This document shows positions 1 through 45,747 of a stretch of DNA of 45,747 nt, one piece after another. Location: contig JASMJM010000136.1 in assembly GCA_030749725.1 (NCBI GenBank), positions 1 to 45,747 on the forward strand. Reading direction: 5' to 3'. The translations under genes were made by a program, and so were the position numbers. The notes below the pieces were generated by a model. That model had not been told where the DNA came from and did no database searches. It was given only the letters and a program-made list of their open reading frames with translations. The DNA comes from Pseudomonadales bacterium. Lineage in GTDB: Bacteria > Pseudomonadota > Gammaproteobacteria > Pseudomonadales > Azotimanducaceae. Numbering within the stretch: the first letter of the stretch is position 1; each line of letters opens with the position of its first letter.

Positions 1-273
1 AGGCGATGATGGACTGCCACTGGGCGATGATGGACTGCCACTAGGCGATGATGGACTGCCACTAGGCGATGATGGACTGCCACTAGGCGATGATGGACTG
101 CCACTAGGCGATGATGGACTGCCACTAGGCGATGATGGACTGCCACTAGGCGATGACGGACTGCCGCTCGGCGATGATTCACTGCCACTGGGTGACGAAG
201 GACTACTGCTCGGCGATGGAGGACTGTCGCTCGGTTGTGATGGGCTGCTACTGGGTGGGGCAGGACTGCCACT
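1..273. repeat. 21-bp tandem repeat (about 13 units) inside the lipoprotein gene
   Basis: Units of 21 bp follow one another without gaps (1-21, 22-42, 43-63 and so on to about 273). Units 1 to 7 are almost identical. Units from 148 on accumulate substitutions, mostly conserving Ser/Pro/Gly codons. On the minus strand each unit encodes SGSPSSP. The gradient from identical to diverged copies suggests recent expansion at the distal end. The array continues past the left edge of the window. Confidence 0.93.
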
Positions 274-411
274 GGGTGTGGGAGGGCTGGGTGACGAGGG
301 TGGCGGTGAACTGCTGGGTGGTGTTGGAGTCGGCGGCGTATCAGCCGACTTGCAGCCCGCCAGCAAAAGGACTATCGCCAGACATTGAATGACCAGATAT
401 CTAATTTTCAT
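1..411 (-). CDS. Repeat-rich lipoprotein, C-terminus beyond window edge
   Basis: An open frame runs from an ATG at 411 to the window edge (137 codons, no stop). It begins with a short basic and hydrophobic signal segment (MKIRYLVIQ...) and a clear lipobox, LLAGC, so the mature protein should be lipid-anchored at Cys20. After the anchor comes a low-complexity Pro/Ser/Thr stretch. This passes into a tandem 7-residue repeat, SGSPSSP, encoded by 21-bp DNA units. The repeats are degenerate near the N-terminus and nearly perfect toward the window edge. AGGATG upstream of the ATG is a possible ribosome site. Pro/Ser-rich linkers like this usually span the periplasm or hold a domain away from the membrane; that domain would lie outside the window. 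No function can be given. The signal peptide and lipobox are seen directly; the surface or periplasmic role is inferred. Confidence 0.72.
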   Translation of the reverse strand, partial: MKIRYLVIQCLAIVLLLAGCKSADTPPTPTPPSSSPPPSSPSPPTPSGSPAPPSSSPSQPSDSPPSPSSSPSSPSGSESSPSGSPSSPSGSPSSPSGSPSSPSGSPSSPSGSPSSPSGSPSSPSGSPSSPSGSPSSP

Positions 412-914
412 AACGACCATCCTGTAGTTTTGACAGCTGTATCTCTTGCCGCCTACCTGCCCCTGCTGGATGAGCAACTTACCCACACTGTATTTTAAGC
501 GCTCTCCTACCATTTTATTAGTTCCATCGCCAATTTATTCGACCTAGCAGCCTGCGAGCCCAATAAACGACATTTTGTGTGAGGAAACCTGAAGATTAAC
601 TGAATAGACCCGCCTAAGTTCCAACCTGTTCCAGACCGTATAACTGGTTGGTTCGGAATTGGGACGTATTGTTCCCCTGAATCGGCGCTTTAGCTTCTTG
701 TAGAAGCTGGGATCGAGTAGTATGCGGAAACGGACCATGGGTCGGAACACTCTTGATGCTTGCTTCAGAGGCACAGTTTGAAAGTGGCGGCGCATATAAC
801 CGGTCAGATATGGATATCGGGCGTTCCATCCCACGTGATGAACTTTTTGTTGAGGCGTGGTACTAAAATTGTATGGATGATTTATTTTCTGTGGCTATAG
901 AGCGCACCAGCAAA
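412..914. other. Intergenic region, no convincing gene
   Basis: This 503-bp gap lies between two divergent lipoprotein genes, so it should hold promoters for both. Minus-strand frames of 96 and 71 codons are open here (544-834), but neither shows a recognisable motif or a good ribosome site. A short hairpin, AGCTTC-TTGTA-GAAGCT, sits near 690-710 and has no U-tract. I see no RNA gene. Confidence 0.5.
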
Positions 915-1535
915 ATGCTGCTTTCGCTTTTGGCCGCGTTGTCAGTGAGCCTCATTGCTGGGTGCGGCACCAGTGTTGCTGTGAAGGGTACATTGCCAAC
1001 ACCGGTGGTCAGGCAGATTCCGCTTCATGTGGGTGTGCTCTACACCAGTGAGTTCAAGGAGTTTCTGCACACAGAGCGGGTGCGTGAGAGAGGGACCTAT
1101 AAGATAGATATCGGCCAGCAGAATTACAGCTTCTTTCAGCGCTTGTTCGAGGCGATGTTCGTGGAAAGCAGGGAAGTGTCTGCACCACCTCTGTCTTCGA
1201 AAGATAGTAAGGGGCTGGCGGGCATAATCGTCCCCAAAATAACCAAATACGGTTTCCTCAGCCCGCATATCTCAGGACTGAAATTCTATTCGGCCTCCAT
1301 ACAATACCATATGACCATCTACGACATGGACGGTGTGCCGCTGGCTGAGTGGGACGTAGTCGGATACGGTAAGACCCCGAGTAGCAGCTTTGGTGAGGGT
1401 GAAGCGCTTGGAGAAGCAACCATGCTGGCGATCCGCGACGGAGGCGCCAGAATTGCTATGGAGACCGTCGAACAACCCGGGGTCAGGAAGTGGCTGTCCA
1501 GCAACGGTATCGGCATTGAGTCGAGGGCAGACTGA
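915..1535 (+). CDS. Predicted lipoprotein, first of a coupled pair
   Basis: This 206-residue protein has a signal peptide (MLLSLLAALSVSL) ending in the lipobox LIAGC, so it is probably an outer-membrane or periplasmic lipoprotein anchored near residue 20. The frame is open from 873, but the ATG at 915 puts the initiator directly before the hydrophobic core, as expected for a type II signal peptide. The mature part opens with a motif like TPVVRQIPLHVGVLY and then alternates predicted beta strands. No catalytic motif is visible. Its TGA overlaps the next ATG (sequence ATGATGG around 1535), which implies translational coupling. I recognise it only as a conserved-looking proteobacterial lipoprotein of unknown function. 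Confidence 0.78.
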   Translation: MLLSLLAALSVSLIAGCGTSVAVKGTLPTPVVRQIPLHVGVLYTSEFKEFLHTERVRERGTYKIDIGQQNYSFFQRLFEAMFVESREVSAPPLSSKDSKGLAGIIVPKITKYGFLSPHISGLKFYSASIQYHMTIYDMDGVPLAEWDVVGYGKTPSSSFGEGEALGEATMLAIRDGGARIAMETVEQPGVRKWLSSNGIGIESRAD

Positions 1536-2215
1536 TGGAAGGCAAACTGTTTTTGATACGATCGCTCGGCGGCATGGCTTGCATCACGATGCTGAGCGCC
1601 TGTGTCTCATCCCGTATTGAGGAAAACCGTCAGACAGTGACTGGCATCGAGGAGGGGGAAGCCCTGGTGATTCTGGGTCGTGCCAGCTACAACGAACTGG
1701 AGACTGAGGAAAGCTTTACCAATTGCATGGCAAAGGCCATGTCGAGAGGAGATTCGCCTCTGGCCCTGGTGACGGAAAAGGAGTTCAAAGACAAGCTCTA
1801 TCCCTGGTTCGAACCTAGGACAGCACCTACATCGGCTGACGATCTAACCGATCTGTTCGCGCGGCCCGGTGTCGCAGAACAGGTTAGCAATACCAAGGTG
1901 CGTTATCTGGCCTGGATCGATGGTAATACGGTCACTATCGACAAAGGTGGCAGCTTCAGCTGTACTCTCAGTTCTTTTGGTGGAGGTTGCTTCGGTATGA
2001 GCTATTGGGAGGAGGATGCCTCCTACCAGGCTTCTATCTGGGATCTCAAGAATCTAAGTACCGCAGGTGAGATAAGTGCCGATGCCAATGGTACCTCCTA
2101 CCTGGCAGGGCTGGTCGTCCCCATCCCCATTATGGCTCGACCAGGCAGCGCCGCATGCAAGGCGCTGGCCAAACAGCTGAAGGAATTTCTTATTGAAAGT
2201 CCGGTTGAATCGTGA
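1535..2215 (+). CDS. Predicted lipoprotein, second of a coupled pair
   Basis: A 226-residue protein translated from an ATG that overlaps the stop codon of the upstream lipoprotein gene, so the two are made together. The N-terminus carries a longer n-region and a hydrophobic core ending in the lipobox MLSAC at about residue 23. Three further cysteines occur near residues 60, 148 and 157, in segments such as FSCTLSSFGGGCFGMSYW, and could form disulphides. A glycine-rich turn and a hydrophobic segment (YLAGLVVPIPIM) lie near the C-terminus. No enzyme motif is seen. The last 26 bp overlap the 3' end of the convergent TPR gene. A joint envelope function with its partner is inferred from the coupling only. 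Confidence 0.76.
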   Translation: MEGKLFLIRSLGGMACITMLSACVSSRIEENRQTVTGIEEGEALVILGRASYNELETEESFTNCMAKAMSRGDSPLALVTEKEFKDKLYPWFEPRTAPTSADDLTDLFARPGVAEQVSNTKVRYLAWIDGNTVTIDKGGSFSCTLSSFGGGCFGMSYWEEDASYQASIWDLKNLSTAGEISADANGTSYLAGLVVPIPIMARPGSAACKALAKQLKEFLIESPVES

Positions 2216-3512
2216 TCTTGGAAGACGTTTGTCTTTTGACGATCACGTAGGCTTGATGTAGAGACAGTTGTTCCGAGACCACAGGCCGTCCATCAATCAT
2301 TCTGGGCCTATATCGATAACTATACATCTCGCTGCGCAGCGATCGTTGCGATTCATTGGGAACGTTCGCATCAATGATTTCGATATCAGTCACGTGTCCA
2401 TCGTCCCGAACTGTGAAATCCACGTCTACGTAGAGTTCCTGTGAGCCTGCGCTGGGAAAGGGGCCAATGGGTAAGATTCTTGGATGGGGATAGAGGCGGT
2501 AGGGCGTACCAAAGATCTCCTCGCGTAATTCTGCAAAATCGGGTTTGTCCTTGATGAGATCCCAGGCATGCTGGTACACGGTGGTTGCCTTTCGATTGCT
2601 TGAGATGATATAGGCATCTGCCAGATCCACCAGAGCCTTCACTCGATCCGCGACATCCGCTTCGATGCTCTCACTGATGATGTTCTGGCGCCTTTCAAGG
2701 GCGTTTTCACCACGGCTTCGATAGTCACTTTGTTGCATGCCGATTTTGCCGAGACTCAGTAGCGGCTCGCTGAGACGCAGATCGGTTTCACTGAAATTTG
2801 TCTCAATGATATCTACAGCTCTCCGGTAGAGCGCCACAGCATCGTGATTGTTGCCCCGCGCGACGAAGTAGCGGGCCAGTTTTTCGATGGCTGGAACAAC
2901 ACGGGGATCATCCTTGCCGTATTCAACTTCGTTTATCTTGAGGGCGAACTTGCTCTCTTGATTGGCAGATTCCAGATTCCCTGCCAGGAGGTCGACACGG
3001 GACAGTTGATCGACCATCGTTATCTGCTCGAGAGCATAGACGCCGAGAATACGATGGGTGATGTGCTGTGCGCGTCTGAAGGCAAGGGTCGCCTCGCTAT
3101 ACTCACCCTCTTCGGTCAAAGTTATGCCAAGGCCGTGCAGTGGCAGGACCAATTGCTCAGCGAAAATCCCCTTGTGGCTTTGCAGGATGTCTATACAAAG
3201 ATTGAAGTTCGTTTTGGCGTTCTCAAAGTCTGCCGACGATAGCTGCAGCGTTGCCAGATCCGAGTAGGGCTTTGCCAGCAACAGCGAATTGTCTTCCGTC
3301 GCAGTCTGTTTCACCAAGTGCACGATTCGAGATGCCGTCGCCACTGCGGCCCCTACATCTCCCTCTCTTCGCTGCTTCATCATGTGCTCGTGGACCTGCT
3401 GTATCTCAGCTGGAACGCCGGGCAGAACTTGTCCTAGTTCAGTCTGCAAGTCAGATGCAGCCAGCAGCCGCGTTGCAGTGACGAGCAGAACTAAAACTGA
3501 TAGAAAACGCAT
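2190..3512 (-). CDS. TPR protein with TonB-like C-terminal domain (paralogue B)
   Basis: This 440-residue exported protein starts at the ATG at 3512 (MRFLSVLVLLVTATRLLAAS, a signal peptide with an AxA-type cleavage site). The frame extends upstream only to a TTG. The central part contains several TPR-like helix pairs, for example SDLATLQLSSADFENAKTN and ALYRRAVDII. Residues of roughly 350 onward form a TonB C-terminal-like fold (VDFTVRDDGHVTDIEI, then SYRYRPRMIDGRPV), the signature of the energy-transducer TonB_C family. There is no N-terminal TonB membrane anchor or Pro-rich span, so it is unlikely to be a true TonB. It lies 67 bp downstream of a paralogue with the same architecture, and the two probably form one transcription unit. 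A scaffold or protein-interaction role in the periplasm is inferred. Confidence 0.8.
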   Translation of the reverse strand: MRFLSVLVLLVTATRLLAASDLQTELGQVLPGVPAEIQQVHEHMMKQRREGDVGAAVATASRIVHLVKQTATEDNSLLLAKPYSDLATLQLSSADFENAKTNFNLCIDILQSHKGIFAEQLVLPLHGLGITLTEEGEYSEATLAFRRAQHITHRILGVYALEQITMVDQLSRVDLLAGNLESANQESKFALKINEVEYGKDDPRVVPAIEKLARYFVARGNNHDAVALYRRAVDIIETNFSETDLRLSEPLLSLGKIGMQQSDYRSRGENALERRQNIISESIEADVADRVKALVDLADAYIISSNRKATTVYQHAWDLIKDKPDFAELREEIFGTPYRLYPHPRILPIGPFPSAGSQELYVDVDFTVRDDGHVTDIEIIDANVPNESQRSLRSEMYSYRYRPRMIDGRPVVSEQLSLHQAYVIVKRQTSSKITIQPDFQ

Positions 3513-3579
3513 AGGTAGATTACTTGTTGGTTTGAAGCCCAAGTTTGTCGACAGGGCCCTGCTGTTCGAGCGACTGGCC

Positions 3580-4950
3580 TTACTTGAACACCTGTGTCAG
3601 TTGAACGTTTTTTGTCTCTATCGGCACACCCTCTTGTACGCGAGGCCTGAAGCGACTCTTGCTCATTGCCTGTTTCATTGTGCGAATCAGCTTATTCGGC
3701 GCGTTTGTTGCCGCTATCACGATGTCCACCACATTACCATCTTCCCTGACGGTAAACTCGAGTTCGATAAAGAGTTGCGCAAGTGTTTCCGGATCATGCA
3801 GGGCCGAGGGAAGGATTTGCTTGAGTTGCTCATACAGAAATTGCACAGGGACACCGATCACCTGTCTGGTTTTCTGACTCGGATCGAAATCGGTGGTGGG
3901 GTCACTGATGTGGTGGCGATACTTTTTTTGAAACGGTGCAATGGTGAATACCTGAGGGGTAGGATATCTTTCGATCTTGGACATCGCAATCTGTTCCGGA
4001 CGATGGAAAAGGTTCTCCCTCCTGTCCCCTTCCGGCTCATTTTGCAGGGTCAGCCACGCTTGTCTGTAGAGCTCCAGCGCCTGCGGCCCTTTCTTGGAAA
4101 TAGAGTATCCATCTGCCAGTTCAGCCATGGCGTGCGCCATTGCAACGGGCTGCGTGTCGCCTTGAGCTTTTAGGATGTTGAGCACCTCGAGTAGAGGCCT
4201 GTGTGAGCAACAGATTCCCTGTAGCTGACGTGTTCTGGCAATGCCCCGCAACGCTTCTACAAGCTTGACGTCCTGATCTCCATCATGGGCTTTGATGATA
4301 TCCGCGGCCTTTTCATACATCTTGCGAGAACGAGAGAATTGGCCGGTTTCCAGATACCACTCGGCAATCTTATAGAGAGCGGGAAGTAGTGCCGTGGAAT
4401 CCTTACCGTTTAGCTTTTCACTTATATAGAGGGAAAAGCTCTGTTGTCGGTCGGCCTCCAGCGGCTGATCCAGTTCCATATGGATGCGGGTTAACAGATC
4501 GATGATTTCCTTCTGCCTTGGCGTGTGCACTCCCTCGGCGCGGTGAGACAGGTGCTGCGCTCGCCTGAAGAGGGGCTCCGCTTCCTCGTATCTGGCCTGC
4601 TCCAGATTGACGCGACCCAATCCGGTCAAAGGTTCGATGAGTTCATCTGAATAAGGGCCGTCCCTCTCCTCGATCAGCTTCAAAAGCTCCAGGTAGCTCG
4701 CCTGGGAAGCATCAAACTCACGGTTCTGCTCTTGGATCGCCGCCAGGCTGCCAATAAAGGACTCATCGTCGAGCTTTTCTGTGAGCGATTCTGCGGGCGA
4801 TTCCGCAAGCGATTCTGCAAGCGATTCTGCAAGCGATTCTGCGGGCGATTCTGCAAGCGATTCTGCGGCCGGTTCTGCAATGGCCCCCACTGGGGCCAGG
4901 CAGCACACGAGCCACAATATGAGCGCTTTGATTCTCCACGGATGCTTCAT
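3580..4950 (-). CDS. TPR protein with TonB-like C-terminal domain (paralogue A)
   Basis: A 456-residue exported protein, first of a tandem paralogous pair. The ATG at 4950 (MKHPWRIKALILWLVCCLAPVG) gives a good signal peptide; the longer frame begins at a TTG and adds an unsuitable leader. After the signal comes a low-complexity segment of AESL/AESP tetrapeptides encoded by 12-bp tandem repeats. TPR-like helices follow (for example YEEAEPLFRRAQHLSHRA and SRKMYEKAADIIKAH). The C-terminal ~110 residues form a TonB_C-like domain (IELEFTVREDGNVVDIVI, then SRFRPRVQEGVPI). An Asp/Thr/Pro-rich insertion near residues 345 to 365 is absent from the downstream copy. The order signal peptide, TPR, TonB_C is shared by both copies, pointing to duplication followed by divergence. 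Function unknown. Confidence 0.8.
   Translation of the reverse strand: MKHPWRIKALILWLVCCLAPVGAIAEPAAESLAESPAESLAESLAESLAESPAESLTEKLDDESFIGSLAAIQEQNREFDASQASYLELLKLIEERDGPYSDELIEPLTGLGRVNLEQARYEEAEPLFRRAQHLSHRAEGVHTPRQKEIIDLLTRIHMELDQPLEADRQQSFSLYISEKLNGKDSTALLPALYKIAEWYLETGQFSRSRKMYEKAADIIKAHDGDQDVKLVEALRGIARTRQLQGICCSHRPLLEVLNILKAQGDTQPVAMAHAMAELADGYSISKKGPQALELYRQAWLTLQNEPEGDRRENLFHRPEQIAMSKIERYPTPQVFTIAPFQKKYRHHISDPTTDFDPSQKTRQVIGVPVQFLYEQLKQILPSALHDPETLAQLFIELEFTVREDGNVVDIVIAATNAPNKLIRTMKQAMSKSRFRPRVQEGVPIETKNVQLTQVFK
4790..4875. repeat. 12-bp tandem repeat coding for AESL/AESP
   Basis: Seven or so units of the form gcaagcgattct or gcgggcgattct follow each other within the 5' end of the TPR gene. 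On the minus strand they encode Ala-Glu-Ser-Leu or Ala-Glu-Ser-Pro. The unit is a multiple of three, so copy-number change would keep the frame and vary linker length just after the signal peptide. Confidence 0.88.
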
Positions 4951-5268
4951 CGGTGATTCTTCTGGGTATTCAATCGACAATTATCAACCAGGACACCTGG
5001 AGTGTAAATGAGCCATTATGCCGGCAAACCAGAACGGGTCAGCCGTACTCTGACCCTGTGTGCCGGCCCCGCATGGAAAAGTTTTCCAGGTACTGCGGTC
5101 TAGCTTGAGGAATGTTCGCTAAAATTCGCATTTTTATGGTAGATCAGTGTCAGAATAGGCAGGCGCAGCAACATTTCTGTAGATCCCAATGGAATCTGGG
5201 GCCATTGTTCAGTTCTGCTTCAGCTCTTGCATGCTATGTTTATGATGACACGATTTAGGGAATTAGCC
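4951..5268. other. Divergent intergenic region with strong inverted repeats
   Basis: This 318-bp gap separates the TPR operon from the metalloprotease gene and should contain both promoters. It holds a perfect 7-bp stem, GGGTCAG at 5036-5042 and CTGACCC at 5050-5056, which is itself flanked by GCCGGC at 5020-5025 and 5062-5067. A second, almost perfect palindrome, TGGAAAA-G-TTTTCCA, occupies 5074-5088. Neither is followed by a T-run, so operator sites or a structured leader are more likely than terminators. Confidence 0.5.
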
Positions 5269-6942
5269 ATGGTTCCGACTACAAAACAGAGTTTCGCAGC
5301 GATCCTATTCTCCCTGTTACTGTGTTCGCCGCTGCAATCGATGGCTGTGTCCGAGGAGACCGACAACAGCTCCGAACAGCAGGCCGGCGGCGCAGAAGAT
5401 AGTGGCGCTGCTGGAATTGAATCGGAGGATGAACTGGACGAGTTGGAAAGGGATGACCGCCAGGTGCAAAAGACCAGCAAAGAGATAGAAAAGAGCTTGG
5501 AGCACGTCACCAAGAAAGCCGACAAAGGGGAAAAGAAAAAGGCCAAGAAGGCCAAGAAAGGCAAACAGAGCAAGAAGAAATATGCCAAGGAGATCGAGAT
5601 CGGCGAACAGGCGCACCGGCAGATCGTCTCCCAGTTTGGTATCTATCGTAACCCGAAACTGCAGCAATACGTGGTAGACGTGGGAGAACGAGTGGCTAAG
5701 CTGAGCAGTCGTCCCGATATGGAGTTCACGTTCACCATACTGGATGACGACATGGTCAATGCCATGGCGTTGCCGGGTGGCTTCATCTATGTGACCAGAG
5801 GGCTGCTGGCACACATGAACTCGGAAGGTGAATTGGCTGGGGTGCTCGGGCACGAGATCGCCCACGTGACGGAAAGACATGCATTTCGCAAGCAGAACCG
5901 TGCCAAAGCCGTGAATGTATTGACTGCCATCGCTGCCATTACCACCGGGCAATATAATACGGTGCCGCAATTGAGCGATCTGTTAAGCGGGCCCCTGATG
6001 CAAGGTTTCAGCAGGGAGTTTGAGTTGGAGGCGGACAAGGTTGGTGCCCGTTATATGACCAAGGCCGGCTATTCCCCTGAATCGATGCTGAGAACAATCG
6101 AAGTGCTGAAATCGAACGAAAAGCTGGAGTACGAACAGGCCAGGAAAGAGAACAGAGATGCCAGGGTCTACCATGGATTCCTCGCCACGCACCCTGACAA
6201 TGACAAGCGGTACGAGCAGACCATCCGGGAAGCGGCCAAACTGAATCAAGAATACAGCGACTTCATCGAAGACGATGAGTTCCTGGATAATCTCAATGGC
6301 ATGCTATGGGGAAAATCGCGCCAGGTAGGGGTTGTCAGAAAGAATATGTTCTATTATCCCAAGCTGGGCATCAAGCTGGCCTTCCCCTTGGGATGGCATA
6401 TCGAAAGCGGCCGCTCCGGTGTGGTTATAATGTCTTCCAGTTGGGACGCTGCCATGCAGATCAGCAGTCGACCCATTAAGCCTGATATTGAACCCAAGCA
6501 GTTTCTCAAAGAATACCTCGGTTTACGACTGCGAGAGGGTAACGACTTTACTGTGGCGGACATGCCCGGCTTCATCGGCATTGCAGATCGTGCTCCGACG
6601 CCCTTTGGTCTCAAACCCATCCGCATTGCAGTGTTGTTCGATCACAGAAGGGGACAGGCATACATCCTTTCCGGTTCAGGCAAACGAGATCTTCGTGCGA
6701 TTTCTCATGACAAAGATTTTATCGGGGCAATCTTCAGTTTGGCGAAAATGTCGGGCAGCGATTATAAGAAAGCCAAGAAACCCAAGGTGAAGGTGGTGAG
6801 AGTCGAGCCCGGCACCACGTATAAGTCGTTGGCAGCCGACTCACCCATTCCCAATTACGCTGAGCAGAAATTGCGAGTCATAAACGGAGACTACCCCAAC
6901 GGTGAACCGGAGCCGGGTGAGCTGGTAAAGATCATACAATAG
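5269..6942 (+). CDS. Periplasmic M48-family zinc metalloprotease
   Basis: This 557-residue protein is a probable envelope quality-control protease of the M48 (BepA/YfgC-like) group. The ATG at 5269 has AGGG at a good distance and is followed by a signal peptide (residues about 5-25). Next come an acidic Ser/Glu stretch and then a strongly Lys-rich segment (residues about 85-115). The zinc site is clear: HEIAH at residues 195-199, and the third ligand in the ELEAD motif at 252-256. The usual loop NAMALPGGFIYV precedes it. Past the catalytic domain there is an extra ~250-residue C-terminal part ending with a segment like AEQKLRVINGDYPNGEPEPG, a tail shared by a subset of M48 proteins. No TPR domain as in E. 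coli BepA is apparent. The family role is known; the substrate here is not. Confidence 0.88.
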   Translation: MVPTTKQSFAAILFSLLLCSPLQSMAVSEETDNSSEQQAGGAEDSGAAGIESEDELDELERDDRQVQKTSKEIEKSLEHVTKKADKGEKKKAKKAKKGKQSKKKYAKEIEIGEQAHRQIVSQFGIYRNPKLQQYVVDVGERVAKLSSRPDMEFTFTILDDDMVNAMALPGGFIYVTRGLLAHMNSEGELAGVLGHEIAHVTERHAFRKQNRAKAVNVLTAIAAITTGQYNTVPQLSDLLSGPLMQGFSREFELEADKVGARYMTKAGYSPESMLRTIEVLKSNEKLEYEQARKENRDARVYHGFLATHPDNDKRYEQTIREAAKLNQEYSDFIEDDEFLDNLNGMLWGKSRQVGVVRKNMFYYPKLGIKLAFPLGWHIESGRSGVVIMSSSWDAAMQISSRPIKPDIEPKQFLKEYLGLRLREGNDFTVADMPGFIGIADRAPTPFGLKPIRIAVLFDHRRGQAYILSGSGKRDLRAISHDKDFIGAIFSLAKMSGSDYKKAKKPKVKVVRVEPGTTYKSLAADSPIPNYAEQKLRVINGDYPNGEPEPGELVKIIQ

Positions 6943-6957
6943 ACCTGATCGCTCATC

Positions 6958-7923
6958 TCAGTGATCCTCTGCCTCAGAACCGTTCATCTCCGCCAGCAGT
7001 TCCATCGAAAGCCGTTGCTCTGACTCGCTTACTCCGGGAATGCGTCCTCTGGCTATCAGATGGGTCATGGACAGTAATTCGCGATAGTGGCTGATTCGAT
7101 CCTCTACATAGTGAGGGTCCCCGACCAGGGCCCACTCTTCGATACCGACCTCGGTTCCCCTTCTGAGTACACCGCGACCCTGTTCGACCAGTGAATCTCT
7201 AACTCTTTCTATCAGATTGCTGTCGCGGCTGGCAAACAGAGTCCGCATAACCGGAACCGTAGTGATCGGCTCATGGCCTGCCTTGTCTGCGATCTCCCGG
7301 TGACGCCGGTAGTTATCCAGCAATACCGATTCGGTCTCCATGGGCGACGCCAGATAGGGCAGACCCAGAGTGGCAGCCTGTTTGATGGCCAAGGGGCCAA
7401 AGGCAGCGACCCATATGGGGGGATGGGGTTGCTGCACTGGCAGCGGCCCCAGGTAGACAGGTTGTTGATTCCCTTCAGGGCCTTCTTCGAAGGCAATTGT
7501 TGCGCCGGACCAGGCGGACAGCATGGTTTGGAGCGCCGCCGCGAAACGCTTTCTCTTCTCCGCTACGGGCACATCGAATGCCGTAAAGAGCGCATTTCTA
7601 AAACCCCGACCGATTCCCAGGATTACTCGGCCATTGGATAGACGGTCCAGAACGGCAACCTCTTCGGCTGCCTGAAGTGGATGGCGGATGGGCAATAGAT
7701 AAGAGGTCGAACCCAATCTGATACGGCTGGTTCGCGCTGCCACTGCCGCCAACGACATCAGCGGCGCAGGAATGGATGCGCTGCCACTGAAATGGCTCTC
7801 CGGTAGCCAGAAGCTGTGATAGCCCAACTGCTCGGCGGTTTCAGCCTGTTCCACCAGAGATTGTCCTCTGCCTTTTGAGTCCAGCAGCCACGCAGTTGTG
7901 GCGATTCTTAGGTTCCCATCCAT
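6958..7923 (-). CDS. LLM-class flavin-dependent oxidoreductase (luciferase-like)
   Basis: A 321-residue TIM-barrel protein of the bacterial luciferase-like monooxygenase superfamily. Visible family motifs are FWLPESHF near residue 38, the strand-turn TSRIRLGSTSYLLPIRHP, and VAVLDRLSNGRVILGIGRG near 90-110, which contacts the flavin phosphate. A later segment, PPIWVAAFGPLAIKQAA, is the typical second half-barrel motif. Members use FMNH2 or F420H2; no F420 genes are in the window, so FMN is the safer guess. It is convergent with the metalloprotease gene, with only 15 bp between stops. The substrate is unknown; such enzymes often oxidise aldehydes, alkanes or sulfur compounds. Confidence 0.87.
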   Translation of the reverse strand: MDGNLRIATTAWLLDSKGRGQSLVEQAETAEQLGYHSFWLPESHFSGSASIPAPLMSLAAVAARTSRIRLGSTSYLLPIRHPLQAAEEVAVLDRLSNGRVILGIGRGFRNALFTAFDVPVAEKRKRFAAALQTMLSAWSGATIAFEEGPEGNQQPVYLGPLPVQQPHPPIWVAAFGPLAIKQAATLGLPYLASPMETESVLLDNYRRHREIADKAGHEPITTVPVMRTLFASRDSNLIERVRDSLVEQGRGVLRRGTEVGIEEWALVGDPHYVEDRISHYRELLSMTHLIARGRIPGVSESEQRLSMELLAEMNGSEAEDH

Positions 7924-8069
7924 AAGGTGCTAGTGTACATCAAGGGTCCGCACTTCGGGCAATCGCCAAATCAGTGCCACAATGGCACAATGCATCCATT
8001 CTTTTCAAAGAAAATGAGTGGCTGGGCCGGTTGATCGGTACTGGCGAGTCCTGCTCTCCCAAATCGTCA

Positions 8070-8714
8070 ATGCAATTGAAATCTGATTTTAGCCATCCGT
8101 CTCTGATCCCGAGCGTGACTCTGCTGCGGGATCACTTCAGCAGCAGTGTGGCCAAGGAGATGCGGCCGCTGCGAAATCCCCATCACGAACCCAAGGTGAG
8201 CGAGCAGGTCAAAGAGGGGGCCAGGCCTGCTGCAGTCTTGATCCCTATCATAAGTAGGCAGGGGGAATTGACCCTGTTGGTAACGCATCGGCATCGAAAC
8301 ATACGCTTTGCGGGACACATCTGCTTTCCAGGGGGCGGCTGCGAGGATGGCGATGAGAGCATGGAACACGCAGCCCTGCGCGAGGCCGAGGAGGAGATCA
8401 ATCTGACCTCGGATCGCGTCGAGGTCATGGGTCGGTTGGGGGATTACTATACACAGACGGGTTACCGCATCAGTCCGTTTGTTGGTTTAGTAACGCCTCC
8501 GCTGGGCTTAAAGGCCCATCCCGATGAGGTGGAGGAGATAATCGAGATACCGTTCGGCAAAGTGCTTCGATCTGACTCGTATCAGTTGGTCGGACACTCG
8601 AATGAGCGTGCCCACTTCTCCCTGATTCGCGATCGAGCGCGGGTGGCCGGCCCCACCGTGTCCATCATGATGGGATTATATGAGGAGTTACTGCGTTCCC
8701 GTCCCGCGACATAA
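8070..8714 (+). CDS. Nudix hydrolase, CoA pyrophosphatase (NudL) type
   Basis: This roughly 214-residue protein carries a full Nudix box, GGGCEDGDESMEHAALREAEEEI, in which the REAEEE core supplies metal ligands. The preceding segment LLVTHRHRNIRFAGHICFPGG resembles the UPF0035 motif that marks CoA pyrophosphatases (LLT-R-HxGQ-FPGG). Such enzymes split CoA or acyl-CoA into phosphopantetheine and adenosine 3',5'-bisphosphate. This would suit a neighbourhood full of CoA-ester enzymes. The frame is open from 7974, but the added 32 residues do not resemble the family; the ATG at 8070 gives a normal length. No strong ribosome site is seen for either start, so the 5' end is uncertain. Confidence 0.83.
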   Translation: MQLKSDFSHPSLIPSVTLLRDHFSSSVAKEMRPLRNPHHEPKVSEQVKEGARPAAVLIPIISRQGELTLLVTHRHRNIRFAGHICFPGGGCEDGDESMEHAALREAEEEINLTSDRVEVMGRLGDYYTQTGYRISPFVGLVTPPLGLKAHPDEVEEIIEIPFGKVLRSDSYQLVGHSNERAHFSLIRDRARVAGPTVSIMMGLYEELLRSRPAT

Positions 8715-8776
8715 TCCAGCTCATATGGCGATCGTATGGAACTTATAGGGCCATGGCTCCGTCAGTGACATCGCCA

Positions 8777-9739
8777 CTACGCCGGACGAGCGCCGATGGC
8801 GTCCGGTAATTCCCCGACCATGGCGTCAATGTGTTCGATGGTGGTGCCGCAACAACCGCCGATGATCTGGACGCCTCCCTCGACCCAATCGCGACAATAG
8901 GCAGCGAAAGCCGCCGGTTCTACTGCGTGACCAGCCGCCGCTTCCGGGTACGCCATGACCGGCCCGCGCCAATGTTGGAATAGAACCTCGAGTCCTGCAC
9001 CCATTGCGTCAACGGTGCTGTGCATGATACCCATGACCTGGGGCTCGAACGACATCAGCGCGTCGATGACCGGAGCGAGGGGCTTGATTTCCGGCTTAGC
9101 GTGATCAGTGGCAAGTCTATCGGCCGGTTCCTCCGTATGCATGTCCCAAGCACCGGCGCTGCCATCAGCGAGTAGTGAGCAGCTAACGCCGATCCATACC
9201 GGCAATCCCGTTTCGACGGCCGCCGCAGTTACCAAACTGGCGTGATCGATATCCGACATCATCTCCATCAGGATCAAGTCGACACCAGCCGCCGCCAGTG
9301 CTTCAGCCATCTCACGATAATTGGCGGCTTCCTCTGCCCGTGTTGGGAGGAAACGCGGATCCGGACTGACAGTGCCGGGGATCCAGGCAACGTTGTTCGA
9401 CATCGAACCAGCCACTGCAACCGGCCGGCCCGGTGCCACCTCGTTCACCGCTTCGCGCGCCAACTCCACTGCCCTTGCGGTAATACTGACCGCCTCATCG
9501 GCGAGACCCGCGCCCGCCAGAACGTGACGGCAAGTCGCGAAGGTGTTGGCCGTGACCACATCCACGCCGGCGCGAATGTACTCTTCGTGGACTCGACGCA
9601 CCACCTCAGGGTGGGTCTTGTTGGCAACTCCACACCAGGCAGCAGCATCCATCACGCCGCCCAGTCGAGCGATCTCACTGCCGATCGCACCATCCAAGAC
9701 GATGATCTCCCGCTTGCTTAGCTTGCTGTCCAGAATCAT
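8777..9739 (-). CDS. Homocysteine S-methyltransferase family protein
   Basis: A 320-residue zinc-dependent methyltransferase of the MmuM/BHMT family, with methyl transfer to homocysteine (giving methionine) as the expected reaction. The start is placed at the ATG at 9739 because AGGAG lies six bases upstream; the ATG eight codons earlier lacks such a site. The N-terminus has the family motif LDGAIGSEIARLG. The zinc site is GGCCGTT at residues 294-300, plus an earlier Cys in GVSCSL near residue 205. The methyl donor is not readable: S-methylmethionine, betaine and other methylated compounds are used by relatives. Three SAM methyltransferases nearby make a link to methyl-group metabolism possible. 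Its 3' end faces the Nudix gene. Confidence 0.88.
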   Translation of the reverse strand: MILDSKLSKREIIVLDGAIGSEIARLGGVMDAAAWCGVANKTHPEVVRRVHEEYIRAGVDVVTANTFATCRHVLAGAGLADEAVSITARAVELAREAVNEVAPGRPVAVAGSMSNNVAWIPGTVSPDPRFLPTRAEEAANYREMAEALAAAGVDLILMEMMSDIDHASLVTAAAVETGLPVWIGVSCSLLADGSAGAWDMHTEEPADRLATDHAKPEIKPLAPVIDALMSFEPQVMGIMHSTVDAMGAGLEVLFQHWRGPVMAYPEAAAGHAVEPAAFAAYCRDWVEGGVQIIGGCCGTTIEHIDAMVGELPDAIGARPA

Positions 9740-9831
9740 ATTCGTCTCCTGAAGCGACCTCATCGTATTCTACTGACCCGGATGGTTCGGATCGACGCAT
9801 CTAACAATAGGGGTGTGTCTTGGTGTTTCGC

Positions 9832-11280
9832 TCACTTACTTCTGCGGCGCTCGGCGAGCTCGACTAAGATTGTCCCATGACGCTCTGGCGTCAGTTTGTA
9901 CTGTGTATAAAACAGAACAGATATGAAACCCAGGCCCGCCACGATCGGCCCGTAGAAAATCCCCATGTTTAATAGAGTATCCGGATCGACATCGGCCGCC
10001 GTTCTTATTTCTGGGCCGGTCGGCCAATCGATGAATTCCAGAGCCCAGCCTGCTATCACCGCACCGAAACCGCTGGTCGCTTTAGCCGAGAAAGCAACGG
10101 CGGCAAAAAAGGCGCCCTCCTGGCGAAGGCCTGTCTGATATTCATGTTCGTCGCAGACATCTGCCATCATCGACCCATAACCAACGTTTGCCTGGGCTGT
10201 AGAGAACCCCTGAATTACTTTTAGCGCCACCAGGAGCGGCATTAACAAGGTATCACCATTGTCGGGAAACCAGTCGAGCAATCTCAGAACCACCGGTAGC
10301 GTCTGAAAGAAAGCCCAGGATAGGCCGCCAAAGATCAAGCATGCTTTCTTCCCAAATGAAGAAAACAGTCTGACGGAGATAAAGGTACCGAGTGCGTTTC
10401 CGATCGCGTAGGCGACGAGTACCGGAACTATTATCTGCTCATCCAATTCCCAGAAGTAGGTGAACATATAGATATCCAATGTCCCGGTGACACCGACCAT
10501 AATGAAAACCACCAGCACACCCAGGAACAGATATCGAAAATTCTTGTTCTTTGTGACTTCTTTGAAGTCGGTGAAGAGACTTCTGAAGATCCCCATCAAT
10601 GAGAGGCGCGGTTGTGTTGAGATCTGGGACAGAAATGGAATAACCGATCGTGTGCCCCACGCGCTCCAAAAGATCGTCAGCGCCATTGCGGCGGCGATAC
10701 ATAAGGCCCACGGAATGTAAGCGTCAGGAACAAAGCGTCCTGCGGCACCCTCTATTTTGTAGAAGGGGGAGAAAACCAGAAAAAACACTAACAAGGCCAA
10801 CAGACTACCGACATTCGCAAAGAACTGTCGGTAGGCGACCAACGCCGTTCGATCCTGAACGTCCTCCGTTATTTCCGCACCGAGCGCTATGTGAGGCACG
10901 TGATAGAGCGACATCATGGTTCGTGCCAGATTGGTGAAAACAGCCAGCCAAATAAACAGTGCCCACTCAGAGGTCACCAGCGGGAAAAACAGGAAAAAGA
11001 AGCATCCAGATAGAGGCAGGAACGAAGCAAACATGAACGGGTGCCGTCTTCCGTAATTAGATTGCCAATGGTCCGACAACGAGCCCGCGAAAACGTCGGA
11101 GAACGCGTCCACAATGACTGCAATGCCGATTGCAGACGCTGCCAGTCCCGGGCCCATACCGAGTATCTGACTGTAATAGAACAGCAGGAAGAAGCTCAGT
11201 CCGGTACCGAACATACCCTCGCCTGCCTGGCCAATGCCATAGGCAAACTTAATGTTGAAGCCAAGTTTATCTGTCACCAT
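9832..11280 (-). CDS. MFS transporter, GPH cation symporter type
   Basis: A 482-residue integral membrane protein with about 12 hydrophobic segments. Motifs of the glycoside-pentoside-hexuronide:cation symporter group (MelB-like) are visible: FNIKFAYGIGQAGEG at the N-terminus, DAFSDVFAGSLSDHW at the cytoplasmic loop 2-3, and GRRHPFMF just after. The acidic residues in the early helices are the usual sodium or proton coupling sites. It probably imports a glycoside or other polar organic substrate across the inner membrane. It stands upstream of the homocysteine methyltransferase on the same strand with a 92-bp gap, so co-transcription is possible but not certain. Substrate cannot be inferred, as this group also includes carriers for steroid-like and drug-like molecules. 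Confidence 0.86.
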   Translation of the reverse strand: MVTDKLGFNIKFAYGIGQAGEGMFGTGLSFFLLFYYSQILGMGPGLAASAIGIAVIVDAFSDVFAGSLSDHWQSNYGRRHPFMFASFLPLSGCFFFLFFPLVTSEWALFIWLAVFTNLARTMMSLYHVPHIALGAEITEDVQDRTALVAYRQFFANVGSLLALLVFFLVFSPFYKIEGAAGRFVPDAYIPWALCIAAAMALTIFWSAWGTRSVIPFLSQISTQPRLSLMGIFRSLFTDFKEVTKNKNFRYLFLGVLVVFIMVGVTGTLDIYMFTYFWELDEQIIVPVLVAYAIGNALGTFISVRLFSSFGKKACLIFGGLSWAFFQTLPVVLRLLDWFPDNGDTLLMPLLVALKVIQGFSTAQANVGYGSMMADVCDEHEYQTGLRQEGAFFAAVAFSAKATSGFGAVIAGWALEFIDWPTGPEIRTAADVDPDTLLNMGIFYGPIVAGLGFISVLFYTQYKLTPERHGTILVELAERRRSK

Positions 11281-11852
11281 ACGTTTCTCGTACTGCTAGC
11301 AAGGCTGATTCTTATTTTCGTATGATCTGCCAAGGAGAGTCCCTGTTCTTACCGAGAAGCGATAGTAGTCCATTTTGCTGAACCTGCACAGATCCGCAAA
11401 AACTTCACCACCGCCAGAAGCAGAACCAGAACTGGAAGATGTGACTCCTCAGAATGACGTATGCAGGGGTTAAGGAAGGTCGATATCCGTCCATATCTCG
11501 TGAGTAGGCCTCCTCGTCGAAATCGAGTCGATGAGCGTGCGGGCACTATATATCACGGCGGCAGTTGCAGACGATGGGCTGATCGACCCCCGTGATACGA
11601 GAACCCATCTCTCCATCGCACTGTCTGCATGCCACTCCAACGAGGTGGCAGGTGCCAAAAACTACGGTGTCTGGCGGATGTAAGAGGCCGCTCGACATAT
11701 GTGCTTGTCCGCGTAGGGGCCGCGAAACGCACAGCGTTGCACAAGTCGCTGAGGACACGAGCCTTAGCTGAATCAAATCGATCCCCAACGACCCTAATCA
11801 GGTTCCAGCCTGCTATAGTAGCGCTGACTCTGAAGCAGACAGGAGCATCAAT
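11281..11852. other. Intergenic region containing a gene fragment
   Basis: This 572-bp stretch separates the divergent transporter and carboxylesterase genes. Apart from the carboxyltransferase fragment at 11504-11683, no intact gene is convincing. Open minus-strand frames here (65 to 171 codons) have no family motifs and partly overlap the esterase gene. The esterase ribosome site AGGAG lies at 11841-11845. Confidence 0.5.
11504..11683 (+). pseudogene. C-terminal fragment of acyl-CoA carboxylase carboxyltransferase
   Basis: Reading the plus strand in the frame ending with TAA at 11681-11683 gives a short peptide whose core is ALYITAAVADDGLIDPRDTR, followed by ALSACHSNEVAGAKNYGVWRM. This matches the extreme C-terminus of biotin-dependent carboxyltransferase beta subunits (MCC/PCC/geranyl-CoA carboxylase group), where the pattern is ALY-TA--DDG-IDPRDTR ... 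GVFRM-stop. An in-frame TGA lies just upstream at about 11504, and nothing of the other ~480 residues is found. It is therefore a 5'-deleted remnant. The ATG at 11531 would allow a 50-residue peptide, but a function is unlikely. The carboxylase would fit the acyl-CoA theme of the region. Confidence 0.72.
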
Positions 11853-13463
11853 TTGAAATTGCTGGTAGTCATCGCCCTGATAGTGATCGTGATAGCACTC
11901 GGACTCTGGCTGGCACTTATCAGGCACAACCCGGAAATCGACGTGACATCCAGTCGCGACCACATCCTGAAGTGGCAGGAGAGAAAGACCATCGAGACAC
12001 GCCTCGGCACCGTTACCGGGCTCGGCAATGGTCGCGTGCATGCCTTTCTGGGGCTGCGTTACGCGCAACCACCCAGCGGAGAAAGACGGTTCCTTCGACC
12101 TTTAGCCGTCACGCCCTGGCGAGGGACTTTTGATGCGACCTCTTTCCCCCGCATTGCCTGGCAGAGCGCTGATACGCCACTTGAAGAAAGAGATTTATCT
12201 CAGATGTCGGAAGACAGTCTCTTTCTTAACATCTTCACGCCTGCTACTGAAGGCGCCAACCGACCCGTATTGTTCTGGATCCATGGCGGCGGTTTTGTCG
12301 AAGGCTCGGCCAATGGATACGACGGTTCGGTGCTGGCGGAGCAGGGCGATGTCGTTGTGGTTGCGATCAACTACCGCCTGGGTATGTTTGGTTTTCTTGA
12401 TCTGTCCGGGCTCGGCGACGAATTAGCAGGCTCTGCGTCAAATGGCATCCGCGATCAGATTCTTGCGCTCACATGGGTTCGGGACAATATCGCGGATTAC
12501 GGTGGTGATCGCAACAATGTCACCATCTTTGGTGAGTCTGCGGGCGGAGCATCGGTCATGGCCATCATGTCCGCACCCTCGGCAGACGAGCTCTATCACA
12601 AAGCCATTGCGCACAGCGCAGCTTCAGTGAACCAGCCACCGGAAGATCACCGGCAGGCGCTGGCAGACCATCTCCAGGTTGAACCGGCCGATCTACCCAC
12701 AACGCTCCGCAGCCTTTCTGCAGAGGATCTGATGGCTGTGCAGCAGGCCCTGTCGTTCTCCAACGGCGGCACCATAGATGGAACCGTGATAACTCGGTCC
12801 AGTAACGAGGCTATCCTGGATCGGGCGGCCAATGGTGTGCCGCTGATTGCCGGTACCAACCGCGATGAGGGCACCTTTTTCTCTTACGTGATTCCCGCCG
12901 TGATCTACGGCTGGCTCGGTGAGGAGATCGCAGCCAACGTAATTCCAAGTATTGATGTTAAACAATACCTGGGCGATCTGAATAAGGCTTACCCCGATGA
13001 CAGCCGAAAAGAGCACTTTGAGCGAATCTGGACAGAGATGTTCAGACGAAGCGCCACTAATGCAGCCGTTCGCGCCAGCGCAGCGGGACCGGGGGGCTGG
13101 CTCTACCGGTTCGATATGCCTGTTCAAAGGGGGGTTAGCGAGGATATAGGCGCCACCCACGCCGCTGAGATGGCTTTCACTTTCAATACCTTTGCCGTTG
13201 ATGCGCCCGAGTCAGCGTTCTTCTATGACAAGAACGATCCCGATGTCAGGCAACTGGCGTTAGGCTGGTCAAGCACCATCATGCAATTCGCTAAAACAGG
13301 CGATCCCAATGGTGCAGGGCTGCCCTTCTGGCCACGGTATACTGCAGAGGGACGCCAAACTCTGATTCTGGATTCGGCGCCCAGGGTCGAAGCGTTCCTG
13401 GACGCCGCAGATCGGGAGCGATGGAGTGATACTGAAAAGACCTCATCGGAATTTTTCCGTTAG
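11853..13463 (+). CDS. Carboxylesterase, type B family
   Basis: A 536-residue alpha/beta-hydrolase of the carboxylesterase/cholinesterase type. It starts with a TTG at 11853, supported by AGGAG seven bases upstream. An N-terminal hydrophobic segment (residues about 3-25) is an uncleaved anchor or signal peptide. The oxyanion-hole motif HGGGFVEGS and the nucleophile elbow GESAGGAS (Ser229) are present. The acid is likely the Glu in TNRDEGTFF, and the His is in GATHAAEMAF. It hydrolyses carboxylic esters in the periplasm or at the membrane face. The adjacent divergent transporter suggests that the released product could be imported. The natural ester is unknown. Confidence 0.9.
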   Translation: MKLLVVIALIVIVIALGLWLALIRHNPEIDVTSSRDHILKWQERKTIETRLGTVTGLGNGRVHAFLGLRYAQPPSGERRFLRPLAVTPWRGTFDATSFPRIAWQSADTPLEERDLSQMSEDSLFLNIFTPATEGANRPVLFWIHGGGFVEGSANGYDGSVLAEQGDVVVVAINYRLGMFGFLDLSGLGDELAGSASNGIRDQILALTWVRDNIADYGGDRNNVTIFGESAGGASVMAIMSAPSADELYHKAIAHSAASVNQPPEDHRQALADHLQVEPADLPTTLRSLSAEDLMAVQQALSFSNGGTIDGTVITRSSNEAILDRAANGVPLIAGTNRDEGTFFSYVIPAVIYGWLGEEIAANVIPSIDVKQYLGDLNKAYPDDSRKEHFERIWTEMFRRSATNAAVRASAAGPGGWLYRFDMPVQRGVSEDIGATHAAEMAFTFNTFAVDAPESAFFYDKNDPDVRQLALGWSSTIMQFAKTGDPNGAGLPFWPRYTAEGRQTLILDSAPRVEAFLDAADRERWSDTEKTSSEFFR

Positions 13464-13555
13464 AGCGACACGATAGATGCGCACCTCAATATCCCAGACA
13501 CAGCCACGCACCGACAGCTTCAGGTCGTTATCGGACATCTACATAGCCGAATAAT

Positions 13556-13623
13556 GCCTGGTTAACCGGCCACTTTTTGTGGTCCGAGGGAGCGGAGCGA
13601 CCGGGTTCAACCACTTGTTAGGT
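13556..13623 (-). other. Degenerate integron attC-like site
   Basis: Read on the minus strand the site starts with ACCTAAC, which fits the R'' consensus RYYYAAC. The left arm GGTTGAACCCGG pairs with the right arm CCGGTTAACC with one unpaired G, the extrahelical base typical of attC. The loop carries GGTC...GACC and CCAC-AAAAA-GTGG hairpins. The right end reads GGTTAACC-AGGC where a full site would have ACTTGTT between AACC and AGGC. Thus the R' core (G/TTRRRY) is missing and the site should be dead for recombination. No integrase gene is in the window. Confidence 0.55.
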
Positions 13624-13645
13624 TCGACTTAGCCTCTGGTGGTTT

Positions 13646-13822
13646 TCATGTTCTTTTGCCGCAGCTTTGGTCATTGCTGCAATTCTGCTTGTCTCTGATT
13701 AGGGTTGCGTATGCCTCTGCCAAGTTGTCGGCATTGATACGCTGCTGTTCAAGCCGTGCCCATGCCAGTGACAACCGTTTCTCCGAAATCGTTGCCCGAT
13801 TCTCCCGTAGTCGCTGGCCCAT
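13646..13822 (-). CDS. Small hypothetical protein, possible cassette ORF
   Basis: A 58-residue frame starting at the ATG at 13822, with GGGGA five bases upstream. The product is hydrophilic and mostly helical-looking (MGQRLRENRATISEKRLSLA at the N-terminus), with two Cys near the C-terminus. Its stop lies 22 bp before the attC-like palindrome in the same orientation, the arrangement expected for a gene cassette. No family is recognised. It could also be a random open frame; the ribosome site and position are the only support. Confidence 0.35.
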   Translation of the reverse strand: MGQRLRENRATISEKRLSLAWARLEQQRINADNLAEAYATLIRDKQNCSNDQSCGKRT

Positions 13823-13934
13823 ATAGTCCCCAGTGAGTAGGCCTGAAACACGCGAGGAGTATAATGACACCCAAAGACAAACCATTGGCTACCGGCCGCC
13901 GCTCAAGAGCGGCCGCCGCAGGCGCGGAAAGACG

Positions 13935-14786
13935 ATGAGCACACGCAAGAATGTAACGATCGACTCGCAGGTTCACGCCTATGAGCGCAATCACCCCGGT
14001 CGGCCCTGGGCCGGAACGCTCGCCGGTCCGGCGGCCGTGACCGGTGATGACATGGTTGCTGCCATGGATGCCGTCGGCGTCGACGGCGCGCTGCTGGTAT
14101 CTCCTTACAGCATGTATCGCTACGATGCGAGCTATGCACAGGAAGTTCATGCAAGCCACCCGGGTCGATTCGGGCTCATCAAACCCTTCGATCCAGCGGC
14201 GCTGGACGTCGCTGACCAGGTTGCCGACTGGGCTGCAGCGCCCGGTGTGGTCGGGGCGCGCATCATGGTGGCGGACCGGACTCATGCTGACGATGCGGGC
14301 CTGGATCGGATCGTCACGGCTGCAGCGAAACACGGGCTACCGGTCAACGTGCTGTGCTGGGGCAATCTGTCGCTGTTTGCGGAGCTGGCAGGTCGGCATC
14401 CGAACGCTCAACTCGTCGTGGATCACGTTGGGCTTGTGCAGCCGTTTGCGCCTCCGCCACCGTCCGATCCTTTTGCCGATCTCGCCAACGTGCTATCCCT
14501 GGCGCAATACGAGAATGTGGCGATCAAGATCTCAGGCGCCTGCACCTTGTCGCATGAGCCGTTCCCCTATAACGACATCTGGGATCCCCTCTGCCGGATC
14601 TTCGAAACATTCGGCTTCGACCGTTGCTTGTGGGGCACCGATTGGACCCGCGCAGTCAACTTGCTGACCTACCAACAGGGAGTCGAGGCGTTTCGCGTCA
14701 GCAGCCGTCTATCAGACTCCGATCGGGCAGCCCTGATGGGCGGTAGCCTGACCCGCGTCTACCGCTGGTCGCCAGCGGTTGCGTAG
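13935..14786 (+). CDS. Amidohydrolase family 2 (TIM-barrel metal hydrolase)
   Basis: A 283-residue protein of the amidohydrolase-related family that includes 2-pyrone-4,6-dicarboxylate lactonase and aromatic acid decarboxylases. It opens with TIDSQVHAYERNHPGRPW, the first metal/substrate strand, but with a single His rather than the classic HxH. Later family motifs are VVDHVGL near residue 165 and CLWGTDWTRA near 240, where Asp is the usual catalytic residue. The frame is open from 13833, but the extra 34 residues are basic and unlike the family; GGAAAG precedes the ATG at 13935. Hydrolysis of a lactone or decarboxylation of a cyclic acid is a reasonable guess. It faces the same way as the following enoyl-CoA hydratase gene, 170 bp away. 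Confidence 0.84.
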   Translation: MSTRKNVTIDSQVHAYERNHPGRPWAGTLAGPAAVTGDDMVAAMDAVGVDGALLVSPYSMYRYDASYAQEVHASHPGRFGLIKPFDPAALDVADQVADWAAAPGVVGARIMVADRTHADDAGLDRIVTAAAKHGLPVNVLCWGNLSLFAELAGRHPNAQLVVDHVGLVQPFAPPPPSDPFADLANVLSLAQYENVAIKISGACTLSHEPFPYNDIWDPLCRIFETFGFDRCLWGTDWTRAVNLLTYQQGVEAFRVSSRLSDSDRAALMGGSLTRVYRWSPAVA

Positions 14787-14956
14787 AAAACATGACCAGT
14801 TGTTTTCCGGAACCACCCAAAGTGTAATATGCTGGTTGTCTCGGAAACCGTTTTTTCTGCGCCAGACCCAAGTCCAGGTGGCCGAAGGTCAGTCGCATGG
14901 CGGCAACCGAAACAGAAACCAAGAATGATGTTTGGATATTGAGGGAGATCAATCCA

Positions 14957-15787
14957 ATGCCTGACGCTCAACCCGTCCCGGAACCTGTTCTATATACGAT
15001 CAATGATGGCATCGCCACGATTACCCTGAATCGCCCGGCTGTTATGAACGCCATGACCAATGGACTGATGCGCGGCATCAGCGAAGCATTGGCACGGGTG
15101 GTTGCCGATGACAGCATCCGAGTAGTCGTCCTTACCGGTGCAGGACGCGGTTTCTGTTCGGGCGCTGATCTTGCGGAAGCCGCCGGGCCGCCCGCACGAG
15201 AAAGGGCCTCCGATGCCCCCACCGAAGTGAATTCCGCTGGGACGCGTGACCCGTTCAATACAGCCATGCGTGCAGTCATGGACTGCCCGGTGCCGACCAT
15301 TGCTCGCGTCAACGGGCCGGCCGCCGGTGGTGGTTTTGGACTTGCCCTCGCTTGTGATATCACCGTCGCTGCCGCGTCTGCATTTTTCGTGGCCACCTTC
15401 AGCCCCAGGCTTGGCGTCGTCCCGGATATGGGCGCCACTTGGAGCATACCGTTACGGGTGGGTCGCGCCCGCGCATTGGGAATCACTTTGCTGGGTGATC
15501 GTATCAGTGCCGCTCAAGCACTGGAATGGGGCCTGATCTGGAGTGCCGTTGCAGATGATGAGTTGGACGATGAAGTGGCGCGCATCGCGGCCGTTCTGAA
15601 ACGCTCCTCACCGAGTACCGTAAGGAGGACGCGTGAGACGATCGATGCGGCGATCCACAACTCTTTCAGTGATCAACTGGACCTGGAAATGGCTCATCAA
15701 GCAGTCCTGATTTCGCGCAACATGCGCCAAGGCGCGCTGGCTTTTCTGGAAAAGCGGGAACCCGAGTTCGGTGGGGAACGCGACTAG
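14957..15787 (+). CDS. Enoyl-CoA hydratase/isomerase family, PaaG-like
   Basis: A 276-residue crotonase-fold protein. The start at 14957 is backed by GAGGGAG upstream and by the family N-terminus (VLYTINDGIATITLNRP). The oxyanion-hole motif is CSGADLAEA, and the second is AAGGGFGLALACDI. In the catalytic loop it reads LGVVPDMGATW, with Asp where hydratases have Gly or Glu. VPD-G-TW, followed by RARALGITLLGDRISAAQA and LEWGLIW, is the pattern of PaaG-type isomerases, which act on ring-epoxide or other enoyl-CoA isomers and use that Asp. An isomerase acting on an enoyl-CoA is therefore more likely than a simple hydratase. The whole paa operon is absent, so phenylacetate is not implied. Confidence 0.86.
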   Translation: MPDAQPVPEPVLYTINDGIATITLNRPAVMNAMTNGLMRGISEALARVVADDSIRVVVLTGAGRGFCSGADLAEAAGPPARERASDAPTEVNSAGTRDPFNTAMRAVMDCPVPTIARVNGPAAGGGFGLALACDITVAAASAFFVATFSPRLGVVPDMGATWSIPLRVGRARALGITLLGDRISAAQALEWGLIWSAVADDELDDEVARIAAVLKRSSPSTVRRTRETIDAAIHNSFSDQLDLEMAHQAVLISRNMRQGALAFLEKREPEFGGERD

Positions 15788-15835
15788 CCCGATTGGGAGG
15801 ATATAAAGGGCCCAAGATGCCTGGCTGCGTCGATC

Positions 15836-16624
15836 TCACGCTCGACCATCGGCAACCCACTTGATGGCGTTCTTCAGTAACATTTGAAACTCAGGACTGT
15901 CGTAGACGACGGCATCATGACCGCACTGAAGGTAAACAATACGGCTGTTCCCGAATGATCTGGTCCAACCGATGAGGTTCCTTCCCGGTGGGTGATCCCA
16001 ACCCTCATTGCTGATCTTCTGTTCGCGGACCGCCTTCGCGGCGGAATAGAAATTGTCACGGGTGAACGAGTAGTCGCTCGCGAGCAGGGGCTCTATCGAA
16101 TCCTCGAAAATCTCGTAGAGATACAGTTCGTCGGTGAGTTGGAAAGTCTCCGGAAGGCCACGCGTTACCGCATGATCACCAAGGACCCGGATGCTGTGGG
16201 TGGCGTTCTGGCGAAAACCGGAGTCGGGTAGCAGCTTGCCACGCACTTTTCCGGGTAGATACTGCCAGCGTCCCCCGACAATCTCGGCGAATCTGCCCCA
16301 GGTCGGCCAGCCGGCGATGGCGTGGTGCAGAAATACGAACCCGAACCCCGATTCCAGCAGATCGAGGAAGCGTTCTTTGAATAGCGGGTCCGGTTCCAGG
16401 TAGTCGAGGTCGCCATCCGCTTTGAACCGAATGCCGGGCATGTCATAGCACACCATGGCATCGAAACGGGTGGCGTGTTCCCGGCTAAACAGGGCCTGTG
16501 CCGCCGGTTGCTCTACGTGGGTCCAGTCCACACCATCGAGTGCATCGAAAAGTCTAAAGAACGGCTCCCGTTCGAAAGGGTGTCCGCCCGTCACGAGCAG
16601 TATGCTTGTGTTTTCGTCTGACAT
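15836..16624 (-). CDS. ThuA-like domain protein
   Basis: A 262-residue protein with the glutamine-amidotransferase-like fold of the ThuA (trehalose utilisation) family. Family signs are the opening strand ILLVTGGHPFER, the FVFLHHAIAGWPTW segment near residue 95, and a late GRNLIGWTRSFGNSRIVYLQCGHD block containing the conserved GH. ThuA-like proteins are linked to 3-keto-sugar or trehalose metabolism in some bacteria; their exact reaction is poorly known. It lies upstream of no close same-strand partner except that the polysaccharide deacetylase gene is 69 bp upstream, so the two could be co-transcribed. A carbohydrate-related role for this pair is plausible. Confidence 0.85.
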   Translation of the reverse strand: MSDENTSILLVTGGHPFEREPFFRLFDALDGVDWTHVEQPAAQALFSREHATRFDAMVCYDMPGIRFKADGDLDYLEPDPLFKERFLDLLESGFGFVFLHHAIAGWPTWGRFAEIVGGRWQYLPGKVRGKLLPDSGFRQNATHSIRVLGDHAVTRGLPETFQLTDELYLYEIFEDSIEPLLASDYSFTRDNFYSAAKAVREQKISNEGWDHPPGRNLIGWTRSFGNSRIVYLQCGHDAVVYDSPEFQMLLKNAIKWVADGRA

Positions 16625-16693
16625 ATCAGCTGCGGCCGAGCGTATCCGTTAGGAAAACAATGTCCGCTGTGATTCCCTCGGTCCATCGTGTTT

Positions 16694-17515
16694 TCATGGG
16701 ATTTCCTTCTGCTTGAATTCCCGGACCGCGGTTTCGGCGGTGACGAAGTCGGCACCGAGGTCGGACAGGCGGTTTATGAATTCTGCGAGCATGAGCATCC
16801 GATGCCCTCTGCCGATTACGAAAGGGTGAAAGGTGTAGGTCATAACTCCCCAGTCGGTGTCAGCGATCATGAAACGGAAATCACCTAACCAGTTTGCCAT
16901 AACATGGTCGGCGTTCTGCAGCCCGCCCCCTCTAACATACTCAAAGTGGGGGAAGTCATCGTTGCTCCAGCTGATCGGCATCTCTATCAGATCCGTCTCC
17001 TCACCAAATCGTATAGCGTCACTTTGCACGACGTCGCCGCTTCTCGCTCGATAGGGCATGTAGTCGTGCGCCATCATGCTACTGTCGTAGATAAATCCCT
17101 CCTGTAACAGCAGGTTTACACTGTTGGGAGATAAGTCCCACGCGGGAGACCGGTAGCCGACAGCATCGCGGCCGGAGATTCTGCGGATGGCTTCGTTGCC
17201 CCTTCGCAGCGCGTCGAGTTCTTCCTGGTAGGACATGGTCACGGGTGATACATGGGTATAGCCGTGATGGCTTATCTCGTGACCGGCGTCCGCTATGTCC
17301 CCACAACATTCCGGGTAGGTTTTGGCGGTGACTCCCGGAACGAAGAAGGTGGCTTGAATGTCATGACGTTTCAGCAGTTTCAGAATTCTCTCTACGCCGA
17401 CGACCCCGAACTCACCCCGTGAGATATTCGTCTGACTGGTCAGATCCCATGCCATCCATAACGAGACAGCATCGAAATCGAAGCTGAGACACACGAGGTG
17501 ACGGGTATTCGGCAT
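16694..17515 (-). CDS. Polysaccharide deacetylase family (NodB-like)
   Basis: A 273-residue carbohydrate esterase 4-type protein. The NodB homology domain shows motif 1 as SFDFDAVSLW (catalytic and metal Asp pair), motif 2 as HGYTHVSP (metal His residues), and motif 3 as GYRSPAWDLS. No signal peptide is seen at the ATG at 17515, so it may be cytoplasmic. Some such members (PuuE and related groups) act on small C-N substrates such as allantoin rather than on polysaccharide. The longer frame to 17560 adds a Cys/Arg-rich stretch with no family likeness. Substrate is uncertain. It is divergent from the O-methyltransferase gene. Confidence 0.85.
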   Translation of the reverse strand: MPNTRHLVCLSFDFDAVSLWMAWDLTSQTNISRGEFGVVGVERILKLLKRHDIQATFFVPGVTAKTYPECCGDIADAGHEISHHGYTHVSPVTMSYQEELDALRRGNEAIRRISGRDAVGYRSPAWDLSPNSVNLLLQEGFIYDSSMMAHDYMPYRARSGDVVQSDAIRFGEETDLIEMPISWSNDDFPHFEYVRGGGLQNADHVMANWLGDFRFMIADTDWGVMTYTFHPFVIGRGHRMLMLAEFINRLSDLGADFVTAETAVREFKQKEIP

Positions 17516-17755
17516 AGCGTTACGGCGACGAATCGACAAGGTGCAGGAAGTATGCACCAATCACAAGGCTAATGAAAACGGCGGCCCGAACCATATCCCA
17601 CGACTATTGTGGCACACTGGTGCGATCGCCATGGTTGCCCTTCCTGAGCTCAAAATGGTAGCCTCCCTTGAGCACCGCGCTCGCATCATCGAGTAGTGCA
17701 GCTTCGACGGCCCGTGGTGGACAACGGCCATCCAAAGCAGCAAAAGGAGAGACAT

Positions 17756-18793
17756 ATGGCGCACGATCGAACGGACTTCACGGTGGACCTCAAGACAGAG
17801 CGCCTCAACGAATTGGCGTTTTCTTTCAAGAAGACCGGGGCTCTCGTTTTGGCACTGGAACTCGAGCTGTTTACTCACATCGACGAGGGGCGAAGGACCG
17901 TTAGTGCCATCGCAGACGCCTTGGGTCTGGATGAAGAGATGGTGGATCGTGTCGTGAGCGTATGTAAAGCGCTTGACCTCGTCATGGACGACGATGGCGA
18001 ACTCACCAATCTCAGTGATGTGTCGCGTTATCTGGTCAAGGGGAAGCGGGGTTACGTCGGCGACTACTTGATGTACCAACCCATCTCGGAGTACGACGGC
18101 TTCAAGAATCTGGCTCAACACTACGTAGTGCCGACCGCCCCGCCCCGACAGAAAGGAAGCTATGTCGCGATGATGGAGGATGCGGAAAGGGCGCGACGCT
18201 TCACCACGTCCGGCTACAACGGTTCCATTGGCCTTGCCTACAAACTCACGAAAGTCTTCGACTTCGGACAGTACCGCCACTGGCTGGACGTGGCAGGCGG
18301 CTCCGGGGTGTATTCCATCGCAGCCTGCGAGCGAAACCCGGACCTGCGGACCACCATTCTCGACTTTCCCAACGTCGCTGTCGTGACGCGAGAGTTCGTG
18401 GCCAAGCATGGGCTGAGTGAACGCATTGCGACGCTGGAAGGAAATTTCTTCGACGTTCCCTTCCCCGATGACTGTGACTTGATCAGCTTCATCACCCCGC
18501 TGCAGAGCTATGTGCCGGACGAGATCATACGCGTCCTCAGGAAAACCCACGATGCTCTCACCAGCGGCGGAACGTGCCTCGTCATCGACTACATGCTCGA
18601 TGACGACAAGAGTGGGCCGCTCGATCCAGCTTTCATCAATCTCGTAGGTCTGCGCAAAGGGCACTACACCGGTCGCGTTCAGTCCGGCGCCGAATACGTT
18701 GCGCTTTTCGAACAGGCAGGTTTCAAGGAAGTGCGCGTCGAGTGGCTGATGCGCCATCAGCTCGGTTTGGTCCACGCTAACAAGCCGGAATGA
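17756..18793 (+). CDS. SAM-dependent O-methyltransferase with winged-helix dimerisation domain
   Basis: A 345-residue protein with the two-part build of the plant-type/ubiquinone-type O-methyltransferase group. Residues about 10-100 form a winged-helix dimerisation domain (ALELELFTHIDEGRRTVSAI, ADALGLDEEMVDRVVS). The C-terminal Rossmann domain has the SAM motif I WLDVAGGSGVYSIAA near residue 180 and a later acidic loop (TILDFPNV). The start at 17756 has AAGGAG seven bases upstream. The TGA overlaps the ATG of the CoA-transferase (ATGATGAG), so both are translated together. It probably methylates a hydroxyl group on a small phenolic or polyketide-like molecule, though the coupling to a CoA-transferase suggests a catabolic setting. 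Confidence 0.88.
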   Translation: MAHDRTDFTVDLKTERLNELAFSFKKTGALVLALELELFTHIDEGRRTVSAIADALGLDEEMVDRVVSVCKALDLVMDDDGELTNLSDVSRYLVKGKRGYVGDYLMYQPISEYDGFKNLAQHYVVPTAPPRQKGSYVAMMEDAERARRFTTSGYNGSIGLAYKLTKVFDFGQYRHWLDVAGGSGVYSIAACERNPDLRTTILDFPNVAVVTREFVAKHGLSERIATLEGNFFDVPFPDDCDLISFITPLQSYVPDEIIRVLRKTHDALTSGGTCLVIDYMLDDDKSGPLDPAFINLVGLRKGHYTGRVQSGAEYVALFEQAGFKEVRVEWLMRHQLGLVHANKPE

Positions 18794-19908
18794 TGAGTTC
18801 GCTTGACGGTGTCACGATTCTCGATGTCGGCACGCTAACGCCGGGCAAATACTGCACTTACCTGCTGGCCGATCTGGGCGCAGATGTCATCCGCGTGGAA
18901 CGACCAGTGTCGACTACTCGACCCGTCGACGATGAAGATCTCATCCTCAATCAAGGTAAGCGATCCATTGCGCTCAACCTGCGGACCGATGCGGGGAAGG
19001 ATCTGTTTCTGAGGCTTGCTGCGGGCTCGGATATCGTGATAGAAGGCAATCGTCCCGGCACGGCAGACCGAAACGGCTTCGGCTACCAGGCAGTCAAGCA
19101 ACACAATGAACGCATCATCTACTGTGCCTTGTCGGGCTACGGCGCAACGGGACCGCTGAGTCAAGCGCCCGCATACGATCTGATTTTCCTTGGATTGACC
19201 GGGTTGCTGCAGGCGCTCACCGGCAGCGCCACTACGCCCCTCAACCCAGAGGCGTATCTGGCTGATGGCGTCTCGGGTCTCACTGCAGCGTACGCCGTCA
19301 CCGCGGCATTGTTCGCGCGTGAACGCAGCGGACGAGGCACGTTCATAGATCTTGCCATGTTCGATAGTACGTTCTCTCTATTGGCGGTCTCCCATGGTAT
19401 ACGCAAAAAACCCGACGCAGTACCGGCCGCACAAACGGCATCGCCCCTCTACGATGTTTATTCGGCAGCAGAGGACACCTACCTGGTATTAGGTGCCATT
19501 CGCACATCCTCAAGACAAGCGCTGTTCAGCCACTTGGGGCGACCCGAGCTCGCAGAGTCAATCGACACAGGTGAAATGCACGCGTTTCTACGTCAGGCGT
19601 TTCTGGCGAAACCTGCGCACGCGTGGGTGACCGAGCTGGCACCTTTGGATATCGAAATTGGCAGGGTAAACCGCCCCGATGAGGCATTCGACCATCCACA
19701 GCTGCGCCAGCGCGGCATGATTGGGGCGACTAGCCATCCTGATGCAGGGGAATTCGAGTTTATCCGTCCCAGCGTTAAGACGGTCCCTGGCGCGCAGAAA
19801 GCGTCGACGCCGGCGCCGCGAATCGGCGAACATACCGGGGAAGTGCTGCAGTCGATCGGGGTTGACGAAGCTCAATTGTCCGCGCTGCGCGACGAGGGCG
19901 CTATCTGA
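18790..19908 (+). CDS. Class III CoA-transferase (CaiB/BaiF family)
   Basis: A 372-residue protein with the interlocked-dimer CoA-transferase signatures. The N-terminal GVTILDVGTLTPGKYCTYLL and LADLGADVIRVERP segments bind CoA, and the central block is LILNQGKRSIALNLRTDAG. The catalytic Asp sits in FIDLAMFDS (Asp187), equivalent to Asp169 of CaiB. It moves CoA between carboxylic acids, activating a substrate without ATP. It overlaps the O-methyltransferase gene by 4 bp, so the pair is a two-gene operon. This is the only visible CoA-activation step in the catabolic region, which makes it a candidate entry point for the acyl-CoA dehydrogenase and hydratases nearby. Confidence 0.91.
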   Translation: MMSSLDGVTILDVGTLTPGKYCTYLLADLGADVIRVERPVSTTRPVDDEDLILNQGKRSIALNLRTDAGKDLFLRLAAGSDIVIEGNRPGTADRNGFGYQAVKQHNERIIYCALSGYGATGPLSQAPAYDLIFLGLTGLLQALTGSATTPLNPEAYLADGVSGLTAAYAVTAALFARERSGRGTFIDLAMFDSTFSLLAVSHGIRKKPDAVPAAQTASPLYDVYSAAEDTYLVLGAIRTSSRQALFSHLGRPELAESIDTGEMHAFLRQAFLAKPAHAWVTELAPLDIEIGRVNRPDEAFDHPQLRQRGMIGATSHPDAGEFEFIRPSVKTVPGAQKASTPAPRIGEHTGEVLQSIGVDEAQLSALRDEGAI

Positions 19909-19963
19909 CGACAGCGTAGTGCCGAGGTCACTTGCGGTCCTGACCTTGAACGAGCCTGTCCCC

Positions 19964-20758
19964 TCAAGCATGTCCCGTGACAAGGAATTGGGGCAACAGC
20001 GCCAGGTAGGTCTGTTCGTCGACGGCGCGATCGACGTCTGCGACAAATGCTTCTAATTCTGCTTCCTCGAGTTGGCCCGAGACCCGAGCGTAGGAGGCCA
20101 TGTTGCGCAGGACCGCGCGCATGCCGCCTGTGGTATCGGCACCGGCGAGCACTTGCACGCGAATGTCCTGAAAGCCCGCCTGGCGAAACAGTCCATAGAG
20201 TTTTCTGCCGATCAGCGGTGTACGAAACGCAACGCTGGCAGCCGACATGATGCGTGTAAAGCGCTCTCCTAATGGCTCAAGCACGATGGCGCCCCAGTCG
20301 CTGTCTATGACATGGGCGATGCCACCCGGTTTCAGCACGCGGTGGAACTCCCGGATGGTGACCTCCGGGTCGGGGACGTATTCGAGCACGTTCTTGCAGA
20401 CTACGCGGTCGAGCGAGCGGTCCGCAGTTGGGATTCGGTCATCCGCCATGAGCTTGGCTTCGAGCCGCTGCGCGAACCCTTCGCGCTCAGCCAACATTTG
20501 GGTTTGCTCCAGAAATTCTCGGTTGATGTCCAGCGCGAACACTTTGCCGGACTCGCCGACGCGACGCGCCAACTCGATTGAGAGGGCACCCGGGCCGCAA
20601 CCGTAGTCGGCAACGACCTGAGCGATGTCGATGTCGGCCGGGGCAATCAGCACCTCGTGACTGTCACGCCACTGGAACATAGCCTGGTAGCGCTCCATTC
20701 GATCGGATTCCACCTCGGCCCAGTGGTCTCGGTAGTATGTGTCCAGGTTCCTTGTCAT
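19964..20758 (-). CDS. Class I SAM-dependent methyltransferase
   Basis: A 264-residue methyltransferase of the UbiE/COQ5-like type. SAM motif I is VVADYGCGPGALSIELARRV near residue 50. Motif II includes the acidic end of the second strand, KVFALDINREFLEQ, and post-I is DRVVCKNVLEYVPDPEV. The ATG at 20758 has GGAGG six bases upstream. The tail-to-tail gap to the CoA-transferase gene is 55 bp. A second methyltransferase gene of the same fold lies just upstream on the same strand. The pair could be paralogous or could act in sequence. Substrate unknown; this group methylates ring carbons, sterols and small molecules alike. Confidence 0.87.
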   Translation of the reverse strand: MTRNLDTYYRDHWAEVESDRMERYQAMFQWRDSHEVLIAPADIDIAQVVADYGCGPGALSIELARRVGESGKVFALDINREFLEQTQMLAEREGFAQRLEAKLMADDRIPTADRSLDRVVCKNVLEYVPDPEVTIREFHRVLKPGGIAHVIDSDWGAIVLEPLGERFTRIMSAASVAFRTPLIGRKLYGLFRQAGFQDIRVQVLAGADTTGGMRAVLRNMASYARVSGQLEEAELEAFVADVDRAVDEQTYLALLPQFLVTGHA

Positions 20759-20814
20759 GTAATACCTCCACTTGAGCAGAAGTCAGTAGGAGCTTCCGCG
20801 CCTGATCCCCGGCG

Positions 20815-21489
20815 TTAGATCTTCCGGCATACGAAGGTACAGAAATGCTGTGACCGAAGCTGGCGATGCTCTGTTATCTTGAACCCCGCTTCTTGCAGTA
20901 ACCAGAGCCAATCGTCCAGCGTGTACTTGTTATGCACTGTGAAGAGTGGCAGCAAACGGCCCCTGGCAATCTCTCTTTGATCGGGCTCAACGTCGCCGGT
21001 CATACGATCAAGGTAATCCGGTAATGCCGTGCGAACCCAGTCCTGCAGCAGAAAAATACCATCATCAGACATTGCCCGCTTGATTTCACGACAGACTGCA
21101 AACGGATCATCCAATACGTGCATAACTGCAACCATGGATATCAGATTCATCTGCCCATCTTCAAACGGTAGCTTTTCTTTGGTGACGTCATGTAATGTCA
21201 GCTCAGGCTTCTGTCCGGCATAGACCACACTGCTGGCATAGTCGATCATCGCCCCGGTTACATCGCTGCCAAACAAGGTGGCTTGGGGATAATGCTTGCG
21301 GAGATCTCGCAGAAACAATCCGGGGCCACATCCGACATCTGCTATGTGTGGCGTGTCGGCCAAATGAGGATCGACAAATTCATCGAAAAATGACCAGAAC
21401 ACGGCATCAAAACGATCGTCGTGAGTGGCTGTCATTCGATTGACGAGATCCTCATCACTCAGGTGCGCTATCTCTTGATGGGTTGCCAC
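20815..21489 (-). CDS. Class I SAM-dependent methyltransferase
   Basis: A 224-residue methyltransferase. The SAM motif is HIADVGCGPGLFLRDLR, followed by ATLFGSDVTGAMIDYA and NLISMVAVMHVLDDP, the usual order in the Methyltransf_25/11 families. I choose the GTG at 21489 because AAGGAG stands directly upstream, while the ATG at 21546 lacks a site and would add a Cys/Arg-rich leader. It ends 56 bp before the next methyltransferase gene on the same strand, so co-transcription is likely. The C-terminal part (NKYTLDDWLWLLQEAGF) is typical of substrate-specific helices. Substrate unknown. Confidence 0.85.
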   Translation of the reverse strand: MATHQEIAHLSDEDLVNRMTATHDDRFDAVFWSFFDEFVDPHLADTPHIADVGCGPGLFLRDLRKHYPQATLFGSDVTGAMIDYASSVVYAGQKPELTLHDVTKEKLPFEDGQMNLISMVAVMHVLDDPFAVCREIKRAMSDDGIFLLQDWVRTALPDYLDRMTGDVEPDQREIARGRLLPLFTVHNKYTLDDWLWLLQEAGFKITEHRQLRSQHFCTFVCRKI

Positions 21490-21840
21490 CTTGCTCCTTG
21501 AACGTCTCAGGGTATGGAACCCCTTCTGTTGTAAACGAGGACACATCGGACAGGGTTGTTATTTCCGGCAGCCCGCCGGTCCGCAAATAAAAGACGGATC
21601 ACATTATGATGAGCGGTGACATCGTGTCAATGGCTAGTGCGGGAGCGAAAGCCCCACTCGGAGCAGCTATCAAACCCACGGGTTGGAGCAGTCGGATGAG
21701 TTGTCTTCCTACCTGGCTGGCAGTGATCCAGTTTGCGGAGCAAGCGGGAGGTGGCTTATGCTTGGACATTCGAGCGGTGACCAGTGTGTGTCTCGATTCC
21801 GTGACGAACGAGATAGCCTTTGACCATTGAGGAGAAACAG
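21490..21840. other. Divergent intergenic region
   Basis: This 351-bp gap separates the methyltransferase and acyl-CoA dehydrogenase genes and should carry promoters for both. A 74-codon plus frame (21606-21830) is open but has no motif or ribosome site. The site GAGGAG for the dehydrogenase lies at 21829-21834. I see no RNA or repeat. Confidence 0.45.
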
Positions 21841-23016
21841 ATGTCTGGCTTAGACGCCTTCAGAACTGAAACTAGGGAATGGCTCAGTGAAAACTGTCCT
21901 GTTTCGATGCGAACACCCATGCTGGCAGCGGATAGTGATTCGGCTAGCCACGATGCCAAACTCTGGTTTGAACGAATGACCGCAAGGGGTTGGACTTGTC
22001 CTACCTGGCCAGAAGAGTACGGTGGTGGTGGTCTTTCCGATGATGAGGCGACGGTGCTGAGCGAAGAACTCGCACGTATGAGTGCACGCCCGGCCATGAT
22101 GAATACCGGTGGAACCAAGATGCTTGGTCCGGTCATCCTCGAGTTCGGCAATGACGAACAAAAGCGGCGGTTCCTGCCAAGGATTGCCCGTGGGGAGATC
22201 CGCTGGTGTCAAGGGTACAGCGAACCCGGTGCCGGATCTGATTTAGCGGGGCTGCAGACCGGTGCGGTTCTCGAGGGGGACGAATACGTCATAAATGGCT
22301 CCAAAATCTGGACTTCCGGCGCGGACTCGGCGGACTGGATCTTCTGCCTGGTTAGAACCGATCCCGATGCACCGAAGCACGACGGCATCAGCTTTATACT
22401 GTTCGATATGAAAACGCCTGGGGTGGAAGTGCATCCGATAAGACTGATCAGTGGTGTTTCGCCGTTCTGTCAGACTTTCTTTACGGATGTCAGGGTCCCG
22501 CGGAGCAACCTCGTCGGCACTCCCAACGAAGGTTGGACGATCGCCAAGAGACTTCTGCAATTCGAACGCAGCATGACGGCGGAACTGGGCATGAATGGCG
22601 CTCCGCCCGCAGCGCGGCCTTCGATGGAGGACCTGGCGAAAACCTACCAAGGTGAAACGGATGGGCGCATTGCCAACCCGGTGTTGAGGGACGCGATTGT
22701 GCGTCACCGCATGAATGTGACTGCCCTTCTGTCGACTACACGCCGGGTTGAAGAAGAGCGCGCCCTATCGAGCGGACCAAGCGCCACATCGTCCATGTTC
22801 AAGTACTATGGAACGGAGCGTAATAAGGAACGCAATGATCTGCTGTTGAGTATCATGGGCACCAACGCACTCGGCTGGGAAGGTGGAGGGTTCTCGTCAG
22901 ACGAGTTGACCACCACCCGTGAGTGGTTGCGCTCGAGGGCCAATTCCATTGAGGGGGGTACTTCGGAGGTGCAACTCAATGTCATCTCCAAGAGGGTGCT
23001 AGGCTTGCCTGATTGA
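21841..23016 (+). CDS. Acyl-CoA dehydrogenase
   Basis: A 391-residue flavoprotein that makes the alpha,beta double bond in an acyl-CoA. Its start at 21841 follows GAGGAG by seven bases. Family marks are the middle-domain FAD motif WCQGYSEPGAGSDLAGL and KIWTSGADSADWIFCLVRT, and the C-terminal GGTSEVQLNVISKRVLGLP, which is the usual end of the group. The substrate pocket helix is not diagnostic to me, so chain length or ring substrates cannot be stated. The gene stands alone on its strand and converges with an enoyl-CoA hydratase gene 58 bp away, so the two could act in sequence on the same CoA ester without sharing a transcript. Confidence 0.91.
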   Translation: MSGLDAFRTETREWLSENCPVSMRTPMLAADSDSASHDAKLWFERMTARGWTCPTWPEEYGGGGLSDDEATVLSEELARMSARPAMMNTGGTKMLGPVILEFGNDEQKRRFLPRIARGEIRWCQGYSEPGAGSDLAGLQTGAVLEGDEYVINGSKIWTSGADSADWIFCLVRTDPDAPKHDGISFILFDMKTPGVEVHPIRLISGVSPFCQTFFTDVRVPRSNLVGTPNEGWTIAKRLLQFERSMTAELGMNGAPPAARPSMEDLAKTYQGETDGRIANPVLRDAIVRHRMNVTALLSTTRRVEEERALSSGPSATSSMFKYYGTERNKERNDLLLSIMGTNALGWEGGGFSSDELTTTREWLRSRANSIEGGTSEVQLNVISKRVLGLPD

Positions 23017-23074
23017 TCCGAGCGCCCAGATCACAAGAAAGATCGTGTGTAAGAGATGGCCATCCATCCCGATT

Positions 23075-23836
23075 CTAACGGCCGGGCCAATCCACCTGCC
23101 GCCGGTCGGCAAAAGCTCTGCCACCTTCCTTGCGATCCTCGGAATTCATCACCCGGGTCTGCACATAATCCGTAATCTGATCGATGGCGCTGTAGTCGAG
23201 TGAGCTGGCTCGTACCATGGATTCTTTCATGCCCTGCACGGCAACCGGGCTGAGCTCGCAGATACGCCTGGCCGCCTTTTCGGCCTCGACGATCAGTTCA
23301 TCTTGTGGCACCACCTTGTTAACCAGACCCACCTGGTAGGCACGTTGCGCGTCAATGCGTTCTGCCAGCAACAGCAGTTCAGAAGCGATAGCCCAAGGCA
23401 TGATTTTTGGAAACCAACCGGCAGGAATGGTGGCAATTCCCCACTGGGGTTCGGGCAACCAGAAGGAGACATCATCGGCAGCGATGCGAATATCGGCGTC
23501 CAGTGCAATCCACATGCCGTAGCCGACGACGTGGCTATGTAGCGCAGCGATGATGGGCTTGAACACACGGTGTGACTGCGTGATATCCGGGAATTCCGCA
23601 GGATAGGTAAACTTTTCGGTGGGCGCACCGGAAGACAAGTCTGCCCCTGCGCTGAAGCAACGACCGTTACCCGATAGAATTGCGACTCGCAGTGTGTCAT
23701 CGTCCCTGAAGTCGGCCCAAACCTCACCGAGCTCCTGGTGCATGGCACCGTTCATGGCATTGAGCTTTTCCGGGCGATTCAGTGTGACGTAGGCAATCGC
23801 GCCTTGTTTTGCATATTCGACAGTGGTCAGGTTCAT
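23075..23836 (-). CDS. Enoyl-CoA hydratase/isomerase family protein
   Basis: A 253-residue crotonase-fold protein. I place the start at 23836 (MNLTTVEYAKQGAIAYVTLN), where GAGGA is present upstream; the frame open to 23953 adds 39 unrelated residues. The oxyanion motif is CFSAGADLSSG. The second catalytic region reads FWLPEPQWGIATIPAGW, keeping the Glu of hydratases. The first Glu position is unusual: GYGMWIALDADIRIA has Trp where the classic GGGCELA has Glu. With only one of the two Glu residues, isomerase or hydrolase activity is as likely as hydration. It converges with the acyl-CoA dehydrogenase gene. Confidence 0.85.
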   Translation of the reverse strand: MNLTTVEYAKQGAIAYVTLNRPEKLNAMNGAMHQELGEVWADFRDDDTLRVAILSGNGRCFSAGADLSSGAPTEKFTYPAEFPDITQSHRVFKPIIAALHSHVVGYGMWIALDADIRIAADDVSFWLPEPQWGIATIPAGWFPKIMPWAIASELLLLAERIDAQRAYQVGLVNKVVPQDELIVEAEKAARRICELSPVAVQGMKESMVRASSLDYSAIDQITDYVQTRVMNSEDRKEGGRAFADRRQVDWPGR

Positions 23837-24141
23837 CAATGGGTTCCTCGTGACGAATTGGGGTTTTCCGGGTGCAGTTGGATAGGATCGAGCCTCCCGC
23901 ACGACACTATTGCCACCGTTCTGTTGAGCGGGACGACGAATGGTGCCTGACAACGTATCTTATGCCACAGCATTGGTGATGTAAGCAAAAACATGATGGG
24001 TTCAAATCCAGGGCAACGTGGAATATGATGATCGAGAGAGACGTATTCAGCGCTTCTGCAGAACCGATTCCGGAATGTATGAATTGGTCTGCTGGACGCT
24101 TACCATCGGATGTGACAGCCACGCAAAGGGGGATCGCACTC
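23837..24141. other. Divergent intergenic region
   Basis: About 305 bp between the hydratase and ferredoxin genes. It should hold both promoters. A GGGTTCAAATCC string near 23998 resembles a tRNA T-loop, but no acceptor stem or other arms are present. No further feature is seen; the ferredoxin frame is open from 24025 but upstream codons do not look like the family. Confidence 0.4.
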
Positions 24142-24405
24142 ATGGCAGAAAAAAAGAAAGGCCCGCCCATCTGGATTCACGCCGAGAGATGCACGGGTTG
24201 TCTCATCTGCGTATTGCGTTGTTCTCTCAAATTCGAAAAGGCCTTCAATCCGGATGCGGCAAGGATCGCTGTTCGGCGCCTGGTGGGGGCGGACACAGAA
24301 TACGCTGTCTCTTTAGAAGACGACTGTGACAACTGTGGCATTTGCGTACGTAACTGCCTGTACGAAGCGCTGTTCCAGGAGGAAAAGGTAAGGAGGCGGG
24401 CATGA
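24142..24405 (+). CDS. Dicluster 4Fe-4S ferredoxin, AOR partner
   Basis: An 87-residue ferredoxin with two full 4Fe-4S motifs: CTGCLICVLRC (Cys17, 20, 23, 27) and CDNCGICVRNC (Cys62, 65, 68, 72). The final Cys in each is not followed by Pro. The spacing between motifs is long because of an insertion rich in Arg/Glu. The ATG at 24142 is preceded by a G-rich run about ten bases away. Its TGA overlaps the ATG of the aldehyde ferredoxin oxidoreductase gene by four bases, so the two are made together, and electrons from the tungsten enzyme probably pass to this protein. YdhY/YdhV of E. coli show a related pairing of partners. Confidence 0.9.
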   Translation: MAEKKKGPPIWIHAERCTGCLICVLRCSLKFEKAFNPDAARIAVRRLVGADTEYAVSLEDDCDNCGICVRNCLYEALFQEEKVRRRA

Positions 24406-26273
24406 ACGGATACATGGGGCACATACTCTATGTCGACCTGACGGAAAGCCGACTTAGGACCGAGGACCTTGATCCGGATATTGCACGGCAGTTTATAGGG
24501 GGCTGGGGTGTCAACGCCCGACTTGCCTGGGATGCGATTCCCGTAGATGCGGATCCCCTGTCGGCCGAGAATGCTGTCATTATCGGTACGGGTCCGTTTT
24601 CCGGTACCATCGTGCCTGGTTCTGCAGAACTGTCGATCACCACCAAGTTGCCCCTCTCCGGTGGCATCGGCACGGGATGCGGCGGCGGGCACTTCCCGCT
24701 GATGCTGAAGAGTTCGGGCTACGATCACGTGGTGATCACCGGACAGTCTGCCCATCCCGTTTATCTTAAGATCGACAATGACGGTGTTGCGATCCTGCCG
24801 GCCGATGATCTGTGGGGAAAAGACACCTATGAAACAGTCGATCTCCTGCGGGAACGCCATGGGCTGTGTTCGGTCATTCCAATCGGTCCGGCCGGTGAGA
24901 ACCGCGTTGCGGTCTCGATGACCTTTATCGACAAGGGGGGTACGCTGGGATTCGGCGGACTGCCTGCAGTCATGGGAGCCAAGAATCTAAAAGCGGTCGT
25001 GGCGTGCCAGGGCAATCAGCCCCTGCAGGTTGCCGATCATCGTCGACTAATCCGCGCGGTGGACCGCATGATTGAAAAGGTTCGCGAATACCGGTTGCGT
25101 CCCAAACTGATCGAGGGCGGCACCTTTGCCATGACGTCTGATTGGCTCAAAGCCATGGGCAGCGGCAGCGGCAGTTGGGAGTCGATCCACATCGATACCC
25201 GCCAGGCTTTGGCCTGCCCGAGTTGTCCTATGGCCGACAAGGAAGTCAAACGGTTGCGCGAAGGAGCCTGTTCTCCCTGCACGGTCTATATGACGGACTT
25301 CATGAGCCAGGATGAATCCAGTGCCGACTCACCCCTGGACAATCACAACCGAGCCGTCAATCGGGTTGCCGTGTTCAACCGTCAGGGGATATGCCGCATC
25401 AATTTCAACAACGTCCTCAATCTGATGCGTTCTCTTTTCGAAAAAGGCATTCTGACCACGGAGCAAACCGGTGGAATCGAGATAGACCGTGACTATGAAA
25501 CTGTCCTCAAGCTGATTGACATGACCGCGAAACGAGAGGGCTTCGGTGACATCATGGCCGATGGACCGCTCGGGGCCGCCAGGCGACTCGGACCGGAAGC
25601 TGAAAAGCATGCCATCCACATCAAGGGATGCTCACCCTTTATCGATCCACGGTCGGACAGCATGAACTCGATGGCATTTGCGCAGATGGTCCATCCCGGC
25701 CGCTCAAATTATGCCTGCGGCGGTGTCGGTATCTATATGCAGGAAAGGCCGGTAAGCCAGTTTGTCCACCACGCCCAGCGCACCGGCATGTCGGATGAAA
25801 CCATCCAGCAAACGTTTACCGATGAACTCTTCAATACACCCCATCTCACAAAGCACGCCGAAGATTGGTACTCCCTGTTCAATTCCCTGGGTCAGTGCCA
25901 CCGTCTCTATATACATCGGTTCCACAGCATGGACTCCTGTCTGGACTTCTATGGGGCGATTACGGGCGAAGAGATCGATGCGGCCGAACTGCTGGAACGG
26001 GGCGAACGGGCCTGGAATATGCAGAAGCAACTCAACGTGCGCCTGGGCTTCGGCCGGGAGGATGATGCCGCGCCCGAGGAATGGTTCAAGCCCATGAAAG
26101 CCGCTGACGCGCTAGTGCCGATGATGGACTACTATAAACAACGGGTCGTTAACAGGGCCGACACTGAGCGTATGCTCGATGAATACTACGATGCGCGCGG
26201 CTGGGACCGTGATACCGGTGCGCCGCTGCCGGGAAAGCTCAGAGCACTCGCCCTGGAAAACTACGCTGTGTAG
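24402..26273 (+). CDS. Aldehyde ferredoxin oxidoreductase family enzyme (tungstopterin)
   Basis: A 623-residue member of the AOR family, whose enzymes carry a bis-pterin tungsten (sometimes molybdenum) site and one 4Fe-4S cluster. The N-terminal domain is complete (MGHILYVDLTESRLRTEDL, VIIGTGPFSGTIVPGSAEL, LGFGGLPAVMGAKNLKAVV). Canonical members bind the cluster through CxxCxxxC plus a late Cys. Here the motif reads CPSCPMAD: Cys272, Cys275, then Asp279 in place of the third Cys. The late Cys is present as LGQC (Cys499). An extra CSPC (Cys290, Cys293) follows closely and might replace the missing ligand. Length and order are otherwise normal. Known members oxidise aldehydes or reduce acids and aromatic CoA esters; the substrate here is open. 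It is coupled to the ferredoxin gene. Confidence 0.9.
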   Translation: MNGYMGHILYVDLTESRLRTEDLDPDIARQFIGGWGVNARLAWDAIPVDADPLSAENAVIIGTGPFSGTIVPGSAELSITTKLPLSGGIGTGCGGGHFPLMLKSSGYDHVVITGQSAHPVYLKIDNDGVAILPADDLWGKDTYETVDLLRERHGLCSVIPIGPAGENRVAVSMTFIDKGGTLGFGGLPAVMGAKNLKAVVACQGNQPLQVADHRRLIRAVDRMIEKVREYRLRPKLIEGGTFAMTSDWLKAMGSGSGSWESIHIDTRQALACPSCPMADKEVKRLREGACSPCTVYMTDFMSQDESSADSPLDNHNRAVNRVAVFNRQGICRINFNNVLNLMRSLFEKGILTTEQTGGIEIDRDYETVLKLIDMTAKREGFGDIMADGPLGAARRLGPEAEKHAIHIKGCSPFIDPRSDSMNSMAFAQMVHPGRSNYACGGVGIYMQERPVSQFVHHAQRTGMSDETIQQTFTDELFNTPHLTKHAEDWYSLFNSLGQCHRLYIHRFHSMDSCLDFYGAITGEEIDAAELLERGERAWNMQKQLNVRLGFGREDDAAPEEWFKPMKAADALVPMMDYYKQRVVNRADTERMLDEYYDARGWDRDTGAPLPGKLRALALENYAV

Positions 26274-26638
26274 CCCAGCGACGTTGGAATCACCGGATCC
26301 GATCCCAAGGACAACATCCGTTTGTCGTATGATGATTCGGGAATCGCTGCATACGCATTCAATATCCAGCAACTGGTAGAGCGTATCCTCAATCCTGACT
26401 CTTTCCGGCTGTCCACCGGGAAGGTCAGGCATTGGGGAATATTGGATAGTCCATGTGTTTGGGCACGCGCACCGGAAACTGTTCCGCTAGTTTCAGGACA
26501 GAAAGCCGCGAAAACCGCACGTCGCGGACCCATATACATCGAAGGAAGTTGGGCGAAAAAAGTTCTGCCTGCCTGCTTAAGCCTTTGAACGGTGCACTGG
26601 CATTGGCGTGGTGCGAGCAAATCACACGAACGCTTCGG
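26274..26638. other. Intergenic region, no convincing gene
   Basis: This 365-bp stretch lies between two convergent units. Both strands keep open frames of 66 to 119 codons (for example 26322-26588 plus), but none has a recognisable motif or ribosome site. No clear terminator hairpin with a T-run is seen on either strand; a T6 run read on the minus strand follows a GCTTAAGC palindrome only loosely. Confidence 0.4.
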
Positions 26639-27274
26639 CTAATCGCCGTCGTACGTGTCGTGAAGGAGTCGGAGAAGGTCGTCTACGAGCGGGCCGAGCT
26701 TGGCGTCAGGCGATAAAGGAAGTGGCATGTCTTCTCGTAGGGCCGCTCGGGTGGCATTGAGTTCAGGAAGAGGAGCCACACGGTTTAAGTACTCCCGCAC
26801 CGCAGCGTCAATCTTAGCGAGGTTCACCTGTTGCGCCTGCTGCGAGGCATCATCAGCAAGCGGAAAGCCGTTCGTGGCGAAGGGCGACGTGAACAGCAAG
26901 CGATCGTCCGGCGGATCGGGTAGCTCGCCATCGAACTCTCGCAAGCGCTTCACCATCTCATCGCTCCTGCCTCGTGGTAACACAAACGAAGCCGCCACAG
27001 CGTTTGCTTGGCACTGAGTCGCGTCTTCGCGACGACCCACCGTCCAGAGATTTGCGGCCACAGTATCAAGTATCATGGTGTATATGCTGAGTTTCTGGCC
27101 TGACATTGGATCGTCGCTGGAATTCACGATTGTGAATGCGTCGATGGCCATTAAGGCACTCATGGGGGTGCTATTCCCCGAGACAAACGCCGTCCATGCT
27201 AACGCGTTTAGGCGCATTGCTTGTTCACGACTGCTCGGAATCCGATCGCGCGCAAGCGACCTGTAGGTCGCCAT
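26639..27274 (-). CDS. TPR-like tail fragment downstream of TIR-kinase-WD40 gene (probable frameshift)
   Basis: This frame is open from 27310. Starting at the ATG at 27274 it gives 211 residues; another ATG at 27217 is also possible. It overlaps the kinase gene by about 50 bp in a different frame. The sequence looks like the helical tail of kinase/WD40 proteins: LNALAWTAFVSGN, then LSIYTMILDTVAANLWTVGR, REDATQCQANAVAAS, a Sel1/TPR-like pattern (N-LAW ... DT-AA ... AG--EDA---Q). No good ribosome site precedes any start. The simplest view is that it was once the C-terminus of the upstream protein and a +1/-1 shift near 27225-27310 split it. It could instead be a separate coupled gene. The last ~90 residues are hydrophilic with no motif. 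Confidence 0.6.
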   Translation of the reverse strand: MATYRSLARDRIPSSREQAMRLNALAWTAFVSGNSTPMSALMAIDAFTIVNSSDDPMSGQKLSIYTMILDTVAANLWTVGRREDATQCQANAVAASFVLPRGRSDEMVKRLREFDGELPDPPDDRLLFTSPFATNGFPLADDASQQAQQVNLAKIDAAVREYLNRVAPLPELNATRAALREDMPLPLSPDAKLGPLVDDLLRLLHDTYDGD

Positions 27275-30200
27275 GAAAAGATCCAGTGGCGGCCTCACGC
27301 AACGGGGCAACGTCCTGGACCTCTGCCATGAGCAGACTCAAGGCTTCGACCATTGCAGCGCCACCTTCAGCGATGGAGTTTCCGGCAAGGCGCTCGATAG
27401 CATCAAGTGCGCTCGGTAACACCATGGGGACACCCCAAGCAAGGCGGACAAGCTGTTCAAAGGGAAGAGCTCCTCGTGCGCCCTTAGTGGAATCGACCGA
27501 CCTCAAGCTCTCGTAAAGGTATGCGTTGTTGTCGCTGCTAAGAGCTATGCGCAGGCCATTGGGACCCCAATTGCCGGAGAATAGTTCACCAGATGGGGCC
27601 AGGGTGAGGAGTTCGTTCCCCAGAAGATCCCAAAGCTTGGCAGTGTTATCCTTGGACAGTGTCAATATGCGCGTACCATCGGGACTGAATCGGACGTTGA
27701 TTCCGCCGCCCGTGTGGCCTTTGAGGGTCGCCAATGGATCGCCCGTTGATACATCCCAGAGCTTGACGAGTTGGTCGCTGGCCTCGGTGGCAAGGATCGA
27801 GTCGTCGGTATTGAAATCCGCTGCAGACAGGATGCCCCTGTGCCCCTGCATAGACAGCGCCTCCGTTCCATCTTTGAGGCCCAAGACTTTGATCTGTCCA
27901 CCAGAGCTCAGCATAGTAAGGTACTTGCCCGTAGAACTGATATAAGTCCGCGTGGTCTGCACCCAGTCTCCGTCGGTCCCGAAAATTTCCTCACCGGTCT
28001 CCGCGTTCCAGACGCGCACGATGCCTGTGGGAATATCCTGAGCCGTGACCAGTGTGCCGTCAGGACTGAATGCCAACTGGAAAAGAAAGGTGCCACCCGC
28101 AACGCCGGGAAGAGTATGAACCGTGCTTCGCGAACTGGTGTCAATGATTTCGGCTCGTCCCTCGGGACTGCTGACAATGAAACGGCTACTGTCTGGACTG
28201 AAGAATCCGGGCCGACCCATGTTGGTCTGGCGCCGGCCCGGACCCACTCGCGGGCCACCAAAGGCATTAGGAGACGGATATCCATTGCCGTGTAAGTACA
28301 CGAGCTCATGCGATGCTTCATCAACGATACGAGTTGTATTGTCCCATGAGCGGGTAACGACGAAACGATTGTCAGGGCTCCATCCTGCCGCGTTCAATGG
28401 CCTGGTGTGTCCTTCCAGTGTGACTAACTCCGACCCGGTGGCCACGTCCCAGACCTTCGCGGTGCCGTCATAGGACGCAGTCATTACGCGGGAACCATCT
28501 ATGCTAAATGCCGTACTCCAAACCCAATCGGTATGTCCAGCAAGCACTCCTCGGTCTGCTTTCGACTCATAGACGGGCCCGAACATTGTTACGGCTCCAT
28601 CGGTCCCAGGGATCATCAGTCTGGCACCGTCTGGGCTGATCTGAGGTGGATACATCGAGGGATTGTAGCCCGGAACGGAGGCAAGCTGGGCGCCCGTTTG
28701 AACATCCCACAGTTGGACTTCTTCGTCGGGGCTGATCGATATTAGCACTGAACCATCTGCACTAAACGCAATGGCCAAGGGCGGTGCCTCCTGTCGAACG
28801 TCGAACCGGAAACGTTCGCGTCCGCTGCCGATGTCCCACACCATTGCCTTACCCTCAGGATGATAGCTCGCCGCGCTACGAAAGTCTGGGCTGACCCGGA
28901 CAGTAAAGAAACCACTATCGGCTGGACCGTCGATTGCTTCTCCCTCAACGGCGGGCCTGTCTGTGACCGCGCCAGTGTCATCGGCCCAGGCGAATAGGCC
29001 TTTGAGATCCCATCGTTTCACCCGATTGCGGCCCCAGCTGGTTACCATCGACGCCCCGTCCTTTTCGAACACCACATCCGGCGCAGTGGTTTCTCTGAAT
29101 CCATCAAGCATCAACAGCTCCCTCCCGGATGGTAATTCATACAGGCGCACGACGCCGTTGGCCGAACTGGTAACGTATTTTTGAGAATCGGGCGTGAACC
29201 AGGCAAACACGAACGGATCTTGATGTTCGCGGATGAGCCTTATGGAGGAGGCATTCGCTTTCTGTTGGCGCTCGTCTACAGCGACGACCCCCAGAGCTGT
29301 ATGGAGAAGTTGATATCTCCCGTCATCGCTTATCCTATTTTCACATATGAATAACGCCACACCCCCAAAGTAGCGTTCATCCGAATCCGTATCGTAAAGC
29401 ACTGCCAAACTACCATCACTGCCTGCCGCAGAGACCTTTCTGCCATCGTGGCTGAAGTACGCGGATGAAACCGGCTCGTTGAAGTCGGTGTAACGCTTCG
29501 CGACCCGTGCTTGAGCGCCGTCCCAGATCGTGGCAGCTTTCTGGCCTCTTCTCTCGTCCGAAATTGGCGCGGCAGTAATTTCATTGTGCAACTTGTTCCA
29601 GGCTTTGTTGACAAGATATCCCCACTCCCAGTTACGGTGCTCCTTAGGCATTTCGATCAGCCTTCGCTGAGCTGCTTCAACCTTGCCACGATCGAGCTGC
29701 GTTTGAGCGAGTTGGATGGCTGAGACGTACTGTTTGTATTCAGCTTCGAGCCGGGCTTTACCTTCAGCGGCCCGCGCTTGTTCCGCCTCGTTCCGCGCCG
29801 TAACTGCATCGTCACGCATCCCCTCTGCCTGCGCACGCAGCTGTTGCGCGTCAGCCTCTGCTACAAGTGCACGATCCCGTTGGTCGCTGGCCTGAATGAA
29901 CGCCAGTGTGGTCGTCACGAGCCCGATCAGGATCGCTGCCGTCGTCATGGTGCCGGCCACGAAAGCCATCCGGTTTCTCCGAACCAGCTTGCTGAGCCGA
30001 TAGCCCACACCTGGTGGTCCTGCGAGAATGGCTTCGTTTCTGAGATGCCGATCTACATCCATACCGAGCGCGTTCGCCGTCTCGTAGCGGCGCGAACGGT
30101 CCTTCTCCAAGGCCTTCATCGTGATCCAGTCCAGATCTCCTTGGAGCTGGCTTCGCAAGGCTCGAGGGTTAGTGGCATGGGAGGCGGCCACCGTCTCCAG

Positions 30201-31406
30201 CTTGCCACCCAATGTACCTATCTGCGCACTAGGTGTGGACGGCTCCTCTTGAGTGATGATCCGACGGATCTCCCCGTAACCTGTCGCCCGATCAAAGACG
30301 AACGGCAGCGTACCTGACACTAGCTGATACAGCACGACCCCGAGCGAATAGATGTCCGATCGAGTGTCGATATCCTGCAGCGATGCCCCTGCCTGCTCAG
30401 GGCTCATATACTCGGGTGTGCCGATCAATACTCCCAGAGCGGTATGCAGCGTTCGCTCGGTCAGTTCCTGGTTAACAGCCTTCGCCACGCCGAAATCGAT
30501 GACTTTGACCGCGGGTTGATCATTGATCTCTGTGACCAGGATGTTCGAGGGTTTGATGTCCCGATGGATGATCCCCTTCTGGTGCGCGTGCTGGACGGCC
30601 TTGCAGACCTGGATGAAGAGCTCGAGCCGCTGTCTTAGATCGAGACACTTCGTGTCGCAGTACCCATCGATGGGTTCTCCCGGCACATACTCCATGGCAA
30701 AAAACGGCCGGCCGGTCTCCGTCATCCCCGCGTCGTGGACCTTCGCCACATGTGCATGGTCGAGCATGGCCAATGCCTGCCGCTCGGACTCGAAACGGGC
30801 AAGGACCTCGTGCGAGTCCATCCCGAGTTTGATGACTTTGAGAGCCACGCGTCGACGCAGCGGCTCTACTTGATCTGCCAGGTAAACTTCGGCAAAGGTC
30901 CCTTCACCGACTAACTGCCGCACGACGTAGCCGCCAACATGGGCGCCGATGTCAAACTCTGAGCGTGATCGGGCTCGGACTTGAGACGCCGACAAGCTGT
31001 CTTCGAGTAACGCCTCATAGCGCTCCAGCGGTAACTCGTGTTTGAGAATTGCCTGCCGGGACCCCAAGGCGAGCTTTAGACCGCTATCAAGTTCCAGGGG
31101 TTCCAGGTGCACCGAGAGGATATCGATACCATTGGAGAGCGCATGGCTTATCTCGTCCTTACAATGACGTGAGGCGACGGAGGACTGGGTGGCGAAGTAG
31201 AGAAGAGCTGACGACCTCTCAATAGCTGCTGCTAACGCGTCAGACCACTGACTCCCCGGTTCGATACCTTCGTCATACCAGAGATTGAATTCCTGCTCCC
31301 GTAATCGCTCGAGCTCCGCATACACTGCCTCAGCATCATCGTGCGCATAGCATACGAAGAAATATGGCCCATCACCCTTGTAGGCTGGAAAAGGTCTAGT
31401 AGCCAT
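27225..31406 (-). CDS. TIR / Ser-Thr protein kinase / WD40 multidomain protein
   Basis: A 1,393-residue protein. The start at 31406 has GAGG upstream; a further ATG at 31445 does not. Residues about 12-125 are a TIR domain (PYFFVCYAHDDAEAVYAEL; LWYDEGIEPGSQW; SRHCKDEISHAL, where Glu85 is at the position of the NADase Glu of TIR enzymes). A complete kinase domain follows: G-loop VGEGTFAEVYLA near 166, VALK (Lys190), HRDIKPSN (Asp283), DFG (304-306) and YMSPEQ. One membrane helix lies at about 480-503, then a coiled coil (about 506-575), then WD40-type repeats to about 1330 with GHTDWVWSTAFS and LWDVSTGDPLATLKGH units. The TIR and kinase should be cytoplasmic and the propeller on the far side of the membrane, a receptor-like layout. 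Partners are unknown; the tail appears frameshifted. Confidence 0.9.
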   Translation of the reverse strand: MATRPFPAYKGDGPYFFVCYAHDDAEAVYAELERLREQEFNLWYDEGIEPGSQWSDALAAAIERSSALLYFATQSSVASRHCKDEISHALSNGIDILSVHLEPLELDSGLKLALGSRQAILKHELPLERYEALLEDSLSASQVRARSRSEFDIGAHVGGYVVRQLVGEGTFAEVYLADQVEPLRRRVALKVIKLGMDSHEVLARFESERQALAMLDHAHVAKVHDAGMTETGRPFFAMEYVPGEPIDGYCDTKCLDLRQRLELFIQVCKAVQHAHQKGIIHRDIKPSNILVTEINDQPAVKVIDFGVAKAVNQELTERTLHTALGVLIGTPEYMSPEQAGASLQDIDTRSDIYSLGVVLYQLVSGTLPFVFDRATGYGEIRRIITQEEPSTPSAQIGTLGGKLETVAASHATNPRALRSQLQGDLDWITMKALEKDRSRRYETANALGMDVDRHLRNEAILAGPPGVGYRLSKLVRRNRMAFVAGTMTTAAILIGLVTTTLAFIQASDQRDRALVAEADAQQLRAQAEGMRDDAVTARNEAEQARAAEGKARLEAEYKQYVSAIQLAQTQLDRGKVEAAQRRLIEMPKEHRNWEWGYLVNKAWNKLHNEITAAPISDERRGQKAATIWDGAQARVAKRYTDFNEPVSSAYFSHDGRKVSAAGSDGSLAVLYDTDSDERYFGGVALFICENRISDDGRYQLLHTALGVVAVDERQQKANASSIRLIREHQDPFVFAWFTPDSQKYVTSSANGVVRLYELPSGRELLMLDGFRETTAPDVVFEKDGASMVTSWGRNRVKRWDLKGLFAWADDTGAVTDRPAVEGEAIDGPADSGFFTVRVSPDFRSAASYHPEGKAMVWDIGSGRERFRFDVRQEAPPLAIAFSADGSVLISISPDEEVQLWDVQTGAQLASVPGYNPSMYPPQISPDGARLMIPGTDGAVTMFGPVYESKADRGVLAGHTDWVWSTAFSIDGSRVMTASYDGTAKVWDVATGSELVTLEGHTRPLNAAGWSPDNRFVVTRSWDNTTRIVDEASHELVYLHGNGYPSPNAFGGPRVGPGRRQTNMGRPGFFSPDSSRFIVSSPEGRAEIIDTSSRSTVHTLPGVAGGTFLFQLAFSPDGTLVTAQDIPTGIVRVWNAETGEEIFGTDGDWVQTTRTYISSTGKYLTMLSSGGQIKVLGLKDGTEALSMQGHRGILSAADFNTDDSILATEASDQLVKLWDVSTGDPLATLKGHTGGGINVRFSPDGTRILTLSKDNTAKLWDLLGNELLTLAPSGELFSGNWGPNGLRIALSSDNNAYLYESLRSVDSTKGARGALPFEQLVRLAWGVPMVLPSALDAIERLAGNSIAEGGAAMVEALSLLMAEVQDVAPLREAATGSFHGDLQVACARSDSEQS

Positions 31407-32165
31407 TGGCGCGACCTCTTTTTTGGAAAGCTTAACCCCTGTCATTGGAAGAAGCTAGGCATTGAGACCTGCTAATTACAGCTTTCCGTCGTAGCACGTC
31501 ACAGCAAAGGGCGTAGGAATCTCATGAGAGCTCCGGGCTGTCTTTTGCTTCCTAAGTCCTGCAAACGAGTACGGGAGATCTAGACGCGATGTGCCAAAAG
31601 CGGATCACGTAGCATCTGGATTTGGGGATTTGTGTGCTACTGCGACCCCGGTTCCCACCTGCCCAACGCCTCCTCGGTATCCGCAAGCTCTTCATCACGC
31701 CCGTGATAGCCCTGCTGGTCGATCAGGCGTCGGGCCTGTCTTGGTCACTGCCGAACAAGCGGACGCGAGTGAGCAGGATACCCAAGCGAATTCAGAAGGG
31801 GATACCTCGTTTTCGACTCACCCTGGAGGGTCTCTGCCTCCTCGAACAGGTCACGCGATGCATCAAGATCACGTCCCTGGTGGAGTGCGTTGGCATGCTC
31901 GGTCGCGCGCCCTGCCATCTTTCGAACTCAATTCCGCACCGGTCGGCAGACGTCACCGACTTCTCGGCGTCCGCCACTGAGATGCCCACGTAACCCAGCA
32001 TCAGCTCCAGTTCGCGCAGCCTCGCAGCAGCATGCGTGTGACGACATGGATGGGTCTGACCATCCTCTGATGGACAGGAACGCTCTTTGAAATTAGACTG
32101 GATTGTTGAAAAGATGTCTGGGTACCGGATTAGCTCCAACTAGCTACAACCGTTAGCTGCGCACT
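31407..32165. other. Gene-poor stretch with pseudogene
   Basis: About 760 bp upstream of the kinase gene. It contains the TPR-like pseudogene at 31630-32035 on the minus strand. Plus-strand frames of 123 and 129 codons (31591-31993) cover the same bases but only mirror it and have no motif. The kinase promoter should lie at 31410-31550; no clear -35/-10 pair stands out. A short string ACAACCGTTAGCTGC at 32145-32159 just before the next gene resembles the end of an attC site. Confidence 0.5.
31630..32035 (-). pseudogene. Frameshifted remnant of a helical-repeat (TPR-like) protein
   Basis: Minus-strand translation gives a degraded gene in at least two frames. Around 32030-31918 one frame reads LRELELMLGYVGISVADAE, then SVTSADRCGIEFERW. 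From about 31917 the sequence continues in another frame as GRATEHANALHQGRDLDASR, then DLFEEAETLQ and RYPLLNSL, ending at a stop at 31745. The string LFEEAE--Q----YPLL-SL-G is a hallmark of TPR-like tails found on bacterial NACHT, NB-ARC and related proteins, usually continuing with YCDLLL, here lost. The first part fits the preceding helices. More weakly similar fragments go on to about 31630. I infer a former signalling or defence-type protein next to the TIR-kinase gene; the family is assigned from motif memory only. Confidence 0.5.
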
Positions 32166-32573
32166 ATGATCTTCGAGAGCAAAATCGACTGGTGGTGGTA
32201 TACGCAGATTGCCGCAGGGGCAGTCATCCTATTCTGTGTTGTGTACCCGTTGGAAAGTAGCGGCGAGATGTCAGGATCGGTAGCAGTTCTTCTGGTGGTG
32301 ATAGTGTGTGTGATTGTACCGAGTTGGCTCACAACTACCACGACTTACCGAGTAACTCAGGAACTTTTGATCATACGATGTGGCCCGTCCGTTTGGATCG
32401 TGCCACTAGATCAAATCCACTCCGTCAAACGAACTCGGTCTCTACGCACGTCTCCAGCTCTTTCATTGGATTGGCTAGAAATCCAGTACCGATGCAGTCA
32501 AAAGGTACTGGTGTCCCCGAAAGACCTGAGAGGATTTGTTAAAGCAATCGGGTGGACAGGGCACCTATCATGA
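32166..32573 (+). CDS. Small membrane protein with bacterial PH domain (bPH_6/DUF1200-like)
   Basis: A 135-residue protein. It begins FESKIDWWWY, followed by two hydrophobic helices (about residues 15-30 and 40-58) with short loops. The C-terminal half is a PH-like beta domain: TYRVTQELLIIRCGPSVWIV, then PLDQIHSVKRTRS, SLDWLEIQY, and VLVSPKDLRGFVKAI. This order (KIDWW, two helices, T-Y-L---L-IR-GP, I--I-SV--T----SSPALSLD-LEI-Y, V-VSP) fits the bPH_6 (DUF1200) family. Its function is unknown. The gene stands alone in a gene-poor stretch, starts about 20 bp after an attC-end-like string, and such small proteins are often carried in integron cassettes. A cassette origin is thus possible but not shown. 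Confidence 0.82.
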   Translation: MIFESKIDWWWYTQIAAGAVILFCVVYPLESSGEMSGSVAVLLVVIVCVIVPSWLTTTTTYRVTQELLIIRCGPSVWIVPLDQIHSVKRTRSLRTSPALSLDWLEIQYRCSQKVLVSPKDLRGFVKAIGWTGHLS

Positions 32574-33409
32574 GATTCAACTCGCTCCAAAATCAATATG
32601 CTGTCATTTGCACGGGCGCCGATAGATGCTTGTGACTATGGTCCACCCAGACAATCCACTCGCGACACCTGCCGCGTTCCCGAGTATAACAACAGTGGTG
32701 TGACTGCCGTGAGAGAGCGGCACCACGAGTCAGATCTTTTTGATGGTCATGTGCGTCCCGAGCTTTTCGTATCCATCCTCCACGCTACTTAATGAAATCA
32801 CACTTCCATCGCTGATGATGTCATACAGGGCCTCTCCCATCCTATCGACGAAGTTGATGAGGTGCTCCGGGTGCATGCAACTCGCTTCTTCATCTTAGCC
32901 AAGAGTGCTGAAACTCTTCGAGAAGGACAGATCACGAGCGTCGGTTGAGCGCGTATATAGGAGAACGCTGCGATCGGCGACCCGCTTGCAGACGTAGCTC
33001 AGACTCATCTGCTAACCATGTTTGGCTGGCGCAATCTGCCGATTAGACTCGCTCAGTGGACAATACGGTGGCTACTCGCTCTGATTTACCTCGTCTACTC
33101 ACAGCGTTAGTTCGAACTGTCGGGCGCGGACGCTACCTGTGTCGATCGCTGGATGACAGTCATGGTCGGAGCGCGAATCGATGACGACATCCCAGCCGAG
33201 CGCGAACACCTCGTCCGGTACGCGCGCCAGCGACTGGCCGCCGGCCTGTAACTGTGGCAGGCGCCGACCCGTATATCAGCAGATGCTATGCTCACAGGAT
33301 GCGCATTCTATGTACCCTAGAAAACCAAGAGGGCATCGGTCCTTGATCTGGGCGGATGCTGCCACTATTCTGATGCCCTGCTACATTGAATATACGCGAT
33401 AAGCAGATC
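32574..33409. other. Gene-poor region with only weak small ORFs
   Basis: Over 830 bp without a convincing gene. Minus frame 32730-32876 would encode 48 residues beginning MHPEHLINFVDRMGEALYD, with coding-like composition but no clear ribosome site. The plus strand is also open across its start side (about 32810-32943). A plus-strand 30-codon frame at 33018 encodes a single hydrophobic helix. None has a family match known to me. The stretch looks like decayed or foreign DNA between accessory genes and the DUF1631 gene. Confidence 0.4.
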
Positions 33410-35251
33410 ATGGCTGACAACGAGAACTCCAACGAAAGGATAACACCGGAACTGGTGACCGCAGCTCTGGAAAGCAGGTATCCCCAAACCAAGGAGAATC
33501 TGTCCATTCTGGAACCTCAGGAAGTGGTCGCTTTTCTGTCTACTATGGAAGCAACCGATCCTCAAGAGCCTGACGTACAGTTGAGGACCAATATGCTGCC
33601 CAATCTACTTGCGCAATTGGAGCTTCAGCACCCTAACCGGTGCCTTAGTGACGGCGCCTATGCGGTGCTTTCCTTTCTCGATGAGTGTGCCGATCAGATA
33701 GCGGTTCAGGCGAAACTGGACCGCAAGATTCAGGCACTTGTCCTTACCACATATCCCGCCGTGATAAAGCAAGTGATAACGCAAGGTTTGCTGCAGACGC
33801 TGCAGAATACGTCAATTCTAACGATACTGGATCTGATCAGTGAGCATTGTATCGGCTGGACCGGTGATCTGGGGAGATCGGGGAGCAATCTTCTGAAGAA
33901 GATCAAGTCGACCATTGAGGCCATCTGTGCAGACGATTCAGATAGCGAGTCGTTGCATTCGGATCTGGTCTCCTATTGCCACAAAAAGGCACAGCGAACG
34001 GCCAGACTCGAGAAGCGCCTATCAGAATCGGAGACCGGAATCCTTAGGGTACAACGGGCACAACACGTTGCCGCCAAGATGATCAATGCAGAGGCGACGG
34101 GCAAGCAGGCCCCTGCTAGCGTAAGCAAGTTTCTGACTGGTACCTGGTGTGATTCGCTGCAGTTCTTATTGATTCACCACGGTGACGAGAGTGTTGAGTG
34201 GCGTCGCGCCTGCAAACTGACCGAAATGTTGGTCTGGACCGTGCAGCCCATAGAGGCAACGGATGAGGAGGGGCTGCAGCGATTGTATCGACTGACCGAG
34301 CAGTTGCCGAAGGATATCCTCAAACTGCTGACGGAGCTGGGCTACGCCAACGAAAGCCTGACGGCATCTCTCGCAGAATTAGAGGCCGAATATATACACA
34401 TCATGACCGATCCGGGAAATCAGAACGATGAATTTGTCCCCATGGATTGTGAGGATGACCTTTTCAACGCCTCGACCCTGGTCAGTCATGCATTACTGAA
34501 CCAGGTGAACGATCTGAAGCTGGGGCAATGGTTTCTGTTCGAGGAAAACAACAGTCACGACATCAGAATCAAGCTGGTGGCAAAGCTCGACGATGTGCAC
34601 CAACTGCTCTTTACCGACTGTAACGGTATGAAAGCATTGCAGAAAGGGTTTGAGCAATTTGCCTACTTCCTGTCATCGGAAATCGCCAGGACCTTGCCGG
34701 GCCAGGCGCCGTTTCAGGCGACGATCAGATCGAATCTGAAGAAAGTCATTGCGGAGCATCAGGTTCAGCAGCAACGGCTGGCTTCCGCAAAAGACCAGGT
34801 GGAAAGAGACAAAATCGTCAGTGAGATAACCCGCAGAAGAGCGATTGCCGAAGCCAAGGCTGCGTCGAGAAAGCGAAAGGCGACCCAGAGACAACGTGAA
34901 GAGGCAGCAAGAAGAAAACAACTGGAAAAGGCCAGGCAGGATGCTGAACGGGCTGCAAATCGTGAAAAACTGGAGGTGGCCGAAGATTCAGTGCGCTCTC
35001 TCAACGTTGGCGCCTGGCTGCAGCAAGCAGGTGGCGAGGATCCATCGGCAGAATGCAGATTAGCGGTCAAACTGGAAGCAGAGGATAGGTTCATATTTAC
35101 CAATCAGACCAGTGTCAAAGTCGGTGAGTACACGACAGCTGAGCTGGCTCAGTTGTTGGCTTTGGGCGGATGGGAAATACTGGCCTCCGGTGATGACGAA
35201 GAAGATAGCCTTGCCAAAGTAGTCATTCGCCTCAGACAGGACAGGAACTGA
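33410..35251 (+). CDS. DUF1631 family protein
   Basis: A 613-residue cytoplasmic protein. It has mostly helical content: NLLAQLELQHPNRCLSD, LLQTLQNTSILTILDLISEH, the block WCDSLQFLLIHHGDESVEWR near residue 260, and a DDLFNASTLVSHALLNQVND region followed by LKLGQWFLFE. These are marks of DUF1631 (PF07793), common in gamma- and betaproteobacteria. Residues of about 470 to 540 form a charged coiled coil rich in Arg/Lys/Ala. The C-terminal part after the coil is unusual. I use the ATG at 33410; the frame extends eight codons up to a TTG. The family has no settled function. It lies 4 bp before a PilZ protein gene, which suggests a link with c-di-GMP signalling. Confidence 0.85.
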   Translation: MADNENSNERITPELVTAALESRYPQTKENLSILEPQEVVAFLSTMEATDPQEPDVQLRTNMLPNLLAQLELQHPNRCLSDGAYAVLSFLDECADQIAVQAKLDRKIQALVLTTYPAVIKQVITQGLLQTLQNTSILTILDLISEHCIGWTGDLGRSGSNLLKKIKSTIEAICADDSDSESLHSDLVSYCHKKAQRTARLEKRLSESETGILRVQRAQHVAAKMINAEATGKQAPASVSKFLTGTWCDSLQFLLIHHGDESVEWRRACKLTEMLVWTVQPIEATDEEGLQRLYRLTEQLPKDILKLLTELGYANESLTASLAELEAEYIHIMTDPGNQNDEFVPMDCEDDLFNASTLVSHALLNQVNDLKLGQWFLFEENNSHDIRIKLVAKLDDVHQLLFTDCNGMKALQKGFEQFAYFLSSEIARTLPGQAPFQATIRSNLKKVIAEHQVQQQRLASAKDQVERDKIVSEITRRRAIAEAKAASRKRKATQRQREEAARRKQLEKARQDAERAANREKLEVAEDSVRSLNVGAWLQQAGGEDPSAECRLAVKLEAEDRFIFTNQTSVKVGEYTTAELAQLLALGGWEILASGDDEEDSLAKVVIRLRQDRN

Positions 35252-35255
35252 GGTG

Positions 35256-35654
35256 ATGACGATGCTATCGGACAAGGAAGACCGCGGTGAAAGTCGTTTC
35301 AGGTTGGTGCAAACAGTTTTTGTTGAGCTGCAACCTGCATCGAGGGATGGCAGCAAGCCCCCGATCATTGTCATGTGTAACTCTTCCGATGTGTCAGCCA
35401 ATGGCATCCAGATACTCCTGCATGAAGAGATCCCCATGGGTAGCATTCTGCGTCTGTGCGTTGATATGAAGAATCTGGATCCAATCTTCCTGATCGGTGA
35501 AGTAAAGTGGGTACAACCCGATGCGGAAACGGATGGCTTTCTTATCGGCTTGCTGCTATTCGAAGCCGAAAACACCGATACTCAAATCTGGGAAAAAGTC
35601 ATCGCAGACTTGTCGCCCTCACCAAAGCATGGTGTTCAGCCGACGCCACCGTGA
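35256..35654 (+). CDS. PilZ domain protein
   Basis: A 132-residue protein with the PilZ fold. The usual c-di-GMP binding pattern is RxxxR in the N-terminal loop and D/NxSxxG on the next strand. Here RGESRFRLV offers an Arg-x3-Arg pair (R-ESR-R) near residues 10-15, and SSDVSANGIQI gives the DVSANG motif. A later strand is LIGEVKWVQPDAETDGFLIG, typical of the barrel. It should bind c-di-GMP and regulate a partner. The ATG at 35256 follows the DUF1631 stop by four bases, so they form an operon. A GTG three bases earlier could also be used. Confidence 0.87.
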   Translation: MTMLSDKEDRGESRFRLVQTVFVELQPASRDGSKPPIIVMCNSSDVSANGIQILLHEEIPMGSILRLCVDMKNLDPIFLIGEVKWVQPDAETDGFLIGLLLFEAENTDTQIWEKVIADLSPSPKHGVQPTPP

Positions 35655-36401
35655 TCCGCAGTGTGACCAGAATCACATCCGGCGCTCTTCATTGCCAGGG
35701 TGAAAGCAGTACTGCGCAGGGCCAGCCGCTAGGATAGGAAGATGGTTTTGTGCTCTCACGGAACCTGTTTCAGCTCAATGCCGCTGTGCCATCTGAGTTC
35801 CTTGAACTGCGGCCCGTCTCCCATCCAGAAAAAACTCAAGAAATAAGGCGTCATAGGAATCCAATCGTCTGGGCAAATAATCGATTCCGCCGAGACACAC
35901 TCTTTATTTGGGTGTTAACTCCCTCTACAGGGACGGCAGCAACGGTCCTTCTTTACTTGAATCCACGACCTTGTTACCCACCGGAAATCCCGCGCAGATG
36001 GACCAGATGAAAATCAAGCGGGCTCTGATAAGTGTCTCCGGTAAAACCGGGTTGATTGAGTCAGTGTGGTCATTGCGCTAAAGACACCCTACGATGACGG
36101 AACCACCGGGACGCGCAGTCCCATATCGTTCTAAGCCCGATGGATTTCATTGGGCGCCTGGCTGTACTGGTGCCCAGACCTCGAGTTAATGCACCCATCC
36201 ACTTTCCCTGTAAATTGAGCGCCCCAGAAAGATACTGGTTATTCGTGTTATCCCCATCGACGTTCAGAGATCGAATCGGGTGCATTTGACAACTCAGTCA
36301 AAGGGCTGAATCTAGCGCCAAGTACGAATGCTGGACGTTGGGATTTGAGTGCGAAATAGGGTACATTGGGTGACTTTTGTTGTCGATCAGAGGAGACCGA
36401 A
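35655..36401. other. Gene-poor region with purH 5' fragment
   Basis: A 747-bp gap. Apart from the purH fragment at 35998-36081, two weak frames exist: plus 35750-36010 (86 codons) and minus 36070-36285 (71 codons, ending in an Arg/Trp-rich tail). Neither has a motif I know. The VOC gene ribosome site AGAGGAG lies at 36389-36395. Confidence 0.5.
35998..36081 (+). pseudogene. purH: 5' fragment of purH (AICAR transformylase/IMP cyclohydrolase)
   Basis: From the ATG at 36007 (or 35998) the plus strand encodes MKIKRALISVSGKTGLIE, then departs into SVWSLR and a TAA at 36079-36081. The first ~18 residues match the PurH N-terminus (IKRALISVSDKTG-V-FA), the start of the IMP cyclohydrolase domain. The remaining ~500 residues, including the next motif LSTGGTA, are absent. 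The piece is thus a truncated copy: a break lies near 36060. An intact purH presumably exists elsewhere. The DNA upstream of the ATG may be the old purH leader. Confidence 0.66.
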
Positions 36402-36788
36402 ATGGCAATCACAGGAGTCGATCACGTTGTTGTGCGTGTGAAAGATATAGACGAAGGCATCAGCACCTATCGAGATAAGCTGGGTATGGAACTGGAGAGA
36501 ACCGCAGAATCTGCTGCCATCGGCATCAAGCAGGCATTTTTCCCTTTGGCTGACGGTGGCTTTCTGGAAGTGGTGGCACCCCTTAGTGCTGATTCACCTG
36601 TGGGCAAAGCCATCGACAGGAATGGCGAGGGGATCCACACCGTCGCCCTTGCGGTCGACGACCTGGATGCTACTGTGAAGGCGATGCAGGAAGGCGGCGC
36701 GCAACTGATCGGCGTCGGCAGCCCGCAGGTATTCGTGCATCCCAAGTCTGCCCATGGCGTGCTGATTCAGTTGACCGAGAAATCGTAG
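36402..36788 (+). CDS. VOC superfamily (glyoxalase/dioxygenase fold) protein
   Basis: A 128-residue protein with the paired beta-alpha-beta modules of the vicinal oxygen chelate fold. The start at 36402 has AGAGGAG six bases upstream. Motifs: ITGVDHVVVRVKDIDEGIST at the N-terminus (first metal His), FFPLADGGFLEVVAP (metal Glu), and GIHTVALAVDDLDATV (second His). The C-terminal VFVHPKSAHGVLIQLTE block with HPKSAHG-L is the ending common in methylmalonyl-CoA epimerase-type members. An epimerase or lyase acting on a CoA ester is therefore possible, but the call stays at superfamily level. It is alone on its strand. Confidence 0.84.
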   Translation: MAITGVDHVVVRVKDIDEGISTYRDKLGMELERTAESAAIGIKQAFFPLADGGFLEVVAPLSADSPVGKAIDRNGEGIHTVALAVDDLDATVKAMQEGGAQLIGVGSPQVFVHPKSAHGVLIQLTEKS

Positions 36789-36837
36789 GACTTGTGTAGC
36801 GATTCCCCTGCTTGATCCAGAGAGGATTGAATGGGGT

Positions 36838-36874
36838 TTCGCCCGGCGTGGATTCGCCCGGCGTGGATTCGCCC
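36838..36874. repeat. 15-bp tandem repeat (2.5 copies)
   Basis: Two perfect units of ttcgcccggcgtgga (36838-36852 and 36853-36867) and a third partial unit lie between the VOC gene and the convergent DUF4097-like gene. No gene covers them convincingly. They may be replication-slippage products. Confidence 0.85.
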
Positions 36875-36904
36875 ACCCACAAGGCTAGCGCAGGATGGGG
36901 TCGA

Positions 36905-37795
36905 TTAGTGCCGATCAGGTATGGATACCCGTCCCTCGATGCGTTTACTGCGTACCCGCCCGCTGCCCTTGGATTTAAGGGTAAAGTCGCCGCCCACGTC
37001 AGCAACCTGCACAGTACCGGAACCGTCACTGCCAATACGTACATTCCGGCTAACATTGCTCACCAGGATACTACCGGAGCCGTCTCTGCCGACGGTGACC
37101 ATGCCTCCCACCTGGTCGATATCAATCCCGCCTGACCCATCACTTACGATCTCAACGTCCTTATCCACCCGTGATATCTCGATCTCTCCGGAACTGTCCC
37201 GCCTGATCTGCACCTCACCCGTTACATCTCTGAGGCGGATGTTACCCGAGCTGTCGGATAGGGATATATTGCCATTCAATTGGCGCACTACGATATCTCC
37301 GGAGGAGTCGTTTATGTCCAGATCGGTACGCCCGTCTGTGACTTTGATCCTGCCGGAACTGTCATCGATGGAGGTCACCGAAGCTGATGAGACGTCCATA
37401 TGGCCACTGGAGTCCCTGATCTCGATGGGCGTTGAGTGCGGCAGGGCGACCTCCAGATCGACATAGGCATATTCGGTATTCCAGCCGGACCGAATGCTCT
37501 TCGGAATGATGACCGTGATGGTGACGGCTGAACCATCGCGCTCGATGTCCAGTGCCATCTCCTCAAGGTGCTCTTCCTCATCGGTGCACGCCTGTCCTTT
37601 CACGGCGATGTCGCCGCCGTCTGCCACGCCGGTTACCACCAGGTATCCGGCCAGGGCATTGAGCTCCACACGGTCGATCCCATCCCCATCGATATCCGGT
37701 AAGAGGTCCTTGCTGTATTTGCAGGGGCTCCCAAAGGTGTTGCCGGCAAGTGACAGGCTGACCAGAAACAGCAGCAAGTTTTTTGTTAGTCTCAC
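36905..37795 (-). CDS. Exported DUF4097-like beta-repeat protein
   Basis: A roughly 296-residue exported protein. GTG at 37795 has GGAG six bases upstream and leads straight into a signal peptide (LTKNLLLFLVSLSLAGNTFG); the ATG at 37822 would add nine residues and has no obvious site. The N-terminal part contains two Cys-bearing segments. From about residue 125 the protein is a tandem array of ~20-residue beta units with the consensus xDSSGxIxVxxVxGxVxI (for example SIDDSSGRIKV, NDSSGDIVV, SDSSGNIRL, RDSSGEIEI, SDGSGGIDI, RDGSGSILV). This is the DUF4097/adhesin-like solenoid. Such exported proteins are of unknown role. It is on the minus strand, 152 bp past an acyl-CoA dehydrogenase operon that ends upstream in the opposite sense of use. 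Confidence 0.83.
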   Translation of the reverse strand: MRLTKNLLLFLVSLSLAGNTFGSPCKYSKDLLPDIDGDGIDRVELNALAGYLVVTGVADGGDIAVKGQACTDEEEHLEEMALDIERDGSAVTITVIIPKSIRSGWNTEYAYVDLEVALPHSTPIEIRDSSGHMDVSSASVTSIDDSSGRIKVTDGRTDLDINDSSGDIVVRQLNGNISLSDSSGNIRLRDVTGEVQIRRDSSGEIEISRVDKDVEIVSDGSGGIDIDQVGGMVTVGRDGSGSILVSNVSRNVRIGSDGSGTVQVADVGGDFTLKSKGSGRVRSKRIEGRVSIPDRH

Positions 37796-37947
37796 GCGAT
37801 TCTCCACTTTGTCATGTCTCATTTAGATGGATCGAACGGCCAGTTGGTTTAAACCGTCCAATCGACTCCCTGCATTGGCCCCGGATGAAGTTCGCGTTAG
37901 GGAGGCCAGCCCCGGGCTCGAGCGTATCCTCAAAGATCAGCCATGGA

Positions 37948-39108
37948 TCAATCCTTCGGCAATCCCAGAATCCGTTCAGCAATAATGTTCTTCTGAATAT
38001 TGGGCGTGCCGCCACAGATTGCCACATCCGGCCAACTCAGAGCAGCAGTTGCCCAACTGCCACCATCCACTGCGCCCTCCTGATCACGAAGCTGCAGACC
38101 GGACTGGCCGAGAAGTTCCACTGCAAAGTCGGTCATCTCCACCTCGAGATTTGCCCGGTGAAGCTTGTTCACCGATGTTTCGCTGGATAGCGGTTCCCTC
38201 TTTATCTGCTTGGTAAGGTAACGAAATCCGTTGAGGCGCATCGCTTCGATTCTGGCTTCAAAGACGGCAATCTGGCGACGAATGCCTACGTCATCCCGTG
38301 CCGGTTTGCCGTTCTTGCGGGACTTCCTGACCAGTTCCTTAAGTCGTTCCAGTTTCTCATACATGGCGGTGACTTCACCGATGCTGGAGCGCTCGTTAGC
38401 GAGGGATGAGATGGTTACCTTCCAGCCATTGCCTTCTTCACCGAGCCGGTTATCCACCGGCACCTTGACCTCATCGAAGAATACCTGGGCAAATACGGCA
38501 CCGCCCGCCATAATCTCGATCGGCCTGACTTCTATACCGGGAGAATCCATTTTGACCAATAGGGCAGTGATGCCTTCATGCTTGGACTCCGGGTTGCTGC
38601 TGGTACGAACCAGCAGGGAGATCCAGGACGCAAACGGCGCCAGACTGGTCCAGATCTTGGTGCCGTTGACGATATAGAAGTCTCCCTCTCTCACTGCCTT
38701 GCACTGCAGTGAAGCCAGGTCGCTGCCCACGTTGGGTTCCGAGTATCCGGTACACCAATGGTATTTGCTGTCGAGAATGTCGGGAATGAAGCGCTGCTTC
38801 TGCTCTTCGGTGCCATATTGGATGATGGCTGGGCCCACCCAGGCGAGACCCATCATACAGGTGCCGAGAGGCGGAGCCTTTCGTGATGCCATTTCCTCCT
38901 TCAGAATAACCTGCTGCATGATGTTGCCGCCACCACCTCCCACCTCTTTCGGCCAGGAGAAGCCCACCCAGCGCTTTTCCCGCACCTTCTTGAGCCAGTT
39001 CGCCATAAAATTGGCATCGCGCCTGTTGGCGGCCGTCAGATTCTCATCCAGAAAATCCCTCACCTCCTGCCTGAATGCCTGCTCCTCTTCGGTGTATTCA
39101 AAATCCAT
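37948..39108 (-). CDS. Acyl-CoA dehydrogenase, subunit of coupled pair (second gene)
   Basis: A 386-residue acyl-CoA dehydrogenase-like protein. It starts with MDFEYTEEEQAFRQEVRDFL, typical of the family's helical N-domain. The FAD segment is WCTGYSEPNVGSDLASLQ, then KIWTSLAPFASWISLLVRT. The C-terminus has PNIQKNIIAERILGLPKD, the usual end. Its ATG overlaps the TAA of the upstream dehydrogenase gene (TAATG at 39106-39110). Paired, overlapping ACAD genes encode alpha2beta2 heterotetramers in steroid and bile-acid side-chain pathways. By analogy this could be the FAD-binding partner, which is an inference. An enoyl-CoA hydratase for the next step is not in this operon. Confidence 0.91.
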   Translation of the reverse strand: MDFEYTEEEQAFRQEVRDFLDENLTAANRRDANFMANWLKKVREKRWVGFSWPKEVGGGGGNIMQQVILKEEMASRKAPPLGTCMMGLAWVGPAIIQYGTEEQKQRFIPDILDSKYHWCTGYSEPNVGSDLASLQCKAVREGDFYIVNGTKIWTSLAPFASWISLLVRTSSNPESKHEGITALLVKMDSPGIEVRPIEIMAGGAVFAQVFFDEVKVPVDNRLGEEGNGWKVTISSLANERSSIGEVTAMYEKLERLKELVRKSRKNGKPARDDVGIRRQIAVFEARIEAMRLNGFRYLTKQIKREPLSSETSVNKLHRANLEVEMTDFAVELLGQSGLQLRDQEGAVDGGSWATAALSWPDVAICGGTPNIQKNIIAERILGLPKD

Positions 39109-40226
39109 TACAATTCTCCCAGAGTGGCAACGCGCTCATAGTGGTAATCCGTGTCCCCATACATGGGGCGTGCCCATTTGGACCGTTTCAGATAGAGCTG
39201 GATATCGTACTCGGCTGTGTAACCGATGGCACCATGCAGGTGCACGCTATCAATTCCGATCTGTGCGAACGCCTGCGATGCGTAGGCTTTCGCCAGCGAA
39301 GCGGAACGGGACAGCTCGCCGGGACTCTCGTCCACTGTCCAGGCAGCATAGTAGAGCAACGACTTGAAGGACTCGATGTCCAGATAGATTTCCGCCAGTC
39401 GGTGTTTGACGCTCTGGTATCTGCCAATGGGACTATCGAACTGAATTCGTTCCTTTGCATAGTTGGTGGTCATGTCCAAGGCAGCTTCTGCAGCACCGAT
39501 GATCTCAGCTGTCACCGCAACGACCCCTTTGTCCAACAGGCGCACAATGGTGTCTGAATCGCAGTGGAGTAGACTCGTTTCATCGGCAGTTACATTGTCC
39601 AGTTTGACCGATCCGGTGCGCTTGGTTTGATCCATGGTGCCGGTGCCGGTGACACTGACGCCCTGCTGATCCCTCTCAACCACGGCAAGAGCAATTTTGC
39701 CATTGGACGTACCCTCCCTGAAGGCGACTATAAACAAATCGGCAAGACCCGCATCGGGTACCAGCCGTTTTTCGCCGTTCAGCATAAAGCTCTTGCCGTT
39801 GCCGGTACCAACAAGCGTGATGTTGTCAGCATTCGGGGGACCATCGTCATCCAGTATGGCCAGGCTGGCAATGCTGTCGCCACTGGCCAGATCGGTAAGC
39901 CAACGCTTCTGTTGGCTGTCGGTGGCAGTTTCCGCTAGGGTCGATGCAGCGATACTGTGGGAGATAAACGGAGACGGGTAAAGGCTTCTGCCGGTCTCCT
40001 CAAGGATAACGGTCAGGTCCACCCAGGAGAGCCCCACGCCGCCATAATCAGGGGGAATGACCAGGCCGAGCCAGCCAAGTTCGCCCATCTGCTGCCACAG
40101 TTGCCGGGAAAAGCCTTCGGGTTCCTTCATGATCTCTCTGACCTTGCTCAAGGGACAGTTTGTATCCAGGAAGCGTCGGACCTGATCCCGCAGCAACTCC
40201 TGTTCCTCGTTGAATCCAAAATTCAT
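39108..40226 (-). CDS. Acyl-CoA dehydrogenase, subunit of coupled pair (first gene)
   Basis: A 372-residue acyl-CoA dehydrogenase-like protein. The ATG at 40226 (MNFGFNEEQELLRDQVRRFL) is preceded by GGAGA. The middle domain differs from the classical motif: LVPDAGLADLFIVAFREG replaces the usual TS-W-tract, and the FAD-contact loop is shortened. The C-terminal domain is intact: YAKERIQFDSPIGRYQSVKH with the RxQF motif, and a late IHLHGAIGYTAEYDIQL-like segment (here HLHGAIGYTAEYDIQLYLKR). Divergent FAD-site features in one of two paired ACADs are common in heteromeric enzymes. Its TAA overlaps the next ATG. Confidence 0.89.
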   Translation of the reverse strand: MNFGFNEEQELLRDQVRRFLDTNCPLSKVREIMKEPEGFSRQLWQQMGELGWLGLVIPPDYGGVGLSWVDLTVILEETGRSLYPSPFISHSIAASTLAETATDSQQKRWLTDLASGDSIASLAILDDDGPPNADNITLVGTGNGKSFMLNGEKRLVPDAGLADLFIVAFREGTSNGKIALAVVERDQQGVSVTGTGTMDQTKRTGSVKLDNVTADETSLLHCDSDTIVRLLDKGVVAVTAEIIGAAEAALDMTTNYAKERIQFDSPIGRYQSVKHRLAEIYLDIESFKSLLYYAAWTVDESPGELSRSASLAKAYASQAFAQIGIDSVHLHGAIGYTAEYDIQLYLKRSKWARPMYGDTDYHYERVATLGEL

Positions 40227-40548
40227 ATAGTCGTCTCCAGGCCTCTTGCCAGGATGGGGTGAAATCCGTTGATTCACCCTCAGCGTGATGGCATTCAGTT
40301 CCTTCAGGTGCTCACCGCCAGAATGGGGTCACCGGTTAGCATATCTGATGTCATAGGGTGGGTGCAAAACAGACTGGCCTTGTCTTCCAGAAGGGCCACC
40401 AAGTGTTCCCAGAACCCGCGTTAGTCTTGTGCCCGTGCTCCTGCTCTTCCAATTGGGCATGAAGTACAATTGCCAGCAGCCCATACCAAAGGGCACGAGC
40501 GGAAAAGCGCGCGGGGAAAGGGATGCCGGAATGGAAGGTGTAATCATC
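40227..40548. other. Divergent intergenic region with an operator-like hairpin
   Basis: About 320 bp between the acyl-CoA dehydrogenase operon and the exported nucleosidase-fold gene. An almost perfect inverted repeat, GGGTGAAATC then GATTCACCC with a 4-base gap, lies at about 40257-40279, roughly 30 bp above the dehydrogenase ribosome site. It may be a repressor operator. No gene is called here. Confidence 0.4.
40257..40279. promoter_or_regulatory. Inverted repeat upstream of acyl-CoA dehydrogenase operon
   Basis: Arms GGGTGAAATC and GATTCACCC are separated by CGTT; they pair except for one extra base. The site is upstream of the paired dehydrogenase genes. Fatty-acid regulators of the TetR type often bind such palindromes near ACAD operons, but no regulator gene is in the window. 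A simple stem-loop in the leader is equally possible. Confidence 0.35.
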
Positions 40549-41664
40549 ATGCAGAAAGACGTGCTATTGAAAGTGAAGGATCCTGGATCGGCAATGGTGC
40601 TGGTACTAATGCTTGGCTTTGTTCTGGTAGAAGGTTGTAGCATCTCGGCTCACGCCGATGCCACTGCAAGGACTGTAATCATCAGTGCCTTCGGGTTCGA
40701 AGCCGGTAGCGGCGAGTGGCGCGGTGAGTCCGGACCCTTTATCAATGCGTTGACCACACGCACAGTAATCAGTGATCGGGTACCTTTCTGCGATATCGCT
40801 TTCGAGGGCGAGATTAACGGGTGGCCGGTGACGGTGGTGACCATGAGGATTGGTAAGGTTCACGCAGCCGTCTGCATGCAGGATTTGCTGCGCTACTACG
40901 AGGGGGCAGCCGGTATTCGAGAGGTCATCTGGAGTGGGGTCGCCGGCATTACGCCGATGGTTGGTGGCATGTTGGATGTTGCAGGCAATAGAAGGCAGGC
41001 CGAAACGACCGTCATCGGCGATGTGTGTATCTCACACATCGCTGTCGACTATGATCTGCGCCATAGCGCGATCGGTGAAAAGGACGAAATGTGGCTGATG
41101 CGCCTGCCAAATGAATCCCGTACGGCGGTTGGCAGTCTCGATCTCGCCAGCGAACTCTATACGGCAGCCCAACGGGTCGCGTGGCCTGAAGTTCCCGCGG
41201 GTCCCGCTCTCAATATCACCAAGTATCACGGTGCCAAGGCGGTCCGCAAAGCCCGTGCCTTTGACGGGACAACGTGTGCTGAGGCTACCTCGGACAATTT
41301 CTGGCACAGTGTTCAGGAGGATCAATGGGCGCGTGAACTGCTTGCCCAGACGATCAGCCAAACGCTTGGCACAAGAGTCACGCCCGATGGAGTGCTCGCC
41401 ATAACGGCGATGGAGCAAACCGGTTGGTCTAATGTGCTGGAGATGTGGACGGACGCGACGGGTGAGAAAATTCCGTTTGCCTATTCACGTTCCGCCAGCA
41501 ATTACGACCACCCATGGCTGGACACGAACAACAGACCTGCTGTTAGTGGAGCAGAGAGTCTTCGTGCAGGTATGGATGCCGCAGGCCTCGAATACGCAGC
41601 GATCACCGCGGCTCTGCCCATATTGAAAATGCTGCAGCGCCGCAAACTGAGCATTCGCCACTAG
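40549..41664 (+). CDS. Exported nucleoside phosphorylase/nucleosidase-fold protein
   Basis: A protein of about 371 residues whose core matches the PNP_UDP_1 (phosphorylase superfamily) fold: TVIISAFGFEAGSGEWRGE, then ALTTRTVISDRVPFCDIAF, VTVVTMRIGKVHAAVCMQDLL and EVIWSGVAGITPMVGGML. Before the core lies a hydrophobic segment with LVEGCSISAHADA, a probable cleaved signal peptide. The GC after VE makes a lipobox possible but atypical. Active-site Asp and Glu of bona fide MTAN or PNP cannot be assigned confidently. The fold is also used by exported purine nucleoside permeases. The ATG at 40549 follows GGAAGG; 40531 is an alternative start. The gene is divergent from the dehydrogenase operon. Confidence 0.76.
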   Translation: MQKDVLLKVKDPGSAMVLVLMLGFVLVEGCSISAHADATARTVIISAFGFEAGSGEWRGESGPFINALTTRTVISDRVPFCDIAFEGEINGWPVTVVTMRIGKVHAAVCMQDLLRYYEGAAGIREVIWSGVAGITPMVGGMLDVAGNRRQAETTVIGDVCISHIAVDYDLRHSAIGEKDEMWLMRLPNESRTAVGSLDLASELYTAAQRVAWPEVPAGPALNITKYHGAKAVRKARAFDGTTCAEATSDNFWHSVQEDQWARELLAQTISQTLGTRVTPDGVLAITAMEQTGWSNVLEMWTDATGEKIPFAYSRSASNYDHPWLDTNNRPAVSGAESLRAGMDAAGLEYAAITAALPILKMLQRRKLSIRH

Positions 41665-41732
41665 ATTCGCCTAGGACACAAAGAGGGGATCAAATCACCA
41701 TTCCCTCCATCGTTCCAATGTGGGTCGCGGCA

Positions 41733-42575
41733 CTAAGTCAATGGCCGCAGGCGGATCCAGCCGGACTCTATGTTTTCGACTCCCTGCTCATATCCCGGCT
41801 CTCCGGGCATAACGATTTCGCCGCTCGACGGCACCACCCTGGCTCGTTGGTCGTCCTGGTTCGCTTCGGCTGCTTCGATCACTTCGCGCGCGCTGCGAAA
41901 TAGTGCCAGGCTCTTGATCATGCGCAGCGTTGGCGTCATCAGCACCATCTCTTCCCGGTCGAATCGCTCCAGGATGGTATGGGGCGCCAACCACTCGGCA
42001 TGGACGGTCTCGCGGTTGTCGTGCAGGGGTGTTTGTCCATCCGGCATGCGGGCGACGAAGAAGCGTGCACTGAATCTTCTCGGTGGCCCCTCGGGGGTGA
42101 TCCAATGAGCCACGTAGTGCATCGCTGCCACATCGAGGAGCAGGTCTTCTCGTCTGACCACCTCTATGAAATCACGGTTGCCCTGATTGACTTCGTCCCG
42201 GTAGCTTTCGAATCGGGTTGCGGTTGACCCGTCGGAAAGATCCACCGAACCGGCTGATTCCTTGTGGATCGCCAGCATGATGCCCGCTTCTTCGAAACTC
42301 TCCCGAATGGCTGCTACGTAGAAAGCGAGGCCGCCGGACTGCAGACCCATCAATTGGCTGGCTTCCTCATCGGTGCGGTGCACACTGATGGCTTGGTATT
42401 CCTGTGAGTCATCGGCTGCATCCACTGAGCCACCGGGAAAAACCCACATGCCGCCGGCGAATACCGTATTGGCGTGGCGCTGCATCATTAAGACTTGTAG
42501 ATCAGGTCGATCATCCACCAGCATTACGGTTGCGGCTGGTCGAATGGCTACTTTGGCGGGATCATAATCGCTCAT
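41733..42575 (-). CDS. Nudix hydrolase, NUDT19-like
   Basis: A 280-residue Nudix-fold protein with the enlarged layout of the NUDT19/RP2p group. The opening block is AIRPAATVMLVDDRPDLQVL, followed by QRHANTVFAGGMWVFPGGSV. The box is split by an insertion: FPGG--D--D lies near residue 50 while the metal-binding AAIRESFEEAGIML is near 90, as in other NUDT19-like enzymes, which hydrolyse CoA or acyl-CoA species. It is the second Nudix gene of this kind in the window. It lies 108 bp downstream of the uvrA gene on the same strand, so read-through is possible. It ends 68 bp from the convergent nucleosidase-fold gene. Confidence 0.87.
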   Translation of the reverse strand: MSDYDPAKVAIRPAATVMLVDDRPDLQVLMMQRHANTVFAGGMWVFPGGSVDAADDSQEYQAISVHRTDEEASQLMGLQSGGLAFYVAAIRESFEEAGIMLAIHKESAGSVDLSDGSTATRFESYRDEVNQGNRDFIEVVRREDLLLDVAAMHYVAHWITPEGPPRRFSARFFVARMPDGQTPLHDNRETVHAEWLAPHTILERFDREEMVLMTPTLRMIKSLALFRSAREVIEAAEANQDDQRARVVPSSGEIVMPGEPGYEQGVENIESGWIRLRPLT

Positions 42576-42683
42576 GCATAGCTCCGCGTTACTTATCAGG
42601 GTGGCGTTAACATAGCAGAGAATCCCATCGAGCTCTACGCGAAGGAATTTGTTTTCCCTTCGTCGACGCCAGACGTACGAAGG

Positions 42684-45515
42684 TTAATTCGCCAATAGAA
42701 TATTCTTGAGATAGCGTCCCGTTTCCGACTTCTTCATCATCGACAGCGCCTCCGGAGTGCCTTCAGCTATCAGGTTGCCACCGTCGGGACCACCGTCGGG
42801 TCCAAGGTCGATGACCCAGTCCGCCGTTTTAATAACATCGAGATTGTGTTCGATCACTGTCACACTGTTGCCGGCTTCTACCAAACGATCCAGCGCTGCT
42901 AACAGTTTCTTAATGTCATCGAAGTGCAAACCAGTGGTGGGCTCATCCAGAATATAGAAAGTCCTGCCGGTCGCCAGTTTGGAGAGCTCGCGCGCTAGTT
43001 TGATCCGTTGCGCCTCACCCCCTGACAGGGTCGTAGAGGGTTGACCCAGGTGAAGATAGTCGAGTCCAACATCCATCAGCAGTTGCAGTTTTGAGACTAT
43101 GCGCGGATGTTCTGAGAAGTGTTGCACCGCCTCCGCTACGGTGAATTCCAGTACATCGGCAATAGACTTGCCCTTATACCTGACCTCAAGGGTAGCGTCG
43201 TTGAAGCGTCTGCCGCGGCATTCCTCGCACTTTACATAGACGTCGGAGAGGAAGTGCATTTCAATTCTACGCACGCCGTCGCCGCGGCAGGCATCGCATC
43301 GCCCGCCTTTGACGTTGAAGGAGAATCGGCCCGGTTTGTAACCCCGCATCCGTGCTCCCGGCAGCATGGTATAGAATTTCCGGATTTCGTCGAACACCTT
43401 GATGTAGGTAACGGGGTTACTGCGGGGCGTCCTGCCGATGGGCTTCTGATCGATGGCTACCACCTTGTCCAGCTGTTTTAATCCGGTGATGCGTTTGTGC
43501 GCACCGACTCGCCTGGTGGCGTTGTGGTAGTGTCTGGCGAGGGCCGGATAGAGGATGTCGTTGACGAGCGATGATTTGCCGGCACCGGAAACACCGGTTA
43601 CTGCCGTCAATATGCCGAGAGGAAACTTCACGTCGATATTCTTGAGATTATTCGCCTTGGCACCCTCCACCTTGATGGTCCCGGTGGGTGCACGTCTCTG
43701 GTTTGCTATCGGGATGGACATCCTTCCCGCAAGGTAGGCGCCGGTGATTGAGTTGCGGTTTCGGAGCAGGGCTCTCGGAGTGCCGTGATGGACGATGTGA
43801 CCGCCTTGTATGCCTGCTCCGGGACCGAAGTCTATGACGTGATCCGATGTGCGGATGGTCTCTTCGTCATGTTCGACGATAACGACCGTATTGCCGATAT
43901 CGCGCATGCGGCAGAGCGTATTCAGCAGTTTGCGGTTGTCCCTTTGGTGCAGGCCGATGCTGGGTTCATCCAGAATATAGATCACGCCGCTTAGCTCCGA
44001 TCCAACCTGACTTGCCAGGCGGATTCGCTGTGATTCGCCACCGGAAAGGGAGGGACCCAGTCGGTCTAGAGAGAGATAGGATAATCCCACCGAGACCAGG
44101 AAATTCAACCGGTTGCAGATCTCCTTGAGCACCTCGGTAGCTATTTCTCCGGCCGCTCCCGGTAGTTCGAGTGTACTGAAGAAGTCGTACGCTGCATTGA
44201 TGGTCCAGGCGGATGTTTCGACGATGGTCTTGTTTCCCACTCTAACTGCAGCGCTCTCCGCGCGGAGTCTGACGCCATTGCAGGTCGAACAGGGCGTGTT
44301 GGCCAGGAACTGGGAGTACCAGCGCTTCATCCCTTCGGATCGGGTTTGCCGGAAACGGCGCATAATCCGCGGGACCAGTCCCTCGTAACGGGACATGGAA
44401 GTACCGTGACGTCGCCAGACGATTTTGAACCTCTGCTCACCGGCACCGAACAGCACCAGCTTTTGCTGTTTCTGGGACAGGCGCCGCCAGGGCCTGTCCA
44501 CTGCAATTCCTAACTGCTCAAAGACCTGGCGGTGATAGATGGCTCCCGTCGAAGTCCGGTCGTCATCCAAGCGGCCCAGAGTCCTGATGGCGCCCTCTTT
44601 GATGCTTCGATCTTTGTCCGGTATCATCAGGTCCTGGTCAAAGGCTACCTGGGTACCCAGACCATTGCAGTCGTGACACATCCCCTGGGGACCGTTGAAG
44701 GAAAAAGCCTGGGGAGTCAGTTCGGGAAAGGAGATGTTGCAGTTGGGGCAGGAGAGATTTTCGGAATAGATACTGTCGCCATTGTCCGTAGCGGCAATCA
44801 ATGCACCTTCTCCCAACGCAAGCGCCGATTCCACCGATTCGGTCAATCTTTCGGCCAGGTTGTCGCGTATCACCAGGCGGTCAATGACCGCTTCCACCGT
44901 GTGCTTTTTGCGTTTGTCCAGCGCCTCGGTTTCGTCCGAGCGGACCACTTCACCATCTACCCGCAGGCGCACGAATCCCTGCGCCCTGGCATCTTCCAGC
45001 ATCTCCTTGTGTTCACCGCGGCGATTGACCAGAAGCGGCACCAGCAGATAGAGGAGCGTGCCTTCGGGAAGTGCCAGCAGTTCCCTTGCTATGTGCTGTG
45101 CGCTTTGCCCCTGCACCTTGCGACCACATTGGTGGCAGTGTTGTATGCCGACCCTGGCATACAAGACTCGTAAGTAGTCGGCAATCTCGGTGATGGTACC
45201 CACGGTGGACCTGGGGTTTCTACTGGTGGTTTTCTGTTCGATGGAGATGGTCGGTGACAGACCGCGGATGGTATCGTATTTGGGTTTTTCCATCTGGCCC
45301 AGAAACTGGCGGGCATACGCGGACAGGGACTCCACATAGCGCCTCTGTCCTTCGGCATAAAGGGTGTCGAAGGCTAGAGAGGATTTGCCCGATCCGGATA
45401 CCCCGGTCAATACCACCAGTTTTCGCTTCGGTATCTTGACCTCAACGGACTTGAGATTGTGCTCCCGGGCACCTCGTATCAGGATATGATCAAGTTCATC
45501 GGATGCTTTTCTCAT
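42684..45515 (-). CDS. uvrA: UvrABC excinuclease subunit A
   Basis: A 943-residue DNA-damage recognition ATPase of nucleotide excision repair. The start at 45515 (MRKASDELDHILIRGAREHN) fits the family's IRGAR-HNLK opening; a TTG three codons upstream is also open. Both ATPase halves are complete: Walker A GVSGSGKSSL at about residues 38-47 and GVSGAGKSSL near 660; signatures LSGGESQRIRLA and LSGGEAQRIKLA. Three Cys-rich sites are present: HCHQCGRK, a CPNC...CHDC plus CSTCNG region, and the C-terminal zinc finger CDACRGDG...CEECRG. Length is as in E. coli. It works with UvrB and UvrC in the cytoplasm. An SOS promoter lies upstream. Confidence 0.98.
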   Translation of the reverse strand: MRKASDELDHILIRGAREHNLKSVEVKIPKRKLVVLTGVSGSGKSSLAFDTLYAEGQRRYVESLSAYARQFLGQMEKPKYDTIRGLSPTISIEQKTTSRNPRSTVGTITEIADYLRVLYARVGIQHCHQCGRKVQGQSAQHIARELLALPEGTLLYLLVPLLVNRRGEHKEMLEDARAQGFVRLRVDGEVVRSDETEALDKRKKHTVEAVIDRLVIRDNLAERLTESVESALALGEGALIAATDNGDSIYSENLSCPNCNISFPELTPQAFSFNGPQGMCHDCNGLGTQVAFDQDLMIPDKDRSIKEGAIRTLGRLDDDRTSTGAIYHRQVFEQLGIAVDRPWRRLSQKQQKLVLFGAGEQRFKIVWRRHGTSMSRYEGLVPRIMRRFRQTRSEGMKRWYSQFLANTPCSTCNGVRLRAESAAVRVGNKTIVETSAWTINAAYDFFSTLELPGAAGEIATEVLKEICNRLNFLVSVGLSYLSLDRLGPSLSGGESQRIRLASQVGSELSGVIYILDEPSIGLHQRDNRKLLNTLCRMRDIGNTVVIVEHDEETIRTSDHVIDFGPGAGIQGGHIVHHGTPRALLRNRNSITGAYLAGRMSIPIANQRRAPTGTIKVEGAKANNLKNIDVKFPLGILTAVTGVSGAGKSSLVNDILYPALARHYHNATRRVGAHKRITGLKQLDKVVAIDQKPIGRTPRSNPVTYIKVFDEIRKFYTMLPGARMRGYKPGRFSFNVKGGRCDACRGDGVRRIEMHFLSDVYVKCEECRGRRFNDATLEVRYKGKSIADVLEFTVAEAVQHFSEHPRIVSKLQLLMDVGLDYLHLGQPSTTLSGGEAQRIKLARELSKLATGRTFYILDEPTTGLHFDDIKKLLAALDRLVEAGNSVTVIEHNLDVIKTADWVIDLGPDGGPDGGNLIAEGTPEALSMMKKSETGRYLKNILLAN

Positions 45516-45550
45516 CGCTTTCAAAACTCATTATTCAGATTTCAATCGTG

Positions 45551-45566
45551 CTGTATGTATATACAG
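45551..45566. promoter_or_regulatory. LexA (SOS) box of uvrA
   Basis: CTGTATGTATATACAG is a perfect match to the gammaproteobacterial CTGT-N8-ACAG consensus with an AT-rich centre. It lies 36 bp upstream of the uvrA ATG and covers the predicted -10 element. LexA bound here should block transcription until DNA damage induces its self-cleavage. Confidence 0.94.
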
Positions 45567-45584
45567 TTCATCTGCAAAAATCAA
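45556..45584 (-). promoter_or_regulatory. Predicted sigma-70 promoter of uvrA
   Basis: On the minus strand, TTGATT (45579-45584) is followed after 17 bp by TATACA (45556-45561), a good -35/-10 pair. The -10 lies inside the LexA box, and transcription would begin near 45549, about 35 bp before the uvrA start codon. Confidence 0.75.
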
Positions 45585-45747
45585 CTGAAAACTTATGAGT
45601 GCTGCAAATGGCTGATGGAGTTCAGCGGGGCATGGTACCTCTGCTCATCTCGTTCGGGTTTGCTTCGTTCCAATCTGTGAAGCAGTTGGGATCTTGAGTC
45701 TGTGACTGGCTCGCTTTATGACGCGTCAGCCAGATCTGCAGAGCCTG
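45567..45747. other. Region upstream of uvrA, window end
   Basis: The stretch beyond the LexA box has no convincing gene. An ATG at 45718 opens a plus-strand frame of ten codons to the window edge (MTRQPDLQSL), possibly the start of a divergent gene; ten codons are too few to judge. In E. coli ssb is divergent from uvrA, but this start does not look like SSB. Confidence 0.35.

Follow-up and report, generated by a model that had tools for sequence, protein, structure and literature searches.

The window, a stretch of 45,747 nucleotides from a Pseudomonadales bacterium of the family Azotimanducaceae, carries on its minus strand a real, intact-looking receptor that is a new combination of known modules: a TIR domain, a Ser/Thr kinase, a single membrane helix and a WD40 sensor in one chain. 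It is the joining of a TIR to a kinase-TM-WD40 protein that looks new, the TIR module and the receptor kinase each being already known. We favour, at a probability of about one half, a single-pass membrane receptor kinase in which the TIR would serve mainly as a clustering or recruitment module and the kinase would provide the output. The features are as follows.

27225..31445, minus strand: TIR-kinase-TM-stalk-WD40 protein, whole open frame (1406 aa; likely start ATG 31406)
31008..31397, minus strand: TIR domain, residues 17-146 (E98 at the catalytic position; H94 at the WxxxE Trp; D58 in the WYDEGI block)
30036..30929, minus strand: Ser/Thr kinase domain, residues 173-470 (upper bound from the match to 9eed; the Pfam match ends at 395)
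29904..29972, minus strand: single membrane helix, residues 492-514 (one clear hydrophobic segment)
29691..29903, minus strand: helical stalk, residues 515-585 (one helix in the AlphaFold model; coiled coil by eye)
27600..29471, minus strand: WD40 beta-propeller region, residues 659-1282 (Pfam, AlphaFold, Foldseek)
27228..27533, minus strand: helical C-terminal tail, residues 1305-1406 (low model confidence)
26639..27274, minus strand: overlapping downstream frame (ATG 27274; overlaps the main-frame stop at the 3' end)

The frame of 1406 codons is open from 31445 to 27225, without an internal stop, and in all seven 600-base steps between 27225 and 31424 the coding score was highest for the right frame. 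Residues are numbered from the ATG at 31445, the start of the longer frame, and not from ATG 31406. By eye, the latter looks the better start, because it is preceded by AGAGG (none was seen before ATG 31445) and because most paralogues place a Met 2-3 residues ahead of the RPFPAY block, as ATG 31406 does; both points favour the start chosen in a preliminary description of this DNA, whose Glu85 and Asp283 correspond to E98 and D296 here. Pfam recognised TIR_2 (residues 29-119; E 5e-15, scoring 56.5 bits where the cut-off is 28), Pkinase (residues 173-395; E 1.3e-41) and WD40 (four stretches; E 1e-40). The N-terminus proposed to be a TIR is thus recovered above the curated cut-off by a profile search, and the arrangement of TIR, kinase, membrane helix and WD40 in one chain is confirmed by Pfam, hydrophobicity and the structure model. 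The domains and the single hydrophobic segment also support, at the level of sequence, the receptor-like layout that had been suggested.

The kinase retains its glycine loop (residue 180), the VAIK-type Lys (K203), the HRD Asp (D296), N301, the DFG Asp (D317) and the SPE Glu (E350), and is, as first described, apparently active. In the PDB it matched 9eed ('Kinase domain protein') and PknB best. Related loci numbered 205, and the best 80 of them came mostly from Planctomycetota and Acidobacteriota MAGs, with best segments 33-61% identical and those confined to the kinase mostly 50-61%. In a tree of 106 kinase domains, built as a quick version only, the closest neighbour was L107 from the same family (SH-aLRT 94), and the two fell within a group of 24 whose other members are mostly from Planctomycetota; L107 combines a kinase with TPR, its frame has ~54 residues ahead of the match, and Pfam lists no TIR in it. 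The Planctomycetota kinase-TM-WD40/TPR receptor kinases described in PMC11032199 share with the window protein a PknB-like kinase, one TM segment and a C-terminal WD40 array, and, judged by these features, its part from the kinase through the membrane helix to WD40 is a receptor kinase of a known, Planctomycetota-style kind. Unlike in the window protein, no TIR was found in any of the 93 kinase frames from the best 80 of the 205 loci; two of those 80 loci have a TIR in a separate frame, one of them a TIR-nSTAND1-WD40 protein.

The 20 residues ahead of the membrane helix contain five Lys or Arg and the 20 behind it two, a charge pattern that agrees with a WD40 region outside the cytoplasm. In the Planctomycetota receptors of PMC11032199 the kinase is predicted to be cytoplasmic and the WD40 periplasmic, and by analogy we predict the WD40 region of the window protein to lie outside the cytoplasm. 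The AlphaFold model of residues 481-1406 was built on seven sequences and is weak (mean pLDDT 59). In this model, residues 492-585 form a single long helix that would comprise the membrane helix and the stalk, which lends support to the coiled coil proposed earlier, the coil itself being read by eye from the sequence. The model places 51 strands at residues 659-1282, against 56 for two full seven-bladed propellers, and the region is probably two propellers. Among the best Foldseek matches were Apaf-1, several SSU-processome WD proteins and a highly repetitive propeller; their TM-scores (~0.2-0.3) support the fold class only.

No second TIR-kinase-WD40 chain appeared among the candidates scored in the family and class genome samples. 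Across 200 family genomes, scored for at most three candidates each, a TIR and a kinase were spanned only by the window protein and by a distant TIR-kinase-FGE chain (G187); in 369 genomes of the class, scored for at most four, there was no other TIR-kinase span among the matches listed. TIR-kinase fusions behind stronger kinases could escape both searches, which are able to see such chains, since the G187 chain was found at 27% identity. A word search of the literature (text passages) met no bacterial TIR-kinase-WD40 chain in print, in agreement with the initial impression that the joint form is less described; in the parts consulted, PMC8195603, PMC9153377, PMC7159879, PMC10907252 and PMC7517822 have TIR, kinase and propeller or WD40 arranged otherwise or listed apart.

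The nearest comparable chains each differ in a module. The G187 chain, a TIR-Pkinase-FGE-sulfatase protein of another family genome (L136/L262), also runs from a TIR into a Ser/Thr kinase and, by eye, a hydrophobic segment, but is 27% identical over TIR and kinase, has an FGE domain where the window protein has WD40, does not carry its TIR at the very N-terminus and sits on a very long branch of the kinase tree. Among frames of at least 200 aa around that protein, no reverse transcriptase was recognised by eye. TIR-nSTAND1-WD40 proteins (e.g. L098:3945-6953) likewise hold TIR and WD40 in one chain, with a STAND ATPase in place of the kinase. LRR-TIR-kinase homologues of RIPK2 in lancelets (PMC11747288) and TIR-Pkinase genes in plants (PMC4234491), compared by description only, also unite a TIR with a protein kinase, but are eukaryotic and have LRR or no named sensor where the window protein has WD40.

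The two halves of the chain have different distributions. The TIR type was found in none of the 368 other genomes of the class sample at E 1e-12, so that a wide spread in the class is unsupported, and only weakly (28% and 33% identity) in two of 392 genomes of a sample centred on the Planctomycetota genome G570; one relative, L249 (35% identical), is on a viral contig. Descent of the entire chain from Planctomycetota is likewise unsupported, given those two weak matches and the 93 kinase frames without a TIR. Since the TIR occurs mostly in the family and the relatives of the kinase are more widespread, this comparison of sequences suggests that a TIR from a stock seen mainly within the family was fused to a kinase-WD40 protein from a more widely distributed stock, and we infer that the joining took place in this lineage. 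As we read it, a receptor kinase gained the lineage's TIR clustering module.

The genome (3.84 Mb, 173 contigs) has 24 TIR_2 matches at E 0.001, of which 22 exceed the cut-off. At E 1e-6 it has 22, more than any other of the 101 family genomes searched; those ranking behind it have 14, 13, 13 and 11. Pfam was run on 18 of the 23 other TIR frames, five short ones (74-204 aa) being omitted; the domains before or behind these TIRs were TPR, weak FlgO with TPR, Trans_reg_C (CadC-like) with weak TPR, alpha/beta hydrolase, PD40, CHASE2 and cyclic-nucleotide binding, and for some frames no second Pfam family was found. The same RPFPAY type of TIR heads TPR, FlgO/TPR, Trans_reg_C and abhydrolase proteins within the genome. 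Of 16 own frames of this type, nine have a hydrophobic helix after the TIR (five of the seven without it are 74-295 aa long), as have 18 of the 22 taken from other genomes of the family. The N-terminal TIR proteins of the family, many of them TIR-TM-TPR (e.g. L149, L152), thus resemble the window protein both in TIR type (47-56% identical over the 24 compared) and, in most of the longer ones, in the membrane helix behind the TIR. They differ in that a kinase or window-like WD40 was absent at E 1e-3 from all 83 TIR frames at 80 family places, which were chosen from a longer list as mostly open frames of at least 430 aa and are not all such places; for 81 family TIR frames, where the Pfam counts cover the first 25 families listed, the absence of a kinase rests on this same scan. 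In the genome itself, the five Pkinase and 24 TIR_2 places share a frame only in the window protein.

Two positions bear on whether such a TIR is an enzyme or a scaffold. Of the 109 TIR frames gathered, 104 were kept in the alignment and five with matches of no more than 70 residues were dropped, three of them from this genome (L161, L142 and the second frame of L141); the rows counted as family include L136 and L139. Our own sequence pattern defined an RPFPAY-like class of 14 own-genome and 22 family TIRs. The Glu at the NADase catalytic position, on helix C (E98 in the window protein), is present in all 36 of these, and the Trp of the NADase WxxxE motif in none, its place being taken by N, H, Y or F (H94 here), followed by Cys in 35. 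The seven other aligned TIRs of the genome have Trp in six cases and a Val after this position in all seven. Among the 61 other family TIRs, Trp occurs in 34, His in 13 and Asn in four; these 17 with His or Asn indicate that the pattern misses some TIRs of the same kind. In a PDB profile search with the RPFPAY type, TLR6, a chain named TLR15/TLR2 and TLR1 came first (E 2.5e-7 to 2.3e-6), with Cat1 at E 5.4e-6, AbTIR at 9.7e-4 and SARM1 at 0.014 and weaker. TIRs of the TLR1/TLR2/TLR6 type act as signalling adaptors. A structure model of the window TIR was of low confidence (pLDDT 48) and was set aside.

The chief alternative to a scaffold is that the TIR is an NAD+ glycohydrolase in a receptor of the abortive-infection type, in which the propellers would sense a threat, the kinase would control the TIR (or be controlled by it), and the outcome would be depletion of NAD+ or formation of plain ADP-ribose. 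TIR NADases occur in bacterial defence. The invariant E98, with which catalysis could be kept, and the weak profile matches to the NADase TIRs Cat1, AbTIR and SARM1 count for this reading and against a scaffold, as does TcpC, reported in PMC11374754 to remain an active NADase without its Trp. Against it stands the absence of Trp from all 36 aligned TIRs of the type, compared with six of seven other aligned own TIRs that carry it: the W204A substitution abolishes or much reduces the NADase activity of AbTIR (PMC11374754, PMC10937652). The Glu alone is no proof of catalysis, because the same Glu is also >90% conserved in TLR1/2/6/10 (PMC7075850). Of the NADase TIR put forward in the preliminary description, the Glu at the catalytic position therefore holds, and the activity is left in doubt by the replacement of the Trp with H94. 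No defence system was recognised in ten neighbouring frames. We consider the enzymatic reading unlikely, if the strongest of the alternatives, and place the scaffold above it, not by much, because of the Trp loss, the presence of the Glu in TLRs and the TLR-first PDB matches.

A Thoeris ThsB-like maker of a cADPR signal would also differ from the window TIR at the WxxxE Trp. This residue has been tied to cADPR production (PMC11374754, PMC10937652) and, according to Manik et al. as cited in PMC11374754, is strongly conserved in cADPR-making TIRs and less so in TIRs that are noncatalytic or yield other products. No ThsA-like partner was matched in ten neighbouring frames by Pfam or ten by PADLOC, and the ThcB4 model matched far below its cut-off (23.1 of 220 bits).

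In the receptor-kinase reading that we prefer, the WD40 propellers, held on the helical stalk outside the inner membrane, would sense a ligand or the state of the envelope, and the signal would cross via the membrane helix to the cytoplasmic PknB-like Ser/Thr kinase, whose activity would be the enzymatic output. At the N-terminus, and likewise on the cytoplasmic side, the TIR would act mainly in clustering and recruitment: it would self-associate and might also bind TIR heads on some of the genome's other TIR proteins. Such contacts would either gather several kinases so that they phosphorylate one another in trans, or deliver the kinase to other TIR receptors. What the sequence itself shows is the set of domains, the kinase motifs, one hydrophobic helix and the recurrence of this TIR type in other chains; we infer the topology, the association between TIRs, the sensing role and that phosphorylation is the main output.

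More tentatively, the window protein may be the kinase node of a family-wide Toll-like network, in which many different bodies, both membrane-bound and cytoplasmic (TPR, WD40, wHTH, hydrolase, kinase), would share one interchangeable TIR head, no longer used for cADPR signalling, as a common clustering plug; it is equally speculative that receptor, TIR and IRAK-like kinase are fused in the one chain of the window. Animal TLR TIRs signal to downstream IRAK kinases. The TIRs of TLR1 and TLR6 are the best solved matches, and TIR and Ser/Thr kinase likewise belong to one membrane pathway there, but in separate chains, with an LRR sensor and in the opposite chain order; the likeness would be one of layout and does not imply shared descent. 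If true, the layout of animal Toll signalling would be present in one polypeptide, and if the TIR heads plug into one another, the protein would offer a simple bacterial model of TIR scaffold-kinase coupling in a membrane receptor. With both kinds of TIR in one genome, it also provides a natural test of the conserved TIR Glu without the WxxxE Trp.

Less probable still is a housekeeping receptor in the CadC or one-component style, responding to envelope, nutrient or redox state, with the TIR as a passive dimerisation head and no special immune role. The same TIR type does stand before a CadC-like wHTH (L156) and weak FlgO/TPR bodies (L150, L141), and the neighbours are metabolic: among ten neighbouring frames, Pfam recognised two methyltransferases, two acyl-CoA dehydrogenases, an enoyl-CoA hydratase, an AFOR and a DUF1631 protein, the other three having sub-cut-off matches only (one frame; DUF4097, WSS_VP) or none (two). 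On the other hand, the genome has 22-24 TIR places, the most of 101 family genomes, and several short frames, some perhaps cut by contig ends; together these suggest fast turnover, common in conflict systems. PADLOC, run on ten neighbouring frames (nine shared with the Pfam scan), gave only weak mad2 methyltransferase matches in two; a defence system is unsupported by the neighbouring frames scanned, which speak neither for nor against a role in immunity. The protein's own PADLOC matches (25 listed of 34 families) have their best stretch in, or starting in, the kinase region. No Rfam families or tRNAs were found in the whole window. Mis-binning of the contig is unlikely: the AFOR neighbour was matched in the own genome only (one of 38), but the TIR type is common to other genomes of the family and the DUF1631 neighbour was matched at E 1e-30 in four of the 38, the own included, with its best relatives (37%) in G007 and G001.

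An accidental recent fusion or a decaying gene with no joint function, to which the single copy found, the coding-like frame changes near the 3' end and the genome's five short TIR frames (74-204 aa) might point, is very improbable given 1406 open codons, the right frame best in seven of seven steps and the kept kinase motifs. The frame overlapping that 3' end (26639-27274) matched no family in Pfam or PADLOC, and no second copy was found in the genome. Its codon use is coding-like and the best of six frames over the whole stretch; of six 90-base steps from 27230 on, it led in four, the other two being unclear. It could be either a small gene coupled to that of the receptor or the receptor's own tail after a frame shift.

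The genome from which the window derives is unusually rich in TIR genes: a Pfam TIR_2 search of this genome returned 24 places, and at E 1e-6 its count of 22 TIR genes was the highest among the 101 family genomes searched. The bodies of these genes are varied, and several of the frames are short. On one contig of the same genome (C143, locus L149), two TIR heads that appear near-identical by eye have 3 kb between them.

TIRs of the receptor's RPFPAY type, or resembling it, were also found on other bodies:
L156:426-2810 (own genome), RPFPAY-type TIR, CadC-like winged-helix domain, hydrophobic segment and weak TPR
L249:4001-5137 (viral_contigs record), TIR of RPFPAY look, then a hydrophobic helix (by eye), then leucine-rich repeats

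From its sequence, the L156 protein is predicted to be a transcription regulator bearing a TIR domain. The layout of the L249 protein resembles that of Toll receptors, the TIR standing first.

TIR was joined to a kinase or to WD40 at two further loci:
L262:6615-9086, minus strand, TIR-kinase-TM-FGE-sulfatase protein (another family genome)
L098:3945-6953, minus strand, TIR-nSTAND1-WD40 gene (Acidobacteriota MAG)

A PP2C-like phosphatase frame (by eye; 2376-3080) lies a few kb from the former, and two tandem kinase frames lie within 1 kb of the latter.

Two frames flank the receptor in the window:
26639-27274, minus strand, orphan frame overlapping the receptor 3' end
31745-31918, minus strand, short frame upstream of the receptor

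The orphan frame is possibly a frame-shifted helical tail, and the short frame, judged by eye, resembles a fragment of a decayed TPR.
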